A stretch of 64,000 bases of DNA from Actinobacteria bacterium IMCC26256 (GTDB lineage: Bacteria > Actinomycetota > Acidimicrobiia > IMCC26256): the NCBI GenBank assembly GCA_001023575.1, contig CP011489.1, forward strand, positions 806,001 to 870,000, written 5' to 3'. The notes under the pieces were generated by a model. The model worked only from the letters and a program-made list of their open reading frames with translations, made no database searches and was not told the origin of the DNA. Position numbers and translations under genes: made by a program. The first letter of the stretch is position 1. Every line of letters starts with the position of its first letter. Below are positions 1-64,000 of this stretch, piece by piece.

Positions 1-248
1 CGACGCGTACTGCAAAGGCGCGCACACTCGGTACCAGCAAGGCGCGCGCCATTAAGGACGAGGCTGCTAAGGCTGAGGCCGCTGCCAACGCTGCCGCTGA
101 GGCTGCTGCGAAGGCTGCAGAGGCTAAGGCCGCTGCTGAGGCGGCAAAGGCTGCCGCTGAGTCTGCTGCAGAAGAGGTTGCAGAAGAGGTTGCAGAAGAG
201 GCGACAGAAGAAGTCGCTGAGGATGCAGCTGCAGAGGTCTCAGAGTGA
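1..248 (+). CDS. rpsP: C-terminal tail of the upstream gene, probably ribosomal protein S16 (partial)
   Basis: An open frame enters from the left edge and ends with TGA at 246-248. What remains is about 80 residues, almost all Ala, Glu and Lys, starting Thr-Arg-Thr-Ala-Lys, with no recognisable fold. I assign it to S16 by position: rpsP normally precedes khpA, rimM, trmD and rplS, and actinobacterial S16 often carries a low-complexity tail. The stop overlaps the next start by four bases (GTGA), so the two genes are translationally coupled. The folded S16 domain is outside the window, so the identity rests on context and the tail could belong to another protein such as Ffh. Confidence 0.6.
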   Translation, partial: TRTAKARTLGTSKARAIKDEAAKAEAAANAAAEAAAKAAEAKAAAEAAKAAAESAAEEVAEEVAEEATEEVAEDAAAEVSE

Positions 249-601
249 GCTCAGATTTTGAGGATGAAGTAGCTGGTCCTGGAAACCGCATCGACGAGAA
301 CTCCTCGGACTCAGGAAACTTTATTGAGGACGAAGTTGGTGGACCCGGTAACAGCATCGAGGGCGGAACCGCTAAGGCCGTTGTCGATTATGTCGCACGA
401 TCCATTGTTGAGTCACCCGATGCAGTCGACGTTACGGCTAAGCAGCGTGGCGAGGTAGTGGAGTTGCTCATCGCAGCTGACTCAAACGACATGGGGCGTC
501 TCATCGGTAAGCGTGGTCGCGTCATTCAGGCAATGCGTCAATTGGCGCGAGCCGCGGGTGCCGCAGATGGTGTTAAGACCACCGTCGACGTTCTCGAGTA
601 G
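245..601 (+). CDS. khpA: KH-domain RNA-binding protein KhpA
   Basis: Small single-KH RNA-binding protein of the KhpA/YlqC family, a partner of KhpB in many Gram-positive bacteria. The KH GxxG loop is Gly-Lys-Arg-Gly at residues 88-91, inside a Gly-Arg-Leu-Ile context typical of the family. The family is usually near 75-80 residues; this one has 118 because of a 40-residue acidic N-terminal extension. That extension holds an imperfect duplication, Glu-Asp-Glu-Val-(Ala/Gly)-Gly-Pro-Gly-Asn, at residues 6-14 and 28-36. The GTG start is chosen because it overlaps the upstream stop by four bases. A later start would remove the extension, but no good candidate is seen. Confidence 0.88.
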   Translation: MSSDFEDEVAGPGNRIDENSSDSGNFIEDEVGGPGNSIEGGTAKAVVDYVARSIVESPDAVDVTAKQRGEVVELLIAADSNDMGRLIGKRGRVIQAMRQLARAAGAADGVKTTVDVLE

Positions 602-606
602 CAGAA

Positions 607-1140
607 ATGCCTAGGGACGACGCATCGACGTCAGATCCCGTTGGACGTCTCCAGGTTGGGCGAATAGGTCGCGCTCATGGACTCAAAGGTGAGGTTGCTT
701 TTGCCCTCTCCTCAGATCGGACTGAGCGCGTCGCCCCTGGATCGATACTCCACACCGGAGCTCGATCTCTGACGGTCTCAGCATCACGCCCACATCAGGG
801 AAGATGGCTGCTTAGTTTCAAGGAGATAAAGGACCGAACCGCTGCGGAGGAGCTTCTCGGCGAGTTTGTGATGGCAGATCCCCTCGACTCCGCAGAGATT
901 GAGGATGGCGAGAATGTCATCTGGGTCCATGAACTTGTTGGAGCGGAGGTTCGCGACGTATCAGGGCTCTTGCTTGGGCCGGTCGTCGCCGTTGAGGATA
1001 ATCCAGCCTCGGCTTTAATGGTGGTCTCAATAAACGGCGACGAGGTATTAGTGCCTGTTGTATTTATCGTCGAGAACTCTCCCGGAGTTGTAGTTATCAA
1101 TCCACCTGAGGGTCTGCTCGATCTCGGTAAGAGCAGTTGA
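607..1140 (+). CDS. rimM: 16S rRNA processing protein RimM
   Basis: Ribosome maturation factor that binds S19 and helps mature the 30S head. It has 177 residues, as usual for the family. The N-terminal RimM barrel shows the signature Val-Gly-Arg-Ile-Gly-Arg-Ala-His-Gly-Leu-Lys-Gly at residues 17-28. The C-terminal half is the PRC-barrel domain and begins near the Trp-Val-His-Glu-Leu segment. It starts five bases after khpA on an ATG and continues the rpsP-khpA-rimM-trmD-rplS operon. Downstream come 56 bases of tandem repeat before trmD. Confidence 0.95.
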   Translation: MPRDDASTSDPVGRLQVGRIGRAHGLKGEVAFALSSDRTERVAPGSILHTGARSLTVSASRPHQGRWLLSFKEIKDRTAAEELLGEFVMADPLDSAEIEDGENVIWVHELVGAEVRDVSGLLLGPVVAVEDNPASALMVVSINGDEVLVPVVFIVENSPGVVVINPPEGLLDLGKSS

Positions 1141-1148
1141 GGGCGCGC

Positions 1149-1196
1149 TAAATGAGGCTGTTTTAAATGAGGCTGTTCTAAATGAGGGTGTTTTAA
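1149..1196 (+). repeat. Three tandem 15-bp repeats, each a complete micro-ORF, running into the trmD start
   Basis: Units of 15 bp begin with ATG at 1152, 1167 and 1182; the trmD ATG at 1197 takes the next place in the series. Each unit reads Met-Arg-Leu-Phe-stop (third unit Met-Arg-Val-Phe-stop), and each TAA directly abuts the next ATG. All are in frame with trmD, whose own start reads Met-Arg-Ile-Asp-Val-Phe. Each unit holds GAGG ending nine bases before the next ATG, so each can act as the Shine-Dalgarno of its successor. Confidence 0.9.
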
Positions 1197-1949
1197 ATGC
1201 GGATAGATGTATTCACTATCTTCCCGGAGTTCCTTGCCGGGCCTCTTGAGGTCTCGCTATTGGGGAAGGCGCGCGCTGAGGGGCGTCTCGATGTCAGGCT
1301 GCATGACCCGCGTGACTCAACCCAAGACCGCCACCGAAGTGTTGACGACTCGCCATTCGGTGGTGGTGCCGGAATGCTCATGCGCCCAGACGTCTTGTTC
1401 GATGCTGTGGAGAAGGCCGAGCCGATGCGCCCTTTGCTGCTACTAACGGCGAGCGGATCCCGTTTTGATCAGGGGATGGCGAGAGAACTTGCCGGTGGTG
1501 ATGGGTTCTCGCTTATTTGCGGTCGCTTCGAGGGCGTCGATCAGAGAGTCGCGGATCACCTCTGTGACGGAGAGATCTCGGTCGGTGATTATGTGCTCGC
1601 GGGGGGCGAGTCGGCGGCGCTGATAGTTATTGAGGCAGTAGCGAGATTGGTCCCCGGTGTAATGGGCAACCACGAATCAGCCAAAGAGGAGTCCTTCAGT
1701 GCGTCTAGCGACGGGGTGAACGGCGATGTTCACCGCGGCTCCGTTCTTGAGTATCCGCAGTACACGCGCCCCGCTGAGTTCCGTGGCTGGAGTGTCCCAG
1801 AGGTCCTAATTAGCGGGGATCACTCGAGGGTTGAGAGGTGGAGGCAGGCGCAATCGATCAGGATCACTCTTGATAGGAGACCAGATCTTCTCGAGATAGC
1901 CGACTTGACGCCTGAGGAGAGGGCACTGCTCGCTGAGTTTGGGCTTTAA
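1197..1949 (+). CDS. trmD: tRNA (guanine-N1)-methyltransferase TrmD
   Basis: SPOUT methyltransferase making m1G37 in tRNAs with G36, which prevents +1 frameshifting. It has 250 residues. The trefoil-knot SAM site is clear: Gly-Arg-Phe-Glu-Gly-Val-Asp-Gln-Arg-Val, then Ser-Val-Gly-Asp-Tyr-Val-Leu-Ala-Gly-Gly-Glu, then Arg-Leu-Val-Pro-Gly-Val-Met-Gly-Asn. Two oddities lie in the lid over the active site. The position of the catalytic Asp (Asp169 in the Haemophilus enzyme, Glu-Asp-Ser-Phe context) reads Glu165 here (Glu-Glu-Ser-Phe). The stretch from there to Tyr189-Thr-Arg-Pro is about 12 residues longer than I recall for E. coli. The start is the fourth ATG in a 15-bp repeat series. Confidence 0.95.
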   Translation: MRIDVFTIFPEFLAGPLEVSLLGKARAEGRLDVRLHDPRDSTQDRHRSVDDSPFGGGAGMLMRPDVLFDAVEKAEPMRPLLLLTASGSRFDQGMARELAGGDGFSLICGRFEGVDQRVADHLCDGEISVGDYVLAGGESAALIVIEAVARLVPGVMGNHESAKEESFSASSDGVNGDVHRGSVLEYPQYTRPAEFRGWSVPEVLISGDHSRVERWRQAQSIRITLDRRPDLLEIADLTPEERALLAEFGL

Positions 1950-2035
1950 GAACCTCTAATTCGTCACTCGGCAACGCGGTCAAAGCAGTTCGACTTCCAA
2001 GTTCGGCGCTCCCCCTGATACTCTTGGATCCTTGC

Positions 2036-2054
2036 CCCCCAAAAGGGGCCGAAG
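2036..2054 (+). other. Short hairpin in the rplS leader
   Basis: The 169-bp gap between trmD and rplS holds a C-rich then G-rich segment, CCCC-CCAAAA-GGGG, that can fold into a short stem. It could be a terminator for trmD or part of a ribosomal-protein leader controlling rplS. There is no U-tract and I do not recognise a described L19 leader. The rest of the gap shows no other clear feature. Confidence 0.3.
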
Positions 2055-2118
2055 CACCGCCTGTAAGACGCTCAGCAACACCACTCGTATTCGCTACTTT
2101 TGTATTGAGGTCCACGTT

Positions 2119-2463
2119 ATGAACCGCATCGATATGGTCGACCGCGCATCACTGCGCGACGATATTCCTACCTTCGGACCCGGCGACACAGTCGATGTAT
2201 ACGTCCGCGTTGTTGAAGGAACCCGTGAGCGCGTTCAGAAGTTCACAGGGATTGTCATCCGCCGTCAGGGTGGTGGCATCCAGGAGACCTTTACGGTCCG
2301 CAAGGTGACACAGGGTGTAGGCGTTGAGCGCACATTCCCAATTCACTCTCCAATCGTCTCAAAGATTGAGCGCATCACACTCGGCGACGTTCGTCGCGCA
2401 AAGCTCTACTACCTGCGTGATCGTGTTGGCCGCGCTGCACGTGTCAAGGAGAAGCGGGTCTGA
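2119..2463 (+). CDS. rplS: 50S ribosomal protein L19
   Basis: L19 lies at the interface between the ribosomal subunits. The ATG at 2119 gives 114 residues, the normal length, with the family core [10 protein letters not shown], Phe-Thr-Gly-Ile-Val-Ile and the Phe-Pro-Ile-His-Ser-Pro segment. Extending upstream would add about 29 residues not found in L19, so I reject the earlier in-frame ATG at 2032. In most actinobacteria lepB and rnhB follow rplS; here DUF2469 follows directly. Confidence 0.97.
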
Positions 2464-2527
2464 TCACCCGCAAATTCTTGATCGGTACCCGGATACACTC
2501 TAAGTACACGAGTGAAGGGCGACCACG

Positions 2528-2821
2528 TTGAGCGCTGAAGACCTTGAACGTTATGAGACCGATATCGAGCTACAGCTCTATCGTGAGTACCGCGATGTGC
2601 TCCCTATGTTCTCCCATGTCGTGGAGACCGAGAGGCGTTTTTATCTCACGAACTCAGTTGAGCTAAACGAACGCTCCGATGGTGGGCGCGTCTACTTCGA
2701 GCTCGTACTTCAAGATGCCTGGGTCTGGGATATGTACCGCCCCGCACGCTTTGTAGCGAATGTTCGCGTCGTTACTTTTAAGGACGTAAACATTGAGCGA
2801 CTAGGCGAGAAAGAGGCTTAG
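2528..2821 (+). CDS. DUF2469 family protein (actinobacterial signature protein)
   Basis: A 97-residue acidic protein of the DUF2469 family (Rv2901c in M. tuberculosis), whose function is unknown. The N-terminus Ser-Ala-Glu-Asp-Leu-Glu-Arg-Tyr-Glu-Thr followed by Leu-Gln-Leu-Tyr-Arg-Glu-Tyr-Arg-Asp and Glu-Thr-Glu-Arg-Arg-Phe-Tyr-Leu is close to the family pattern, which supports the TTG start. The family is nearly confined to Actinomycetota and is good evidence for the phylum. Its TAG directly abuts the yraN GTG, so the two genes form an operon. Confidence 0.93.
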   Translation: MSAEDLERYETDIELQLYREYRDVLPMFSHVVETERRFYLTNSVELNERSDGGRVYFELVLQDAWVWDMYRPARFVANVRVVTFKDVNIERLGEKEA

Positions 2822-3208
2822 GTGCCTGCCCGCAGTCGCAGGACGGCAGCGGGGGATCGTAACGCTCTTGGTGCGCTTGGTGAGCAGGTGGCCTCCGATT
2901 GGTACGAGTCTCAGGGTTACAGCGTCGCCGATAGAAATTGGCGGGTCCGCGAAGGAGAGCTAGACCTTGTACTCCTAGCGGCAGATGGCACAATCGTTTT
3001 CTGCGAGGTCAAGACTCGCTCCTCAAATCGTTTTGGATCACCTCTAGAGGCTGTCACGCCAACAAAGCAGCGTCGCCTTCGTACCCTTGGCGCCCTATGG
3101 CTCTCTTCTCATAAGGGAATGGTGGGAGAGGTGCGTTTCGACGTGGCTGGGGTGATGATCGGAGCGACCGGTGACCCAGAGATCGAGATCGTGCAGGCCG
3201 GGTTTTAG
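2822..3208 (+). CDS. yraN: YraN / UPF0102 family nuclease-fold protein
   Basis: A 128-residue protein of the UPF0102 family, which has the PD-(D/E)XK nuclease fold and is often found near DNA-processing genes. The active-site residues are visible: Gly-Glu in the first helix, Glu-Leu-Asp-Leu-Val, then Phe-Cys-Glu-Val-Lys-Thr-Arg (the ExK motif). The biological role is not settled. In actinobacteria it normally leads into comM and dprA. Here those genes are 3.5 kb away and point the other way, with an unrelated block between. Confidence 0.92.
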   Translation: MPARSRRTAAGDRNALGALGEQVASDWYESQGYSVADRNWRVREGELDLVLLAADGTIVFCEVKTRSSNRFGSPLEAVTPTKQRRLRTLGALWLSSHKGMVGEVRFDVAGVMIGATGDPEIEIVQAGF

Positions 3209-3217
3209 GCCATGGCT

Positions 3218-3937
3218 CTAATTGTGAATAGCGGTATCTCGAGTTAGTGGCTCAATCGCAGTCTCTATAACGGCAGCTACCGACTGACGCTCAAGCATGC
3301 GAAGCACGTTGATTTTTGAGGGCGGTATATACGCCCGCGCTCGGAACTCGAATCCATCAACGCTCGCATTGATCAACTCTGTGAGCTCGTCCTCGCTCAT
3401 AAAAGAAACAGACCTGTCGCCACTGATATAGCGATCCGAGAAGACGCTGAGAAGATAGCGAAATGATCGGCGCCTGCAAGTCTCTTTAATCGCAAGTAGA
3501 CCGCCCTCGCGCACCAACGCGCTCGCGGTCTTCAGAAGCGCAACGCGCTCTGGGGTAGGCACGTGGTGAAGGACATCTGAGATAACCACAAGGTCAAAGG
3601 CTGGTCCAAGAGCAACGAGAAGATCCTCAGCTGATTGGATCCGAAAGGTGGCCTGTGAAGTTGGTCCCTTGAACATCGCTCCAGGGTCGCCATCAATGTC
3701 AATGCCTAGGAGAATTGCATTAGGGATCGCATTGAGGAGTGCTCCGCTTACAGTGCCGTCGCCTGCACCAATCTCAAGGATCGCGTTACCCGGGCTAGAG
3801 GCTGCAATAGAGTCTGCGAGGCTATTGGTGTCTACAAACATTGAACGGTAGGCACGGATTGCTGGTTTCTCAAGCGGCCCCATAAACCGGCGAACTTTCT
3901 TGCCGAGAGTTAACGGGTTGCCTTTCTCGTTTGCCAC
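3218..3937 (-). CDS. Class I SAM-dependent methyltransferase, substrate unknown
   Basis: A 239-residue Rossmann-fold methyltransferase. Motif I reads Leu-Glu-Ile-Gly-Ala-Gly-Asp-Gly-Thr-Val, followed by an acidic end of strand 2 (Gly-Ile-Asp-Ile-Asp), Val-Ile-Ser-Asp-Val-Leu-His-His-Val for motif IV, and a Gly-Gly-Leu-Leu-Ala-Ile-Lys-Glu strand. The Leu-His-His-Val-Pro pattern is common in small-molecule or lipid methyltransferases, but the substrate cannot be told. The GTG start follows a TATACT -10 element by seven bases, so it is probably transcribed alone as a leaderless mRNA. It converges on yraN with only nine bases between the stops. Confidence 0.85.
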   Translation of the reverse strand: MANEKGNPLTLGKKVRRFMGPLEKPAIRAYRSMFVDTNSLADSIAASSPGNAILEIGAGDGTVSGALLNAIPNAILLGIDIDGDPGAMFKGPTSQATFRIQSAEDLLVALGPAFDLVVISDVLHHVPTPERVALLKTASALVREGGLLAIKETCRRRSFRYLLSVFSDRYISGDRSVSFMSEDELTELINASVDGFEFRARAYIPPSKINVLRMLERQSVAAVIETAIEPLTRDTAIHN

Positions 3938-3944
3938 GGAGTGA

Positions 3945-3950
3945 AGTATA
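3945..3950 (-). promoter_or_regulatory. -10 element of a leaderless promoter for the methyltransferase gene
   Basis: TATACT on the minus strand ends seven bases before the GTG start, with no Shine-Dalgarno between, so transcription should begin at or next to the start codon. No clear -35 is seen. Confidence 0.6.
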
Positions 3951-4060
3951 CCGGCGGGTGTGATTTATCGGGGGTAATCATCGGAGGGCGGGCGGCCTGA
4001 AGTCTGAAGCTGGTCGGGGGGATCCCCTAAACGGGCTGTTTATCTGGTAATCGCTCTGAT

Positions 4061-4273
4061 TCAGTTCTTACGAGGCTTGCTTACTGACCTTTTTACTTCA
4101 CGACCCCAGCATGGAGTGTGCCAATGGCGCCGATCCTCAGGCGCGTGTACCGGCACTACTACCTCGTGTCCGGTGCCGGGCGGAATCTCTTGATTACACC
4201 CAGGGCAGCGGTACCTTTTATTTGCTTGATACGGCTGAATATGGCGTACCTCAATCGCGCCAAAATCACGCAA
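4061..4273 (-). CDS. Small zinc-ribbon-like conserved actinobacterial protein
   Basis: A short basic protein with four likely metal ligands: Tyr-Arg-Cys-Pro-Gly-Cys-Asn-Gln-Glu-Ile-Pro-Pro-Gly near the middle, then Arg-Arg-His-Trp-His-Thr-Pro-Cys-Trp. This Cys-x2-Cys plus His-x-His-x2-Cys pattern matches a conserved actinobacterial hypothetical protein that is often misnamed ATP/GTP-binding protein; its function is unknown. I chose the TTG at 4273 because GGAG lies eight bases upstream and the start then overlaps the upstream small gene slightly, giving 70 residues. An ATG at 4333 in the same frame would add 20 residues that overlap the neighbour and look unlike the family. Confidence 0.75.
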   Translation of the reverse strand: MRDFGAIEVRHIQPYQANKRYRCPGCNQEIPPGTGHEVVVPVHAPEDRRHWHTPCWGREVKRSVSKPRKN

Positions 4274-4433
4274 GGCCAAAACTCCAGAGGAGTAGTGCTG
4301 CGATAACGATGAAGGCTGCGCCCAGGATTGCAAGGTCAGAGCTTTTTGGCTTATGCCCTCTAGCAGGATTGAACCCCATGCGGCTACGGTACCGGCGCAG
4401 ACGCTCTACCGCCGAGTCGTCGCCTGATATCAA
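4266..4433 (-). CDS. Small single-span membrane protein (55 residues)
   Basis: A short frame with an Arg-rich N-terminal half (Val-Glu-Arg-Leu-Arg-Arg-Tyr-Arg-Ser-Arg-Met-Gly-Phe-Asn-Pro) followed by one hydrophobic helix at residues 35-53 and a TGA. A positively charged cytosolic segment plus one C-terminal span, and overlap with the downstream zinc-ribbon gene, suggest a real two-gene unit. The TTG at 4433 is the first usable codon after an in-frame stop; an internal ATG at residue 19 is the alternative. I do not recognise the family. The charge pattern and the tight overlap are the only support. Confidence 0.5.
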   Translation of the reverse strand: MISGDDSAVERLRRYRSRMGFNPARGHKPKSSDLAILGAAFIVIAALLLWSFGLA

Positions 4434-4475
4434 TATGGCTATTGACGTGGGAATTCACGAGAGGACCTGATCTAG

Positions 4476-5264
4476 ATGGAGACCATTACCGTTGAACGCC
4501 GCGATGGGGTTGTGACGCTTACCCTGAATCGACCTGCCAAGAAGAATGCGATCAATGGTGCAATGTGGGGCGAGCTCCTATCAGTATTTGATGAAGTAGA
4601 GAGCAACCCGGATGATCGAGTACTTGTGATAACCGGAGCCGGAGATGCTTTCTGCTCAGGGGCAGACCTGACAGATGATGACTCCGGGGATCGCATGGAG
4701 GGTGGGGTAGGGGCCTCAGTTGCACGCATGCGCGTAGTCGGGCAGTGTGCTCTGCGCCTCCACGAGATGCATAAGCCGACGCTCGCTGCCGTGAACGGAG
4801 TGGCCGCTGGTGCTGGCCTGAACTTGGCGCTGGGGTGTGATCTCGTCATCGCTTCAGACCAAGCGCGATTCTCCGAGATTTTCTCCAAGCGCGGGCTGAG
4901 CATTGATTTTGGTGGTTCTTGGATCTTGCCGCGCCTCATTGGACTACACCGCGCTAAAGAACTTGTTTTCCTCGCCGACATCATCGACGCAACTGAGGCA
5001 GAGCGCATTGGTTTAGTGAATCGTGTTGTTCCTCACGACGATTTTCGGGCAGCGGTAACGACTCTTGCCGATCGCCTCGCTGCGTTGCCACCCATTCAGG
5101 TATCAAACTCGAAGCGAATGTTGAATCAGTCGTTCTCAGTCTCGATGGCTGAGGCACTTGAGATGGAGGGAATCTCGCAGTCGCTCTCTTTCGCAACACG
5201 AGACACTGTCGAGGCGATAATGGCGTTCATGCAGAAACGCGAACCAAAGTTTGAGGGGCGCTAA
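4476..5264 (+). CDS. Enoyl-CoA hydratase/isomerase (crotonase) family, PaaG-like
   Basis: A 262-residue crotonase-fold enzyme acting on an acyl-CoA. The oxyanion-hole motifs are present: Phe-Cys-Ser-Gly-Ala-Asp-Leu and Asn-Gly-Val-Ala-Ala-Gly-Ala-Gly. Neither hydratase glutamate is conserved: the first position reads Asn in Gly-Leu-Asn-Leu-Ala, and the second falls in the Ser-Glu-Ile-Phe-Ser-Lys-Arg-Gly stretch. The Asp in Ser-Ile-Asp-Phe-Gly-Gly-Ser-Trp lines up with the catalytic Asp of PaaG (Pro-Asp-Cys-Gly-Gly-Thr-Trp). An enoyl-CoA isomerase in the PaaG manner therefore fits better than a hydratase. It stands alone between minus-strand genes, so the pathway is not shown by context. Confidence 0.85.
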   Translation: METITVERRDGVVTLTLNRPAKKNAINGAMWGELLSVFDEVESNPDDRVLVITGAGDAFCSGADLTDDDSGDRMEGGVGASVARMRVVGQCALRLHEMHKPTLAAVNGVAAGAGLNLALGCDLVIASDQARFSEIFSKRGLSIDFGGSWILPRLIGLHRAKELVFLADIIDATEAERIGLVNRVVPHDDFRAAVTTLADRLAALPPIQVSNSKRMLNQSFSVSMAEALEMEGISQSLSFATRDTVEAIMAFMQKREPKFEGR

Positions 5265-5282
5265 GGCGCTCCAACTCCGTTA

Positions 5283-5306
5283 GCGCTTGGCCCCGCGATC
5301 AAGCGC
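5283..5306. terminator. Hairpin between convergent genes
   Basis: A perfect 7-bp stem GCGCTTG / CAAGCGC with a ten-base loop lies between the crotonase gene and the convergent small Cys-rich gene. It has no U-tract, which is common for terminators in this window, and could serve both directions. Confidence 0.5.
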
Positions 5307-5325
5307 AGAGTCCCAGGGCAGAACC

Positions 5326-5559
5326 TCAGGATGTAGAGGCGGAGTTTGCAAGGTGCTCTGCAATTCGCTCGGAGACAATCGCAGTAACTTGCTCAGCCAT
5401 CTCCCAGTTGGGGTCAGTGACACGGAGCACGAGGTTGTTATGCACTTCCCACTCTGCGCCGCAGTGGCTACAGGAGACGAGGAAAGACCCGCCGCTGTAT
5501 TCACGGTTGAGGTCTTTTGAGTCGAAGGGGCAGAGAGTTAGGTTCACAGAGAAAGTCAT
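5326..5559 (-). CDS. Small Cys-rich hypothetical protein (77 residues)
   Basis: An acidic 77-residue protein with a possible small metal site: Leu-Cys-Pro-Phe-Asp near residue 10 and Val-Ser-Cys-Ser-His-Cys-Gly-Ala-Glu-Trp at residues 28-37. The rest is probably one alpha-helix (Met-Ala-Glu-Gln-Val-Thr-Ala-Ile-Val-Ser-Glu-Arg). Codon use and the clean ATG support a real gene. I do not recognise the family and cannot give a function. It sits between a probable terminator and the end of dprA on the same strand, about 130 bases downstream of dprA. Confidence 0.65.
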   Translation of the reverse strand: MTFSVNLTLCPFDSKDLNREYSGGSFLVSCSHCGAEWEVHNNLVLRVTDPNWEMAEQVTAIVSERIAEHLANSASTS

Positions 5560-5631
5560 CGGACGCTAAATCGATGCCCTTAATGCTAAATATTTGGGGC
5601 ACCTACAAATGAGGCGGAGGGCGCAGATAAT

Positions 5632-5660
5632 CGGAGAAATTACCCAAAGGTTGCTCTCCG
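5632..5660 (-). terminator. Hairpin downstream of dprA
   Basis: Outer arms CGGAGA / TCTCCG enclose ACC-CAAA-GGT, giving an interrupted hairpin 34 bases past the dprA stop. Further out, ATAAT and ATTAT can extend it. There is no clear U-tract, so this is a candidate only. Confidence 0.4.
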
Positions 5661-5693
5661 TAGAATTATTCTCGGCACCCTTTCTGGTTCTAG

Positions 5694-6815
5694 CTATAAG
5701 GGCCAGATTAAGCCGCGTACGCGTTTAGCGAGCCCAAGTGTGCAGAGCGATTCGACGGCGCGAGCAATGCCGGGAGCGTCGAGATTGGTTCTAAGCGCAA
5801 TCTCGTCGAGGGACGCCGGCTCTCCCCCAAGAGCGCGCATTACTTGTCGCCCTGCGTTATCCGCAGGGAGTGTTGGCTTAGTGGCGGCTGAGAGGTTACG
5901 TATTGGAGCCCTCCGCGAGCCTGAGGTCATACCAAGTGCAATTACTACATCGCTTGCATCAAGAAGCGGGAGGGCGCCATCGGCGATAAGAGAGTTGCAA
6001 CCTGCTGCTACGGGGTTACGGGTTGAGCCAGGCTGTGCGAGTACGGGTCTACCAAGTGCAGTAGCAGCGGCTGCTGTGCTTAGAGCCCCACCTCTACTTG
6101 CCGCCTCAACGACGACCACCACGTCGGCGAGTGCCGCGATGATTCGGTTGCGCACAGGGAACCGTTCAGGTCGGGGCCCAACGCCGTGGGGGTGCTCGCT
6201 CACAATAATTCCACGGCTCCTCACTGATGCATATAACGACTGGTGACTGCGAGGGTATGTGACGTCAAGACCGGTAGCGACTACTCCGATGGTCTGCCCT
6301 CCCGCCTCGATGGCACCGCGATGTGCGGCTGCATCAATCCCGAGTGCGAGTCCACTCACGATTGTGATTCCTGCCTCAGCGAGCGTCGCAGCGAGCGCGT
6401 GGGCATCGGCTACTCCATGAGGGGATGCGGCTCGGGTCCCGACAATTGCAACACGCTGCGCCGCTAGAGCGCATGGTCGGTCGCCTTCGTTTAGTAGTAC
6501 CGCAGGAAGGGTTGTGTCTTCTTCCTCAATCGGCCAGTCATCATCGTGGAGGCAACGGAGGCGAGTCCCGTTACGTTTAATGACTCTTGCTGCGCTGAGC
6601 ACGTCGACCATGCGCCACCCTGCAGCTATCTGCGAGCGACCTTCGTCGTTGAGGCGCCTCTCATCGCCGATTACCTTGATCGCTGCTCCGCTTGCGAGCC
6701 CCTTGACCGCATCGATTGGATCGGGCCAAATGTGTAGGGCTCGCTGCAGGCGTGATGGGGTCATTCGCGGCAGCGCCACTAATGCATAAAGAGCAGACTC
6801 CCTCTCGGTCGTCAT
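5694..6815 (-). CDS. dprA: DNA processing protein DprA
   Basis: Recombination mediator that binds incoming single-stranded DNA and loads RecA during transformation. It has 373 residues. The Rossmann-like DprA domain runs from about residue 120 with Val-Gly-Thr-Arg-Ala-Ala-Ser, then Ser-Gly-Leu-Ala-Leu-Gly-Ile-Asp-Ala-Ala-Ala-His, Tyr-Pro-Arg-Ser-His, Phe-Pro-Val-Arg-Asn-Arg-Ile-Ile-Ala and Gly-Cys-Asn-Ser-Leu-Ile. A C-terminal winged helix similar to the DprA WH domain follows. It overlaps comM by four bases (ATGA). In other actinobacteria this pair lies on the same strand as yraN and xerC; here it is reversed. Confidence 0.95.
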   Translation of the reverse strand: MTTERESALYALVALPRMTPSRLQRALHIWPDPIDAVKGLASGAAIKVIGDERRLNDEGRSQIAAGWRMVDVLSAARVIKRNGTRLRCLHDDDWPIEEEDTTLPAVLLNEGDRPCALAAQRVAIVGTRAASPHGVADAHALAATLAEAGITIVSGLALGIDAAAHRGAIEAGGQTIGVVATGLDVTYPRSHQSLYASVRSRGIIVSEHPHGVGPRPERFPVRNRIIAALADVVVVVEAASRGGALSTAAAATALGRPVLAQPGSTRNPVAAGCNSLIADGALPLLDASDVVIALGMTSGSRRAPIRNLSAATKPTLPADNAGRQVMRALGGEPASLDEIALRTNLDAPGIARAVESLCTLGLAKRVRGLIWPL

Positions 6816-8314
6816 GGGACGTCCTGACGAAGGTCTGATGCTTGAAGCACGTCATCAGCGGTGATCTCTGAGCGGTCATCGAGATCTGCAAGTGTGCGTG
6901 CTGTGCGCTGAATAGCCGCCGCTCCTCTACCCGTTAAAGAGCCGGACTTCACAGCGTTGAGCCAAACCCCGTGAGCCTCGGCACTCAGGCCGGCGTATCT
7001 TGCTAGCGCGCCGGCAGGTAGATGAGCATTGCGCCGCCAGGGTAGGCCCGCGTACCGGGCATTTTGTCGTGCGACTGCAGATATCACGCGCTCGCGCTCC
7101 TCGGCAGATGATGCGCCGGGCTTCTCAATCTCTTTAGGTGCTCGGAGTGCCAAGCGCAGGTCGAAGCGATCAAGTAGTGGTGCTGATAGGCGCCTGCGGT
7201 ATTTCTCTCGCGCCACATCAGAGCATGTGCAGTGGAATGGATCGCGCCCGCATGGGCATGGATTAGTGCAGGCGATGAGTGTGAAGTTAGCGGGGAACTC
7301 AAGAGAGCAGGCCTGCCGTGAGATCCGCACAACACGCTCCTCGAGTGGTTGACGAAGTGCATCGAGTGCTTGTGGAGCGAACTCTCCAAGCTCATCTAGA
7401 AATAACGCACCGCTTGATGCAAGGGTCACTTCGCCGGGGTGAGGTCGGCCGCTTCCCCCGCCGATTAGTGCTGGAGTTGAGGCGCTGTGATGCGGTGCTC
7501 TAAAGGGTCTCTTGGTTGCTAGTCGCCGCGCGGGTATCACCCCCGTCGCCGATTGGATGCGAGTCACCTCAAGAGCCTCATCGGGGTCTAGTGGTGCCAT
7601 GATCGTTGGGAGGCGCCGAGCGAGCATTGTCTTGCCTGCCCCCGGTGGACCTGCCATTAGTAAGTGGTGCGCTCCGGCGGCGGCGCATCTAAGCGCCGAG
7701 CGAGCAGTAGCCATGCCGCGTACCTCTGATAGGTCGAAGCAGCCATGGGCCTCCTCCAGACTCGGTGGCTCTGGGGGCGGTGCATCGACCTCGGGCCAAT
7801 CCTCTGCACCAGAGAGCGCCGCCTTGACCCCTGCTAGTGAGTGCGCGCAGCGAATCTTAATTCCCGGTATGAGGCTCGCCTCGTGCGCATTAGCGCTTGG
7901 CACCACGACTGATGTGACTCCAGATCGCGCTAATGCATCGACGAGAGCGAGTGCTCCAGCGACTGGGCGTACCTGTCCGTCGAGCCCGAGCTCTCCAAGA
8001 ACCCCGACCCCATCGAGTACGGATTGCTCGAGGTCGTCGGAGGCGAGCATCAGACCAAGGGCCACGGCGAGTTCGAGGCCTGCTCCACTCTTGCGGACTC
8101 CACCGGGTGCAAGGTTGACCGTTATGCGTCTAAGCGGCCACTCAACTTGAGACGAGATCATTGCAGCGCGAACTCGGTCCTTTGATTCGCGCCCTGCTGC
8201 ATCTGGTAGCCCCACAATTGTGTAGGCCGGTAGACCATTGGATACGTGTACCTCAACGCGGACGAGTTGCCCGTCGATTCCATGAAGTGTCGCGCTGCGA
8301 ACTGAAGCGAGCAT
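6812..8314 (-). CDS. comM: ComM / YifB-type AAA+ ATPase (magnesium-chelatase-like)
   Basis: Hexameric helicase that promotes branch migration during natural transformation. It has 500 residues. The N-terminal third is the Lon-protease-like ChlI domain. The AAA+ core shows Walker A Gly-Pro-Pro-Gly-Ala-Gly-Lys-Thr-Met and Walker B Ala-Leu-Phe-Leu-Asp-Glu-Leu, with Cys residues in Ala-Cys-Thr-Asn-Pro-Cys-Pro-Cys-Gly typical of YifB. The ATG has a good Shine-Dalgarno, GGGAGG, six bases upstream. It is co-transcribed with dprA. The region upstream, shared with xerC, holds direct repeats that may be regulatory. Confidence 0.95.
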   Translation of the reverse strand: MLASVRSATLHGIDGQLVRVEVHVSNGLPAYTIVGLPDAAGRESKDRVRAAMISSQVEWPLRRITVNLAPGGVRKSGAGLELAVALGLMLASDDLEQSVLDGVGVLGELGLDGQVRPVAGALALVDALARSGVTSVVVPSANAHEASLIPGIKIRCAHSLAGVKAALSGAEDWPEVDAPPPEPPSLEEAHGCFDLSEVRGMATARSALRCAAAGAHHLLMAGPPGAGKTMLARRLPTIMAPLDPDEALEVTRIQSATGVIPARRLATKRPFRAPHHSASTPALIGGGSGRPHPGEVTLASSGALFLDELGEFAPQALDALRQPLEERVVRISRQACSLEFPANFTLIACTNPCPCGRDPFHCTCSDVAREKYRRRLSAPLLDRFDLRLALRAPKEIEKPGASSAEERERVISAVARQNARYAGLPWRRNAHLPAGALARYAGLSAEAHGVWLNAVKSGSLTGRGAAAIQRTARTLADLDDRSEITADDVLQASDLRQDVP

Positions 8315-8383
8315 TTGGTTCCTCCCAAAAAATGATGCAGATAACGGCTGCAGTCAGTCGTGTTTAATCACGATTTTGAAGTC

Positions 8384-8442
8384 TCTAGATAAATGCGCCC
8401 CAATATGCTGAGGGCGCCTAAATATGCTGAGGGCTCTAGATA
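8384..8442. promoter_or_regulatory. Repeat cluster between comM and xerC, possible operator
   Basis: TCTAGATA occurs at 8384-8391 and 8435-8442. Between them AATATGCTGAGGGC occurs twice, at 8402-8415 and 8421-8434, a period of 19 bp. The divergent comM-dprA and xerC-sigma units share this 240-bp gap, so a regulator of both is possible. I do not recognise the motif. Confidence 0.5.
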
Positions 8443-8542
8443 CTTCTTAAGGGAGGACCGGAGATCCGCGGCTCCTCGACGGTGCTGATCAACTTAATGA
8501 ATGGGTGGGACACATACGCCGCTTTGTCTCTGCTCTGAGCGT

Positions 8543-8548
8543 TAGCCT
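8543..8548 (+). promoter_or_regulatory. -10 element of a leaderless promoter for xerC
   Basis: TAGCCT followed by six bases (TACGCT) and the ATG. No Shine-Dalgarno is present. The same hexamer and spacing precede proS, truB and RNase J. Confidence 0.6.
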
Positions 8549-8554
8549 TACGCT

Positions 8555-9484
8555 ATGCCTTGGGAAATTGACGCCTATGTAGCGTCACTAACATCTGTTA
8601 GTGAAAATACCCACGATGCCTATGCCTCTGATATCGCGCAGTTCATCGAGTGGGCCGAACGCGGCGGTGCTCCGAATCCAGAGGATCTTGACCATAAGGC
8701 ACTGCGTAGATATCTCGCTTACTTGGATACGCGCGGATTCGCACGCAGATCAATTGCTCGTAAGGCTGCAGCCGTCCGTTCGTACCTTCGATACCTCAAG
8801 CGCCAAGGGACGATTGCTACAGATCCTGGTCGCAGTCTCCGCACTCCAAAGGGTGCCGCACGCCTGCCGCGCGTTCCACGCAGTAGCGAGGCAACAGCCC
8901 TACTCGATGCTGCTGCAGAGGAGACCCTTGATTTGGCCGAGCGGTGGGAGACGAAGAGCATCGGCAGCGCAGAGGATGTAGCAGTAGCTAGGCGCGACCT
9001 TGCAGTTCTCGAGGTGCTCTATGGCACCGGGGTTCGGGTCTCCGAATGCTGCGGCTTAAAGGTCAGCGACCTTGATCTAGCTCGCGGATATATAACCGTT
9101 CTGGGGAAGGGCTCCAAGATTCGCAGAGTCCCTATTGGAGAACCGGCCTCCGATGCCCTGACAGGCTGGCTTCTAGCGGGGAGACCCCTGCTCGCAAAGC
9201 CTGAGACGGAGCCCGAGGCTGTCTTTATCAACCGTCGAGGTCGCCCTATGGGGCCCCGAGATGCGAGGAGAGTCCTCGAGGCCCACCCGCTCCCAGATGG
9301 GCGCTCGCTCCACCCACATGCGCTGCGTCATGCTTACGCCACACACCTCCTCGAGGGGGGCGCAGACCTTAGGGTTGTCCAAGAACTCCTTGGCCACTCG
9401 GATCTAGCGACCACTCAGACCTACACTCATCTAACCCGCGAGCGATTGCGCGCTGTCTACGAAGAGACTCACCCACGTGCCTGA
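8555..9484 (+). CDS. xerC: Tyrosine recombinase XerC/XerD type
   Basis: Site-specific recombinase that resolves chromosome dimers at dif. It has 309 residues. The N-terminal SAM-like core-binding domain is followed by a catalytic domain with all expected residues: Arg in Gly-Thr-Gly-Val-Arg-Val-Ser-Glu, Lys in Gly-Lys-Gly-Ser-Lys, His and Arg in Leu-His-Pro-His-Ala-Leu-Arg-His, His in Leu-Gly-His-Ser-Asp, and Tyr in Thr-Tyr-Thr-His-Leu. An acidic insert near residues 128-150 separates the domains. It is a housekeeping gene at its usual actinobacterial place near rpsB, not an integrase of a mobile element. The next gene begins inside its last codons. Confidence 0.92.
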
Positions 9485-10289
9485 TGAACCCAAAAAACTA
9501 GTTACGAGCCAAGGCGACAAGGATGTCGTTGCTTCGCTATGGGCTGAGTACAAATCAACCGGAGCCGAGCAGGCGCGCGAGCGATTGATTCTTAACTACG
9601 CGCCACTCGTGAAATTCGTAGCCGGTCGTGTTGCGTCGGGTCTCCCACAGAGTGTTGACCAAGCCGATCTTGTCTCATACGGAGTATTCGGATTAATCGA
9701 CGCCATAGATAAGTTTGAGCCCGAGCGCGGATGGAAATTTGAGACCTACGCGATCTCGCGTATCAAGGGCGCGATTATTGACGAACTGCGATCAATAGAT
9801 TGGGTTCCGCGTTCGGTTCGAAATAAGGCGCGCGAGGTTGAGCGCGCATACTCAAAACTTGAGGCAGAACTGCATCGCACGCCAGAGGAGTCTGAGGTCG
9901 CCAAAGAGATTGGTGTAACTGAGGCGGAGCTTCAACAGATTCTTTCGCAGATTTCTTATGTCGGGGTAGTGGCACTCGACGAGGTAGTCGGCGGCGGCGA
10001 GCAAGGTAGCGGTGGAACCACGGTCGGAGACATGGTGGCCGGATCAGTCGGCGACCCCGTTGCTGCCTTCGAGGTCGAGGAGATGAAGCACATCCTCGCC
10101 GATGCAATCAATCGCATGCCTGAGCGCGAGCGCCTAGTTTTAACGCTTTATTACTACGAGGGATTAACCCTCGCCGAGATAGGTGAAGTACTCGAGGTTA
10201 CCGAGAGTCGCGTCTGTCAGATTCATACGAAGGCGATCCTCCAACTGCGCTCACGTTTTGTAGAGCCCGAGCGTTCATCTGCAGAGTAG
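9477..10289 (+). CDS. whiG: RNA polymerase sigma factor, FliA/WhiG family
   Basis: Group 3 sigma factor of 270 residues with regions 2, 3 and 4. Region 2 shows [13 protein letters not shown] and [15 protein letters not shown]. Region 4 ends in Leu-Thr-Leu-Ala-Glu-Ile-Gly-Glu and Glu-Ser-Arg-Val-Cys-Gln-Ile-His. This pattern is typical of FliA and of WhiG, the streptomycete sporulation sigma at the same locus. The window has no flagellar genes and no anti-sigma gene beside it. The GTG start overlaps the end of xerC by eight bases, so expression is coupled to the recombinase. Confidence 0.9.
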
Positions 10290-10367
10290 TTAAAACTGCA
10301 ATTAGTTGAGGGCCAGTCATCAAGGGCCAGCGGCAAGGGCAGCACTCGTCGCTCAGCGACCTTGATC

Positions 10368-10392
10368 GAGAGAACCTTTGTTGAGTTCTCTC
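10368..10392 (+). terminator. Hairpin after the sigma factor gene
   Basis: A perfect 8-bp stem GAGAGAAC / GTTCTCTC with a nine-base loop lies 78 bases after the sigma factor stop. No U-tract follows; the sequence turns AT-rich ten bases later. Confidence 0.55.
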
Positions 10393-10449
10393 CGAACCTC
10401 CCCGTTTATTAGTAGGGGCCAGCAGATCTAAGACTGGCGAGTTCGTAGA

Positions 10450-11007
10450 TTGGCAAGGTGGCGCATGAAGTACCTAAGAGCACGCTCCGCAATATTCGTA
10501 GTCGTAACCGTTTTCGCCTCTCAGAGTCTGCAGCGAGTTGAGGCGGCTATGAACGGCACCGGAGAAGTATGGGGCTCACCTGTTACGCCTGGCTCTCCGG
10601 CGCTTAGAGGAGCGCCCGGGGGAACCGATGGGCGCGTAGTGAAATTCTTTGCGGCGCCGCGCGTCCCGTGGGGGCCCGGGCATCGAGGTATCGATATTGC
10701 GCTGCGGCCTGGGTCAGTAGTGCACTCGGTCTCGGGGGGCATAGTCTCAATGGCCGGGCCTGTGGCCGGGGCAAATAGCGTCGTCATCCGGCACTCGGAC
10801 GGCACGCGTTCTGGCTACTCATTCCTCTCCCTGGTCCTAGTTGCGAAGGGTGATCGAGTCGCCAGGGGCGAGGCCCTTGGGATCTCGGGTGGAACCGGCC
10901 CGGGGCACCTGAATCCGGGGGTGCTACACCTCTCATGGAGGGTAGGCGAGGAGTACAGAGATCCCCTCTCGCGGCTGGCGCCGAGGGCCTGGCATTTCGT
11001 TGCTTAG
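10450..11007 (+). CDS. Secreted M23 (LytM-like) peptidase domain protein, probably degenerate
   Basis: A protein of 185 residues with an N-terminal signal or anchor (hydrophobic stretch [11 protein letters not shown], residues 13-23) and one LytM fold. The first metal motif is intact: His-Arg-Gly-Ile-Asp. The usual Tyr-x-His-Leu reads Tyr-Ser-Phe-Leu, and the His-x-His motif reads His-Leu-Ser. A zinc ligand and a catalytic His therefore appear lost. The M23 gene beside rpsB in other actinobacteria also departs from His-x-His, so this may be a structural or activator protein like EnvC/NlpD. The start is uncertain: TTG at 10450, or ATG at 10465 with AGGTGG just upstream. Confidence 0.8.
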
Positions 11008-11049
11008 CGTTTTGGATCCCCGGCCCGGAGGGTTTGGGCCTAGTGCGGC

Positions 11050-11167
11050 TACACTCACCGCCGTCCCCGGCACTCCGTCGGGGCGACTTTCACGCCCGTC
11101 GACCCGACGGTCGCTGCCACCAGGTAGTGCGGGACGGGCGGTTGAACAACCGAGGGAAGGATGGATT
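11050..11167 (+). promoter_or_regulatory. Promoter and leader of rpsB
   Basis: TACACT at 11050-11055 is a likely -10, which gives a leader of about 105 bases. The leader holds a CCCCG / CGGGG stem near 11075-11095 and other GC-rich arms, then GGAAGG seven bases before the GTG start. Autoregulation by S2 through such leaders is known elsewhere, but I do not recognise a described leader family here. Confidence 0.4.
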
Positions 11168-12103
11168 GTGGCTGTAGTCACGATGAAGCAATTGTTGGAG
11201 TCAGGGGTCCACTTCGGACACCAGACGCGTCGTTGGAACCCGAAGATGAAGAGATTCATCCTTGGTGAGCGAAACGGCATCTATGTAATCGATCTTGAGC
11301 AGACTCTTGATCGCATTGATACTGCATACCGCTTTGTGCGTACAACAGTAGAGAACGGCGGTACCGTCCTCTTTGTTGGTACGAAGAAGCAGGCTCAAGA
11401 GCCAGTGCAGCGCCATGCAGATCGCGTTGGCCAGCCTTACGTCAACTTCCGTTGGCTAGGTGGCATGCTCACAAACTTCACCACGGTGCACCAGCGCGTC
11501 GGCAAGATGCGCGAGATGGCACGTATGGAGGAGACCGGCGAGGTTGATCTCATGATCAAGAAGGAAGGCCTTAAGCTGCGTCGCGACCTAACGAAGCTTC
11601 AGCGCAACCTCGGTGGAATCCGCAACATGGAGAAGCTCCCGGCTGTCGTCTTTGTTATCGACACGAAGAAGGAGCACATCGCCGTTACCGAGGCAAACCG
11701 CCTTGGGATTCCAGTTGTTGCCGTCGTAGACACAAACTGTGACCCCGACATCATCACCTTTGCCATTCCAGGTAACGACGATGCCATGCGCTCAGCCGAC
11801 CTGATGTGCCGAGTAATCGCCGATGCTGTTGAGGAGGGTCGTTACCTCGCTTCACGCAAGGGTGCACGGCCTGGAACAAAGGCTGAGGCTCCTGTAGCTC
11901 CAGTACTTACTCCTGAGGAGAAGGCCGAGCGCGCCGAGGCCCAGGCCAAGGCTCGTAACGAGGCAGCAGCTGCTCAGGCAGAGCGTGAGCGTCGCCTCGA
12001 GGAGTCCAAGGCACAGGCTGCCGCAGCTCCAGCAGAGGCCGCAGCAGAGGAAGTTGACCCAGCGGTTGAGACCGTAACGGGATCAGGCACGGAGGCCGGC
12101 TAA
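11168..12103 (+). CDS. rpsB: 30S ribosomal protein S2
   Basis: S2 of the small subunit, 311 residues from the GTG at 11168. The N-terminus [19 protein letters not shown] matches actinobacterial S2, which fixes the start; starting further upstream would add 56 non-homologous residues. The fold ends near residue 240. The last 70 residues are an Ala/Glu-rich tail with a predicted helix ([11 protein letters not shown]), similar in composition to the tail at the left edge of the window. It begins the rpsB-tsf-pyrH-frr operon. Confidence 0.97.
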
Positions 12104-12105
12104 GC

Positions 12106-12951
12106 GTGGGTGAATACACAGCTAAAGACGTAGCTGCGCTCCGCAAGGAGACCGGCGCCGGAATGATGGACTGCAAGAAGGCGCTCGAGGAGACCTCTGG
12201 CGGCCTTGAAGAAGCAAAAGACTGGCTACGCAAGAAGGGGCTCGCAGGAGCCACAAAGCGTGCTGGCCGCTCTGCTGATCAGGGAGCAATCGATGTCTCT
12301 GTTAATGGCGGAGTAGCAGCGCTAGTTGAGCTCACTGCGGAGACCGATTTCGTTGCTAAGAGCGAAGACTTCCGCGGACTTGTAGCGCGCTTAGTCGCCC
12401 AGGTCTCAGCAAACGGAGACGCCGGCCTAGCCGAGCAGCCTTTTGAGGGCACGACTGTTGGAGAGTACGTAACCCAAGCAGCATCGCGCCTTGGAGAGAA
12501 TGTTGGCATTGGTCGCGTCGTTCGCTATGAGACAACTGACGGACTCGTCGATTCGTATAAGCACATCCAGAACGAGCGTGGAGTCATTGGAGTGCTTGTT
12601 GAGCTCTCCGGCGTAGATGCTTCTAGCGCTGCAGCTCTAGAGGTTGCTCATGATGTAGTGCTGCACATCGCTAGCGCTGCTCCTCGTTACACGACACGGT
12701 CTGATGTACCTGCAGACGCTATTGAGCGTGAGCGTGCAGTGCTTACCGAACTAACTCGCAACGAAGGCAAGCCGGAAGCCTCTATCGAGAAGATTGTTGA
12801 GGCTCGCCTTAACTCCTTCTACAAGGACTATGTCCTCGAGGAGCAGGGATTCGTTAAGGACCCCAAGGTCACGGTCGGCTCTCTTGTATCCGGGCTCGGC
12901 GGCGCTGCTGCTATTAAACGCTTTGCTCGGGTGAAGATCGGCGAGGAATAG
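12106..12951 (+). CDS. tsf: Elongation factor Ts
   Basis: Nucleotide exchange factor for EF-Tu, 281 residues. The UBA-like N-terminus is diagnostic: [19 protein letters not shown]. The EF-Tu contact motif Thr-Asp-Phe-Val-Ala follows near residue 80. The GTG start lies two bases after rpsB. Its last codons contain GAGGA, placed suitably to act as a Shine-Dalgarno for pyrH just beyond the TAG. Confidence 0.97.
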
Positions 12952-12953
12952 TC

Positions 12954-13718
12954 ATCGTCGCTACCAACACCCGAGATCTTGCCGACTCTGGAGCATTCCA
13001 GAGAGTGGTGCTGAAGCTCTCGGGTGAGGCGTTTGCAGACCCGGAGACTGGGTTTGGAATCGATGCTTCGATTGTGGCTCGCATAGCTGAGGAGACTGCA
13101 GAGGCGGCAGCCGAGTTTAAGGCTGAGATTGCTGTAGTCGTTGGTGGTGGAAACATCTTCCGTGGAATGGCAGGAGCGACTCGTGGAATGGATCGCGCTC
13201 GCGCCGATTACATGGGGATGCTTGCGACCGTAATAAACGCATTAGCTCTTCACGATGCATTCGAGGCCGTTGGTCAGCAATCTCGTGTACAGACAGCGAT
13301 CACTATGGCTCAGGTCGCTGAGCCCTACATACCGCGTCGAGCGATCCGTCATCTCGAGAAGGGCCGAATCGTTGTCTTCGCGGCCGGTACCGGAAACCCC
13401 TACTTCACGACCGATACAACTGCAGCATTACGCGCAGCGGAGATTGGTGCAGGGGCTATTTTGAAAGGCACACACTCTGGTGTCGACGGAATTTACTCTG
13501 CAGATCCAAGGCTTGATGCAGAGGCTGTGAAGCTCACATCAATCTCGCATCTAGATGTGTTAAACCGAGGCCTGAAGGTAATGGACTCAACCGCAATTAC
13601 ATTCTGTATGGATAACCAACTTCCGATCATCGTCTTCGATGTATCGGCCCCTGGGAATATTCGGCGGGTATTCCAGGGAGAGCCAATCGGCACACTGGTG
13701 CACGCAAAGGAGAGCTGA
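12954..13718 (+). CDS. pyrH: Uridylate kinase PyrH, with a probable non-standard start
   Basis: UMP kinase of the amino-acid-kinase fold making UDP. Clear motifs are Val-Leu-Lys-Leu-Ser-Gly-Glu-Ala-Phe, [10 protein letters not shown] and [10 protein letters not shown]. The first ordinary start codon in frame is GTG at 13005, which would begin inside the first beta strand. The frame continues upstream to tsf with residues that look like a normal PyrH N-terminus (Ser-Gly-Ala-Phe-Gln-Arg-Val-Val). There is no ATG, GTG or TTG there. An ATC at 12954 lies six bases after GAGGA, so I place the start there with caution. If wrong, the gene is 13005-13718. Confidence 0.9.
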
Positions 13719-13719
13719 G

Positions 13720-14283
13720 ATGCCAAGCGTTCCAGAGATAGTCAAAGAGTGCGAAGAGAACATGAGGAAGGCTGTAGTCCACCTTCAGGAAGAGTTCGCA
13801 ACTGTGCGTACAGGGCGCGCCTCCTCGGCAATGGTTGAGAAGATTCGTGTCGAGTACTACGGATCTGAGGTTCCGCTTCAGCAGTTGGCGAGTTTCTCCG
13901 TGCCTGAGCCGCGAGTCTTGGTAGTGGCGCCGTTCGACAAGACCGCGTTGAAAGATATCGAGAAGGCTCTCCAGTCGAGCGATCTCGGCATCACACCTTC
14001 GAATGACGGTTCCATTATTCGTCTTACCTTCCCTCAGTTGACCGAAGAACGGCGCAAAGAGTTGGTCAAGATGGTCAAGCATCGGGGAGAGGACGGGAAG
14101 GTAGCGGTTCGTAATGTGCGCCGCTCTGCCAAGCAGTCTTTCGAGGCGCTAGAGAAGGACGGAGGGATCTCACGCGACGAGTTGGAGCGGGTTGAGAAGG
14201 ATCTCCAGAAGACGACAGACAAGGTCATTGCCGAGATCGATGAGATGCTTGTGCATAAGGAGAGAGAACTTTTAGAGGTTTAA
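13720..14283 (+). CDS. frr: Ribosome recycling factor
   Basis: Splits post-termination ribosomes with EF-G. The ATG at 13720 gives 187 residues, the normal size, with Glu-Met-like helix start Val-Lys-Glu-Cys-Glu-Glu-Asn-Met-Arg-Lys-Ala, then Arg-Thr-Gly-Arg-Ala-Ser and the Tyr-Tyr-Gly segment. The C-terminal helix contains Asn-Val-Arg-Arg-Ser-Ala. The ATG is one base after the pyrH TGA, so the two are coupled. An earlier in-frame start inside pyrH is rejected because the added residues are not RRF-like. Confidence 0.97.
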   Translation: MPSVPEIVKECEENMRKAVVHLQEEFATVRTGRASSAMVEKIRVEYYGSEVPLQQLASFSVPEPRVLVVAPFDKTALKDIEKALQSSDLGITPSNDGSIIRLTFPQLTEERRKELVKMVKHRGEDGKVAVRNVRRSAKQSFEALEKDGGISRDELERVEKDLQKTTDKVIAEIDEMLVHKERELLEV

Positions 14284-14339
14284 GGCCTAGATGTTGGGGG
14301 TCTATTGCCAAGTTCCCGGCGATCTAGACCTCGCCCGTC

Positions 14340-14345
14340 TAGCCT
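14340..14345 (+). promoter_or_regulatory. -10 element for cdsA
   Basis: TAGCCT ends seven bases before an ATG at 14353 that opens a short leaderless frame. The cdsA GTG itself is at 14373, behind an AGGGGG Shine-Dalgarno. Confidence 0.55.
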
Positions 14346-14352
14346 CAGCATG

Positions 14353-14376
14353 ATGCGGAATAGGGGGTACCTGTGA
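14353..14376 (+). CDS. Putative leaderless seven-residue leader peptide of cdsA
   Basis: If transcription begins seven bases after TAGCCT, the mRNA starts with ATG and reads Met-Arg-Asn-Arg-Gly-Tyr-Leu-stop. An extra ATG directly upstream is in the same frame. The TGA at 14374-14376 overlaps the cdsA GTG at 14373-14375. A ribosome finishing this frame would stand on the cdsA start, which suggests coupling. This is inference from spacing only. Confidence 0.4.
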   Translation: MRNRGYL

Positions 14377-15920
14377 ACGACCGCTTCGAAGGTGACGAGT
14401 TAGGGATATCGAAGGAGGAGCCGTTTAGCGGTTCCGATGGTGTGCGTATTATCGCGCCCGAAGAAGCACGATCAGTTGTTGAGGCAGGTCTGGCCGAGGG
14501 GCATGCTGTCGAGGTAGACGAAGAGCCAGACTCAGCCACAGAGTCAGAGTCTTCTGGTTCGCTTGGGCTGTTGTTTCCGCCTGCCGGAGAGTCGTCGCAC
14601 CCAACCGCATCGGTGCGTTCGATTACTCCGCCGCCGCGCTTAGTGCCGATTGAGGCAGCCCCAGAGAGCACCCCGCTCGCATCGGAGGGTGTCCGTATCG
14701 TCGGCGCTACTACCGCAGGAGAGGCAACCGGAGAGGTTCCCGCTCTAGTCACACCCTCGCTAACACCGGAGGCATCCTTCGAAGAAGCCTCGCAATCGCT
14801 CGAGGGAACCGAGGCCGGCGACCTTCCGCAAGACCTTCCACACTGGAGTGAACCCCCTACTGGGGAGCATGCAGTTATCGGCGCTGTTGACTCAACGGAT
14901 GCACCGCGTTTCAGATCGGGTGCAGACGACTGGGATCAAATTGATGACGCAATCGTCGTTGATGAGGATTCTGGCGACGATGAGCCCGGCGGCTTTATCG
15001 CAACGGTTGCCTCCGATGATGACGCAGCATTCGCCGCAGAGGTAGAGGCTCGTCGGCGAGTGCGATCAGTAAACTCACAGGGTGGGGGAGCCCGCCCAGC
15101 AATCGTGGCCTCCGCTCCTGCGGATCTAACGACTCGTTTAATAACAGGTGCAGCGATTGCAGTACCGGCGCTCATCTGCTTCAAGCTGGGGCGCACCACC
15201 ACGGCCTTACTAGTAGCGGTCATTGTCGGCCTTGCTGCGCTTGAGTTTTTTGATGCAATGAGAAAAGTCGGATTTCGCCCAGCAACACTTATCGGGGTCA
15301 TTGCATCTGTAGCGATTATTCCGATTGCGTTTACTCGTGGCGAGTTCGCATATCCACTAGTTCTCTCGCTGGTTGTCTCCTTTAGTCTCTTGTGGTTCCT
15401 CTTTCGTGCAGGGCCCGGGAGACCGCTTGTTGGGATTTGCGTGACAATCGGAGGTTTTGCATACGTAGGCGGTCTAGCCGGATTCGCTGGTTTAATGCTG
15501 GGCTACTCGAACGGCATTGGCTTAGTCGTCGGACTCGCAATCTGTGTAATTGCATATGACTCTTTTGGCTACCTAGTTGGGAAGAAGTTTGGGCGTACCC
15601 CATTATCTCCTCAGGTATCTCCAGGTAAAACTCTTGAAGGTCTAGTCGGCGGTATGGTCGCCTCGATTGTGGTTTCAGTTCTTGTTGTCTCGCACATTCA
15701 CCCTTGGGGTGGGATTGGCAACTCCTTCCTTCTCGGGCTCACCGTCGCAGTAGTCGCTCCCCTTGGAGACCTCTGCGAATCGATGATCAAGCGCGATCTT
15801 CGAATCAAAGATTTTGGGAGCATTCTTCCCGGGCACGGTGGAGTTCTTGACAGATTTGATGCCTTGCTGTTTGTTCTCCCTGCTGGGTATTTTCTGGCAC
15901 GCGCGCTCAAACTCGGCTGA
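14373..15920 (+). CDS. cdsA: Phosphatidate cytidylyltransferase with long acidic N-terminal extension
   Basis: Makes CDP-diacylglycerol from phosphatidate and CTP, the precursor of phospholipids including the substrate of PgsA. The C-terminal 265 residues are a normal polytopic CdsA ending with the signature Lys-Arg-Asp-Leu-Arg-Ile-Lys-Asp-Phe plus Pro-Gly-His-Gly-Gly-Val-Leu-Asp-Arg-Phe-Asp. The first 250 residues are acidic, low-complexity and probably disordered. They contain two related segments, Gly-Val-Arg-Ile-Ile-Ala near residue 23 and Gly-Val-Arg-Ile-Val-Gly near residue 106. The GTG start has a good Shine-Dalgarno, and the extension keeps an open frame and ordinary codon use, so it appears genuine. 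Usual CdsA length is about 270-300 residues. Confidence 0.93.
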   Translation: MNDRFEGDELGISKEEPFSGSDGVRIIAPEEARSVVEAGLAEGHAVEVDEEPDSATESESSGSLGLLFPPAGESSHPTASVRSITPPPRLVPIEAAPESTPLASEGVRIVGATTAGEATGEVPALVTPSLTPEASFEEASQSLEGTEAGDLPQDLPHWSEPPTGEHAVIGAVDSTDAPRFRSGADDWDQIDDAIVVDEDSGDDEPGGFIATVASDDDAAFAAEVEARRRVRSVNSQGGGARPAIVASAPADLTTRLITGAAIAVPALICFKLGRTTTALLVAVIVGLAALEFFDAMRKVGFRPATLIGVIASVAIIPIAFTRGEFAYPLVLSLVVSFSLLWFLFRAGPGRPLVGICVTIGGFAYVGGLAGFAGLMLGYSNGIGLVVGLAICVIAYDSFGYLVGKKFGRTPLSPQVSPGKTLEGLVGGMVASIVVSVLVVSHIHPWGGIGNSFLLGLTVAVVAPLGDLCESMIKRDLRIKDFGSILPGHGGVLDRFDALLFVLPAGYFLARALKLG

Positions 15921-16012
15921 GGGGTGTGTCGCCAAATGCGGTGCGTAGGCAGCGGCGCCACTCGAGAGGTTTGTTCAGAAGCATGCCCAGAATTATGCGT
16001 AAGGTCGAGTAA

Positions 16013-17116
16013 TTGAGACGCGTTGTGATCCTGGGGTCAACCGGTTCGATCGGTACCCAAGCGCTAGATGTTATTCGTAGTCATCGCGACGAGTTTCAAG
16101 TTGTGGCTCTCAGTGCTGGTAGCAACCAAGAGCTGCTAGGGCGTCAAGCCAGCGAGTTTGGCGTTGCGCCAGAGCGAGCACGGTGCGCGGGCGAGGACCC
16201 GCGCATACTCGAGGAGTTTGCATCCCTAGATGATGTAGATGTGGTGCTCAATGCAGTTGTTGGATTCGCCGGGTTGCCCGCGACCGTCGCGACTCTTCGG
16301 GCCGGCAAGCGGTTGGCGTTAGCGAACAAGGAGAGTTTGATAGCAGGCGGACCGGTAGTAGCAAAGGTACGCGACTCTGGTGGCGGAGAGATAGTCCCTG
16401 TCGACTCCGAGCACTCTGCGGTATACCAATGCCTTCGTTCAGGCACTACTAGTGAAGTCTCCAAGATTGTTTTAACCGCCAGCGGTGGACCATTTCGCGG
16501 GCGGTCTCGTGAGGATCTAGCGGGTGTGACAATTACAGAGGCACTCAATCACCCAACTTGGTCGATGGGCCCAAAGATCACAATTGACTCGAGCACTCTC
16601 ATCAATAAAGGCCTCGAGGTAATCGAGGCACATGAACTCTTCGGTGTCTCATACGACCAGATCGAGGTAGTTGTTCATCCTCAATCGATTATCCACTCGA
16701 TGGTGGAGTTTCAGGATGGTGCCACTATCGCGCAGCTCTCAATGCCCGATATGCGTCTCCCCATAGGCCTCGCACTTGGAGCCCCTGAGCGCCTCGACCA
16801 AGCTTTCGGGTCCCTTGATTGGGCAAGTCTCTCGGAGCTCACATTTATGGAGCCAGATCGGGACGCCTTCCCTGCTCTTGACCTTGCATATGCAGCGGGG
16901 CGCGCCGGTGGATCGGCACCTGCAACTTTAAGTGGAGCGAATGAGGTAGCGGTGGAGGCGTTCTTGAATGCGCGGATTCCATGGATCTCAATCACAGATA
17001 TTGTCGCAGAGGTATTAAATCTAGGAACCGGGAACATCTCAGAGGTTGAAGACGTTCTAGAGGCAGACAGGGTTGCACGCGAGAGAGTAGAGCGAGTGCT
17101 CCAAAACAGTTTTTAG
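16013..17116 (+). CDS. dxr: 1-deoxy-D-xylulose 5-phosphate reductoisomerase
   Basis: Second enzyme of the MEP isoprenoid pathway, converting DXP to MEP with NADPH. It has 367 residues. The NADPH site is Leu-Gly-Ser-Thr-Gly-Ser-Ile-Gly-Thr-Gln at residues 7-16. The metal and substrate site includes Asn-Lys-Glu-Ser-Leu, Val-Asp-Ser-Glu-His-Ser-Ala, Thr-Ala-Ser-Gly-Gly-Pro-Phe-Arg and Met-Gly-Pro-Lys-Ile-Thr-Ile-Asp-Ser-Ser. The TTG start fits the family N-terminus exactly. dxr, rseP and ispG keep the order usual in actinobacteria. Confidence 0.96.
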   Translation: MRRVVILGSTGSIGTQALDVIRSHRDEFQVVALSAGSNQELLGRQASEFGVAPERARCAGEDPRILEEFASLDDVDVVLNAVVGFAGLPATVATLRAGKRLALANKESLIAGGPVVAKVRDSGGGEIVPVDSEHSAVYQCLRSGTTSEVSKIVLTASGGPFRGRSREDLAGVTITEALNHPTWSMGPKITIDSSTLINKGLEVIEAHELFGVSYDQIEVVVHPQSIIHSMVEFQDGATIAQLSMPDMRLPIGLALGAPERLDQAFGSLDWASLSELTFMEPDRDAFPALDLAYAAGRAGGSAPATLSGANEVAVEAFLNARIPWISITDIVAEVLNLGTGNISEVEDVLEADRVARERVERVLQNSF

Positions 17117-17176
17117 TAAGCCAGATTCTCCAGATTTTGGGATTTAGGACTCTACGAGACTTAAGGATTTAAGTAC

Positions 17177-18391
17177 ATGAAGGACCCTTTAGGTGATGCG
17201 CCACGCGTTGATTCTCGACGAGCGATTCTTGGCGTCTCCGTAGCGATTGCATTGTTCGTTGTCTTAATTTTTGTGCGGCCTTCAATGGCGATGACCGTCG
17301 CAATTGCAATCGGGCTCATATTTACGATCATGCTTCACGAGGCTGGCCATTTAATCGCAGCCAAGCGCGGAGGTATGAAGGCAACAGAGTTCTTCGTTGG
17401 TTTCGGGCCGCGGCTCTGGTCGTTCCGACGTGGAGAGACTGAGTACGGGATTAAGGCAATCCCCGCTGGTGGATATGTACGCGTAATCGGCATGACCAAT
17501 CTCGAAGAGGTTGAGCCAGAGGATGAGGCCCGCACCTATCGCTCTGCTCCCTACAAGCGAAAAATGGTGATGATCCTTGCGGGTGTAACAGTCAATCTGC
17601 TCCTCGCTTATCTATTTACCTTCGCAATCCTTGTCGGTAGGGGCCAAGACTCTGTCTCAACTCGCATCGGGTCTGTATCCGCTGAGTCTCCTGCTCAGAT
17701 TGCAGGTATGAAGCCCGGAGATCGTCTGCTCTCAATTGGGGGAGTGAATATCTCAGACTGGGACGAAGTCTCTCCGCTTGTGCGCGCAGCGGTCGGTAAG
17801 CCGACGGAGATTGAGATTGAGCGAGATGGAGCAACTAGAACGCTCATCGCTACTCCAGAGGTGATCGATGGAGTTGTGCGAATTGGGATAACGGCATCCA
17901 TCGAGACGACCCGTGTTCCAGTTATAACGGCGGTTGGCCGCTCTGCCACGGTAATTGTGAGAGGTGCAGGCCAGACCGTCACAGCGCTAGGTGACATCAT
18001 CTCCCCGAGTGGGGTCTCCAGGTACACCAAGACTGTTACGAGCCCAGGTGCCAAGGGAGGCTTCTCTGAGAATGAGCGCCCAAGATCTGTTATCGGGATT
18101 GTCGCCGATGGTGGGAGTCTGGTCGGGAACGATTTCTGGGGATTACTCGGGCTCCTTGCGGCGATCAATGTTTTCCTAGCGCTCTTCAACTTGATTCCGC
18201 TCCTGCCATTCGATGGCGGGCACGCAGTAGTCGCTACCTTCGAGGCGACAGCATCCAAGATTCGTGGAAAGCGTGTCGTGATTGACCAGCGGCACCTTTT
18301 CCCGGTGACCGCAGTGGTTATCTTCATGTTGTTAATGCTTGGGCTCTCAACTATGTACCTCGACCTGCGCAGCATCGTCTCGGGGACCTGA
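17177..18391 (+). CDS. rseP: Site-2 intramembrane zinc metalloprotease (RseP/Rip1 family)
   Basis: Membrane protease that cuts anti-sigma factors or other substrates within the membrane. It has 404 residues. The zinc motif His-Glu-Ala-Gly-His is at residues 54-58 in the second hydrophobic segment. A PDZ domain follows at about 160-230 (Ala-Gly-Met-Lys-Pro-Gly-Asp-Arg-Leu). The third ligand motif is Asn-Leu-Ile-Pro-Leu-Leu-Pro-Phe-Asp-Gly-Gly-His near residue 335. The ATG is preceded by weak AAGG. It lies between dxr and ispG as in mycobacteria, where Rip1 occupies this position. Confidence 0.95.
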   Translation: MKDPLGDAPRVDSRRAILGVSVAIALFVVLIFVRPSMAMTVAIAIGLIFTIMLHEAGHLIAAKRGGMKATEFFVGFGPRLWSFRRGETEYGIKAIPAGGYVRVIGMTNLEEVEPEDEARTYRSAPYKRKMVMILAGVTVNLLLAYLFTFAILVGRGQDSVSTRIGSVSAESPAQIAGMKPGDRLLSIGGVNISDWDEVSPLVRAAVGKPTEIEIERDGATRTLIATPEVIDGVVRIGITASIETTRVPVITAVGRSATVIVRGAGQTVTALGDIISPSGVSRYTKTVTSPGAKGGFSENERPRSVIGIVADGGSLVGNDFWGLLGLLAAINVFLALFNLIPLLPFDGGHAVVATFEATASKIRGKRVVIDQRHLFPVTAVVIFMLLMLGLSTMYLDLRSIVSGT

Positions 18392-18442
18392 CCTATCGGT
18401 CACATATGGGGTCTCCGGTCTGACCTAGCAGCGATCTAGTCG

Positions 18443-18448
18443 TAGGCT
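18443..18448 (+). promoter_or_regulatory. -10 element of a leaderless promoter for ispG
   Basis: TAGGCT followed by seven bases and the ATG, with no Shine-Dalgarno. Confidence 0.55.
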
Positions 18449-18455
18449 GTAACCA

Positions 18456-19685
18456 ATGAATGAGCCACTGCGAACTACCCGGTCAATCAGGCGCGTTACT
18501 CGACAGTTGATGGTTGGAAAAGTCCCGGTTGGGGGTGACTCACCAGTAACGATTCAGTCGATGACCACAACCAAGACCTCCGATGTTGAGGGCACCTTGG
18601 CTCAGATCTACGCACTCGCAGCAGCGGGCGTTGACATAGTGCGCTGCACTTGTAACGACGAAGCAGCTGCAGAGGGTCTTGCACATATTGTTCCGCGTTC
18701 GCCGGTACCGATCGTCGCTGATATCCATTTTCAGTATCGACTTGCTCTCGCCGCAATGGAGGCGGGCGTCCATGCCCTTCGCCTTAACCCTGGAAACATC
18801 CGCAAGGCGGAGCACATCAAACTCGTGGCTAGCGAGGCCAAAGATCGAGGGCTTCCGATTCGCATTGGTGTGAACGCTGGGAGTCTTGACCCCGATATTG
18901 CAGAGCGTTTCGGTGGATCAACCCCAGAGGCGTTGGTTGCTTCGGCGATGCGTGAGCTTGAGTTGTTTGGCGAAGTTGGTTTTGAAGACTGCAAGATCTC
19001 CGTGAAGTCATCCAATGTTGCAGTGATGATCGACGCATACCGCCTGCTCTCTGAGACTGTCGACCACCCTCTCCATCTTGGTGTGACTGAGGCCGGCCCT
19101 CCGCCTGCAGGGTTGGTGAAGTCGACCGCTGGGATCGGGACTCTTCTCGCAGAGGGGATCGGCGACACAATCCGCTACTCGCTTACCGCAGACCCTGTTG
19201 AGGAGGCGAGGGCAGGGCGCACCCTTCTTGAGGCGTTGGGTCTTCGCGAACGCCGCGGACTCGACCTAATTGCCTGCCCGTCTTGCGGTCGCGCCGAGGT
19301 AGATGTGATCAAGATAGCGAAGGAGGCGATGGCGGCGTTTGAGTCACGAAACATCCCACTACAGGTTGCTGTAATGGGCTGCGTAGTAAACGGCCCAGGT
19401 GAGGCGCGCGAAGCCGATCTGGGAATCGCAGCGGGCAAGGGGAGAGGCCATCTATTCGTCAAGGGGCACGTCGTGAGAGTTGTCCCTGAGGATGAGATGG
19501 TTGCGGCGTTGATCGAGGCTGCAGAGCGCATCATGGAGGAGGGCATTGAGGCTGTGATTGCCTCCGCAGAGGTCGGTGCAGCTGAGGAGGCAGAGGCGGT
19601 TCGCGTCGAACTTCTTGGGAGCCAGGGCGATGACGCAAATAACTCTGCATCACGCGTGGAGCGTATTCGCCAGATCGTCGAGTGA
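18456..19685 (+). CDS. ispG: 4-hydroxy-3-methylbut-2-enyl diphosphate synthase (flavodoxin/ferredoxin)
   Basis: Iron-sulfur enzyme of the MEP pathway that reduces MEcPP to HMBPP. It has 409 residues. The TIM-barrel half begins with Ile-Gln-Ser-Met-Thr-Thr-Thr-Lys-Thr; the cluster ligands are Cys-Pro-Ser-Cys-Gly-Arg and Cys-Val-Val-Asn-Gly-Pro-Gly-Glu in the C-terminal half. About 35 extra residues at the end (Ala-Glu-Val-Gly-Ala-Ala-Glu-Glu-Ala-Glu) are acidic and not needed for the fold. It ends 28 bases before the convergent gatD gene. Confidence 0.96.
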   Translation: MNEPLRTTRSIRRVTRQLMVGKVPVGGDSPVTIQSMTTTKTSDVEGTLAQIYALAAAGVDIVRCTCNDEAAAEGLAHIVPRSPVPIVADIHFQYRLALAAMEAGVHALRLNPGNIRKAEHIKLVASEAKDRGLPIRIGVNAGSLDPDIAERFGGSTPEALVASAMRELELFGEVGFEDCKISVKSSNVAVMIDAYRLLSETVDHPLHLGVTEAGPPPAGLVKSTAGIGTLLAEGIGDTIRYSLTADPVEEARAGRTLLEALGLRERRGLDLIACPSCGRAEVDVIKIAKEAMAAFESRNIPLQVAVMGCVVNGPGEAREADLGIAAGKGRGHLFVKGHVVRVVPEDEMVAALIEAAERIMEEGIEAVIASAEVGAAEEAEAVRVELLGSQGDDANNSASRVERIRQIVE

Positions 19686-19713
19686 CGCAGCGCTAATAGT
19701 TAGCTTGCTTGGG

Positions 19714-20469
19714 TCAACCTCGGTGAAGGTTGCGTGTGGCTCGTTTTAACTTCGCACCTCTCAGGGAAGCGAACGCGAGACGCTCTTTACGATATTGATC
19801 TACGAGAGTGTCTGCTAGAGGCTCAAGCACGCTTTTTGTTACGTAGGCAATTAGGTAGTCCGCTAACGCTGGATTTCGCGCAAGAGCCGGGCCGTGTAGG
19901 TAGGTTCCGATGACTCCATCCCGCAGTACTCCGTCTACACCATTGCCGTTTCCCCTACCTGCAATAACTCTGCCGAGTGGAGCCTCGCCGGGGCCAAGGA
20001 GAGTGCGGCCACCATGGTTCTCGAAGCCAGTTAGTAGCGGCAAACCTGAGGCTTGAGAAGGCTCAATTACTACCTCACCGATAATTCGGTCGCTCCCAGC
20101 GGTTGTAACCATGTCTACAAGTGAAATCCCCTGAAGCTCAGATCCATCGGCTGCCGCATAGCTATTACCGAGTAGTTGAAAGCCAGCACAGACAGCAAAG
20201 ATTGCAGAGCCGGCAGTTAATGAACGCTCAATCGAAGACTTAGCGAGTCTCAGCCCCTCGGCCGCTGCGACCTGAGCGGCATCCTCGCCACCACCAAGCA
20301 GATAGATATCGCACGACTCAGGTATCGAACTCCGTGCATCTACTTCTACGACTTCGGCGGTAATCCCGCGTGCGCGCGCACGATGCGCAAGTACAAGAGC
20401 GTTTCCTCGATCTCCATAAGTGCCGAGAAGGTCGGGATAGATGAGAGCGATGCGAAGTGTGGACTCCAT
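19714..20469 (-). CDS. gatD: Lipid II isoglutaminyl synthase, glutamine amidotransferase subunit GatD
   Basis: Glutaminase subunit that supplies ammonia to MurT for converting D-Glu of lipid II to D-isoglutamine. It has 251 residues and is a class I-like (CobB/CobQ type) amidotransferase. The nucleophile lies in Ala-Val-Cys-Ala-Gly-Phe-Gln-Leu-Leu, and the His in Gly-Thr-Tyr-Leu-His-Gly-Pro. The N-terminus Leu-Arg-Ile-Ala-Leu-Ile-Tyr-Pro-Asp-Leu-Leu-Gly-Thr-Tyr-Gly-Asp-Arg-Gly-Asn is typical of GatD. Start: two adjacent ATGs overlap the murT stop; I take the second. It forms an operon with murT. Confidence 0.93.
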   Translation of the reverse strand: MESTLRIALIYPDLLGTYGDRGNALVLAHRARARGITAEVVEVDARSSIPESCDIYLLGGGEDAAQVAAAEGLRLAKSSIERSLTAGSAIFAVCAGFQLLGNSYAAADGSELQGISLVDMVTTAGSDRIIGEVVIEPSQASGLPLLTGFENHGGRTLLGPGEAPLGRVIAGRGNGNGVDGVLRDGVIGTYLHGPALARNPALADYLIAYVTKSVLEPLADTLVDQYRKERLAFASLRGAKLKRATRNLHRG

Positions 20470-21692
20470 CACCAGAACCTCTTGGTCAAGTGAGTGAACT
20501 GCGTGTAAGAAGCGATTATGTCTACCTCTTTACCACCTGCGGCAAGAGCAGCCTTAAGAGGGTCGGGCTCAACAATGCACTCAACACCTGCATAACGAAG
20601 TCGTACCGCCACATCTAGCGCACGCTCTCCACTTGCAACCACACTCAGGCCTTGAAGTACCTCAAAATTAACGTCATAGAGCCAAGACGTATCACGTCCG
20701 TCAGCGATGTGGGCGTTTACTGCGAGCACAACTCCGGCATCGCGCCCCTTGAGCCAGTTGAGTACCTCTGTCCATCCCGCAGGGTTCTTTGCAAGGATCA
20801 CACGTGCCTCGCGGTCATCATCAAGGCGGTGTTTGGAGAATCTTCCAGAGACAACCTCAACGCTGTTCATAGCCTTGATTGCGTCCTCTGCAGGTATCTC
20901 GAAGTGTGCCTCTGCGACTGTGGCTGCTAGGGCGGCGTTCATGAGATTCCATGCTCCAGGTATGGAGAGGTCGAGGTGAATTCTTCGCTCGCCTGCAATG
21001 AAGTGCTCGCCATCAAGTCGGTAATCTGCCTGAGGCTCGCAGAATGTGCAGGAACTGCACTTGAATCCATCGTCGCTCCATGTAAGGAGTTCGCTGCACT
21101 GCGGGCAGGTAGTTGCGTCATGTATCCATGGGATTCCAAGTGCAACCCAGGTGACTCTTGCCGGAAGCGCTGCATATACAACGTGGGGATCAGAGGAGTT
21201 TGCGATTACATGACGCGTGGGGTCTGCCTCTGTAATAGCGCGCCAGCGATTGACGATCGCATGCACCTCGCCTGAGCGATCTAGTTGGTCTCGGCTCAGG
21301 TTGCCAAATACCAGTAGTTCTGGTGAGAGCGGATCTACGACATGTGTGAGCCAACGCTCGTCGACCTCAAGAACCGCAACCGATGCAGCGTGCGGAGCAG
21401 CTAGAGCACCGGTTACCCCGCTGGCCATATTTGCGCCGGTGTGGTTGGTCACGACATCTATCTCGGCGGCGCGCAGAATGTCAGCGATTAGTCGTGTAGT
21501 GGTCGTCTTCCCGTTCGTCGCAGAGACACAGATCACCCTGTCCTGTGACCCAAGTTTGGTAAGGAGTCCAGGGTCGATGGCGAGCATTATGCGTCCGCTT
21601 ACCTGAGTGCCTGCACCTCTACCCGTAATACGGGAGGCCCAGCCTGCTAGGCGACCAATGGTGATCGCTGCTTGGCTTCGGGCTCTACTCAC
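20469..21692 (-). CDS. murT: Lipid II isoglutaminyl synthase, Mur-ligase-like subunit MurT
   Basis: ATP-dependent subunit that activates the glutamate carboxylate of lipid II and accepts ammonia from GatD. The P-loop is Ala-Thr-Asn-Gly-Lys-Thr-Thr-Thr-Thr. It carries the Cys4 zinc ribbon special to MurT: Cys-Pro-Gln-Cys, 13 residues, then Cys-Ser-Ser-Cys. The C-terminal DUF1727 domain follows. I choose GTG at 21692 (Ser-Arg-Ala-Arg-Ser-Gln-Ala-Ala) because family N-termini begin close to the Arg-rich helix. A longer form from 21731 adds 13 residues rich in Cys and His and unlike MurT. Amidated peptidoglycan is normal for Actinomycetota. Confidence 0.92.
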   Translation of the reverse strand: MSRARSQAAITIGRLAGWASRITGRGAGTQVSGRIMLAIDPGLLTKLGSQDRVICVSATNGKTTTTRLIADILRAAEIDVVTNHTGANMASGVTGALAAPHAASVAVLEVDERWLTHVVDPLSPELLVFGNLSRDQLDRSGEVHAIVNRWRAITEADPTRHVIANSSDPHVVYAALPARVTWVALGIPWIHDATTCPQCSELLTWSDDGFKCSSCTFCEPQADYRLDGEHFIAGERRIHLDLSIPGAWNLMNAALAATVAEAHFEIPAEDAIKAMNSVEVVSGRFSKHRLDDDREARVILAKNPAGWTEVLNWLKGRDAGVVLAVNAHIADGRDTSWLYDVNFEVLQGLSVVASGERALDVAVRLRYAGVECIVEPDPLKAALAAGGKEVDIIASYTQFTHLTKRFW

Positions 21693-21739
21693 CTGCGCAT
21701 CATCGCACCAATCCGAGCAAGTGCGGTGCAATCCTTACC

Positions 21740-22426
21740 TCAGTCGTGTATCCCGCACTCTGTTTTCTCGATACTGGCCCAACGCCCGGAGCGCGAGTCA
21801 TCCCCACTGGTCTGGCGGGTACAGGGCCAGCAACCTATAGATGCATATCCGCGATCACTAAGCGGGTGCACCGGCAGGTCGTGGTCCTTTACGTAACCTT
21901 CGATATCGAGATCGGTCCAGGTTGCGATTGGATTCACCTTCACAATTGCGCGCCCAATGTCATACGAGACAATCGGAGCGTTGCGTCTCTGCGCGGTCTC
22001 GCTGCGGCGCAGGCCAGTCATCCAAGCATCGCGCCCGAGGAGTGCTCTTTCTAGCGGCTCAACTTTGCGAGCCTTGCAGCACGCGTCGGTATCTGTCATC
22101 CACTGATCCTCAGTCGCATTTACAGGTGCCATGATCTCAACATCAAGGTCGTAGCGACGCCTGAGTTGCTCTGCATACCAGAGCGTCTCGGCGAAGTGGT
22201 ACCCGGTATCTAGAAAGACGACCGGCAACCCCGGCACTGTGCGCGCTACTAAATCAACTAGCACTGCATCTTGGAATGATGATGCAAGCACAATCCGATT
22301 CTCAAAGGTCTCGGCTGCCCATACAATTATGCGGGATGCAGGGGAGTTCTCAAATGCTTCGTTGGCACGCGAGATCTCTGCAAGGTCCGGAGTATTGAGG
22401 CGTGGGAGTTCTAGCGAGTGGGTCAT
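21740..22426 (-). CDS. cysH: Adenylylsulfate (APS) reductase, iron-sulfur type
   Basis: Assimilatory reductase that makes sulfite from APS with thioredoxin. It has 228 residues. A PAPS-reductase fold is shown by Ala-Ser-Ser-Phe-Gln-Asp and Leu-Asp-Thr-Gly-Tyr-His-Phe. The Cys-Cys pair (Asp-Ala-Cys-Cys-Lys) and Cys-Trp-Pro-Cys are the four ligands of the [4Fe-4S] cluster that mark APS rather than PAPS specificity. The C-terminal Glu-Cys-Gly-Ile-His carries the catalytic Cys. The start is the ATG whose TGA overlap (ATGA) joins it to the sulfite reductase; another ATG nine bases upstream is possible. Confidence 0.94.
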   Translation of the reverse strand: MTHSLELPRLNTPDLAEISRANEAFENSPASRIIVWAAETFENRIVLASSFQDAVLVDLVARTVPGLPVVFLDTGYHFAETLWYAEQLRRRYDLDVEIMAPVNATEDQWMTDTDACCKARKVEPLERALLGRDAWMTGLRRSETAQRRNAPIVSYDIGRAIVKVNPIATWTDLDIEGYVKDHDLPVHPLSDRGYASIGCWPCTRQTSGDDSRSGRWASIEKTECGIHD

Positions 22427-24234
22427 GTCGCGCACTCGCCTGCCCCGACCTCGGATACGTAAGGTCCTGTCTCATCGAAGTCGGTGTAGAACTCTGGGTG
22501 CTCGTCGGGGTCGGGGAAGACATCAAGATCAACGAGGGTCGAGCCGATCGCCTGGGCTCCGCCACTTCGATCTAGCCAGCCACCGAAGGTCTCACCTGCA
22601 GTTCGCTCCTCAGCGAAACGGCCAACAACGCGCACAACTGCTTCGCTGGCAGCCTTTGCGGGGAGCTTCGTGGCCTTAGCCCCGAAACCGATCTCCATCT
22701 CGCCGACTCGTCCACCAAGAAGCATCTGATATCCGGGAGCGGCGCGGCCATGTGCGCGACGCTCGAGGCCAAAGAAGCCAATATCAGATGTGTGGTGCTG
22801 ACCGCAGGAGTTGGTGCATCCAGAGATGTTGACGCGCACGCCCCCAACCTCAGAGAGGCCGGCCTCCTCGAGTGCCCGTGCAATGTCGTCGCCGAGCCCG
22901 CGAGACTGCGTGACGGCAAGGTTGCAGGTATCCGCACCTGGGCAAGAGACAACATCGCGTGCGAGCTCTGCACCAGGGGCGCCGAGGTTTAACGCAATTA
23001 GGCGCTCATGTACAAGTGGAAGGTCACCCTCGGCGAGGCCACGCAGCACAAGGTTCTGACGGTTGGTGATACGCATCTCGCAGGCGAGCTCGCGCTGGAG
23101 TGCCGCGAGGCCGCGAAGCTGAGCCGATGTCAGGTCACCGAGATGGGCATGTGCATAGGCGCTGACAGTTTTGTTCGCACGTCCGCGAACCACATTCGCC
23201 ATATCCCAGCGGCGGAAGGGGTCTAGGCCATTTAGGGTTACCTGCACACCTCCATCTGCTGAGACGGCGGTACCGGTGCCGGCAGGAGAGTCGCCGTTGG
23301 TGCGAACAATTACAGGGACTCCGCCTGGCCAAGTCGCGGATGCGCGTAGGAACTTGCGCTCCTTGATGATGCGCTCGCGCACTTCCTCGATGCCCATGTT
23401 CTCAACGAGCCATTTCATGCGGGCGCGTAGTTTGTTGTCGCGGTTTCCGTAGTGGTCGAAGGTGCGCAGAATCGCTTCAATAGTGGGGAGCAGATCTTCG
23501 CGACTCGTGAACTCCTCTAGCGCCTGTGCGGGGAATGGATTTGCTCCAAGTCCTCCTGCAAGAAATACGCGGAATCCGGGCTCAACGGTTCCGTCTGCGC
23601 GTGGCTGCGAGACTGCGATTACACCGACATCGTTGAACATTGCTTGCCCGCAGTCAGTTGCGCATCCGGAGAAGTTGATCTTGAACTTTCGTGGAAGACG
23701 CTGTGCAATTGGGTTACGAAGAAAGAGGTCTGCAGTTGCCTGCGCCCATGGAGTGATGTCGAGTACCTCGAATGGGCACGCACCTGCGAGGTGGCATCCA
23801 GCGACGTTACGCACGGTGTCGCCGCAGGCTTCGCGAGATGTGAGTCCAACTGCCGCAAGGTCGCGCAGCACGGCTGGCGTCTCACGAAGCTCTACGAAGT
23901 GAAACTGAATATTCTGTCGAGTGGTTAGGTGCCCCCAGCCGCGCGAGTACTTATCTGCGATATCAGCGAAGGCCTCGAACTGCTCTGGTGTTACCCCTCC
24001 ATATGGAATCTTCACCCTGATCATCTGGTTAGTGCCGCCCTGGCGCTGTCCATAGATTCCTTGGTTCAGACGCGAGACACGAAAGACGTCTTCATCTAGG
24101 TCGCCTGCTAGGTACTCTTCAATATTGGCGGCGAAGCGATCGATCTCCTCGGCTACTTCACGATCAAATTGCTCGCTTGAGATTGGGGCGCTTGAGATAG
24201 GGGAGGTGGGGGAGATAGGAGAGGTAGAGGTCAT
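22423..24234 (-). CDS. sir: Ferredoxin-dependent sulfite reductase (siroheme, nitrite/sulfite reductase family)
   Basis: Reduces sulfite to sulfide in assimilation, coupled to the adjacent APS reductase. It has 603 residues arranged as two ferredoxin-like half repeats and two siroheme/4Fe-4S halves. The cluster ligands are Cys-Pro-Gly-Ala-Asp-Thr-Cys and Gly-Cys-Thr-Asn-Ser-Cys-Gly-Gln-His. A degenerate copy, Gly-Cys-Ala-Thr-Asp-Cys-Gly-Gln-Ala, lies in the first half. Position beside cysH favours sulfite over nitrite. The first 15 residues repeat Ser-Pro-Ile-Ser and Thr-Ser-Pro. No ATP sulfurylase or siroheme genes are in the window. The leader holds inverted repeats and a probable leaderless promoter. 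Confidence 0.94.
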   Translation of the reverse strand: MTSTSPISPTSPISSAPISSEQFDREVAEEIDRFAANIEEYLAGDLDEDVFRVSRLNQGIYGQRQGGTNQMIRVKIPYGGVTPEQFEAFADIADKYSRGWGHLTTRQNIQFHFVELRETPAVLRDLAAVGLTSREACGDTVRNVAGCHLAGACPFEVLDITPWAQATADLFLRNPIAQRLPRKFKINFSGCATDCGQAMFNDVGVIAVSQPRADGTVEPGFRVFLAGGLGANPFPAQALEEFTSREDLLPTIEAILRTFDHYGNRDNKLRARMKWLVENMGIEEVRERIIKERKFLRASATWPGGVPVIVRTNGDSPAGTGTAVSADGGVQVTLNGLDPFRRWDMANVVRGRANKTVSAYAHAHLGDLTSAQLRGLAALQRELACEMRITNRQNLVLRGLAEGDLPLVHERLIALNLGAPGAELARDVVSCPGADTCNLAVTQSRGLGDDIARALEEAGLSEVGGVRVNISGCTNSCGQHHTSDIGFFGLERRAHGRAAPGYQMLLGGRVGEMEIGFGAKATKLPAKAASEAVVRVVGRFAEERTAGETFGGWLDRSGGAQAIGSTLVDLDVFPDPDEHPEFYTDFDETGPYVSEVGAGECAT

Positions 24235-24242
24235 GGGGCTGC

Positions 24243-24248
24243 AGGTTA
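24243..24248 (-). promoter_or_regulatory. -10 element for the sir-cysH operon
   Basis: TAACCT on the minus strand lies eight bases before the sir ATG, and no Shine-Dalgarno is present. Transcription would start within one or two bases of the ATG. Confidence 0.5.
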
Positions 24249-24277
24249 CGCAACTCTTGGCCTAAATACCAATAAAG

Positions 24278-24310
24278 AGGTCAGGAATTTTTCCGACCTT
24301 TTAGGTCAGG
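24278..24310. promoter_or_regulatory. Three-half-site inverted repeat upstream of sir, probable operator
   Basis: AGGTCAGG at 24278-24285, CCGACCT at 24293-24299 and AGGTCAGG at 24303-24310. The middle half-site can pair with either neighbour: GACCT-TTT-AGGTC, or AGGTC spaced 12 bases from GACCT. They lie 30-62 bases upstream of the -10 of the sulfur-assimilation operon, a good place for activator or repressor binding. Confidence 0.6.
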
Positions 24311-24348
24311 TTTATAAAACCCAGCTGCCATAAGGGATTATTGCCAAT

Positions 24349-24370
24349 AAGGGGCTTGATTTATGCCCTT
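24349..24370 (-). terminator. Hairpin across the stop of the DUF2157-like gene
   Basis: AAGGG(G)C and GCCCTT form a six-pair stem with one bulge, overlapping the stop codon on the minus strand. The following bases are AT-rich but not a U-run. Confidence 0.4.
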
Positions 24371-25748
24371 AGTTGGCGCTGATTTGAGAATTCTCGACTT
24401 CTTCAGGGGTCTCGGATAACTCTGCAGGTTGCCTTGAGAGCATGCGCACTGCGACGCCGATTCCAGCTACGCCGACGACAACGAGGCCAATTGGGACGGC
24501 GCGCCCACCGAACTCTGAAGCGATTAACCATGGCGCGTAGATGGCGAATGAGGTAAGGCCAAAGCCAGCGACTATCGAGCGCCTATAGACGGTGCCTAGG
24601 GAGATGCAGATAACTGCAATGACCACTCCAACGATCAGCCCGCTAAGGCGCCAAGTTGATGCAATCGCTCCTCCCGTTAGAGCGAGCATCACTGAGCCAG
24701 TCGTATGTGAAACCCAGCGGTCGATCTCCTCTCGTTGCCATCCCCACCAGAGCAAAGCAGCTCCGAATACAGCGAAGCCCAATGCAACTACCGCCTCTAC
24801 CCACGACCCCCGAGTCATCACAATGGCAGTAGGGACCGCTTGAAACAGAGCAAGTAATCCAACGACAAGAAGGACAGGACGCTTATCAAGGCCACCCGCA
24901 ATTACCAGCAATGCCGCTATCGCCGCCGCTGCAGGGAATGCAAACATCGGCCACTCGCCGCTCCCGGGGTAGGGCGATATGGAGACTAGAACTGACCCAA
25001 GTGTTAGGGCTAGCGCAGTAGGAGGAAGTAGGTCGCGTCGCGCACAAAGGATCCAAATCACACCGAGAAGGAGTAACGCTCCGGCGGCCACTTGGCCATG
25101 CCAATCGATTAATTGCGCAGCACCAGTCACAAGCGAAATGCAGGCAGCGAAGAATCCAAGCTGCTGTAGTGGTAGATCCCTTCGCTTATAGAGGAACCAA
25201 CCAATGATCGCGAGTACTGATCCAATGCTTAGTGCGGTCGCTTCTGGTGATCGGTTTGCAACGCCGCCGACTTGTAGCCCCACCGCTACCGCTAACGCTG
25301 CCGCTCCGAGGAATGCAACCACCTGATGTAAGCGCCACCACGCAGGTCCAGTATCCGGGTGCACAAATCTGCTTGCAACTATTAAGAAGACTGCAACACA
25401 TCCGGCGAAGACTGCGCCGGCTTGAGGAGTTAAATCGAAGCGATTGATCATGAGCCCGATACCGACCGCAGCGAGGAGAGCGCCCCCGTAGGCGAGAGCC
25501 TCCGCGACTACAGGTGCTTGGTGGGCGGGCTCGGGCGCCAGGGGAGTCTGAGTTCTTTCGTACCCGATAATCGCTTCAATCTGGCCTTCCTCGACTAGTC
25601 CGGCAATCTTCCAGCGCTCTAGCCATGGGGCCACTGCAGCCGCAGTGTCGAGGTGCCCAGACCCGGAGTGTTTGGGTCCATTGCGCGTTGCGAAAAAGAT
25701 AATTCCTACGACGATGAGTATCGGCAACGCGAGGGCGATCATTTTCAC
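24369..25748 (-). CDS. Polytopic membrane protein, DUF2157-like
   Basis: A 459-residue protein with about twelve hydrophobic spans. Residues 1-25 form one span, followed by a soluble segment to about residue 75 that contains Trp-Leu-Glu-Arg-Trp-Lys-Ile-Ala-Gly-Leu-Val and resembles the domain before DUF2157 membrane regions. The rest is a run of short spans with almost no motifs. No catalytic residues are evident and the function is unknown. Start: GTG at 25748 or the ATG two codons later, which has AGAGGT just upstream. It is divergent from the next membrane protein gene. Confidence 0.75.
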   Translation of the reverse strand: MKMIALALPILIVVGIIFFATRNGPKHSGSGHLDTAAAVAPWLERWKIAGLVEEGQIEAIIGYERTQTPLAPEPAHQAPVVAEALAYGGALLAAVGIGLMINRFDLTPQAGAVFAGCVAVFLIVASRFVHPDTGPAWWRLHQVVAFLGAAALAVAVGLQVGGVANRSPEATALSIGSVLAIIGWFLYKRRDLPLQQLGFFAACISLVTGAAQLIDWHGQVAAGALLLLGVIWILCARRDLLPPTALALTLGSVLVSISPYPGSGEWPMFAFPAAAAIAALLVIAGGLDKRPVLLVVGLLALFQAVPTAIVMTRGSWVEAVVALGFAVFGAALLWWGWQREEIDRWVSHTTGSVMLALTGGAIASTWRLSGLIVGVVIAVICISLGTVYRRSIVAGFGLTSFAIYAPWLIASEFGGRAVPIGLVVVGVAGIGVAVRMLSRQPAELSETPEEVENSQISAN

Positions 25749-25860
25749 CTCTAAGTCTCAGAGCGTCGACTGGTTGACAACGCATCGTTTGTAAGAGTCA
25801 TCTCCGCTTGCGCTTAAGACCCTACCTCGGGCGCGACTGACGCGGTATCGTTCGATCAGC

Positions 25861-25891
25861 GCAAGGGCAGGTTCGTGGAGTGCAAGGGCAG
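25861..25891. repeat. Direct repeat in the divergent promoter region
   Basis: GCAAGGGCAG occurs at 25861-25870 and 25882-25891, 21 bp apart (two helical turns), just before the large membrane protein gene. It may be a paired binding site. Confidence 0.4.
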
Positions 25892-25896
25892 AGCAT

Positions 25897-27765
25897 TTGG
25901 GAATTTCGTCGAATTACTTGAATAAGACCGTCGTGAATAAGACCCGCGCGAATAAGACCGTTTCTGACAAATCGTCTCGGACTTTTGTCGTCGCGGTACT
26001 TTTGATTGCAAGCATCGCCCCTGTCGTCGCAGCCTTCATCAACGCGTGCCTGAGCGACTGGGTGCCTTATGGGGATTTTGCGATCATCAACCTACGCTTG
26101 CGCGATGTTTGGAGTACTAACACTCCCTTAACAGGGTTGTATAGCCGCCCCGGGTGGAACCACCCAGGGCCGATGATGTTTTGGGCGTTGAGCCCCTTCT
26201 CGGCACTTAGTGGTGGATCGGCCAAATGGGTTCTAATCGGCGGGGTGGTAATTGCCGGAGGATTTATAGCGACTGCGTTATTTCTAGCTTTCAGGCAGAG
26301 TAGATCGCTCTTGGTATTTACCGCTTTGCTATGGCTTCTGTCGCTGAGGGCCTTGCCATCTGATGCGGTGTTTGAATATTGGAATCCCTGGATGCCATTA
26401 CCTGCGCTGATCCTTTTGCTTGTTCTTGCGTTGCGTGCGGCTACTGGAAAGACCCGGGATCTCATAGGAATTGTTGTAGTGGGTTCGTTTGCGGTGCAGA
26501 CCCATATTGGTACTGCTCTCATCGTCGTTATGATCTCGCTGTTCGCGTTTGGCTGCGTTGCGTTTGATGCCTACCGTGAGCGAGCATTACCTACAGGTTT
26601 TCGGTCGATTGCCGGTTGGGTGGCCGGCCTGAGCGTGCTGCTTTGGGCCGCTCCATTCATCGGCGCGCTGAGGGGAGATCCTGGAAATCTGGGCCTTGTC
26701 TTCAAGTATTTTTTTGCCGGTAGCCATCCGTCTGTCGGTATCTCAAACGCAGCCAAGATCATGGCCAACGAGTTCAGCCCACCCTTTCCTTGGTTGGGGA
26801 CGGGCTACCGAGTTGAAGCGTTTTCTGGGCATGCACTGCTCTCGCCTGTTGTATGGCTTCTCCTGCCAATCGCTGCTTTATTCATCGGAGGATTCGTCGC
26901 ATTCAAGCAGGCTCCTGGCCTAGGTGGTCGGAGAAATGATCTGCGCGCTGTTGTGCTGGTGGCCCTCCTATTTGTTGCTTCCATAATCGCCATTAGCTCT
27001 GCAGATGAGCCGCGGGCCTACACATTCGCATGGCGCGCAATGGTTGCTGCACTCGTGGTTTTAGCCTCCGCTGCCCCGCTAGCGCGTCTATTGCTCAGAC
27101 GTTTTTCTAGTGTGAAGGTCCGGTGGGCGTTCGAAGCGACGCTCTCGCTTTTAGCCTTCGTGCTGATGTTCTTCCCTGTTATGTCACAAAACCGACGTTC
27201 AGAAAATTGGGGCGCGGAAGTAAAATCTTTTGACGCTTTGAGTCGCTCCGGTTCAATCAGAAAGCCAACTTTAATACGAGTTGAAGGAACATCGCTTGAC
27301 ATGGCATTCCCTTCGCTAATCGAGTCGGTGATTAATGGTCTTGATCGGGATGGATTTGAGGTAAAAGTTCCGCCGACGGACGGAAGAGTTTATGGGGTCA
27401 ACCGGGTTGCGAGTCAGGGGGAGGTCAACGAGGTTTGGATCGTGACAGAGCACGGATCCCTTGTTCCAGGCCTTCTTGCTCAACCCAATGCGAAACTCGT
27501 CTGGAGTTCAACCCCGCTTAACAGTAGAGATGAGGCGCGACTGGCTGGGGTGCAAGCAAAGATCACTGCGCAATTGAATCTCCTAGGTAAGCCAGAGTAT
27601 GCAGCTTGGCTCGATAGTGAGGTTGGGGCGTTTGTGCTGGCACGCGACATTCCGGAGTTATTCAGATCCGACACCAGCGAGTTGGCCAAGTTGCTAACGA
27701 AGGCTGGAGGACAATGCCGTTGCGCGATTGTGAAGACCCCTGGGGGCAAGGGTGACCTCGGTTGA
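25897..27765 (+). CDS. Large membrane protein, possible GT-C type glycosyltransferase
   Basis: A 622-residue protein with about ten transmembrane helices in residues 30-430 and a soluble C-terminal domain of about 180 residues. The first loop contains Tyr-Gly-Asp-Phe-Ala-Ile-Ile-Asn-Leu-Arg-Leu-Arg-Asp, followed by Tyr-Ser-Arg-Pro-Gly-Trp-Asn-His-Pro-Gly-Pro. An acidic pair in the first periplasmic loop is the usual GT-C signature, so a lipid-linked sugar transferase is plausible. I cannot name a family. The N-terminus contains three 15-bp tandem repeats encoding Asn-Lys-Thr-x-x. The TTG start is uncertain; later GTG or TTG codons lie inside the repeats. Confidence 0.7.
   Translation: MGISSNYLNKTVVNKTRANKTVSDKSSRTFVVAVLLIASIAPVVAAFINACLSDWVPYGDFAIINLRLRDVWSTNTPLTGLYSRPGWNHPGPMMFWALSPFSALSGGSAKWVLIGGVVIAGGFIATALFLAFRQSRSLLVFTALLWLLSLRALPSDAVFEYWNPWMPLPALILLLVLALRAATGKTRDLIGIVVVGSFAVQTHIGTALIVVMISLFAFGCVAFDAYRERALPTGFRSIAGWVAGLSVLLWAAPFIGALRGDPGNLGLVFKYFFAGSHPSVGISNAAKIMANEFSPPFPWLGTGYRVEAFSGHALLSPVVWLLLPIAALFIGGFVAFKQAPGLGGRRNDLRAVVLVALLFVASIIAISSADEPRAYTFAWRAMVAALVVLASAAPLARLLLRRFSSVKVRWAFEATLSLLAFVLMFFPVMSQNRRSENWGAEVKSFDALSRSGSIRKPTLIRVEGTSLDMAFPSLIESVINGLDRDGFEVKVPPTDGRVYGVNRVASQGEVNEVWIVTEHGSLVPGLLAQPNAKLVWSSTPLNSRDEARLAGVQAKITAQLNLLGKPEYAAWLDSEVGAFVLARDIPELFRSDTSELAKLLTKAGGQCRCAIVKTPGGKGDLG
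25920..25964 (+). repeat. Three 15-bp tandem repeats inside the start of the membrane protein gene
   Basis: AATAAGACC recurs three times at a 15-bp spacing and codes Asn-Lys-Thr-Val-Val, Asn-Lys-Thr-Arg-Ala and Asn-Lys-Thr-Val-Ser. The repeats keep the reading frame. Their unit length is the same as in the micro-ORF repeats before trmD. Confidence 0.75.
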
Positions 27766-27824
27766 GGTTGACGTTGATGTTGACGTGTTGGGGTCCCTCT
27801 TCTCTGCAGTAGCCGCTGCGCCGC

Positions 27825-27830
27825 TAGCCT
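27825..27830 (+). promoter_or_regulatory. -10 element of a leaderless promoter for proS
   Basis: TAGCCT followed by six bases and ATG, with no Shine-Dalgarno. Confidence 0.6.
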
Positions 27831-27836
27831 CTCAAT

Positions 27837-29549
27837 ATGCGAATGTCACAACTCTTCTTACGAACCCTGCGCGACGACCCTGCTGATGCCGAGATTGATA
27901 GCCATAAGTTATTGGTTCGAACCGGTGCAATCCGCCGCATCTCGTCGGGTATCTACTCCTGGCTTCCGCTCGGTAACCGCGTCCTGCGAAACGTTGAGCG
28001 CATAGTTCGCGAGGAGATGGATGCAGCAGGAGCCCAGGAGGTAATTCTCCCAATAGTTCAACCTCTGGAGCTATGGGAGCGCACTGGACGCGATGTTGCC
28101 TACGGGCCTCAGATGTTCAAATTGAAGGATCGCAGAGAGACTGGGTTCGCTCTCGCTCCAACTGCTGAAGAAGTTGTCACATCAATCGTTGCGAGCGAGT
28201 ACTCCTCATACCGCGACCTGCCTGTAAACCTCTACCAGATCAACTGGAAGTATCGCGACGAGCTCCGCCCGCGTTTTGGCCTACTTAGGTCGCGAGAGTT
28301 TCTAATGAAGGACGCATATTCGTTCCACGTCGATGTAGAGGACCTTCGCAAGACCTACGCCGCAATGTATGAGGCATACGAGCGCATCTTTGCTCGTTGT
28401 GGTCTCACTGTTCGCGCCGTTGAGGCACAGGCCGGTGAGATAGGTGGAGACATCAATCACGAGTTCATGGCTGTTGCGCCTGTAGGTGAAGATGACTTTG
28501 TCTGGTGTCGCTCCTGTGACTACGCAGCGAACGTCGAGGCAGCAGTGCGTTCAGCGTTGGTTGCTCCAGGGTCGGCTGTGGACGCATCAATCGCTGCCCC
28601 CGAGGCTGTTCCCACGCCGGGAATGGGGAGCATCTCAGATGTTGCTGCACATCTCGGCGTCCCTGAGAACACGCTTCTTAAGTCGATCGCATTCGATGTA
28701 GGTGGAAAACTTGCACTCGCTGTAGTGCCTGGCGATCGTGAAGTAAATGAGTTTGCATTCAAACGCGCGGTAGCGCCACTCGCCGCTCGCTTATATACAG
28801 ATGAAGACTTTGCTCGTAACCCTGCAATCCCGAAGGGGTTCATCGGCCCTGATCACTCAGAGGTGTCGATTGTTGTTGCCGATCCATCTGTGCATGGCGG
28901 GCAGGGCTGGGTCATCGGAGCAAACCGTGTTGATGAGCACACGCGTAACGCTGTCCCAATGCGCGATTTTCGCATCGATGTCGTTGCAGACCTTGTCATC
29001 GTGGCAAGCGGAGATAGCTGCGCCCGCTGTGGTGGGGAGTTATCGGTAGACCGAGGAATCGAGGTTGGTCACGTATTCCAACTCGGCACTAAGTACTCAA
29101 CTGCACTTGATGCCACGTATACCGACGATGCTGGCTCTCAGCACCCAATGGTCATGGGCTGCTACGGGGTCGGAGTATCTCGAATAGTCGCTGCCGTTGT
29201 GGAGGAGCACTCGGATGAGAATGGGATCACATGGCCAGAGGGCCTAGCCCCATACGACGTTCAGTTGATGGTGCTGGCGGGTAAGGGAGATGCCGGGGCC
29301 GGAGTAAAGGATGCAGCAGAGAGGCTCTATCGAGATCTTCAGGCTGCTGGCGTATCGGTCCTTTTTGATGATCGCGACGCAAGCCCAGGTGTGAAGTTCG
29401 CAGATGCTGACCTTCTAGGGATGCCGGTTCAGATTGTGCTCGGAGCCAAAGGGCTTGCTCGAGGAGTAGCGGAGCGCAAGATTCGCGCCACAGGGGAGCG
29501 AGATGAGATCGCCATCGACGAGGTAGTCACGACCCTCTCTGGCCGCTGA
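27837..29549 (+). CDS. proS: Prolyl-tRNA synthetase
   Basis: Class II aminoacyl-tRNA synthetase, 570 residues, bacterial type. Motif 2 is Tyr-Arg-Asp-Glu-Leu-Arg-Pro-Arg-Phe-Gly-Leu-Leu-Arg-Ser-Arg-Glu-Phe, and motif 3 is Met-Gly-Cys-Tyr-Gly-Val-Gly-Val-Ser-Arg. An INS (YbaK-like) editing domain that deacylates Ala-tRNAPro is inserted at about residues 230-380 and includes Leu-Lys-Ser-Ile-Ala-Phe. The C-terminal anticodon-binding domain starts near residue 470. In mycobacteria proS is near rimP-nusA, as here, with one intervening DUF222 gene. Confidence 0.97.
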   Translation: MRMSQLFLRTLRDDPADAEIDSHKLLVRTGAIRRISSGIYSWLPLGNRVLRNVERIVREEMDAAGAQEVILPIVQPLELWERTGRDVAYGPQMFKLKDRRETGFALAPTAEEVVTSIVASEYSSYRDLPVNLYQINWKYRDELRPRFGLLRSREFLMKDAYSFHVDVEDLRKTYAAMYEAYERIFARCGLTVRAVEAQAGEIGGDINHEFMAVAPVGEDDFVWCRSCDYAANVEAAVRSALVAPGSAVDASIAAPEAVPTPGMGSISDVAAHLGVPENTLLKSIAFDVGGKLALAVVPGDREVNEFAFKRAVAPLAARLYTDEDFARNPAIPKGFIGPDHSEVSIVVADPSVHGGQGWVIGANRVDEHTRNAVPMRDFRIDVVADLVIVASGDSCARCGGELSVDRGIEVGHVFQLGTKYSTALDATYTDDAGSQHPMVMGCYGVGVSRIVAAVVEEHSDENGITWPEGLAPYDVQLMVLAGKGDAGAGVKDAAERLYRDLQAAGVSVLFDDRDASPGVKFADADLLGMPVQIVLGAKGLARGVAERKIRATGERDEIAIDEVVTTLSGR

Positions 29550-29599
29550 TACTGAGCGCCGCTGCGCGTTGGATGGGGTTGCTCTATTTGCCAAAGACT

Positions 29600-29631
29600 A
29601 GGCAGGCCGGTTTTACGGATTATTCCTGCCT
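29600..29631. terminator. Hairpin between proS and the DUF222-HNH gene
   Basis: AGGCAGG / CCTGCCT forms a 7-bp stem that encloses a second small stem, CCG-GTTTTA-CGG. It lies between convergent genes and could terminate either; the top strand continues with a T-containing but broken tract. Confidence 0.55.
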
Positions 29632-29686
29632 CTATTCCTGACTCTGTTCACGTAACGACTGCTAGCGCGCCTCGCTCCATAGCGCT

Positions 29687-30904
29687 CTATCGATCCGGTG
29701 GTGCTCTCCATGCCCACATGATCTCGCTTGTATTTCCAGAGGCTTTTTTTGCGCAGTCTCCAGCGTGAGTCTTTACGAGTCTGTACCCGTCGTGCGTTTT
29801 TTGAAGGTGATGTCGTCTGCAGAGGCGCACGAGGTTCTCAAAGGATGCAGCTCCACCCTCAGCGAAGGGTTTGATGTGGTCAATCTCGAGTCCTACGGTC
29901 ATGTCACATGTTGGTACCTGGCAGACGCGATCGCGTTCCTCGATAGCGGTGCGCAATGGTGCAGGGATTGCTCGGCCCATATGCGCAACCGTCTTGATGT
30001 CGGTGCCGTTGATTACGAGGAGCTTGAGGAATGCTTCACCCAGATACTCAGTCGCGTTAGCGACAGGTATTGGCCCAACTCCTGCGATCTCACATATCTC
30101 GCCATGCTCGGTATGCCCGCGCTTAAGTGCATCGATGTCGATGCGAATATTCATCACTGCACTAGCGCGTATTGGTTTTGTCCCGCTCGAGCCCTGAGCA
30201 CCCACACTCTTCGCAGCGCAGAGTGCCATTAGTGCATCTGCTGCGTAAGCCTCAGGGCTTTGATGATTACCACTCTTACGCGCTTGCTTAAATATCTCGT
30301 CCTGGATTGGTTTGAGTGCAGCCATCACAATTGCACCATTAGCAACGGTCATGCGCCCTTTAACAATGAAGGCACCATCAGGGTCAATCCACGACCTCAA
30401 GGAACGTGATTTATGTATCTGTCTGTGTCTCGCTGCCTCATCTGTGGCTGCTGCAACTACACGAGAGGCTGCGTCACGCAGATCGCGCACCGTTGCATAT
30501 GTAGCGAGTTTTAAGAGCTGGGACTCAGTATTCGGGTCAACAATGGCACCACGCGCTACCTCGACCGCCTGCGCGTTGGAGAGCGTGCCTGAGAGCAATG
30601 CTGCCTGCGTAGTGGGAAGGTGCTGGAGTTGATTTGCGAGGATCACCACAGACTGGGCCTCATATTGCGCACAATCAGTCTCAGAGCTAAGCCACTCGGA
30701 AATATTCTTAGCGCCTTCGCCCTTCCAAGCATTTGTGCGCTCTACTTGGCCCACGGCGACGGTTCGTAGCGAATCTCCACAGCGGCGGATTCCGTCAGCA
30801 ATCCCAACCAACTTGGCCGCGCCCTTGCCATCAATCGTCTCAACATTTACGCGAGAAGCGCAATCGACTAGGTGATTAAAGGCTGCGTTGAGTTCATCGA
30901 ACAT
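29687..30904 (-). CDS. DUF222 / 13E12-repeat family protein with HNH endonuclease domain
   Basis: A protein of 405 residues with an N-terminal helical DUF222 domain and a C-terminal HNH nuclease: Cys-Gln-Val-Pro-Thr-Cys, Glu-Ile-Asp-His-Ile-Lys-Pro, Asn-Leu-Val-Arg-Leu-Cys-Arg-Arg-His-His. The family equals the 13E12 repeat proteins of mycobacteria, which often lie under SOS control and behave like scattered selfish or DNA-damage genes. I set the start at the ATG at 30904 (Met-Phe-Asp-Glu-Leu) since a -10 and a perfect SOS box fall immediately upstream; a longer frame begins at 30934. It splits the usual proS-rimP neighbourhood. Confidence 0.92.
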   Translation of the reverse strand: MFDELNAAFNHLVDCASRVNVETIDGKGAAKLVGIADGIRRCGDSLRTVAVGQVERTNAWKGEGAKNISEWLSSETDCAQYEAQSVVILANQLQHLPTTQAALLSGTLSNAQAVEVARGAIVDPNTESQLLKLATYATVRDLRDAASRVVAAATDEAARHRQIHKSRSLRSWIDPDGAFIVKGRMTVANGAIVMAALKPIQDEIFKQARKSGNHQSPEAYAADALMALCAAKSVGAQGSSGTKPIRASAVMNIRIDIDALKRGHTEHGEICEIAGVGPIPVANATEYLGEAFLKLLVINGTDIKTVAHMGRAIPAPLRTAIEERDRVCQVPTCDMTVGLEIDHIKPFAEGGAASFENLVRLCRRHHLQKTHDGYRLVKTHAGDCAKKASGNTSEIMWAWRAPPDR

Positions 30905-30912
30905 ATGTTCGA
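30897..30912. promoter_or_regulatory. LexA (SOS) box over the start of the DUF222-HNH gene
   Basis: TCGAACATATGTTCGA is a perfect 16-bp palindrome and matches the mycobacterial SOS box core CGAAC-N4-GTTCG. It covers the start codon and the expected transcription start, so bound LexA should block initiation. Confidence 0.85.
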
Positions 30913-30917
30913 CTCTA
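30912..30917 (-). promoter_or_regulatory. -10 element of a leaderless promoter for the DUF222-HNH gene
   Basis: TAGAGT on the minus strand, seven bases before the ATG. It overlaps the end of the SOS palindrome. Confidence 0.55.
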
Positions 30918-31064
30918 ATTCGGAGGTGTGACAACTACGAGCTCAAACGACAAGATCCAGCCCGTTGGCCCAGTGGGAGCCCTGCCGACCAGCGCGAAAT
31001 CTCCACGACATGCGCCAAGAACTAGGGGATTAGAGCGGTGTAGCGCTATCCAGTGGCCTCCCGC

Positions 31065-31176
31065 CGTCTCTGGGGCCGGAGACGCAGGCGGCGAGTCTGT
31101 TATCCTGTCCGGAGTTAGATCGTCCATCAGGCTCTCCCGCCAGACCGACGTGGGCTTCATGCCCACGTTTTTTATT
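31065..31176 (+). ncRNA. Leader of the rimP-nusA operon ending in an intrinsic terminator (attenuator)
   Basis: A probable -10 TATCCT at 31101-31106 gives a start near 31113. At 31148-31168 a perfect 8-bp stem ACGTGGGC-TTCAT-GCCCACGT is followed by a run of six T (31168-31173). This is one of the two hairpins in the window with a clear U-tract. It lies 63 bases before the rimP ATG, so it can stop transcription before the operon. A second hairpin, CGTCTC / GAGACG (31065-31084), precedes the promoter. The rest of the 334-bp gap after the DUF222 promoter shows no gene. No tRNA-fMet is seen, although one is common before rimP elsewhere. Confidence 0.65.
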
Positions 31177-31238
31177 TGTCGGGGCAGTTATTTGTTGTGG
31201 CGCCAAAGAATTAGTTGCCTTAAGGAGGTGTTGAGATC

Positions 31239-31769
31239 ATGGGAGAGCGGAGTGACCGACTCGATGACCTACGCACAAATCTTGAGGGGCCGCTTGCAGA
31301 GATCGGCATTGACCTCTTCGACATCATTCGAAATGGCACTGATCGAGCAACAGTTATTCAGGTAATCGTCGACCGCCCAGGCGGAGTAGATCTCGAGGCA
31401 GTTACAGATGCCACCAGAGTGATCTCCCCTCTACTTGACGCATGGGGTCGCCTTGATGGCGCCTACACACTCGAGGTCTCGAGCCCAGGTTTGGAGCGTC
31501 CACTTAGGCGCCCCAATCACTTCACCGGGGCAATCGGTATGACCGTTGCAATTCGCAGCCGCGACGAAGCCGGGGTCGCTCAACGCGACCGTGGCGTCTT
31601 AATTAGCGCTGACGACGAAGGCTGCACCATTGAAACTGATGGTGCGCCTAAGACATTTACATACAACCGCATCGAGCAGGCCCGCACCATATTTGAGTGG
31701 GGACCAGCCGAGAAGCCAGGTAAGGGAACCAAGCCTGGCCGCCCCAAGAAGGAGATGTCACCCCAATGA
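31239..31769 (+). CDS. rimP: Ribosome maturation factor RimP
   Basis: Needed for 30S maturation near S12 and S19. It has 176 residues, with Gly-Ile-Asp-Leu-Phe-Asp in the N-terminal domain, then Val-Ile-Val-Asp-Arg-Pro-Gly-Gly-Val-Asp-Leu-Glu and Leu-Glu-Val-Ser-Ser-Pro-Gly-Leu-Glu-Arg-Pro-Leu. The start has the best Shine-Dalgarno in the window, AAGGAGGT, nine bases before the ATG. The C-terminus is basic and rich in Lys and Pro. It overlaps nusA by four bases (ATGA). Confidence 0.95.
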   Translation: MGERSDRLDDLRTNLEGPLAEIGIDLFDIIRNGTDRATVIQVIVDRPGGVDLEAVTDATRVISPLLDAWGRLDGAYTLEVSSPGLERPLRRPNHFTGAIGMTVAIRSRDEAGVAQRDRGVLISADDEGCTIETDGAPKTFTYNRIEQARTIFEWGPAEKPGKGTKPGRPKKEMSPQ

Positions 31770-33004
31770 ATCGCGACATGATGGACGCCCTACGCGAGAT
31801 TGCGCTAGACCGCGGAATCTCTGAAGACATCATGCTTGAAGCGCTTGCAAACGCGCTCGTAACTGCATACAAGCGGATGCCAAATGCTGCTGAAGAGGCC
31901 CTAGTAGAGATCGATACCGAGACTGGTGAGATTCACGTAATCGCCCAGGAACTCGATGAGGATGGCCATGTCGTTCGTGAGTGGGATGACACTCCTAGCG
32001 ACTTCGGCCGTATCGCTGCTCAGACTGCAAAACAAGTCATTCTCCAGCGCATTCGCGAGGCAGAGCGCGAAATGAAGTACGAGGAGTATGCCGGCCGAGA
32101 GGGCGACATCGTTACAGGAATTATCCAGCAGACCGACCAGCGCTACACGCTCTTGGACCTCGGCAAGGTTGAGGCGCTACTGCCTCAGGCCGAGCAAGTT
32201 CAGAACGAGCGCTATGACCATGGAAGCCGACTGAAGGCATACATCGTCGAGGTTCGTAAGACCGCTAAAGGCCCTCAGATTGTTGTCTCCCGAACTCACC
32301 CTGGGTTTGTTAAGAGACTCTTCGAGCTCGAGGTTCCTGAGATTCTTGATGGTGTAGTGGAGCTCAAGGCCGTTGCTCGTGAGCCAGGGCATCGCACCAA
32401 GATTGCTGTTGCTTCAAATGACCCCAACGTCGACCCGGTCGGCGCATGCGTAGGTGCACGTGGAGCGCGCGTTCGTATGGTCGTTAACGAGATGCACTCC
32501 GAGAAGGTTGACATCGTTCCTTATGTTGAGGATCAGGCCGAGTTTGTAACTCGTGCACTAGCCCCAGCGAAGGTTAAAGAGGTTCGACTGCACGAGGACA
32601 CCGGTACCGCAGAGGTAATCGTCCCCGACTTCCAGCTCTCTCTTGCCATTGGTAAGGAGGGTCAGAACGCTCGTCTTGCAGCACGACTCACCGGATGGCG
32701 CGTCGACATTAAGAGCGAGTCGCAGTTGGCAGAGGAAGAGGCCGGCGGCAGCGTTGAGTACGCAGAGGGCGACTGGGTACAGGACGGAACGGGCGAATTA
32801 GTTTGGCAGCCTGCCGAGGGCGGAGACTCGATCTCAGCAGCAGCCGCGGGGTATGCGGGTGCAGAACTCGGCGATGCTCCAGCAGAGGCCGCAACTCCCG
32901 CAGATGCCGTCGAGTCACCAGTAGTCGACTCAGAGCCAGAGACCGAGACAGAGGTTGAAGAGACTGAGGGTGGAGATTCCGATCCCGCGGAGGGGGAGGC
33001 GTAG
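31766..33004 (+). CDS. nusA: Transcription termination/antitermination factor NusA
   Basis: Binds RNA polymerase and nascent RNA to control pausing, termination and rRNA antitermination. It has 412 residues. The N-terminal RNAP-binding domain covers about residues 1-120; S1 follows (Val-Thr-Gly-Ile-Ile-Gln-Gln), then two KH domains with Asp-Pro-Val-Gly-Ala-Cys-Val-Gly-Ala-Arg-Gly-Ala-Arg and Ile-Gly-Lys-Glu-Gly-Gln-Asn-Ala-Arg-Leu. The last 75 residues are an acidic tail rich in Glu, Ala and Thr. The last codons contain a run of five G before the TAG, which bears on how ylxR is translated. Confidence 0.96.
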   Translation: MNRDMMDALREIALDRGISEDIMLEALANALVTAYKRMPNAAEEALVEIDTETGEIHVIAQELDEDGHVVREWDDTPSDFGRIAAQTAKQVILQRIREAEREMKYEEYAGREGDIVTGIIQQTDQRYTLLDLGKVEALLPQAEQVQNERYDHGSRLKAYIVEVRKTAKGPQIVVSRTHPGFVKRLFELEVPEILDGVVELKAVAREPGHRTKIAVASNDPNVDPVGACVGARGARVRMVVNEMHSEKVDIVPYVEDQAEFVTRALAPAKVKEVRLHEDTGTAEVIVPDFQLSLAIGKEGQNARLAARLTGWRVDIKSESQLAEEEAGGSVEYAEGDWVQDGTGELVWQPAEGGDSISAAAAGYAGAELGDAPAEAATPADAVESPVVDSEPETETEVEETEGGDSDPAEGEA

Positions 33005-33006
33005 CC

Positions 33007-33291
33007 ACTGAACCGCGTCGCACCTGTGTGGGCTGCCGACGGATCTCCGACAAAGATTCACTAATCCGAATCGTGGCGGGGCCTGAGGGCGCTTTCAGGG
33101 TGGGGCGTTATGAGGCTGGCCGAGGGGCTTGGCTCTGCGCCGGTTCTCCGGCGTGCTTTGACCGTGCTACCAAGCGGGGCGCTCTCGAAAGGGCGCTGCG
33201 AGTGGGAGTCTCGAACGATGACATAGAAGGCCTCCGTGTGAGAATCTACGGAGCAGAGAGAGTCGGCAACGGCGATCCGAAGATGGACTGA
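33007..33291 (+). CDS. ylxR: YlxR family RNA-binding protein, start unclear
   Basis: Small protein found between nusA and infB in many bacteria; it binds RNA and has been linked to RNase P and to transcription. The family motif Arg-Arg-Thr-Cys-Val-Gly-Cys-Arg is present, but the first ordinary start codon, GTG at 33028, is the Val within that motif and would discard the first Cys. Upstream the frame is open from 32968 and reads Ala-Thr-Glu-Pro-Arg-Arg-Thr-Cys, with no ATG, GTG or TTG. It may use a rare start near the nusA stop, or arise by a -1 slip at the G-run ending nusA. I begin the feature at the first codon after the nusA stop. Confidence 0.85.
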   Translation, partial: TEPRRTCVGCRRISDKDSLIRIVAGPEGAFRVGRYEAGRGAWLCAGSPACFDRATKRGALERALRVGVSNDDIEGLRVRIYGAERVGNGDPKMD

Positions 33292-33297
33292 GGAATC

Positions 33298-36045
33298 TTG
33301 GCAACGAAGAAAATTAGGGTCTACGAACTTGCTCGAGAGCTAGGCGTAGAGAACCATGTTGTGCTTGAACTCTGCGAGGAGCTCAAGATCGGCGTTAAGA
33401 GTCATTCGTCGAGCATCGACGACCCATCTGCCGACCGCGCGCGCCGACGCGCTGACGAACTCGGCCTGCGTCGTGACCCAATTGTTGAGGCAAAGCCAGA
33501 ACCAGTAGCACCTGCCGCTGCGCCAGCCAAAGAGGCTGCACCTGCTCGCGTATCGCGTGTTGTTCGATCGGGTGGCCCAGCTGCGGCCGCTCCCGCGGCC
33601 CCTGTCGCTGCACCGGCCGTTGAGACGGCGGCACCCGCGGCCGCTCCTGAGCAAGTATCCGCTGCTGTGCCTGCGGTATCTACTCCAGCCGCCGAGGCGG
33701 CCGCCGCGTCTAGAGCGACAGCACTCAACGCTGCAACCGATTCCTCAGCTACCACTCCATCTGCTCCATCTGCTTCCGCTCCAGTAGCGGAGCCTGAGGC
33801 CCCATCCGCTCCGGCCTCGATGCGCAGTGTTTCAGGGAAACCGATTCCGCCACCCCCGGGTGCTGGGCGACGCATTCCTCCGCCCCCGGGCGGCGGGCGA
33901 AACACAGGCGGCGGTGCACCAGGCGGAGCGCGCAGCGGTGCAACAGGCGGACCTCGCTCTGGTGGCGCAGGCGCCCCAGGTGGGTATCGAGGTGGACCAG
34001 GTTCTTCAGCAGGCGCTCCTAGTGGTGGCCCCGGCGCAGGGCGCGGCGCTCCAGGTGGCGGCCCCGGTGGTCCGGGTGCTCCTGGTGGCGGTCCCGGCGG
34101 TTTTGCAGGTCGCGGAGGCGGACGCCCAGGTGGTGGCCCCGGAGGCGGACCAGGGCAGAGGCCTCGTCGTAAGAAGCGTCGTCGTCGCGGCATAGAGGAT
34201 CTTGGGCCGGCATCGGCGCCGAGCCTCACACCAAGCGATGCACCAGTACCTGAGGGCGAGATCGTGGTGCCACGCGGCATCACAATCCAAGAGTTTGCTC
34301 CGCGACTGAATCGCACTAGTGCCGACCTTGTACGCATCCTCTTTGATGCAGGCGAGATGGTTACCGGTACGCAGTCGCTAGTTGACGAGATGATTGAGTT
34401 AATCGCTGAGCATCTCGGTGCCGAGGTCCTTCTCGTTGAGCCCGGTCAAGAGGCTGAGCGCGAGTTGCAGGAGCTCTTCCTTGAAGACGACGACGATGAA
34501 GACGTTGTACTTCCGCCGCGTGCACCGATCGTCACAGTGATGGGTCACGTGGACCACGGTAAGACCACACTCCTTGACCGGATTCGTTCGGCAAATGTGG
34601 TTGCTGGTGAGGCTGGTGGAATTACGCAGCACATCGGTGCATACCAGGCTTTCTATGGCGATACGCCTATTACTTTCATCGATACTCCAGGGCATGAGGC
34701 ATTTACTGCAATGCGTAAGCGCGGTGCGCTTGCAACGGATGTCGCTGTTCTTGTAGTGGCTGGCGACGACGGAGTGATGCCACAGACCATTGAGGCCATT
34801 AACCACGCGCGGGCCGCTGAGGTCCCGATCGTTGTTGCAATCACAAAGATTGATCGCCCTGATGCTGACCCAATGCGCGTCAAGCAGCAATTGGTAGAGC
34901 AAGGTCTCGTCCCTGAAGAGTGGGGCGGCGACACAGTTGTTAACGAGGTTGCGGCTATGGAGGGGCTAGGCGTAGACGAACTCCTCGAGTCGATCCTCTT
35001 AGTGGCAGAGCTCTACGACCCGCCGCTAGGCGCAGACCCCGATGCTCCGGCTAGAGCATTCGTGCTTGAGTCAAACCTTGATCAAGGTCGCGGACCTGTT
35101 GTTACTGCACTCATCGAGCGCGGAACGCTTCGTGTCGGTGACCCCATCGTTGCTGGTGGAGGTTGGGGCAAGGTTCGTGCGATGTTCAACCACAAGGGTG
35201 AGAGCGTTAAGGAGGCTGGTCCCTCAACCCCGGTTGAGGTTCTTGGTCTCGATGCTGTTCCGCTAGCTGGTGATGAGCTGCGTGTTGCACCTAGCGACAA
35301 AGTGGCCCGCACCGTCGCAGAGGCGCGCGCACGTCGTCGCCGTGCTTCGAACATGACGCATCCGACAATTCTTGCTGGTGGAGCACGTCTAGAGGACATC
35401 TTTGCGATGGTTGAGCGCGGCGAGACCGCTACGTTAAACCTTGTTTTGAAGGCTGATGTCCAGGGTTCTCTTGAGGCTTTAACTGACGCTCTTAGGAAAT
35501 TGGATCAAGATCACCAAGAGGTTCGCCTCTCGTTTGTTCACCGTGCAGTCGGCGGAATCAGTGAGTCAGATATCAACCTTGCAGCGGTATCGAATGCAAG
35601 CGTTATCGGCTTCAACGTACGACCCGACCGCAAGGCGCGGGCACTCGCTGAGCACGAGAAGGTTGAGATGCGCCTATACGAGGTCATCTACCAGATTCTT
35701 GATGACGTCAATAAGGCGCTCCTTGGTCTCCTCAAGCCAGAGTTTGAAGAGGTCGTCACCGGAGATGCAGAGGTTCGAGAAATATTCTCAGTGCCGCGTA
35801 TCGGGAAAATTGCTGGATGCTTTGTGCGTAACGGTGTCATTACTCGTGGCTCCCAGGTGCGTTTCCTCCGAGAGGGAACGATCATCTGGAAGGGCTCTAT
35901 TGCATCGCTTCGTAGATTCAAAGAAGATGCACGAGAGGTACGCGATGGGTTCGAGTGCGGTATTGGTCTCGAGAACTTCCAGGACCTCAAGCCGGGCGAC
36001 ATTATCGAGACCTTCGAGCTTAAGGAGATCGCCCGAACGTCCTGA
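33298..36045 (+). CDS. infB: Translation initiation factor IF-2
   Basis: GTPase that brings fMet-tRNA to the 30S subunit. It has 915 residues. The IF2-N module opens the protein ([11 protein letters not shown]). A long linker follows: Ala/Pro-rich to about residue 175, then Gly/Pro/Arg-rich to about 290, ending in a basic Arg-Arg-Lys-Lys-Arg-Arg-Arg-Arg patch. G1 is Gly-His-Val-Asp-His-Gly-Lys-Thr near residue 416, G3 is Asp-Thr-Pro-Gly-His, and G4 reads Thr-Lys-Ile-Asp instead of the usual Asn-Lys-Ile-Asp. The TTG start has GAGG close upstream. The linker gene segment is highly repetitive and GC-rich. Confidence 0.97.
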
Positions 36046-36076
36046 GTGGCGTTAAGGCGGCGAGGGAGGCTTAGTC

Positions 36077-36532
36077 GTGAGCGGACGTAATACGCCTCGG
36101 CAGTACCCGCGTTCAGCGCGCGTTAACGAGGTTGTTCAGCAAGTAATTGCAGAGGAGCTCGAGAGGCTCTCGGACCCGCGACTCGGTTTTGTAACCATTA
36201 CAGGCGTAGATGTCTCTGCCGACCTTAGGCATGCCGATGTGTTCTACACGGTGCTAGGCAGCGAGCAGGAGCACATAGATACTGCGGCTGGACTCAAGGC
36301 AGCGAAGTCTCTGCTGCGCTCAACGCTTGGGCGCCAAGTGCGGATGAAGTATCTGCCGGATCTGCATTTTGCCGAGGACCCAGGCCTTGAGCAGGGGCTG
36401 CGAATAGAGGCGATTCTGCGTGAAATACAGGACAAAGAAAAAGCGCAGAGCGAGGCAATGGCAATTGATGACGAGGGTCTCGCTAGCGAGATAGCAGCAG
36501 CGCTCGCAGATCCAAGCGAGCCAGAGGCTTGA
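36077..36532 (+). CDS. rbfA: Ribosome-binding factor A
   Basis: KH-fold factor for 16S maturation and cold adaptation. It has 151 residues. Motifs include Val-Gln-Gln-Val-Ile-Ala-Glu-Glu-Leu, Asp-Pro-Arg-Leu-Gly-Phe-Val-Thr-Ile-Thr-Gly-Val and Pro-Asp-Leu-His-Phe. It has an acidic C-terminal tail. The GTG start is preceded by GGGAGG, and the stop overlaps nrnA by four bases (TTGA). Confidence 0.94.
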   Translation: MSGRNTPRQYPRSARVNEVVQQVIAEELERLSDPRLGFVTITGVDVSADLRHADVFYTVLGSEQEHIDTAAGLKAAKSLLRSTLGRQVRMKYLPDLHFAEDPGLEQGLRIEAILREIQDKEKAQSEAMAIDDEGLASEIAAALADPSEPEA

Positions 36533-37500
36533 CCAACGCAGTCGAGACCTCACTAGCCCTAGCGGTTCAAGCCATTGAGGCGAGCGACGAAGAGATTGCA
36601 CTTGCGTGTCACATAACCCCCGATGGGGATGCCCTTGGCTCAATGCTGGCCCTTCATTTAGCGCTTAGTTCGCAAGGGCGTAAATCGATAGCGTCATTCT
36701 CGGAGCCATTTGTTGTTGCAGATCACTACCGCGGCCTAAGCGGGCTCGATGCCCTCACGCCTCCCTCTGAATACCCTGCCAATCCTGGCTTGATGATTAC
36801 CTTCGATGTCGGCTCGATCGATCGCCTCGGTGGTCTAATGCCTTCGGCTGAGTCGGCAGGTGATTTGATCGTGCTAGATCACCACGTCTCCAACACGCGT
36901 TTTGGAACCATAAATGTGATCGACCCGAATGCTGCAGCAACCGGGGTAGTGGTGCGAAGGCTGCTGTCGATGCTTGGGATACCGCTTACCCGTGATGTTG
37001 CGATCAATCTTTATGCAGCATTGATCTGCGATACAGGGCGTTTTCAATATGAGTCGACGACGCCAGATGTCTTTGAGTTGGCATCCGAACTCGCTGCCTT
37101 TGATCTTCCGATACCAGAGTTGAGCAGGAGCCTCTTCGAGGAGCATCGTTTCGCTTACCTAGGGCTCATGGGGGAGGCAATCTCCAAGATGGTTCTTGAG
37201 CCGGAGAGTTCCTTCGTGTGGCTTTCACTTACACAGGACATGCTGAGCCGCCACGACTGCACACTCGATGAGGCAGAGGGCCTCATCGATATTGTGCGCA
37301 GAGCCCGCGAGGCCGAGGTTGCCTGCATCCTTAAAGAAGAGGTCGATGGTTCGATCAAGGTAAGCCTGCGTTCCGTCGGCACCGCAGATGTATGCAGAAT
37401 CGCTCAGGCAAATGGTGGCGGAGGCCACAGGTTCGCGGCGGGCTTTACTAGCCACCTCGATGTGGACGCCACCCTTGGCGTCATTCGGGCAGCGCTGTAG
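36529..37500 (+). CDS. nrnA: DHH-family oligoribonuclease NrnA (nanoRNase / pAp phosphatase)
   Basis: Degrades short RNA oligomers and dephosphorylates pAp in a Mn-dependent reaction. It has 323 residues. The DHH motifs are His-Ile-Thr-Pro-Asp-Gly-Asp-Ala-Leu-Gly-Ser, Thr-Phe-Asp-Val-Gly-Ser, and Leu-Asp-His-His-Val-Ser-Asn. The C-terminal DHHA1 domain has Gly-Gly-Gly-Gly-His-Arg-Phe-Ala-Ala-Gly. The TTG start overlaps rbfA. pAp is a by-product of PAPS use, but the cysH here looks like an APS enzyme, so RNA turnover is the more likely duty. Confidence 0.93.
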   Translation: MTNAVETSLALAVQAIEASDEEIALACHITPDGDALGSMLALHLALSSQGRKSIASFSEPFVVADHYRGLSGLDALTPPSEYPANPGLMITFDVGSIDRLGGLMPSAESAGDLIVLDHHVSNTRFGTINVIDPNAAATGVVVRRLLSMLGIPLTRDVAINLYAALICDTGRFQYESTTPDVFELASELAAFDLPIPELSRSLFEEHRFAYLGLMGEAISKMVLEPESSFVWLSLTQDMLSRHDCTLDEAEGLIDIVRRAREAEVACILKEEVDGSIKVSLRSVGTADVCRIAQANGGGGHRFAAGFTSHLDVDATLGVIRAAL

Positions 37501-37508
37501 CGCTCGCT

Positions 37509-37514
37509 TAGCCT
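37509..37514 (+). promoter_or_regulatory. -10 element of a leaderless promoter for truB
   Basis: TAGCCT followed by seven bases and ATG. It lies nine bases after the nrnA stop, so truB-ribF can be transcribed separately from the rimP operon. Confidence 0.6.
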
Positions 37515-37521
37515 GAACTCT

Positions 37522-38409
37522 ATGGACGGGCTCGTTGTAGTCGATAAGCCCTCGGGTTGGACATCCCATGATGTCGTTGCGCGTATGCGCCGGATTTTTG
37601 GTCAGAAGCGCGTAGGGCACGCAGGGACACTTGACCCCGATGCAACCGGGATACTGCTTGTAGGCCTTGGGCGCGCAACACGGCTGCTTAAGTATGTTCA
37701 GGAGACAGGGAAAGTCTACGAAGGCGTCGTTTCCTTTGGTATTGCAACGGATACTCTCGACGCTGCTGGAGTTGAGCTGCAGCGCGAGCCGATGTCCTTT
37801 GCGAGGGCAGACTTAGAGAGCGCGAAGTCGAGATTTATTGGTGACATTGAGCAGATCCCGCCGATGGTCTCAGCAATAAAAATCGGGGGCAAGCGTCTGC
37901 ATGAGTTGGCGCGTGAAGGCATCGAGGTTGAGCGCCCTCCGCGCCCTGTTCATATCTCAAGCATTGAGATCTCAGATTTTCAAGATGGCCCTTTCCCCAC
38001 TGCGGCGATAACTGTTGCGTGCGGAAGTGGTACCTACATTCGTACGCTCGCGGCTGACCTCGGAACTGCGCTCGGTGGATACGCTCATCTCCAGAGTCTT
38101 CGCCGTACTTTTGTCGGTACGTTCGGTCTTGCCGAGGCGCACTCGCTCGAGGCGATCGAGGCCGATCCTCCTGCCTGCACACTTAGCCCAGCGAGCATGG
38201 TTCGAGATCTAGCCTCAATCGCTCTCGACCCTCCGCAATCTGCTGTAGTTCGCCACGGAGGGGTATTCGCTCTAGATGCGCTCCCAATTGGTGATACCGA
38301 GGGCCCCTTTGCTTTGCTTGACGGAGACGAACTCATCGCCGTCTACGAGCGAAGAGGGTCTGGATTAAAAGCCTCAGTAGTCGTCGCCCTTCCAGTGGAG
38401 TCACCATGA
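37522..38409 (+). CDS. truB: tRNA pseudouridine-55 synthase TruB
   Basis: Makes pseudouridine 55 in the T-loop of tRNAs. It has 295 residues. The N-terminal motif is Val-Val-Asp-Lys-Pro-Ser-Gly-Trp-Thr-Ser-His-Asp, and the catalytic Asp lies in Gly-Thr-Leu-Asp-Pro-Asp-Ala-Thr-Gly. The motif Cys-Gly-Ser-Gly-Thr-Tyr-Ile-Arg-Thr-Leu follows. A C-terminal TruB extension is present. It overlaps ribF by four bases (ATGA), the usual truB-ribF pairing. Confidence 0.96.
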   Translation: MDGLVVVDKPSGWTSHDVVARMRRIFGQKRVGHAGTLDPDATGILLVGLGRATRLLKYVQETGKVYEGVVSFGIATDTLDAAGVELQREPMSFARADLESAKSRFIGDIEQIPPMVSAIKIGGKRLHELAREGIEVERPPRPVHISSIEISDFQDGPFPTAAITVACGSGTYIRTLAADLGTALGGYAHLQSLRRTFVGTFGLAEAHSLEAIEADPPACTLSPASMVRDLASIALDPPQSAVVRHGGVFALDALPIGDTEGPFALLDGDELIAVYERRGSGLKASVVVALPVESP

Positions 38410-39359
38410 CCAGAATTGTGTGGGAATCGGAGGGCAACACTAAGTGGTCTGATGGTTGTGTCGTCACAATTGGCGTATTCGACGGCGTGCATGAAGGCCA
38501 TCGTCGTGTGCTTCAACTCGTAAGGGAGTTGGCAGATGCTCGCGGATTAGATGCGGTATGTGTGACCTTTGATCGCCACCCAGCCCAAGTAGTGCGCCCA
38601 GACTCTGCTCCGCGTCTACTCACGGGCTTAGATCACAAGCTTGATCTGATTGCGGAGACTGAGCTTGCAGACATAGTTGTCGTCATTGGATTCGACGAGC
38701 AGCGTTCGCACGAGTCTGCGGAGGATTTCGTAAACGAAGTACTTGTGGAGCGACTCGGTGCGCGCCTCGTTGTGGTCGGGGCTGATTTTCACTTCGGGCA
38801 TGCTCGGGCCGGGAATGTGGCGATGCTCGATGCGGTAGGCGCCGACCTTGGGTTCGAGGTACTCGGCTTAGGGCTAGTGGCGCCCCCGGATGACCCAGGG
38901 CACGTGGCTTACTCCTCGACAAGAATCCGAGAGCTTCTCTCGACTGGGGATGTCCGAAGCAGCTCGTCCATGCTGGGGAGGCCCCATGAGGTCCGCGGAG
39001 TGGTCGCCCACGGGGATGCTCGCGGGCGCGAGATCGGATTCCCCACGGCGAACGTCTTGGTCTCCGAGGAGATACTCCTGCCCTCAGATGGCATCTATGC
39101 GGGCATTCTCGTGACAAGCGACGGGGTTGAGCACCCTTCAGCGATAAGCCTTGGGCGTCGCCCGACCTTCTATGCAGATCAGGGCTACTCGCTCTTGGAG
39201 GCCCACCTCCTTGATTTTGAGGGCGACCTATACGATCAGATGGTGGCCGTTCGATTCGTGGACTGGATCCGTGGTGAAGCGAAATATGACTCCGTTGAGG
39301 CCTTAATTGCCCAGATTCAGCGAGACTGCGACCGGGCCAGAGAGATTCTTGGCGCCTGA
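38406..39359 (+). CDS. ribF: Bifunctional riboflavin kinase / FMN adenylyltransferase
   Basis: Makes FMN and FAD. It has 317 residues. The N-terminal FAD synthetase domain shows Gly-Val-Phe-Asp-Gly-Val-His-Glu-Gly-His and Ala-Asp-Phe-His-Phe-Gly-His-Ala-Arg-Ala-Gly, followed by Ser-Ser-Thr-Arg-Ile-Arg. The C-terminal flavokinase domain has Gly-Arg-Glu-Ile-Gly-Phe-Pro-Thr-Ala-Asn and Gly-Arg-Arg-Pro-Thr-Phe. The length and domain order are normal. Confidence 0.96.
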   Translation: MTRIVWESEGNTKWSDGCVVTIGVFDGVHEGHRRVLQLVRELADARGLDAVCVTFDRHPAQVVRPDSAPRLLTGLDHKLDLIAETELADIVVVIGFDEQRSHESAEDFVNEVLVERLGARLVVVGADFHFGHARAGNVAMLDAVGADLGFEVLGLGLVAPPDDPGHVAYSSTRIRELLSTGDVRSSSSMLGRPHEVRGVVAHGDARGREIGFPTANVLVSEEILLPSDGIYAGILVTSDGVEHPSAISLGRRPTFYADQGYSLLEAHLLDFEGDLYDQMVAVRFVDWIRGEAKYDSVEALIAQIQRDCDRAREILGA

Positions 39360-39382
39360 ACAGTTCTTAAAAGGATTCCTGA

Positions 39383-39411
39383 GGGGTCTCGTAAAAGGTC
39401 CGAGAGGCCCC
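39383..39411 (+). terminator. Hairpin after ribF
   Basis: GGGG-TCTCG and CGAGA-(GG)-CCCC form a nine-pair stem with a two-base bulge and a nine-base loop, 24 bases past the ribF stop. There is no U-tract. Confidence 0.5.
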
Positions 39412-39428
39412 GAAGGCTGCCTGCGTGC

Positions 39429-39476
39429 TACCCTCACCCGGTTCCCCAGATAGTTGGGGAGGCCCGATAGAGGGCC
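39429..39476 (+). promoter_or_regulatory. Promoter and two-hairpin leader of rpsO
   Basis: A TACCCT -10 (39429-39434) is followed by two adjacent hairpins: CCCC-AGATAGTT-GGGG (39444-39459) and GGCCC-GATAGA-GGGCC (39461-39476). Both loops contain GATAG. The leader runs about 85 bases to the rpsO ATG. S15 autoregulates through structured leaders in several phyla, so a regulatory role is likely; this exact fold is not one I recognise. Confidence 0.5.
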
Positions 39477-39525
39477 GATCATCTCCACCTCCCATCCACA
39501 CCCGAAGGAAAAGTTTTTAGCGCGT

Positions 39526-39783
39526 ATGCCCAACAAGACCGCAACAATCACCGAGCACCGCCTCCACGAGACCGATACCGGATCTCCCGAGGTGCAGGTC
39601 GCGATCCTTACGGAGCGCATCAACCACCTGACTGAGCACTTGAAGATTCACAAGAAGGATCATCACTCACGTCGCGGTTTGCTCATCCTTGTAGGTCGCC
39701 GTCGGCGTCTACTTAACTATCTGACCAACAATGACATCGCGCGTTATCGCGTTCTCATTGCGAAGTTAGGCCTCCGCCGGTAA
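39526..39783 (+). CDS. rpsO: 30S ribosomal protein S15
   Basis: Primary 16S-binding protein of the small subunit. The ATG at 39526 gives 85 residues, close to the family's 88-89, with [12 protein letters not shown] and [11 protein letters not shown]. A GAAGGA is present 14 bases upstream, which is rather far for a Shine-Dalgarno. An earlier GTG in frame is rejected because the extra residues fall in the leader hairpin region. Confidence 0.96.
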
Positions 39784-39794
39784 CGACGGATACC

Positions 39795-39816
39795 GGGAGC
39801 GGCGAGTGCCGCTCCC
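39795..39816 (+). terminator. Strong hairpin after rpsO
   Basis: A perfect 9-bp stem GGGAGCGGC / GCCGCTCCC with a GAGT tetraloop, 12 bases past the rpsO stop. No T-run follows. It may act as a terminator or as an RNase processing site between rpsO and pnp. Confidence 0.65.
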
Positions 39817-39876
39817 TCTCTACATCGGCACCCGATCGCGGGGGTCGATGCCACCCACCACGCGAGCCCCGGTAGG

Positions 39877-39948
39877 GGGTTGTCAGTGGCCAGGGTTTGA
39901 GACGATCTTCTTCTCCTCGAGCCGTGACCACTGGGAACCGCCACCCCT
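39877..39948 (+). other. Long-range stem in the pnp leader
   Basis: TCAGTGG and CCACTGG-like arms lie about 55 bases apart in the 160-base leader of pnp and can pair through CAGTGG / CCACTG. In E. coli, pnp mRNA is autoregulated through a leader stem; the same is possible here but not shown. Confidence 0.35.
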
Positions 39949-39977
39949 CGCAACCAACACGAGAGGAGCGCGTTCCA

Positions 39978-42416
39978 ATGACGGACGCCATCCGAGTCTC
40001 CGGCCCCATAAATGCTGCCGGACTCACAATGACATTAGAGACTGGCAAGCTTGCCAAACTCGCTGCAGGTGCTGTGCTAGTTACAGTCGGCGAGACAACA
40101 CTTCTATCTACAGTCGCAACCTCAAAGCCGCGTGACGGCATTGACTTCTTCCCGCTAACGGTTGATGTTGAGGAGCGTATGTACGCAGCCGGCAAGATCC
40201 CCGGCTCATTCTTCCGTCGTGAAGGTCGCCCTGGAGAGTCTGCAATTCTTACTTGCCGCCTCACCGACCGACCCCTTCGCCCAGCGTTCCCTGCCGACTT
40301 CCGCAATGAGGTTCAGGTAATTGCAACGATCCTTGGCGTAGACCTAATCAACCCTCACGACATCCCCTCCATCAACGGAGCATCCGCTGCGCTTACCGTC
40401 TCGGGTATCCCGTTCGACGGACCAATTGGTGCAGTTCGTATGGCCCACCTTGATGGCGAGTGGGTTGCACACCCAAGCTATGCAGACGGAGATTCTTCAA
40501 CCTTCGAGCTCGTTGTTGCTGGTCGCCGTACGGATAGTGGCGACATTGCAATCATGATGGTCGAGGCTGGTGGCACCGAGGGCTCATGGGAGCTCTACGA
40601 GGCCGGAGCACCCAAGGTGACCGAAGAGGTCATCGCCGGTGGACTCGATGCAGCCAAGGAGTGGATCGATGCTTCGATCGAACTTCAGCTCAATCTTCGT
40701 GCAGCAGTTGAGGCCGCTAATGGCCCGATCGCACCAATCCCTTACGGCGCAAATGTCGATTACTCGGTAGAGGTATTCGAGGCAGTCGCAGGCGAGGCAC
40801 GCGACTCGACCGCCAAGGCAATGGCGATCGCTGACAAGACCGATCGCAATGATCGTCTCGCTGAGCTCGAGGCAGCACTCCTTGCAAACCTTGTTGGTAG
40901 CTCAGATGCACCTGGTGTATTCAACGACCGCGCAGGTGAGGTTAAGAAGGCCTTCCGTTCACTCCAGAAGGAAGTTGTACGTAGCCGCGTTGTAAACGAG
41001 GGCATTCGTATCGACGGTCGTGGAACAGCGGATCTTCGTCCACTCTCTGCAGAGGTCGGCATCTTGAGCACCGCTCACGGAACTGGACTCTTCCAGCGTG
41101 GTGAGACTCAGGTTCTCTCGGTAACCACACTCGGTATGCCTCGCATGGAGCAGATGCTCGACACCATTGGTGTTGACGACCGCAAGCGCTACATGCACCA
41201 CTACAACTTCACGCCTTTCTCCACCGGTGAGACCGGCCGCGTCGGCTCTCCGAAGCGTCGAGAGATTGGTCACGGTGCACTCGCTGAGCGTGCACTTGTA
41301 CCCGTTGTCCCTTCAGCAATCGAGTGGCCTTACACGCTTAGAGTCGTCTCCGATGTTCTTGCATCCAACGGCTCAACCTCAATGGCATCAGTCTGTGGCT
41401 CGACACTTGCATTGCTCGACGCCGGCGTGCCCCTAAAGGCTCCGGTTGCTGGTATTGCGATGGGGCTTATCTACGCAGAAGGCAAGTACACGACCCTCAC
41501 CGACATTCTCGGTGCAGAGGACGCGTTTGGTGACATGGACTTCAAGGTCGCTGGAACTGCAGAGTTTGTAACCGCACTCCAGCTCGACACGAAGATCGAT
41601 GGCATCCCTGCCGATGTTCTCGCTAAGGCACTTGCGCAGGCCAAAGATGCCCGCCTCAAGATCCTCAGCGTCATGGAGGATGCAATCGGTACCCATCGCT
41701 CAGAGGTTCGTGACTCTGCGCCCAAGATTGTCTCCTTTGAGATCCCGATCGACAAGATCGGCGAGGTCATCGGACCCAAGGGCAAGGTCATCAACACAAT
41801 GCAGCAGGAGACAGGTGCAGATATTGCAGTCTCCGACGATGGCGTCGTTGGAACAGTAAGCATCGGTTCGAAGGACGGATCAAAGGTTGAGGAGGCTCGT
41901 CGCCGAATCATGTTGATTCTTGACCCTCCAACTGCAGATGTGGGCGAGGTCTACATGGGCCGGGTTGTAAACATCACCAAGTTCGGTGCCTTCGTCAACA
42001 TCCTTCCTGGACGCGACGGACTTCTTCACATCTCAAAGATGGGTCGCGGCAAGCGCATCGACAAGGTTGAGGATGTATTCAGTCTCGGTGACGAGGTTGA
42101 GGTACGCGTCGACGACATCGATAACTCTGGCAAGCTCTCACTCTCCCTTGCGGGCGATGACACTGCAGCCGCTGGTTCCGATGAAGGTTCAAGTGAGCGT
42201 GCACCGCGTTCTGAGTCCCGCTCAGGTGGCGACTCTTCGGACGGCTCTCCCGCCCCAGAGCGCGAGCGTGCATCGTTCGAGCAGACGTGGGACGAGCAGG
42301 CCTCTGGCCAGTTCGGCGACCTAGGCCCAGCGGCCGAGGGAGCACCTCGCGGTGGCGGAGACCGTGACGGACGTGGTGGAAACCGTGGTGGAAACCGCGG
42401 CGGGCGTCGTCGCTAA
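39978..42416 (+). CDS. pnp: Polyribonucleotide nucleotidyltransferase (PNPase)
   Basis: Phosphorolytic 3'-5' exoribonuclease. The ATG at 39978 behind AGAGGAG gives 812 residues. It has two RNase PH domains (Arg-Pro-Leu-Arg-Pro-Ala-Phe-Pro in the first, Phe-Ser-Thr-Gly-Glu-Thr-Gly-Arg and Asp-Met-Asp-Phe-Lys-Val-Ala-Gly-Thr in the second), a KH domain with Ile-Gly-Pro-Lys-Gly-Lys-Val-Ile, and an S1 domain with Lys-Phe-Gly-Ala-Phe-Val-Asn. A C-terminal tail of about 90 residues is acidic and Ser-rich, ending in Gly-Gly-Asn-Arg-Gly-Gly-Arg-Arg-Arg. Such a basic Gly/Arg end may add RNA binding. Confidence 0.96.
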   Translation: MTDAIRVSGPINAAGLTMTLETGKLAKLAAGAVLVTVGETTLLSTVATSKPRDGIDFFPLTVDVEERMYAAGKIPGSFFRREGRPGESAILTCRLTDRPLRPAFPADFRNEVQVIATILGVDLINPHDIPSINGASAALTVSGIPFDGPIGAVRMAHLDGEWVAHPSYADGDSSTFELVVAGRRTDSGDIAIMMVEAGGTEGSWELYEAGAPKVTEEVIAGGLDAAKEWIDASIELQLNLRAAVEAANGPIAPIPYGANVDYSVEVFEAVAGEARDSTAKAMAIADKTDRNDRLAELEAALLANLVGSSDAPGVFNDRAGEVKKAFRSLQKEVVRSRVVNEGIRIDGRGTADLRPLSAEVGILSTAHGTGLFQRGETQVLSVTTLGMPRMEQMLDTIGVDDRKRYMHHYNFTPFSTGETGRVGSPKRREIGHGALAERALVPVVPSAIEWPYTLRVVSDVLASNGSTSMASVCGSTLALLDAGVPLKAPVAGIAMGLIYAEGKYTTLTDILGAEDAFGDMDFKVAGTAEFVTALQLDTKIDGIPADVLAKALAQAKDARLKILSVMEDAIGTHRSEVRDSAPKIVSFEIPIDKIGEVIGPKGKVINTMQQETGADIAVSDDGVVGTVSIGSKDGSKVEEARRRIMLILDPPTADVGEVYMGRVVNITKFGAFVNILPGRDGLLHISKMGRGKRIDKVEDVFSLGDEVEVRVDDIDNSGKLSLSLAGDDTAAAGSDEGSSERAPRSESRSGGDSSDGSPAPERERASFEQTWDEQASGQFGDLGPAAEGAPRGGGDRDGRGGNRGGNRGGRRR

Positions 42417-42427
42417 CGATTTGGGTC

Positions 42428-42459
42428 TGCCGGAGATTGCTATCGAACAGTCTCCGGCA
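42428..42459 (+). terminator. Hairpin after pnp
   Basis: TGCCGGAG / CTCCGGCA, a perfect 8-bp stem with a 16-base loop, 12 bases past the pnp stop. No T-run. Confidence 0.6.
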
Positions 42460-42512
42460 CGACTAAACGCTTTGTCGTTAATGATGGCTTTAACTAGTGA
42501 TGGGCAGAACTA

Positions 42513-43802
42513 GTGCGTAAGGCTCCGAATACTTCTTCAATCTTGGCTGCCGACTCAATTGTCCGCGGCACCCTCGGCAATGGCTTACGTGTTGTCACTG
42601 AGGAGATGCCCTCGCTTCGTTCTGTAGCGGTAGGGCTCTGGATCGGCACTGGCGGGATAGATGAACCTGAGAAGGTTCTAGGTGCGAGCCATTTTCTGGA
42701 GCACCTAGGTTTCAAGGGAACGAGTCGTCGCTCCGCTATCGAGATCGCGCAGGAAATTGAGTCCATCGGTGGAGACATGAATGCTTTCACCGCGCATGAA
42801 CTCACATGTTTCTATGTTCGCGTTCCAGATGTGCACCTTGAGCTTGCGATCGACATGCTTACCGATGTTGTCTGGTCTCCAACTCTCGATACTGCCGACG
42901 TAGATCAAGAGCGCGAGGTCATTCTCGAAGAGATTCGAATGAGAGATGACCAGCCTGACGATGTCGTCCATGAGACCTTCATGGAGGCGATGTTTGCAGG
43001 GCATCCGCTGTCCCGTTCGGTGCTCGGTACTCCTGAGTTGGTCGCAGCGATGACCCGCGATGACATCGCTAATTACCATGCGGCGCACTATGTGCCTTCG
43101 AATACCGTCATTGCTGTTGCTGGGAATGCAACGCACGAACAGGTCACTGCATTAGTTGAGGCTCGCCATCCTGATACTGGAGCGTCGCGGCCCAAGCGTG
43201 AAGCCGCTTCCATTGATCCGGTGCGCCCACTCATCGTTACAAGGCGCCCTAGCGAGCAGGCCCATGTAATTCTTGGACACAGATCTTTTGCACGCGAGGA
43301 TCCAGATCGTTACGCGCTTGCGGTTCTAAATCAGGCGTTAGGTGGGGGAATGGCTTCGCGGCTCTTTCAAGAGGTGCGCGAGAAGCGTGGCCTCGCCTAC
43401 TCGGTTTATTCATTTAGATCGGCATACGCAGATGTCGGAGCAATGGCTGTCTATGTTGGGACAGGCCCGGAGAAAGTGCACGAGACAATCTCTGTGGTGC
43501 GCGACGTCCTCGCAGAGGTCATCGAGAATGGTCTGACAGATGCCGAGGTTGCATCCTCAAAGGGGCACCTGACCGGAGCGACAGCGCTTGCCCTGGAATC
43601 CTCGTCGAGTCGAATGCAGCGCATTGGGCGCGGAGAACTAGTAGAGAACAAGATCCCCACCCTTGATGATCTCACCGCATATGTCGCCGCTGTTACCCCG
43701 GACGATGTTCGAAGAGTTGCTCGTCGCATGTTTGAGGGCCCAGAGGTACTTGCAGTTGCAGGCCCATTTGATGAATCTGATTTCTCCGGGCGAGCGATCT
43801 GA
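42513..43802 (+). CDS. M16 family zinc peptidase (PepR-like)
   Basis: An inverzincin-type peptidase of 429 residues, about half the size of pitrilysin, like the processing-peptidase-related proteins found next to pnp in actinobacteria. The zinc motif His60-Phe-Leu-Glu63-His64 is intact and a downstream Glu-rich helix (Val-Ile-Leu-Glu-Glu-Ile) supplies the third ligand. The C-terminal half includes Arg-Glu-Lys-Arg-Gly-Leu-Ala-Tyr-Ser-Val-Tyr, a conserved substrate-contact region. The substrate is unknown. The GTG has no clear Shine-Dalgarno; its mRNA leader may be very short. Confidence 0.93.
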   Translation: MRKAPNTSSILAADSIVRGTLGNGLRVVTEEMPSLRSVAVGLWIGTGGIDEPEKVLGASHFLEHLGFKGTSRRSAIEIAQEIESIGGDMNAFTAHELTCFYVRVPDVHLELAIDMLTDVVWSPTLDTADVDQEREVILEEIRMRDDQPDDVVHETFMEAMFAGHPLSRSVLGTPELVAAMTRDDIANYHAAHYVPSNTVIAVAGNATHEQVTALVEARHPDTGASRPKREAASIDPVRPLIVTRRPSEQAHVILGHRSFAREDPDRYALAVLNQALGGGMASRLFQEVREKRGLAYSVYSFRSAYADVGAMAVYVGTGPEKVHETISVVRDVLAEVIENGLTDAEVASSKGHLTGATALALESSSSRMQRIGRGELVENKIPTLDDLTAYVAAVTPDDVRRVARRMFEGPEVLAVAGPFDESDFSGRAI

Positions 43803-43869
43803 GCGTAGGTAGCACCAAGCGCCGAATTTTGGCCTGGCTATTTAACGCATCACCTGAGGGTTGGGCGGG

Positions 43870-43875
43870 TAACCT
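43870..43875 (+). promoter_or_regulatory. -10 element of a leaderless promoter for dapB
   Basis: TAACCT followed by six bases and ATG, no Shine-Dalgarno. Confidence 0.6.
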
Positions 43876-43881
43876 CACGCC

Positions 43882-44670
43882 ATGACACGAGTTGGAGTAT
43901 TTGGTGCCGCCGGGCGTATGGGGCAGGCTGTTTGTAGTGCAGTAATAGAGGCCGATGGGCTTGAACTCGTCGCTGCGATAGACCCTGCTGCCGCTGGGCG
44001 CTCAATCGGAGAGTATCTACCCGGTTCGCAGCTCACGATCGCGAACTCAGCGCAGGCGCTCCTCGATGCGGGGGCGGATGTGGCCGTTGACTTCACGGTG
44101 CTTGAGGCGGCTCGCACGAACCTTCAATGGTGCGCGGCAAACGGTCTCCATGCGGTAGTCGGCACAACAGGATTTAGCGAAGAAGATCTCGCAGGTTTTA
44201 CCAAAGCATTTGAGGCCTCATCAGCCAACGCATTGATAGCTGCAAACTTTGCAATCGGTGCGGTGTTGATGATGCGCTTTGCCGAGTTAGCAGCGCCGTG
44301 GTTTGAGACCGCTGAGATAATTGAACTCCACCATGATGCAAAGGCAGATGCTCCATCTGGAACCGCAGTGGTTACCGCACAGCGCATGGCTTTGGCATCG
44401 GGGGAGTGGGCACCCGACCCTACGCAGACCGTGATCGCCGAGGGCGCTCGCGGAGGCCTTGTCGCTGACGCAATACGCGTTCACTCTGTACGGCTGCGCG
44501 GACTGGTCGCTCACCAAGAAGTGCTGCTAGGAACCACGGGGCAGTCCCTATCTATTCGTCACGACTCCTACGATCGCAGTTCGTTCATGCCAGGGGTGGT
44601 CCTAGCGGTGCGAGAGATTGCAAATCTCCCAGGGCTTACCCTCGGGCTCGACTCGCTTCTCGGCCTATAA
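43882..44670 (+). CDS. dapB: 4-hydroxy-tetrahydrodipicolinate reductase
   Basis: Second committed step to diaminopimelate and lysine. It has 262 residues. The NAD(P) site is Val-Phe-Gly-Ala-Ala-Gly-Arg-Met-Gly, and the catalytic motif is Glu-Leu-His-His-Asp-Ala-Lys-Ala-Asp-Ala-Pro-Ser-Gly-Thr. The fold and length are normal. In mycobacteria dapB is followed by thyX and dapA before RNase J; neither is present here, where an accessory islet takes that place. Confidence 0.96.
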   Translation: MTRVGVFGAAGRMGQAVCSAVIEADGLELVAAIDPAAAGRSIGEYLPGSQLTIANSAQALLDAGADVAVDFTVLEAARTNLQWCAANGLHAVVGTTGFSEEDLAGFTKAFEASSANALIAANFAIGAVLMMRFAELAAPWFETAEIIELHHDAKADAPSGTAVVTAQRMALASGEWAPDPTQTVIAEGARGGLVADAIRVHSVRLRGLVAHQEVLLGTTGQSLSIRHDSYDRSSFMPGVVLAVREIANLPGLTLGLDSLLGL

Positions 44671-44684
44671 ACCTAGGGTTTTCG

Positions 44685-45287
44685 ATGCCTAATGAGGTAA
44701 CAACTCGCGAGCGCATTCTTGAAGCAACATATGCCTGTATTGCGCGACATGGCTTAGACCGCACCACCCTCGAGGATGTAGCGCGAGAGTGCGATCTGTC
44801 TCGAGCGACTCTCTACAGAGTTTTCCCCGGTGGTCGTGACGATCTGTTGCGCGAAGTAGTCGTCTGGGAGATGGGTAGATTCTTTGGGCAGTTAGCTGAG
44901 GCAGTTGCAGGAGCGCCTGACTTCGCAAGTCTGGTGGAGGAGGGACTCAGGTTCGCTCGTGCTGCGCTCACCGAGCACGCTGTTCTCCAGACCGTCCTGC
45001 TTACGGAGCCAGAGCGATTGCTTCCCCTCATGACCGTTGAGTCAGAGCGTCCGCTTCGTTTCATTGTGGAGTATCTAATACCGTTCCTTGAGCGGGAGGA
45101 GAGTGCGGGGCGACTGCGCCCTGGCGTCTCGGTAACCGATGCGGCTGAGTACACGGGGAGGTTGCTTCTCTCCCTTATTGGCTCACCGGGAACCTGGGAC
45201 CTTACGGACCCGATTCAGACGAGAGTATTGGTTCGAGAGCATCTACTCGCAGGGATCATCACCCCGGAGGCGCTTGGCTCTCCCTGA
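44685..45287 (+). CDS. TetR family transcriptional regulator (first of two)
   Basis: A 200-residue regulator. The N-terminal HTH is clear: Thr-Leu-Glu-Asp-Val-Ala-Arg-Glu-Cys-Asp-Leu-Ser-Arg-Ala-Thr-Leu-Tyr-Arg-Val-Phe. The C-terminal domain would bind an unknown ligand. It is related to the second TetR at 47.97 kb: both carry the Glu-Pro-Glu-(Arg/Gln)-x-Leu-Pro segment in the ligand domain. It lies 14 bases after dapB and is probably read through from it. Its last 20 residues, Leu-Val-Arg-Glu-His-Leu-Leu-Ala-Gly-Ile, recur in a remnant beyond the RCC1-like gene. Confidence 0.9.
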   Translation: MPNEVTTRERILEATYACIARHGLDRTTLEDVARECDLSRATLYRVFPGGRDDLLREVVVWEMGRFFGQLAEAVAGAPDFASLVEEGLRFARAALTEHAVLQTVLLTEPERLLPLMTVESERPLRFIVEYLIPFLEREESAGRLRPGVSVTDAAEYTGRLLLSLIGSPGTWDLTDPIQTRVLVREHLLAGIITPEALGSP

Positions 45288-45355
45288 AGCATTAGGGATC
45301 TCTGAGAGATTGCGCAACGGGTTCGCAGATCTGTGTCCGCTGGCCAGATCCTGAT

Positions 45356-45379
45356 GGCGCGAAGGGGGACTTCGCCGCC
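45356..45379. terminator. Hairpin between the first tetR and the RCC1-like gene
   Basis: GGC-GCGAAG and CTTCGC-(C)-GCC form a nine-pair stem with one bulge and a five-base loop. It lies between convergent genes. There is no U-tract. Confidence 0.5.
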
Positions 45380-45429
45380 CCAGAGGTCCACTAACACAAC
45401 ATTGATACTCAGCCTCTATGTCTCAGGCT

Positions 45430-47688
45430 CTAGATACCACTTACAACTACAGGTATCGACGAGTTCGTGGTGGTGTTGTTCCCTAACTGCCCGGAGCCGT
45501 TATAGCCCCAGCATTTGGCGGTCCCGTCCGCCAACAACGCACACGAATGGTAGCCAGCGGCACCGGCCGAGATAGCCACCGCGGATGCCAGGCCACTCAC
45601 CACTACCGGTATTGACGATGGCGTGGTCGTGCGGTTCCCTAACTGCCCGGAGAAGTTGTCGCCCCAGCATTTGGCGGTCCCGTCCGCCAACAACGCACAC
45701 GAATGGGAGCCACCGGTTGAGATAGCCACCGTATTCGACAGGCCACTCACCGCTACAGGTATTTTCGCATCCGCGAATGTGCCGTTCCCTAACTGCCCGG
45801 AGAGGTTATAGCCCCAGCATTTGGCGGTCCCGTCTGCCAACAACGCACATGAATGGGAGCCACCGGCCGAGATGGCCACCGCGGATGCCAGGCCACTCAC
45901 TACTACCGGTTTCAACGAATTCGTGAGTTTGTTGTTCCCCAACTGCCCGGAGAAGTTATTGCCCCAGCATTTGGCGGTCCCGTTCGCCAACAACGCACAT
46001 GAATGGGAGCCACCGGCCGAGATAGCCACTGCATTGGACAGGCCACTCACCACTACCGGTATCAACGAATCCGTGGTCGTGTTGTTCCCCAAATTCCCGA
46101 AGTAGTTCTCGCCCCAGCATTTGGCGGTCCCGTTCGCCAACAACGCACACGAATAGCGGGGGCCAGCGGAGATAGCCACCGCGTTTACTAGGCCACTAAC
46201 CACTACCGGTATCGACGAATCCGTGGTCGTGTTGTTCCCCAAATTCCCCCAGTTCTCGCCCCAGCATTTGGCGGTCCCGTTCGCCAACAACGCACACGAA
46301 TGCGCGGCGCCGGTCGAGATAGCCACCGCATTCGACAGGCCACTCACCACTACCGGTATAGACGAATTCGTGGTCGTGTTGTTCCCCAACTGCCCCCAGT
46401 AGTTATCGCCCCAGCATTCGGCGGTCCCGTTCGCCAACAACGCACACGTATTGCGCTCGCCGCCAGCAGAGATAGCCACCGCCGCAGCCCCCGACGACAG
46501 GCCACTCACCACTACCGGTATCGACGAATCCGTGGTCGTGTTGTTCCCCAACTGCCCGGAGAGGTTATCGCCCCAGCATTTGGCGGTCCCGTTCGCCAAC
46601 AACGCACACGAACTGCTGCCGCCGGCCGAGATAGCCACCGCATTCGACAGGCCACTCACCACTACCGGTATCGACGAATTCGTGGTCGTGTTGTTCCCCA
46701 ACTGCCCGGAGAAGTTATAGCCCCAGCATTTGGCGGTCCCGTTCGCCAACAAGGCACACGAATGGGAGCCGCCGGCCGAGATGGCCACCGCGGATGCCAG
46801 GCCACTCACCACTACCGGTATCGACGAGTTCGTGGTTGTGTTGTTCCCCAACTGCCCGGAGGCGTTATAGCCCCAGCATTTGGCGGTCCCGTTCGCCAAC
46901 AAGGCACACGAATGGGAGCCGCCGGCCGAGATAGCTACTGCGTTTACCAGGCTGCTTACCACTACAGGTATCGACGAGTTCGTGGTTGTGTTGTTCCCCA
47001 ACTGACCACTTGAATTGTTACCCCAGCATTTGGCGGTCCCGTTAGCCAACAACCCACAGGATTGGGAGCCGCCAGCCGAGATCGCCACTGCGGATGCCAG
47101 GCCACTTACTACTACCGGTATCGACGAGTTCGTGGTGGTGTTGTTCCCTAACTGCCCGGAGTTGTTATAGCCCCAGCATTCGGCGGTACCGTTCGCCAGC
47201 AAGGCACACGAATGGGAACCGCCAGTCGAGATGGCCACCGCAGTTACCAGGCCACTTACTACTACCGGTATTGACGATTGCGTGGTTGTGCCGTTCCCTA
47301 ACTCCCCGGAGCCGTTATAGCCCCAGCATTTGGCGGTCCCGTTCGCCAGCAAGGCACACGAATGGGAGCCACCGGAGGAGATAGCCACCGCGGATGCCAG
47401 GCCACTCACCACTACCGGTATCGGCGAGTTCGTGGTGGTGTTGTTCCCTAACTGCCCGGAGCCGTTATAGCCCCAGCATTGGGCGGTACCGTTCGCCAAC
47501 AACGCACACGAATGGAGATCGCCGGTTGAGATCGCAGGCCGCACTGACGCTGCACCTGGCTGCGCATCTACTGCGCCAGCCGGAGCCGAGAGAGCGGGAG
47601 AAGCAGCCGTCAATGCCCCCCCAACCATCACCATCACCGCGAACAACACGGAAAAGATACGAGAGCGCCGAACGAAACTGAGAGTCAT
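45430..47688 (-). CDS. Secreted RCC1-like beta-propeller protein with 14 repeats
   Basis: A 752-residue exported protein. Residues 1-35 are a Sec signal peptide (Arg-Arg-Ser-Arg, then a hydrophobic core, ending Ala-Leu-Ser-Ala). From residue 53 to the end run 14 near-identical repeats of about 50 residues, each with a core [14 protein letters not shown]. Fourteen repeats equal two seven-bladed propellers. Every repeat has two Cys spaced Cys-x9-Cys, which suggests one disulfide per blade outside the cell. One residue, two places after Cys-Trp-Gly-x, varies strongly (Gly, Asn, Ser, Ala, Phe, Leu, Tyr, Trp). The protein ends within the last repeat, with no anchor. The partner is unknown; a binding or adhesion role is only a guess. 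Confidence 0.88.
45433..47532 (-). repeat. Fourteen tandem repeats of about 150 bp coding the propeller blades
   Basis: Each unit is 141-159 bp, and 14 units fill 2.1 kb. Long stretches are almost identical in DNA, for example CCCCAGCATTTGGCGGTCCC on the plus strand in most units. This points to recent amplification or gene conversion, and the array is prone to change copy number and to misassemble. Confidence 0.9.
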
Positions 47689-47742
47689 ATCAATACCCCG
47701 CCCTAGCCGAACCCACCCCGTAAACCCCGGGGTACGTCGAAA

Positions 47743-47748
47743 CGTATA
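47743..47748 (-). promoter_or_regulatory. Possible -10 for the RCC1-like gene
   Basis: TATACG on the minus strand would give a leader of about 50 bases that contains a CCCCGGGG palindrome and GGGCGGGG before the ATG. It lies right beside the tetR remnant. No good -35 is seen. Confidence 0.35.
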
Positions 47749-47754
47749 CCCAAT

Positions 47755-47850
47755 CTCTCAGTAGCACAACTAAAACAAGGTTGCGGTTACCTCGTACGGG
47801 AGCACCTTCTTGCCGGAATCCTGACCTCAGAGGACCTCGAAGCCCCTTAG
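47755..47850 (+). pseudogene. 3'-end remnant of a tetR gene
   Basis: The plus strand reads Leu-Val-Arg-Glu-His-Leu-Leu-Ala-Gly-Ile-Leu-Thr-Ser-Glu-Asp-Leu-Glu-Ala-Pro-stop (47791-47850). The first TetR in this window ends Leu-Val-Arg-Glu-His-Leu-Leu-Ala-Gly-Ile-Ile-Thr-Pro-Glu-Ala-Leu-Gly-Ser-Pro-stop. About 14 of 19 residues match, yet the codons differ at many third positions, so the copies diverged long ago or came from different strains. Upstream of Leu-Val-Arg the match fades and there is no start codon. The rest of the 284-bp gap holds only the promoters of the flanking genes. Confidence 0.75.
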
Positions 47851-47935
47851 GCCTAACGTGGGCAGACCGCCCAATTCGGGCCAAATCCGTTCTAGCGACA
47901 GGGATATCTCGCAAAAATTTGTGACGCTAGACACG

Positions 47936-47965
47936 TTGACGCTGATACAGAACTTGTCTTATTGT
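47936..47965 (+). promoter_or_regulatory. Promoter of the second tetR gene
   Basis: TTGACG (47936-47941), an 18-base spacer and TATTGT (47960-47965), then seven bases to the GTG: the best -35/-10 pair in the window, and leaderless. TGACGCT occurs twice, at 47922-47928 and 47937-47943, overlapping the -35, and could bind the regulator. Confidence 0.65.
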
Positions 47966-47972
47966 CTCACCT

Positions 47973-48644
47973 GTGGCAAAGACAGTATCGACAAAACCAG
48001 TTTTGAGCAAGGGTTCAACTCAGGATCGACTTATCGGGGCCACCTTGGTATCCGTATCTCGTCATGGCCTCGCTAAGACAACTGTCGATGATGTTGCTCG
48101 TGAAGCGGGAGTGGGGAGAGCAACTCTCTACCGTTACTTCCCAAACAAGCAGGCGCTCTTAGAGGCGACCCTGAACGCTGAGGTTCTGCGAATTTCTCAG
48201 GAGATTCATTCAGCTGGAGAGGAGCAGACCGATCTCGACGGTGCGCTTGTAGCGATGATGTCAGTTGCCGCTAACGAAGTCGCTCACCATGAGGCCCTGC
48301 AGTATGCGTTTGCAAATGAACCGGAGCAGGTTCTGCCTCACCTTGCATTCGAGGGTGGAGACCGATTTATTCTGCTAGCCGCTAATGCGTTCGCTCCAAC
48401 GCTTGCAAGATTCCTACCCATTGAGCGCGTTGTCCGCAGTTCCGAGTGGTGCGCGCGAATTATCCTCGCATTTCTCGTCCCGAGTGTTCAACTTGTTATC
48501 GCAGATGCGGTTCTTGTGCGCGATGCCGTGCGGACTTTTATTCTGCCCGGAATAGTTCCAGAGTCTCTTCTAACAGTAAATAAAACAGTGATTACGCAAG
48601 GCGTTAGTGAAGTTCCAACAACCGGTAAATCAAAAAAGGGGTAA
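47973..48644 (+). CDS. TetR family transcriptional regulator (second of two)
   Basis: A 223-residue regulator with the HTH Thr-Val-Asp-Asp-Val-Ala-Arg-Glu-Ala-Gly-Val-Gly-Arg-Ala-Thr-Leu-Tyr-Arg-Tyr-Phe. Its ligand domain resembles that of the first TetR in size and in the Glu-Pro-Glu-Gln-Val-Leu-Pro motif. It begins at a leaderless GTG and ends five bases before the diiron protein gene, so the two form an operon and the regulator probably controls it. The C-terminal 25 residues are Thr/Lys/Ser-rich. Confidence 0.9.
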   Translation: MAKTVSTKPVLSKGSTQDRLIGATLVSVSRHGLAKTTVDDVAREAGVGRATLYRYFPNKQALLEATLNAEVLRISQEIHSAGEEQTDLDGALVAMMSVAANEVAHHEALQYAFANEPEQVLPHLAFEGGDRFILLAANAFAPTLARFLPIERVVRSSEWCARIILAFLVPSVQLVIADAVLVRDAVRTFILPGIVPESLLTVNKTVITQGVSEVPTTGKSKKG

Positions 48645-48649
48645 TTGCA

Positions 48650-49762
48650 GTGACTACTAACTACGACATGCTTGGTCGTGATGAATTAAATGACCTTGAG
48701 GCAATTCTCTCAATATCTAACAGTGATGTTGACGAGGTAATCCACACAGTCCGCGCCAACTCCGATGTGTTGTTCACCTGGGACTACGAGCGCTCAAGGC
48801 CAGCGCTGGTGAAGCTATACGAGAAGGCCAAGACCTCTCAATGGAACGCTGAGACGGACCTCGACTGGTCAATAGAAGTCGACCAAGTGGCAGAGGTTCG
48901 TAAGGGCCAGAATGCAGATAAGTCAGCCTTTGGAGAGATGGACCTCAAAGGAACTGTGTTCTCAACATGGGGCGAGGATGACTGGGTCAATCTAGGTGTT
49001 GAGATGCAGAACTGGTCTCTCTCGCAGTTCATGCACGGCGAGCAGGGCGCCCTCATCTGTACAGCCCAGATTGTAGAGACTGTGCCGTGGATCGACGCTA
49101 AGTACTACGCGGCGACTCAGGTCATGGATGAGGCTCGTCATGTCGAGGTTTTCGCAAAGTACCTAGATACGAAGCTCTCAGGCCACTACCCGGTAAACGC
49201 CCACCTCAAGATGCTCCTCGATGACATCATTGCCGACGAGCGCTGGGATATGACATACCTAGGTATGCAGATCATGGTTGAGGGGCTCGCCTTGGCTGCC
49301 TTTGGATTCATGCAGCAGATGTCGAGTGAGCCACTTCTCAAGAAGCTCCTTCGTTATGTCATGTCTGATGAGGCCCGCCACGTTGCTTTCGGAGTGCTCT
49401 CACTGCAGGACTTCTACCAAGAGCTCAACTCCAAGGAGATTCGTGAGCGCCAGGAGTTTGCATACGAGGCTGCAGTGCGCATGCGCGACCGTTTCCTCCA
49501 GCAAGAGGTATGGGAGCGTATGGGGGTTGACCCTAAAGAGGCTCTTACCCTGACCCTCGCAGACCCGAACCGCAATGTGTTCTCCGGAATCCTCTTCTCA
49601 AAGATTGTCCCCAACTGCAAAAAGCTTGGGCTTCTTGACGCAGGAGACGGATGGCTTCGCACGAAGTTCACCGAGCTCGGCGTGATCGAGTACGAGGACT
49701 GGGTAGATACCGGTGCGGAGTACGACAGCCTTGATGCGGTTGCTCAGGACCGCACTGCCTAA
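48650..49762 (+). CDS. Ferritin-like diiron protein (possible oxygenase)
   Basis: A 370-residue protein with the full ligand set of a ferritin-like diiron site: Glu131, then Asp160-Glu161-Ala-Arg-His164; Glu211, then Asp240-Glu241-Ala-Arg-His244. Both halves have the same spacing, Glu-x29-Glu-x2-His. The size exceeds ferritin and suits an R2-like or AurF-like oxygenase or desaturase. Similar proteins are widespread in actinobacteria and mostly uncharacterised. A TetR gene lies immediately upstream in the same operon. The substrate is unknown; TetR control would fit a lipid or aromatic compound, which is inference. Confidence 0.85.
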   Translation: MTTNYDMLGRDELNDLEAILSISNSDVDEVIHTVRANSDVLFTWDYERSRPALVKLYEKAKTSQWNAETDLDWSIEVDQVAEVRKGQNADKSAFGEMDLKGTVFSTWGEDDWVNLGVEMQNWSLSQFMHGEQGALICTAQIVETVPWIDAKYYAATQVMDEARHVEVFAKYLDTKLSGHYPVNAHLKMLLDDIIADERWDMTYLGMQIMVEGLALAAFGFMQQMSSEPLLKKLLRYVMSDEARHVAFGVLSLQDFYQELNSKEIRERQEFAYEAAVRMRDRFLQQEVWERMGVDPKEALTLTLADPNRNVFSGILFSKIVPNCKKLGLLDAGDGWLRTKFTELGVIEYEDWVDTGAEYDSLDAVAQDRTA

Positions 49763-49816
49763 TAACACTAGGGAGAGTGCCCCACGGTACTAATCCCTTG
49801 ATCAAATACGAATGGA

Positions 49817-49844
49817 GATCGGCCACCCGCGAGGGTGGCCGATC
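49817..49844 (+). terminator. Terminator after the diiron gene
   Basis: A perfect 12-bp stem GATCGGCCACCC / GGGTGGCCGATC closed by a GCGA (GNRA) tetraloop. It is the most stable simple hairpin in the window. No U-tract follows. Confidence 0.75.
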
Positions 49845-49909
49845 CGCGTCCGCTCCATCAATAGCTGTTATTTATCGGGCTGCTGGCTCGCCCCGCTAGT
49901 GGTGTTGGC

Positions 49910-49915
49910 TAGCCT
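49910..49915 (+). promoter_or_regulatory. -10 element of a leaderless promoter for RNase J
   Basis: TAGCCT followed by seven bases and the ATG at 49923. Confidence 0.6.
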
Positions 49916-49922
49916 GCGAGCG

Positions 49923-51590
49923 ATGACTCCTTCGACTCGTGTTGTATTTCTTGGAGGCCTCGGCGAGATTGGTCGCAACTGCCTCTTTATGGAGGTAGAG
50001 GGTCGCATTCTTCTTGTCGACTGCGGGCTTATGTTCCCGGAGCCTGATATGCCCGGTGTCGATCTTGTGCTGCCGGAGTTCACGTATCTCCGAGAGCATG
50101 CAGACCAGATCGAGGGAGTTGTACTTACACATGCCCACGAAGACCATGCAGGTGCGCTCTCGTACTTACTGCGCGATGTCTCATGCCCGATTTTTGGTTC
50201 TCCGCTATCGCTCGGTATGGCGCGCAACCGCATCAAAGAGGCTGGGCTCCTTGATCGAACGGAACTCATCCCGGTCAACGATGGCGAGCGCAGAAAGATT
50301 GGGCCCTTTGATGTTGAGTTCATACCTGTAACGCACTCAGTGCCACATGCATTTGCGGCGGCCTATCACACACCTGCTGGGACAATTCTCCACACCGGAG
50401 ACTTCAAACTCGATCTCACACCGGTTGATGGTCGGCGCACAGATCTCGCCCTTCTCGGTGAGATAGCGCGCAGGGACGGCGGTATACGGCTCCTCCTCTC
50501 AGACTCTACGAACGCAGAGCGCCCTGGGTATACGCCATCAGAGTCGATCGTCGGAAAGCGCATGCGCGCACTCTTTAGAGAGCGCGAAGGCAAGAGAGTT
50601 GTAGTTGCTTCCTTTGCTTCGCATTTACATCGCGTGCAGCAGGTTGCCGAGGCGGCACTAGCGGCTGGCCGATCCATTGCCTTTGTAGGGCGATCAATGG
50701 TCAACAACATCACACTCGCGCGCGAGATGGGCCTGCTCGATGTGCCGGTAGGAAAGATCATCGACGTAGAGGAGATAGAGCGCTATAGCCCCGGCGAGGT
50801 CTGCGTTATCTGTACTGGTTCACAGGGCGAACCTATGGCTGCTCTCTCACTTATGGCTGCGCATGAACATAAATGGGTGCACATCGGTAAAGACGATGTT
50901 GTTGTGATCTCTGCGCATGCAATCCCCGGGAATGAGAGCAGCGTCTCGCGCGTCATTGACTCGCTCTATCGCGCTGGGGCAGAGGTAGTGCATGGCGGTA
51001 ATGACGATGTGCACGTCTCCGGGCATGCATCGCAGGAGGAGTTGAAGTTTGTTCTGAACCTGACCTCGCCTGAGTGGTTCGTACCAGTGCACGGCGAGTA
51101 TCGACACATGGTTCATCACGCGGTGCTTGCTGAGGAGTCGGGCATCCCTGCCGATCACATCATTGTCTGCGAGGACGGAGATGCGGTCACCCTCGACGAG
51201 AAGGGGCTCACCGTTGAACGTGATGCGGTCCCTGCTGGGTATGTATACGTCGACGGGATTGTGGGGGACATCAGTCATGGTGTCCTGCGAGACCGCCGCA
51301 TGCTCGCCGAGGAGGGATTCGTGGCGGTAATCGTCACAATCGATAAGCGCACAGGCGAGATCGTGACTGGGCCAGAGATCATCACTCGCGGTTGGGTACA
51401 CGCCACCGAGGCCGAGGATCTTCTCGAGGAGGCCAAGCAGGTCGTCCGGGCTGCACTTGAGGCCGCAGCGAAGGAGGGGGCGACTGATTTCGAGACAATG
51501 CGCCGCCATACCCGCCGGGCCGTAGGGCGCTTCATCAGTGACCGTACAAAGCGCCGACCAGCCGTGATCCCGGTGGTCTTAGAGGTTTAA
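49923..51590 (+). CDS. rnj: Ribonuclease J
   Basis: Metallo-beta-lactamase-fold RNase with 5'-3' exonuclease and endonuclease activity. The ATG at 49923 gives 555 residues beginning Thr-Pro-Ser-Thr-Arg-Val-Val-Phe-Leu-Gly-Gly-Leu-Gly-Glu-Ile-Gly. Zinc ligands are His-Ala-His-Glu-Asp-His-Ala-Gly and Val-Thr-His-Ser-Val-Pro-His; the beta-CASP domain has Ser-Phe-Ala-Ser-His-Leu-His-Arg. The C-terminal domain includes Val-Pro-Val-His-Gly-Glu-Tyr-Arg-His. A TTG further upstream is rejected because it would translate through the terminator and promoter. Confidence 0.96.
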   Translation: MTPSTRVVFLGGLGEIGRNCLFMEVEGRILLVDCGLMFPEPDMPGVDLVLPEFTYLREHADQIEGVVLTHAHEDHAGALSYLLRDVSCPIFGSPLSLGMARNRIKEAGLLDRTELIPVNDGERRKIGPFDVEFIPVTHSVPHAFAAAYHTPAGTILHTGDFKLDLTPVDGRRTDLALLGEIARRDGGIRLLLSDSTNAERPGYTPSESIVGKRMRALFREREGKRVVVASFASHLHRVQQVAEAALAAGRSIAFVGRSMVNNITLAREMGLLDVPVGKIIDVEEIERYSPGEVCVICTGSQGEPMAALSLMAAHEHKWVHIGKDDVVVISAHAIPGNESSVSRVIDSLYRAGAEVVHGGNDDVHVSGHASQEELKFVLNLTSPEWFVPVHGEYRHMVHHAVLAEESGIPADHIIVCEDGDAVTLDEKGLTVERDAVPAGYVYVDGIVGDISHGVLRDRRMLAEEGFVAVIVTIDKRTGEIVTGPEIITRGWVHATEAEDLLEEAKQVVRAALEAAAKEGATDFETMRRHTRRAVGRFISDRTKRRPAVIPVVLEV

Positions 51591-51661
51591 TCGGCAGGAT
51601 CGACGTTACCCACTTACGAGAGGTCACCTCGGGATTGATGGCACCGATGACAGGTGTGTCC

Positions 51662-53377
51662 TTAACGAGTGGGATAACGCAGCATGCCGAACGCTGTCCC
51701 ATGTATAACTCGGCCATCTTCGTCTAGAAAGAGGCCGGCAAAGTTTGTGTTGTAGCGGCCACTTCCGGTGATCCATGTAAGCGTCGACTTCCCAGTAGAC
51801 CAGTCGACCCCCTCTAGCGCCCACTGCGAGTCGCGGGATCCAACGGTGTAAACGGTGTTCGAACCAAGGCTCATTATCGGAACCGAGTTAGCAGAGCTCA
51901 CGTCTCGATTTACCCAATCCTTGCGCATGGTTCGGGTTCGAGGGTCCCATTCAAATTTCTCGAGGCCGTGCGGAGCGAAGGCTGGATCGCTTCCCGAGTA
52001 GGCGACGAGAATCCGAACGCCAATGGCCGGGAAACCATCGGGGATCGTTTTTGGAGCATTGTTGACGACGAGCGCGCCGTAACCGCCGACTGTTACTCCT
52101 TGTTCAGTTTGGATCGACTGCAATGTCGGGTCACCCATAGTGACTCCAACCTGCCCAGCGATTCTGGAGTTGGGCGCGCCTGCGAGCCGTTTCCAGCCTC
52201 GCGGGATTGCGTCACGCCAGAACGCCACGACGTTCATACGTGTCTCTCCGTCGGTGATCACTACAAGGCGGTCATCGCAGTAGCCCATTAGCGCAGGGGT
52301 AGCGCCGGTTCCAAGGCCATCGCTGTTGAGATACGGCACCGACCATGCGCCGTCTGCCTGTGACGTCGAGAGCTTCTTCCCATCCCAGACGAGTTTGTGC
52401 ATGTGATCAAGCGAGGCGACATAAATACCGCCACGATCGTCTACAGCCACTGAGTTTCTCACCCAACTCCCGGAGCCGAGTTGACGGCCACTCTTGACGA
52501 TATCTGCATTGTGCGCTGCAGCGGCCTCGGCCCCGAGCATTGGAGAAGCGACGTAGCCCGAGAAATCACGGTCAAGTACGACGACCCAACCTTCGTCAGT
52601 CACAAGCACAAGTTTGCCGTCGAAGGTGATGTTGACGCCGGTAAATCCACCGCGCACATTCGCTGGACGATTCCAAACGTTGCGAATAACGATTGGCGAT
52701 AGCGGATCGTCCTTCACCTTGTCTTGGTATGCGATGACCGAGTCAGCTCCACCCACGAACAGTGTGTTGTCCCTATCGAGCGCGTAGTAAACGCCCGCAA
52801 GTCCTTGTAGGTACTTCGCGGCAAAGGTGATCGCAGTGTTTGCGAGCTCACCGCCAGTTTGACTGTCAAGTTGTGCGATCGCAGCGTCCGCCGCGTCGCT
52901 CGACTGAAGTTCCTTACCTGGAAGCGGAAGTTCGGCGAGAACGGCGAGCGACTTTTCGTCGAGCTTTGCTATCCGGTCGCCGCCATTGCTCCAGATCACG
53001 CGAGCGCCATTGGGATACTTAGAGGAGATGGCCAGACCAAAATGACCAGGCCCGAGGTGCGTGTACTGCATCTCCTTTTCAGTGAGTGTTCGCTTTGATG
53101 AGCGTGGACCGGAGTTCGCAGTGGCGTTCGACTGCGCGGCATCTATGTGACCGATCGGTGCCGTGCTATCAGCCATGAAAGTGTTTTTGGGTGGAGTTGC
53201 ACAGCGATCAATCTGGCTGCCGGGCGATGCGGCAGATTTCGAGTTCGTATTACCAGGCCGGGCCTTGGGATCGGAAGAGTTGCTGCAGGCGCTTGCCGCA
53301 ATGATTATGCCAACTGTCGCAGCGATCGCGAGCCTACGATTGATTGGCACTCGAATCTTGGGACTCTTATTTGTCAT
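51662..53377 (-). CDS. Predicted lipoprotein, possibly with a beta-propeller, function unknown
   Basis: A 571-residue exported protein. The N-terminus Arg-Arg-Leu-Ala-Ile-Ala-Ala plus hydrophobic core ends in Ala-Ala-Ser-Ala-Cys31, a usable lipobox, then a Ser/Asn-rich linker. The mature part has repeated Trp-Ser-Asn-Gly-Gly, Phe-Val-Gly-Gly-Ala-Asp-Ser, Leu-Val-Thr-Asp-Glu-Gly and Gly-Gly-Ile-Tyr-Val-Ala-Ser segments, as in PQQ- or SMP30-like propellers. I cannot name a family. Its start follows a TAAGGT -10 by six bases. It lies between RNase J and ftsK, where mycobacteria have other genes. Confidence 0.75.
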   Translation of the reverse strand: MTNKSPKIRVPINRRLAIAATVGIIIAASACSNSSDPKARPGNTNSKSAASPGSQIDRCATPPKNTFMADSTAPIGHIDAAQSNATANSGPRSSKRTLTEKEMQYTHLGPGHFGLAISSKYPNGARVIWSNGGDRIAKLDEKSLAVLAELPLPGKELQSSDAADAAIAQLDSQTGGELANTAITFAAKYLQGLAGVYYALDRDNTLFVGGADSVIAYQDKVKDDPLSPIVIRNVWNRPANVRGGFTGVNITFDGKLVLVTDEGWVVVLDRDFSGYVASPMLGAEAAAAHNADIVKSGRQLGSGSWVRNSVAVDDRGGIYVASLDHMHKLVWDGKKLSTSQADGAWSVPYLNSDGLGTGATPALMGYCDDRLVVITDGETRMNVVAFWRDAIPRGWKRLAGAPNSRIAGQVGVTMGDPTLQSIQTEQGVTVGGYGALVVNNAPKTIPDGFPAIGVRILVAYSGSDPAFAPHGLEKFEWDPRTRTMRKDWVNRDVSSANSVPIMSLGSNTVYTVGSRDSQWALEGVDWSTGKSTLTWITGSGRYNTNFAGLFLDEDGRVIHGTAFGMLRYPTR

Positions 53378-53383
53378 CGGCCG

Positions 53384-53389
53384 ACCTTA
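53384..53389 (-). promoter_or_regulatory. -10 element of a leaderless promoter for the lipoprotein gene
   Basis: TAAGGT on the minus strand followed by six bases and the ATG. Confidence 0.5.
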
Positions 53390-53604
53390 CCGTTACTTGT
53401 CGGTGACTGCGTCGGGCAAGACTCGACTGCGCGTAAGCGCGATACCGCGCTTCGCGCTCTCTGCAACACAGGCCGGGGAGCCTGCCTTGGATCTCTGGAA
53501 GACAGAAGAAATCGGTCTTGGGGCCCACTCCAACGGGCTTTGGCCTAGATAAGGATGTCAAGAGGATGATCTGGACCCCGCTCAGGTGTTGATTTAGGGG
53601 GCTG

Positions 53605-56214
53605 ATGTGGCCATTTGGCAAAATTGTGGCTAAAGGTTCCATTGTTGCTGGTGTTGTTACTGTTACTCTCAACGATGTGGCAGCCACAAAGACATCCAGA
53701 GCACGCAGACGTACCTCCGCACGCAAGTCAAACCGCCGGGTTACGCGTAGACCAACTACCAAAAGCACTCGCCGGGGCACCCGAGCCCGTTCGACGCGCT
53801 CGACGCGATCAACGACTTACACCCGCTCGCCCCACTCCAGAGTGCGCGTTGCTTGGACAGAGCAACTCGGCGGGCATGCCGCCGATGCAGTCGCTATTGC
53901 ACTTGTCTCGGTAGGTGTCTTAACAGCGCTCGCTCTACTCACAGATTTAGCCGGGCCATTCGGTGCCGCTTGCCAGTCAGCCATCACGCTCCTCGCCGGT
54001 CGAGGGGCATTCTTGGTCCCGACGCTCTGCGTCGCAGTCGCCGCTGACCTCCTTTGGCACCGCGGCCCCGACGCGACATCCGGGAACAAGAAGAAAACCG
54101 CAACCTCGAAATCGGCGTCATCAAAATCTGCTGAGGAGGGTTCCGTCCACCTGCTGCGTATCGGGGTCGGCCTGTCGCTACTAGTAGGCGGCCTCCTCGG
54201 CCTTCTCTCTCTAGGCAACCCGGTCCTAGATACAACCGCTACGGCACTACGCGACTCTGGCGGGATCATCGGAGCCCTCGTTGCAGTTCCGCTGTCTTCA
54301 CTGCTCGGAACCGTTGGCTCTGCAGTAGTCCTTGTCGCAGTCGCTGCCACAGGCGCGCTTGTGGCGACTGGTACCTCTCTCGCTCGTGTTGGCGCAGCTC
54401 TTGGTGTCGCATGGAGGTCTGTATCCGGATTTGTAAGTCGCTTCCTAGAGCTTGACGGAAGTTCTGATGCTGATGCGGATGAATCGGATGACCTAAACCT
54501 CGATGATGAACTCGAGTCTGCCGAGGCCGAGGAGAAGCCGGTACGCAAGCGTCGAGTCACCGTTGAGACAGTCGCTGCTCCCGACGCCGACTCCGAAGTA
54601 AAAGTAGATGCGCCTGAACCTGTCGTTGCTGTGGTCCCTCAAGTAGTTACTCAAGATGCTCTCCCCGAGGGCTCTAGCGAGTTGGGCGAGGATGAGAATG
54701 AGGAAGCGGAGGATCTGCGTCTTGATGTGAGCGTCCCCGCCCATACGAACTGGGAACTGCCACCTGTGAACCTGCTGCGTCTATCGCAGCATAAAGAGCT
54801 AGATACACGGGGAATCGAGGCATCTGGTGCGGTCTTAGAGCAGACGCTTAGAGACTTTGGGGTAGATGCACAGCTTGTAGGAATGACTGTCGGGCCCACG
54901 GTGACGCGCTACGAACTCGAGTTAGCTGCCGGAGTCAAGGTCAATAAAGTCACAGGACTAAGTCATGACATTGCATATGCAATGGCGAGTGCTGATGTAC
55001 GCATCTTGGCGCCGATTCCAGGGCGCTCAGCCATCGGGGTCGAGGTTCCAAATAAGCAACGTCAACTAATTACTCTTGGAGATATCCTCACCTCTGACGA
55101 GGCCGCCAAGGCAACACACCCGCTTGAGGTAGGCCTCGGGCGCGATATTGCAGGAACCTCTGTAATGCTCAATCTTGCAACGATGCCTCACCTCTTAATT
55201 GCCGGTGCAACGGGTTCCGGAAAATCCTCATGCATAAACAGCATCATTACCTCGCTGCTTCTGCGCTCCACCCCGGATCAGGTTCGCCTGATCCTTGTAG
55301 ACCCCAAGCGTGTAGAGCTCGGGCAATATAACGGGCTTCCTCACCTTCTAACAGAGGTAGTTGCAAATCCGAAACGTGCTGCAAATGCACTTGAATGGTG
55401 CGTGCGCGAGATGGAGATGCGCTACGAGCTTCTCGCCGAGATCGGGGCCCGCGATATAACTGGCTACAACGCCATGTTCGACCGCGGAGACTTGCCGACA
55501 GCCGAGAACCCTGACCCCCTCGGCGGTCGCAACTACGACCGACTTCCATTCATTGTCATCGTTATTGATGAGCTCAACGACCTAATGATGGTCGCCGCTC
55601 GCGATGTGGAGAACAGCATCTGCCGAATCGCCCAGATGGCGCGAGCGGTTGGAATCCATTTGATTATCGCTACACAGCGTCCATCTGTAGATGTCATCAC
55701 TGGTGTGATCAAGGCAAATGTTCCTAGCCGCTTAGCCTTTAGCGTTACGAGCATTGCCGACTCGCGAGTGATCCTCGATCAAGCAGGTGCCGAGAAACTC
55801 ATCGGTCAAGGCGACATGCTTGCCGCACCTGCATCTGGTCGTCCAGCCCGCGTGCAGGGCTCATGGGTCGACGAAGACTGCGTCCGTAAAGTTGTTGCAT
55901 TCTGGAAACGTCAGGTCACTGAGGTCCAGTATGTAGATGGAGTTCAGGGCTCTGAGAACGGTTCTTCCGGGGGGAGCGGCGATGCCGAGGATGGCGATGA
56001 CGAGCTCCTCATGCAGGCAATGGAGTTAGTCGTGCGAAGCGGTCTTGGTAGCACGAGCATGCTTCAGCGCAAGTTGCGCGTCGGCTTTGCAAGAGCAGGG
56101 CGACTCATGGACCTCCTCGAGAATAAGGGCGTTGTTGGTCCGTCTGAGGGCTCTAAGGCTCGCAGCGTGCAGATGACGGTTGAGGAGTTCGAAGAGATGC
56201 AGGCTCGCGCTTAA
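53605..56214 (+). CDS. ftsK: DNA translocase FtsK/SpoIIIE
   Basis: Septum-located motor that moves chromosome ends during division and works with XerC/XerD at dif. It has 869 residues. An Arg/Thr/Ser-rich N-terminus (about 75 residues) precedes four or five membrane spans to about residue 260, then an acidic linker to about 370. The motor has Walker A Gly-Ala-Thr-Gly-Ser-Gly-Lys-Ser-Ser at 534-542 and Walker B Ile-Val-Ile-Asp-Glu-Leu-Asn-Asp-Leu-Met, where Asn replaces the usual Ala. A C-terminal winged-helix gamma domain reads KOPS sites. The ATG follows AGGGGG. Confidence 0.95.
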   Translation: MWPFGKIVAKGSIVAGVVTVTLNDVAATKTSRARRRTSARKSNRRVTRRPTTKSTRRGTRARSTRSTRSTTYTRSPHSRVRVAWTEQLGGHAADAVAIALVSVGVLTALALLTDLAGPFGAACQSAITLLAGRGAFLVPTLCVAVAADLLWHRGPDATSGNKKKTATSKSASSKSAEEGSVHLLRIGVGLSLLVGGLLGLLSLGNPVLDTTATALRDSGGIIGALVAVPLSSLLGTVGSAVVLVAVAATGALVATGTSLARVGAALGVAWRSVSGFVSRFLELDGSSDADADESDDLNLDDELESAEAEEKPVRKRRVTVETVAAPDADSEVKVDAPEPVVAVVPQVVTQDALPEGSSELGEDENEEAEDLRLDVSVPAHTNWELPPVNLLRLSQHKELDTRGIEASGAVLEQTLRDFGVDAQLVGMTVGPTVTRYELELAAGVKVNKVTGLSHDIAYAMASADVRILAPIPGRSAIGVEVPNKQRQLITLGDILTSDEAAKATHPLEVGLGRDIAGTSVMLNLATMPHLLIAGATGSGKSSCINSIITSLLLRSTPDQVRLILVDPKRVELGQYNGLPHLLTEVVANPKRAANALEWCVREMEMRYELLAEIGARDITGYNAMFDRGDLPTAENPDPLGGRNYDRLPFIVIVIDELNDLMMVAARDVENSICRIAQMARAVGIHLIIATQRPSVDVITGVIKANVPSRLAFSVTSIADSRVILDQAGAEKLIGQGDMLAAPASGRPARVQGSWVDEDCVRKVVAFWKRQVTEVQYVDGVQGSENGSSGGSGDAEDGDDELLMQAMELVVRSGLGSTSMLQRKLRVGFARAGRLMDLLENKGVVGPSEGSKARSVQMTVEEFEEMQARA

Positions 56215-56253
56215 TTCCTTCCCTTCGCAGGTAGTTGTCGCCGCGCAGATCGG

Positions 56254-56259
56254 TAGGAT
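56254..56259 (+). promoter_or_regulatory. -10 element of a leaderless promoter for rimO
   Basis: TAGGAT followed by six bases and ATG, no Shine-Dalgarno. Confidence 0.55.
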
Positions 56260-56265
56260 GCGCGT

Positions 56266-57573
56266 ATGGCACAGCGCTTCTTCATCGAGACTCTTGGTTG
56301 CCCGAAGAACGCTGTCGACTCAGACAAGGTAACGGCGACGCTTCTTGCAGATGGGCTAGTCGCAGCCGATACGCCTGAAGAAGCCGACCTTGTTGTTGTA
56401 AATACCTGTGCGTTTATTGAGGCGGCTCGTCAGGAGTCCATCGACACAGTCCTCGCGCTCTCAGATCGCCGCCGCGACGGAGCACGAATCGTTGTCACCG
56501 GCTGCATGGCTGAACGCTACGGTGACGAACTAGCGGAGGCTCTCCCTGAGGTTGATGCAGTCATCGGCTTCTCCGGTGAAGGCGATCTTGCCTCGGTGCT
56601 ACTCGGTCGCCCATCCGGGGGAGTCAGGGATCTACTTGATCTTCCTCGCCCCGCTCCGCGTGCGCCTTGGGCATACGTGAAAATCGCGGAGGGATGCGAT
56701 CGAGCCTGTGCGTTCTGCGCTATTCCTTCATTTCGTGGAGCACAGAGATCGCGCACGCCAGACTCCATTTTTTTGGAGTCCAAGGCGTTAGTCGAGGGCG
56801 GTGCGTATGAGTTAGTTCTCGTAGCGCAGGACCTTGCATCGTATGGTCGTGATACCGGGAATCCTGGCGCACTTGCGCCACTGCTTCGAGAGCTTGATCT
56901 ACTTAGGGCCGATGGGCTTCAACGCGTCAGGCTCCTCTACCTCTATCCGTCGGAGGTACGCGACCCGCTCATCTCCACGATGCTTGAGCTTGATTCCGTA
57001 GTCCCTTATTTCGATCTATCACTTCAGCACGCATCTGCTCCATTGCTTCGTCGTATGAAGCGCTGGGGTAACGGGGATAAATTTCTCAAGGCAATTGATG
57101 GGATTAGAGCCGCTGAGCCAGAGGCCGCGTTTCGATCATCTTTCATCGTCGGGTTTCCTGGAGAGACTGAGCAAGACCACTCCGAACTGCTTGATTTCCT
57201 CGGCGCTGCTTCCCTCGATTGGGCGGGGTTATTTGCCTTCTCTCCGGAGGAAGGTACCGCTGCGCTAACTCTTGATCGCACCGTTGATGACGAGACCATC
57301 CAAGAGCGACTGCGCGAGTGCTCTGAGGTTCAAGACCCAATTACCGCGGCTCTACGCGACTCGCTCGTTGGGATGGAGGCGCAGGTACTAATCGACTCGA
57401 CAGAAGGTGGAGATGCAGTAGGGCGCACACACCGTGAAGCCCCTGAGATTGATGGTGTAGTACGTGTATCGGAGGCCTTTGCTAGGCCTGGTGCTTTAAT
57501 CACAGTGCGAATTCGAGAAGCAATAGGCCCAGATCTCATTGCGGATCCGGTGAGGGCAGGGGTCTCCTCATGA
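56266..57573 (+). CDS. rimO: Ribosomal protein S12 methylthiotransferase RimO
   Basis: Radical SAM enzyme that methylthiolates an Asp of S12. It has 435 residues. The N-terminal cluster ligands are Gly-Cys-Pro-Lys-Asn, Asn-Thr-Cys-Ala-Phe-Ile and Thr-Gly-Cys-Met-Ala-Glu; the radical SAM cluster is Cys-Asp-Arg-Ala-Cys-Ala-Phe-Cys. Pro-Lys-Asn-Ala-Val-Asp-Ser distinguishes RimO from MiaB. A TRAM domain closes the protein. It overlaps pgsA by four bases (ATGA). Confidence 0.95.
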   Translation: MAQRFFIETLGCPKNAVDSDKVTATLLADGLVAADTPEEADLVVVNTCAFIEAARQESIDTVLALSDRRRDGARIVVTGCMAERYGDELAEALPEVDAVIGFSGEGDLASVLLGRPSGGVRDLLDLPRPAPRAPWAYVKIAEGCDRACAFCAIPSFRGAQRSRTPDSIFLESKALVEGGAYELVLVAQDLASYGRDTGNPGALAPLLRELDLLRADGLQRVRLLYLYPSEVRDPLISTMLELDSVVPYFDLSLQHASAPLLRRMKRWGNGDKFLKAIDGIRAAEPEAAFRSSFIVGFPGETEQDHSELLDFLGAASLDWAGLFAFSPEEGTAALTLDRTVDDETIQERLRECSEVQDPITAALRDSLVGMEAQVLIDSTEGGDAVGRTHREAPEIDGVVRVSEAFARPGALITVRIREAIGPDLIADPVRAGVSS

Positions 57574-58142
57574 GTGCACCGATGGAGCGTCTACGTAGGT
57601 TTGGCCCGGGAGCAATTCGTACACCAGCCAATGTCATTACGTCGCTGCGCTTGGTCTTAGCGATCCCTGCGCTCTTCTTGATTGTCGATATGGGCTCAAC
57701 ATGGTTGACCGTTGGCCTCTGGTTTGTTTTGAGTGTCACAGACGGCCTTGACGGTTGGATAGCGCGGCGCGATGGAACGACTCGTGCAGGTGCATTCTTG
57801 GATCCACTCGCCGATAAGTTTCTCGCCGTCGGTGGGTTTAGTGCACTCGCGATTCGTGGTGATATTTCCTGGATCCCTGTGATTGTGATTGCGGGGCGCG
57901 AGGTGATTATTTCTATCTACCGTTCAATCGAAGGTCGGAAGGGCATTTCACTACCCGCACGCCAACTAGGTAAGTGGAAAACATTTATACAGATGGCTGC
58001 GATTGGTTTTGTACTGCTGCCGCTTACCGCCGATCTGCGCTGGCTATGGCTGAGCGCGATTTGGGCGGCAGTTGTCCTCACCGTCGTCTCAGGAATCGAT
58101 GTAATAGCGGCTGCTCGCCGCCCAATACGTGGAGAGAATTAG
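57570..58142 (+). CDS. pgsA: CDP-diacylglycerol-glycerol-3-phosphate 3-phosphatidyltransferase
   Basis: Makes phosphatidylglycerol phosphate from CDP-diacylglycerol, the product of CdsA. It has 190 residues and about five membrane spans. The CDP-alcohol phosphatidyltransferase motif is complete: Asp-Gly-Leu-Asp-Gly-Trp-Ile-Ala-Arg-Arg, eight residues on Gly-Ala-Phe-Leu-Asp-Pro-Leu-Ala-Asp-Lys. The enzyme could instead use another alcohol such as inositol phosphate, but position beside cinA supports PgsA. Its stop overlaps cinA. Confidence 0.93.
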   Translation: MSAPMERLRRFGPGAIRTPANVITSLRLVLAIPALFLIVDMGSTWLTVGLWFVLSVTDGLDGWIARRDGTTRAGAFLDPLADKFLAVGGFSALAIRGDISWIPVIVIAGREVIISIYRSIEGRKGISLPARQLGKWKTFIQMAAIGFVLLPLTADLRWLWLSAIWAAVVLTVVSGIDVIAAARRPIRGEN

Positions 58143-59374
58143 TGAAGGTAGATGTGCTTGCTGTCGGGACAGAGTTACTACTCGGGCAGATCGTAGATAC
58201 GAACTCTTCATGGATCGGCGAGCAATTAGCGAGCGCCGGTATCGATACCTACGAGCACCGAAAGATCGGGGACAATCTGGATCGCGTTGTGCGTTGCATT
58301 GAGTCCATGCTTGAGACAGCCGATGCCATTATTATCTGCGGTGGTCTAGGCCCCACACCTGATGATTTAACTCGCGAGGCAATCGCTCAGGCTATGGGCG
58401 TTCCTCTAGAGCGCAGGGAGGAATTAGTCGATTGGATCGCATCCCTCTTTGGTGGTCGAGGAAGACAGATGCCAGAGAACAATCTTCGACAGGCCGATGT
58501 GCCAGTTGGCGGGGATGTAATTCCTAATCCGATCGGCACCGCACCGGGGCTGAAGTGTGAATTCAATGGCCGTGTTATATATGCAGTCCCGGGCGTTCCG
58601 TACGAGATGCAGCGCATGGTAAATGAACATGTAATCCCTGATCTTTTAGAGAGAACAGGGGAGCGCGCGGTGATCCTCAATCGATCACTAAAGACATGGG
58701 GGGCATCGGAGTCCGGACTCGCAGAGATGATTGCGAGACAGGTCGATGATCAGTCGAATCCTTCAATCGCATTTCTGGCGCGCGGAATTGAGGGAATTGT
58801 GGTTCGTCTAACTGCAAAGGCCCCGACACTCGAGGCGGCAGCAGCACTCATCGCTCCCGAGGAGGCGAAGTTGCGCTCGACTCTAGGAGATCTCATTTTT
58901 GCAGTAGATGACGAGACCATGGAGGAGGCTGTCCTCTCTCGCCTAGGGGCTCGCGGCTGGACACTAGGTGTCGCTGAGTCTTTAACTGGAGGCCTAGTTG
59001 GTTCGCGCATTGCTGGAGTGCCCGGGGCAAGTGCGATATTCAAAGGGACAATTGGAGCGTATGCAACTGAGGTCAAACAGTCATTGCTAGGTGTTACCTC
59101 AGATGAGGTGGTGAGTGCTGAATGCGCTAGGGAGATGGCCGAGGGTGCTCGTCGAGTGCTTGGCTCCGACGTAGGCATCTCTGTTACCGGTGTAGCCGGC
59201 CCTGATTCTCAAGACGGAGCTCCTGTGGGAACGGTTTGGTTTGGGCTTGCTCTGCCTGGCCTTCCGGTTGAGGCAGTAACCGCACGTTTGCCAGGAGATC
59301 GTGAACGCATCAGGCAGTTCTCGACGATCTCGCTAATGAATCTTCTGCGTATGCGCCTCGACGCACTTGCGTGA
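58142..59374 (+). CDS. cinA: CinA-family protein (competence/damage-inducible; nicotinamide-nucleotide amidase)
   Basis: A 410-residue protein from the GTG at 58142. The N-terminal MoCF-like domain has Gly-Thr-Glu-Leu-Leu-Leu-Gly-Gln-Ile-Val-Asp-Thr-Asn and Gly-Gly-Leu-Gly-Pro-Thr-Pro-Asp-Asp, and may hydrolyse ADP-ribose. The C-terminal CinA domain has Val-Ala-Glu-Ser-Leu-Thr-Gly-Gly and Thr-Gly-Val-Ala-Gly-Pro, the NMN deamidase site. cinA next to recA is a conserved arrangement. It overlaps pgsA by one base and thpR by four. Confidence 0.95.
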   Translation: MKVDVLAVGTELLLGQIVDTNSSWIGEQLASAGIDTYEHRKIGDNLDRVVRCIESMLETADAIIICGGLGPTPDDLTREAIAQAMGVPLERREELVDWIASLFGGRGRQMPENNLRQADVPVGGDVIPNPIGTAPGLKCEFNGRVIYAVPGVPYEMQRMVNEHVIPDLLERTGERAVILNRSLKTWGASESGLAEMIARQVDDQSNPSIAFLARGIEGIVVRLTAKAPTLEAAAALIAPEEAKLRSTLGDLIFAVDDETMEEAVLSRLGARGWTLGVAESLTGGLVGSRIAGVPGASAIFKGTIGAYATEVKQSLLGVTSDEVVSAECAREMAEGARRVLGSDVGISVTGVAGPDSQDGAPVGTVWFGLALPGLPVEAVTARLPGDRERIRQFSTISLMNLLRMRLDALA

Positions 59375-59946
59375 AGAGCTCCAATGATTCGCTACGACGT
59401 TTATTTGTCGCTGTAGTTCCGCCGCTACAGGTTGTCGAGGCAGTTACCTCATTGCTGCCACGCGAATCGTCTCGCCTCATGCAATGGACTACTCCGATAC
59501 GTCTGCATATATCTATAGATTTTCTTGGGCGAGTCAACGGTGTAGATAGTTTTTTGCAAGACCTTTCAGCGCGAGTTGGCGTGATTGATCCGTTTACGGT
59601 TCGTCTGCGCGGTGCAGGTGCGTTTCCTGAAGCGCGTAGAGCCGAAGTATTTTGGCTAGGAATAGAAGACGCAGAGTCTGGATTACGCGCCGCACATTTA
59701 GTCGTGCTCGAGGCTGCACGCGTTCATGGGATTCGTATTGCTTCACATATTTTTACGCCGCAATTAACAATTGCTCGATTGAATCGCAAGGCAGATCTAA
59801 GACCAGATATTGCCGCTCTCGAGGGGGTTGCTATCGGAGAGCCATGGCGAGTTGAGGAGATTCTCCTGCTGGATGCTCCCAAGCCCAGGGGCTCCAAGGG
59901 CGATGTGTCATTTGCTCAGATTGGTACCCTCAGGTTGGGGCAATAG
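59371..59946 (+). CDS. thpR: RNA 2',3'-cyclic phosphodiesterase ThpR, second His replaced
   Basis: 2H phosphoesterase family protein of 191 residues (LigT/ThpR). The first His-x-Thr/Ser-x motif is Leu-His-Ile-Ser-Ile-Asp-Phe-Leu-Gly. The second normally reads Pro-His-Leu-Thr-Leu-Ala-Arg; here it reads Pro-Gln-Leu-Thr-Ile-Ala-Arg. The enzyme may therefore be weak or inactive, or its fold used for RNA binding. The frame is intact and coupled to cinA by a GTGA overlap. It lies between cinA and recA, a common place for thpR. Confidence 0.88.
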   Translation: MKSSNDSLRRLFVAVVPPLQVVEAVTSLLPRESSRLMQWTTPIRLHISIDFLGRVNGVDSFLQDLSARVGVIDPFTVRLRGAGAFPEARRAEVFWLGIEDAESGLRAAHLVVLEAARVHGIRIASHIFTPQLTIARLNRKADLRPDIAALEGVAIGEPWRVEEILLLDAPKPRGSKGDVSFAQIGTLRLGQ

Positions 59947-60078
59947 AGGCTGAGCCCCAGCCCCGGAGTAGTGCGAAAACCTGTGATTCTTTGGTCGTCA
60001 GATAAGAAATGTGGGTATAGACGGTTACTCTCTCTATAAAAAGCCTTGCCAGCACTGGGAATTCTGATTTTTTTGAGA

Positions 60079-60090
60079 ATTTGGCCAAAT
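60079..60090. promoter_or_regulatory. Perfect palindrome upstream of the recA SOS box
   Basis: ATTTGGCCAAAT is a perfect 12-bp palindrome 11 bp upstream of the SOS box. It may be a second operator or simply part of the promoter region. The 130 bp from thpR to this point show no gene. Confidence 0.35.
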
Positions 60091-60101
60091 AATCCACGAT
60101 G

Positions 60102-60115
60102 CGAACGGGTGTTCG
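60102..60115. promoter_or_regulatory. LexA (SOS) box of recA
   Basis: CGAACGGGTGTTCG matches the actinobacterial SOS core CGAAC-N4-GTTCG exactly and lies 234 bp before the recA ATG. A possible -10, TATCGT at 60119-60124, starts three bases after it. Confidence 0.85.
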
Positions 60116-60159
60116 TTGTATCGTGCCGGAGTGCGCAAATAACCCACTTGAAGTTCGCA

Positions 60160-60228
60160 GTCTTGGGGGACCTCCATGACTGTCACAGGCTTCACATAAC
60201 TTCTAAGACAGCAACTCCCCCGAAAGAC
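60160..60228 (+). ncRNA. Nested stem structure in the recA 5' leader
   Basis: GTCTT-GGGGGA (60160-60170) can pair with TCCCCC-(GA)-AAGAC (60216-60228), giving 11 pairs and a two-base bulge. Inside it CTGTC (60180-60184) pairs with GACAG (60207-60211). The whole forms one nested fold between the SOS box and the coding region. I do not recognise it as a known riboswitch or thermometer. The overlapping plus-strand frame has no coding character. Confidence 0.45.
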
Positions 60229-60285
60229 AGAGTCGATACAAAGCAACACAGAGCGAGCAAATTTCAACCCGTAACCACAGACCAA

Positions 60286-60306
60286 TCACAGTTCACAGTT
60301 CACAGT
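60286..60306 (+). repeat. Three tandem copies of the heptamer TCACAGT before recA
   Basis: Perfect 7-bp unit repeated three times in the recA leader, followed by the similar CCAG-GGTCCAGAGT. It lies 43 bases before the ATG. Confidence 0.8.
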
Positions 60307-60349
60307 CCAGGGTCCAGAGTGGCCCGCAGAGAGATAGAGAGATAAAGCC

Positions 60350-61519
60350 ATGAGACCCACTAAGGCAGCCAAGACCCCAAAGCCCACACCAGGGATTCGC
60401 GAGACCGGTGGAAATACGGTCGAGAGAGATAAAGCACTCGAGATGGCACTAGGCCAGATCGAGAAGCAGTTCGGTACGGGGTCCATCATGCGCCTCGGCG
60501 AGCAGGGCAACGTCGGTATCGAGGCCATCTCAACCGGTGCACTTGCTCTCGACCTTGCGCTCGGAATAGGCGGGCTACCACGTGGGCGCGTTATCGAGAT
60601 CTTCGGCCCAGAGTCATCCGGTAAGTCAACACTTGCCCTCCACGTAGTAGCCGAGGCTCAGCGCAATGGTGGGGTATGTGCATACATCGATGCAGAGCAT
60701 GCTCTCGACCCTGTCTACGCAAAGGCAATTGGAGTCAATGTCGATGAGCTCCTCATCTCGCAGCCAGACACAGGTGAGCAGGGACTCGAGATCGCAGACA
60801 TGCTGATCCGCTCTGGAGCACTCGATGTTCTAGTCGTCGACTCAGTCGCAGCACTCGTGCCTCGCGCTGAGATCGAGGGAGAGATGGGCGATACCCACGT
60901 TGGACTCCAGGCTCGCTTGATGAGTCAGGCAATGCGCAAACTTACCGGCAACCTGCACAAGTCCCGCACGATCTGCGTATTCATCAACCAGTTGCGGGAG
61001 AAGATCGGAGTCATGTTCGGATCTCCGGAGACGACCCCTGGTGGTAGAGCGCTGAAGTTCTACTCATCAGTGCGCCTTGATATTCGCCGCATTGAGGCGA
61101 TCAAAGACGGCACCGAGATTGTTGGTAACCGAACCCGAGTCAAGGTCGTAAAGAACAAGGTAGCTCCGCCATTTCGCCAGGCCGAGTTCGACATCATGTA
61201 CGGAAAGGGGATCAGCAGCGAGGGATCCATCCTTGATGTTGGTGTTGATCTCTTGATCATCAAGAAGTCCGGTGCTTGGTTTACCTATGAGGGCGAGCAG
61301 CTCGGCCAGGGGCGTGAAAACTCTAAGAAGTTCCTCTCCGAGAATATTGACCTCATGTTTGAGATAAGCGAGAAGATTCGTGTTGCATCAGGGCTTGGCC
61401 AGGATGCTGGAGTTCTCGAGATAGATGAGCTAGATGATCTCGATAGTCTCAACGGTCTTGAGATTATTGATGGCCTTGAGGTTCTCAAAGGACCAATCGA
61501 GGTTGACATAGACGGCTAA
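60350..61519 (+). CDS. recA: Recombinase RecA
   Basis: DNA strand-exchange ATPase and co-protease for LexA. It has 389 residues. Walker A is Gly-Pro-Glu-Ser-Ser-Gly-Lys-Ser-Thr at 86-94, Walker B is Leu-Val-Val-Asp-Ser-Val-Ala-Ala-Leu, and the L2 loop contains [10 protein letters not shown]. About 25 extra N-terminal residues (Lys/Pro/Thr-rich) come before the usual start, and the acidic tail is long with many Asp and Leu. The ATG has only a weak GAGAGA upstream. recX, normally next, is absent: a terminator and a minus-strand gene follow. Confidence 0.98.
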
Positions 61520-61537
61520 TTTGCCGAGAGGTTGATG

Positions 61538-61588
61538 AAGGCCCGAGTCACTAAGTGCGCAGATGCACTTGGAGGCTCGGGCCTTTTT
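61538..61588 (+). terminator. Intrinsic terminator of recA
   Basis: AAGGCCCGAG / CTCGGGCCTT, a 10-bp stem with an inner AAGTGC-GCAGAT-GCACTT stem, followed by five T. It is the second hairpin in the window with a U-tract and may also terminate the convergent transporter gene. Confidence 0.85.
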
Positions 61589-61611
61589 CTCTCTCCGAGT
61601 AGGGCGGGTGT

Positions 61612-62337
61612 TTAGAAGACTCCTCGAATAAGTACGGCAAAGCCTGCGCTTAGTGCGATGAGTAGCACATATGGTCGAAGCTTTGTTCCGTCTACCCGCG
61701 CTCGAATCGGATGCGATATTGCGTAACCAATTGCAATAGCGGGGAGCATGCATATGGCGAAGGAGACCTGAGGCCATCCGAGTTTGCCGGCGATAGCAAG
61801 GGCGGTAAGGGACATGACATTCCCAACAACAAATGCAACAGCGAGAGTTGCGCGAAGGCGTTCGCCAGCATGGTGCTGGTAGAGAAGCGCAAGGGGTGGC
61901 CCATCTACAGCTGCCGCAGTCCCAAGCGCACCAGCGGCCAAACCAGCAGTGCCTGCTTCAAGGGGAGTTATCTCCGATGGCGAGCGCAGACTAAGTAGGC
62001 ATACCCCAATAATGATTGAGCAGCCAACCGCTACAAGTAGAGCGTTCGGCGCGAGAGCGGAGACCACGATGAGCCCAAGGATTGTTCCGGGGACCCTCCC
62101 CGCGATGATCCAGCCGATGCCAGAGCGATCAATTGCATGCCTCTCGCGTATTGAGATTGTGAGTGAGAGGGGGATGCCTATGAGTAGAAATGATGCTGGT
62201 ACGGCATCTGGGTTGATCATCGCAATAATGGGGACGCCAATGAGATTGAGCCCTAGCCCGACAACCCCTTGCGTCGTCGCTCCAAAGGTGACTACCGCAA
62301 AACAGAGCCCCCACTCCAGCAGAGTTAGATGCGGCAA
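61612..62337 (-). CDS. TSUP (TauE/SafE) family membrane transporter
   Basis: A 241-residue protein with about seven spans, typical of the sulfite/sulfonate exporter TauE/SafE group. The first span has Gly-Ala-Thr-Thr-Gln-Gly-Val-Val-Gly-Leu-Gly, a variant of the family repeat, and a second half repeat includes Ala-Ala-Val-Asp-Gly-Pro-Pro-Leu-Ala-Leu. The substrate cannot be told. The window also encodes sulfite production (cysH, sir), but 38 kb away. The TTG start is weakly supported. It separates recA from miaB and points against both. Confidence 0.85.
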   Translation of the reverse strand: MPHLTLLEWGLCFAVVTFGATTQGVVGLGLNLIGVPIIAMINPDAVPASFLLIGIPLSLTISIRERHAIDRSGIGWIIAGRVPGTILGLIVVSALAPNALLVAVGCSIIIGVCLLSLRSPSEITPLEAGTAGLAAGALGTAAAVDGPPLALLYQHHAGERLRATLAVAFVVGNVMSLTALAIAGKLGWPQVSFAICMLPAIAIGYAISHPIRARVDGTKLRPYVLLIALSAGFAVLIRGVF

Positions 62338-62425
62338 TGGCTTCTCGGTTGATTAATGGGGCTAGTGCCCCTAGAGAGTTGGGGTTCTTTGTGCTCTCGC
62401 ATGATGAGGGATCGTAGGGGAGTCC

Positions 62426-62431
62426 TAGACT
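62426..62431 (+). promoter_or_regulatory. -10 element of a leaderless promoter for miaB
   Basis: TAGACT followed by seven bases and GTG, no Shine-Dalgarno. Confidence 0.55.
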
Positions 62432-62438
62432 GCCGCCT

Positions 62439-63833
62439 GTGACCGAGCCAAGGAGATTCCTCGTACGCACCTTTGGGTGTCAGATGAACGAGCATGACTC
62501 CGAGCGCATCGCCGGGGTCCTAATTGCAGATGGTCTCGAACCTACTGATGACCTAGAGCTTGCAGATGTAGTGGTGCTCAATACCTGCTGCATTCGCGAG
62601 AACGCCGATAACCGCCTCTACGGAACCCTCGGGCACCTTAAGTCGCTGAAGGATCGCCGCCCGGATATGCAGATTGCTGTTGGGGGCTGTCTCGCTCAGA
62701 AGGACCGCGACATAGTGCAGCAGCGTGCTGGGCATGTTGATGTCGTCTTCGGTACCCATAATCTTGCGAGTGCTCCGGCGCTGCTTAAGCAGTCACGCCT
62801 CACCGGAGAGTCAGTCATCGAGATTCTTGAGGAGCATGAGGCCTACCCATCTGCTCTCCCCGCTAGTCGCGAAGTAGATCACTCGGCATGGGTAACGATT
62901 CAGATCGGATGCGATAATTCCTGCGCCTTCTGCATTGTTCCAAGTGTGCGCGGCAGCGAGGTAAGTCGTCGTATGGGTGACATCGTCTATGAGGTAGAGC
63001 AACTAAGCGCCGACGGCGTAAACGAGATAACGCTGCTCGGTCAGAATGTGAACTCCTATGGCCGTGACCTAGGGGCTGCGCAGTATGCACCCCAGTTCGC
63101 AGACCTACTGCGTGCAGTAGATGCTGTTGAGGGAATAAAGCGAATTCGATTTACCTCCCCGCACCCCAAGGATCTACGCCCTGAGACAATCGCTGCGATG
63201 TCGGAGTGCGAGGCGGTCTGTGAGCACCTGCACCTGCCTCTGCAGTCGGGATCGAATCGCACACTTGCGCGCATGCACCGCGGATATACCGCTGAGCGCT
63301 ATCTAGAGCGACTCGCTGCAGCACGTGCGGGTATCCCCGACCTTGCGGTCACGACGGACATTATTGTTGGATTCCCCGGGGAGACTGACGAAGACTTTGA
63401 GCGCACGATGGAGGTAGTCGCCGAGGCTCGATATGACTCTGCCTATACATTCGTATTCTCGCCTCGCCCGGGTACAGAGGCCGCGGAGATGGTCGATGAT
63501 TTTGTGGCGCCAGAGGTAGTAGCAGAGCGCATGACGCGCCTTACCGAACTCTGCGATGTCGATGCTCTCTTCCGCTATGAGGCGCGTGTTGGTCTCGTAG
63601 AGGAGGTCCTCATTGAGGGGCCATCGAAGAAGGACGCCGCTGTTATCGCAGCGCGAACTCGTCAATCTAAATTGGTCCACTTCAAGCCACCCGAGGGAGT
63701 GTTCTTAGCCCCAGGGTCGATGGCCGAGGCCCGAATTACAAGCGCTGCTCCGCATTGGCTTAGCGCTGAGTTTGTTCAAGCAACCGAGCCGGCTGCACGG
63801 AGGCGTGTTCGGATTCCGGTTACCTCAGGGTGA
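62439..63833 (+). CDS. miaB: tRNA-2-methylthio-N6-isopentenyladenosine synthase MiaB
   Basis: Radical SAM methylthiotransferase that adds the 2-methylthio group to i6A37 of tRNA, after MiaA makes i6A. It has 464 residues. Ligands are Thr-Phe-Gly-Cys-Gln-Met-Asn-Glu-His-Asp-Ser, Leu-Asn-Thr-Cys-Cys-Ile-Arg-Glu, Gly-Gly-Cys-Leu-Ala-Gln and the radical SAM Cys-Asp-Asn-Ser-Cys-Ala-Phe-Cys-Ile-Val. A TRAM domain closes the protein. It overlaps miaA by four bases (GTGA). Confidence 0.97.
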   Translation: MTEPRRFLVRTFGCQMNEHDSERIAGVLIADGLEPTDDLELADVVVLNTCCIRENADNRLYGTLGHLKSLKDRRPDMQIAVGGCLAQKDRDIVQQRAGHVDVVFGTHNLASAPALLKQSRLTGESVIEILEEHEAYPSALPASREVDHSAWVTIQIGCDNSCAFCIVPSVRGSEVSRRMGDIVYEVEQLSADGVNEITLLGQNVNSYGRDLGAAQYAPQFADLLRAVDAVEGIKRIRFTSPHPKDLRPETIAAMSECEAVCEHLHLPLQSGSNRTLARMHRGYTAERYLERLAAARAGIPDLAVTTDIIVGFPGETDEDFERTMEVVAEARYDSAYTFVFSPRPGTEAAEMVDDFVAPEVVAERMTRLTELCDVDALFRYEARVGLVEEVLIEGPSKKDAAVIAARTRQSKLVHFKPPEGVFLAPGSMAEARITSAAPHWLSAEFVQATEPAARRRVRIPVTSG

Positions 63834-64000
63834 GTCAGGGTTCTTCAGGGAGCGTCCGCAATGTTGGAGAAGGCGACGCTCGCGAGGAGGCCGACACGCT
63901 AGGCCTCGGGAGTGTTGAGCACCTTGCGCTGGTTGCCCCGACTGCTTCAGGTAAATCTGAGATAGCGCTACTCGCTGCTGAGGCTCTCGGCGATGTTGAG
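63830..64000 (+). CDS. miaA: tRNA dimethylallyltransferase MiaA, N-terminal part
   Basis: The gene runs off the right edge. The GTG at 63830 overlaps the miaB stop. The first 29 residues are Ser/Gly/Glu-rich and unlike the family core. Then Leu-Ala-Leu-Val-Ala-Pro-Thr-Ala-Ser-Gly-Lys-Ser-Glu-Ile-Ala matches the MiaA P-loop, with Ala where most have Gly-Pro-Thr-Ala. MiaA transfers dimethylallyl to A37, the substrate of the adjacent MiaB. A later start is possible (TTG codons near the P-loop are out of frame). Confidence 0.9.
   Translation, partial: MSQGSSGSVRNVGEGDAREEADTLGLGSVEHLALVAPTASGKSEIALLAAEALGDVE

Follow-up and report, generated by a model that had tools for sequence, protein, structure and literature searches.

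The window analyzed here is a 64-kb stretch within a single 2.46-Mb contig. It harbors, in this order, dapB, a first TetR-family regulator gene (tetR1), an oppositely oriented RCC1-repeat gene, the orphan 3′ end of a tetR gene, a second regulator gene (tetR2), the gene of an AurF-like diiron oxygenase (aurF), and an RNase J gene (Table 1). The RCC1 gene encodes 14 repeats of ~50 amino acids with a signal-peptide-like N terminus, and its RCC1 profile matches reach E values down to 3e-225.

Table 1. Features of the dapB–aurF locus (aa, amino acid identity).
Feature	Position	Strand	Evidence
dapB (dihydrodipicolinate reductase), left anchor	43882..44670	+	Pfam DapB_N/DapB_C; 91% aa to G001
tetR1, complete TetR-family gene and proposed xenolog (incoming copy)	44685..45287	+	PF00440; 75% aa to G001
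Tail of intact tetR1, VLVREHLLAGIITPEALGSP*; homolog of the remnant	45225..45287	+	
Imperfect inverted repeat, left arm, CTGAGAGATTGCGCAACGGGTTCG; may be an element end	45302..45325	+	Shuffling/window control p 0.006 to 0.027; single copy
RCC1-repeat gene, 752 aa	45430..47688	-	PF25390/PF00415/PF13540
Right arm of imperfect inverted repeat	47738..47761	-	
Orphan 3′ end of displaced native tetR1, YLVREHLLAGILTSEDLEAP*	47788..47850	+	Tail identity to G001; continuous with native intergenic
Native tetR1–tetR2 intergenic, predicted tetR2 promoter/operator region	47851..47972	+	Alignment to G001
tetR2, second TetR-family regulator	47973..48644	+	PF00440; 71% aa to G001
aurF (AurF-like diiron oxygenase), right anchor	48650..49762	+	PF11583; 95% aa to G001

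The orphan end comprises the last 20 codons of a tetR1-type gene and lies ~2.5 kb from the intact tetR1. An earlier note on this DNA had described it as homologous to the end of the intact regulator gene, and this observation is confirmed: the motif LVREHLLAGI is complete (10/10) at both places, and tblastn with tetR1 as query against the tetR1–tetR2 gap finds the remnant with E = 5e-5. Across all six reading frames, just these two places of the 64-kb window match the motif at 7 or more of its 10 positions. Chance resemblance is excluded, because the motif is approached nowhere else in these frames. The tetR homology can be traced over ~20 codons; upstream of them (e.g. ATCTCTCAG, 47752–47760) the likeness to tetR1 is not above chance (p = 0.30).

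Three genomes of the same genus (G001, G002, and G003) were compared. The locus is covered by G001 only and is absent from the contigs of G002 and G003. In G001, dapB, tetR1, tetR2, and aurF lie on one contig with ~110 bp between the regulators and no RCC1 gene. At the level of the taxonomic order, tetR1, tetR2, and aurF are kept in this order across most genomes, and the tetR2–aurF gap measures at most 0.41 kb in 29 genomes. The tetR1–tetR2 gap is short in 18 of 31 genomes (G001 and ~17 others), which agrees with the ancestral tetR–tetR–diiron order proposed in the note. It holds 0.9 to 6.7 kb of unrelated cargo in the other 13. By reading of the open reading frames rather than by profile search, the cargo includes biotin genes, PfpI-like and AraC-like genes, an IS1595-like transposase, a hydrolase, and others; in G020 (L043 2060–6583) a biotin-synthesis-like gene set is read between tetR1 and tetR2. 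None of the 13 other cargo-bearing genomes has an RCC1 gene or a tetR remnant in the gap, and tblastn for tetR remnants in them returned unrelated frames with a best E no better than 0.003. The suggestion of a cargo hotspot next to dapB holds in part: the gap is variable at the level of the order (13/31), but the variable spot is the tetR1–tetR2 gap, and no swap of cargo between close strains is seen.

By alignment, the remnant is the native tetR1 end, still in its native place, because the remnant and the following ~120 bp align with the tetR1 end and intergenic region of G001 as a single block (78% identity over 185 bp, E 1.7e-35; the remnant with its downstream sequence is also given as 78–80%). 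Other intergenic regions of the window are 76 to 99% identical to G001, a range that includes this block. The sequence that follows the intact tetR1 has no significant match to the G001 intergenic region. As donor intergenic sequence, AGCATTAGGGATCTCTGAG after the intact tetR1 was considered and is not relied on, its likeness to the G001 intergenic region having p = 0.064. The body of the native tetR1 is missing to the left of the remnant tail and is complete in G001. To the right, 47917–47970 is partly conserved in G009, G010, and G022, and the right joint lies upstream of this segment. The stretch before tetR2 (47917–47972), partly conserved in three other families, contains a palindrome-like GATACA...TTGTCTC that is a likely tetR2 operator. 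The tail may have survived through the sparing of the predicted tetR2 promoter region.

On balance, an incoming segment that carried a related tetR1 and the RCC1 gene probably replaced the resident tetR1, through homology on the left and a nonhomologous join on the right. A DNA segment from a related lineage, with a diverged tetR1 followed by the RCC1-repeat gene on the opposite strand, would have been taken up and recombined homologously at dapB/tetR1. dapB and the start of tetR1 are alignable with G001. Along tetR1, the fourfold-site identity to G001 drops from 0.71 to 0.47 and lower, without a sharp breakpoint; we infer that the left breakpoint lies either close to where dapB meets tetR1 or within the first third of tetR1. 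The join on the right would have involved no extensive homology and would lie 20 codons before the end of the resident tetR1. The sequence upstream of the RCC1 gene shows no significant homology to tetR1 (p 0.30 against tetR1 of G001 and 0.93 against the window's own), and the right joint appears to be illegitimate, with short microhomology at most. At the insertion, incoming DNA would thus have taken the place of resident DNA that was lost: the resident tetR1 was presumably exchanged for the most part, and its old 3′ end would have stayed put together with the native intergenic region and the tetR2 promoter. After such an event, the site would hold a functional tetR1 complete with its end, followed by the cargo gene, the dead tail, and a tetR2–aurF unit left unchanged. 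That the intact tetR1 arrived with the RCC1 gene in one event is the simplest form of this proposal and is likewise inferred by us.

The direction of the exchange (which side is foreign) is judged from a single relative, the incomplete genome G001. The remnant is identical to the end of tetR1 in G001 at 47 of 63 bases and the intact tail at 43 of 63; in this comparison, which the note had proposed, the remnant is thus the better match to a relative's tetR. The intact tetR1 is taken as the newcomer because of this resemblance of the remnant to G001, which covers 63 bases in that one relative. In the protein tree, tetR1 of the window and of G001 are sisters (support 100/100). The window–G001 path and the distance to G014 are 0.38 versus 0.62 for tetR1, 0.11 versus 0.81 for dapB, and 0.05 versus 0.52 for aurF. 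tetR1 has diverged several times as far as would be predicted from dapB and aurF, which fits a tetR1 from a related lineage. At fourfold sites, identity to G001 is 0.32 for tetR1, 0.31 for tetR2, 0.61 for both dapB and aurF, and 0.72 for the RNase J gene, most window genes lying at ~0.6–0.9 (0.58 or more). Synonymous divergence was dropped as the sole proof of a foreign tetR1, since tetR2 is equally saturated. The same divergence of tetR2 also speaks for an unlikely mirror-image history, in which the intact tetR1 is native and the right side (the tetR1 tail, the intergenic region, and perhaps tetR2) came from a G001-like lineage and was joined behind the RCC1 gene. The end branches of the tetR1 tree point the same way: the window branch is short (0.06) and the G001 branch long (0.33), and the window's tetR1 is nearer to all close outgroups than that of G001. 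Against this history, aurF and the RNase J gene further to the right look vertically inherited by their fourfold identities, the intergenic region is at the genus baseline, and two right-hand junctions or a crossover within tetR2 would be needed. Of the note's claim that a foreign tetR (or its body) plus the RCC1-like gene had replaced part of the first tetR, the native status of the stranded end stands, and the intact tetR1 as the incoming copy from a related lineage is moderately supported by the sequence comparisons. The interpretation of a replacement with cargo is thus largely, not fully, supported.

The RCC1 gene has the highest GC3 of the window genes sampled (0.72 versus 0.42–0.66 for the others). 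Its best relatives are found in another family of the order (G037 and G050, 57–70% amino acid identity over parts), an affinity that is soft, as repeat genes evolve in concert. Both its composition and this affinity favor arrival with an incoming segment. A phage or plasmid source was rejected, all matches being below 60% identity, and none of the 60 relatives searched has an RCC1 gene next to tetR1 as a donor would, which counts against an incoming tetR1–RCC1 segment. The RCC1 gene is closely flanked on either side by the arms of an inverted repeat with 11 perfect bp and 75% identity over 24 bp (p = 0.006 by shuffling, 0.027 by window control). This repeat favors a two-step history, in which tetR1 first gave way to a related copy, with the tail stranded directly behind it, and the two were later separated by insertion of an RCC1 cassette bounded by inverted ends (45302–45325 / 47738–47761). 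Such a history is improbable, for the repeat is present in a single copy in the genome, and the 60 relatives lack it apart from a few matches with three mismatches. Moreover, the RCC1 gene is the sole gene of the interval, which contains no transposase and no integrase; no target-site duplication is evident, with no direct match of at least 8 bp between the ends and, on reading, different bases outside the arms. The other RCC1 loci of the genome lack these ends and differ in their flanks. The RCC1 unit is not called a transposon or insertion sequence, because its repeat is single copy and comes without transposase and target duplication. A multicopy mobile element was also rejected (flanks and inverted repeat are absent elsewhere in the genome and in the 60 relatives), as was a site-specific element that would restore the end of the gene into which it integrates (no integrase is present, and the tails differ at 26 of 63 positions without an identical core). 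It is very doubtful that RCC1 genes of the lineage travel as small inverted-end cassettes that take a neighboring tetR along, with the tetR1–tetR2 gap upstream of the conserved tetR2 operator as the preferred order-wide landing site.

The two tails also bear on duplication. Over 63 nucleotides, the remnant and G001 differ at 16 positions, the intact tail and G001 at 20, and the intact tail and the remnant at 26. The last pair is the closest in 0.3% of 10,000 codon bootstraps and remnant–G001 in 80%; the comparison rests on 63 nt, and the remnant–G001 pairing has 80% bootstrap, not 95%. The codons differ at many third positions, as had been remarked, with 5, 4, and 17 differing sites at codon positions 1, 2, and 3 between intact tail and remnant. 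This pattern suggests that both tails had long evolved as coding sequence before they met in one genome. A divergence of this size would be expected of old paralogs, for instance if an ancestral second tetR1 before tetR2 had been deleted except for its tail. This history is highly improbable: two tetR1-type genes in the block are seen in none of the compared genomes, and the single tetR1 of G001 is contiguous with the same intergenic region, its tail and intergenic region matching the remnant. Recent copying of the intact tail does not account for the remnant, the two being the most different pair, and a duplication of the last 60 bp of tetR1 by insertion of the RCC1 unit, which would yield the observed order in a single event, is largely refuted by these mainly synonymous differences and is extremely unlikely.

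For the replacement by an incoming tetR1–RCC1 segment, the closest known process is homology-facilitated illegitimate recombination in transformable bacteria, in which a foreign insertion is coupled with a deletion of resident DNA, one joint being homologous and the other illegitimate (PMC3240628; de Vries and Wackernagel 2002 and Meier and Wackernagel 2003, as cited in PMC5361080). By analogy, this route is proposed because the alignable left side, the nonhomologous right joint, the lost gene body, and the stranded 3′ end match its traces (PMC3240628); here it would be reconstructed from one genome and one relative. In Vibrio type VI effector–immunity modules and in Rhs loci, the arrival of a new module pushes immunity genes and orphaned 3′ ends further downstream (PMC5361080). 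The likeness lies in a module that replaces a resident gene via a conserved 5′ anchor and leaves the 3′ end of the old gene orphaned behind it. The present locus differs in that it involves a TetR regulator with RCC1-repeat cargo, has one remnant instead of an array, and lacks a toxin or immunity function. It preserves a legible record of gene replacement and cargo gain through ordinary horizontal gene transfer rather than representing a new system, and it adds an example rather than a principle to an outcome known from Rhs and type VI loci. It also places a varying tetR1–tetR2 gap inside a block that is otherwise conserved order-wide.

The RCC1 gene shares its repeat family (PF00415/PF13540), predicted export, and occurrence at several loci in a genome with RCC1-repeat genes of Acidimicrobiia and other bacteria. 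About nine RCC1 loci are present in this genome, and the copy described here alone interrupts the tetR1–tetR2 pair. A large RCC1 locus (G000:C1 719742–721844) lies between DUF222 genes at 716212 and 726748, and RCC1 and DUF222 genes share each of the G001 contigs C3 and C63. Within the window, a DUF222/HNH (13E12-like) gene at 29687–30934 (minus strand) belongs to a multicopy family that has 20 loci in the genome and over 20 matches in G001. A copy of this family adjoins dapB upstream in G001 (L006 3138–3600; G001:C106:3683–4183), and the other dapB flank is therefore variable too. Elsewhere in the window, the gene at 59371–59946 has 60% amino acid identity to its G001 counterpart, and its neighbors have more than 90%.
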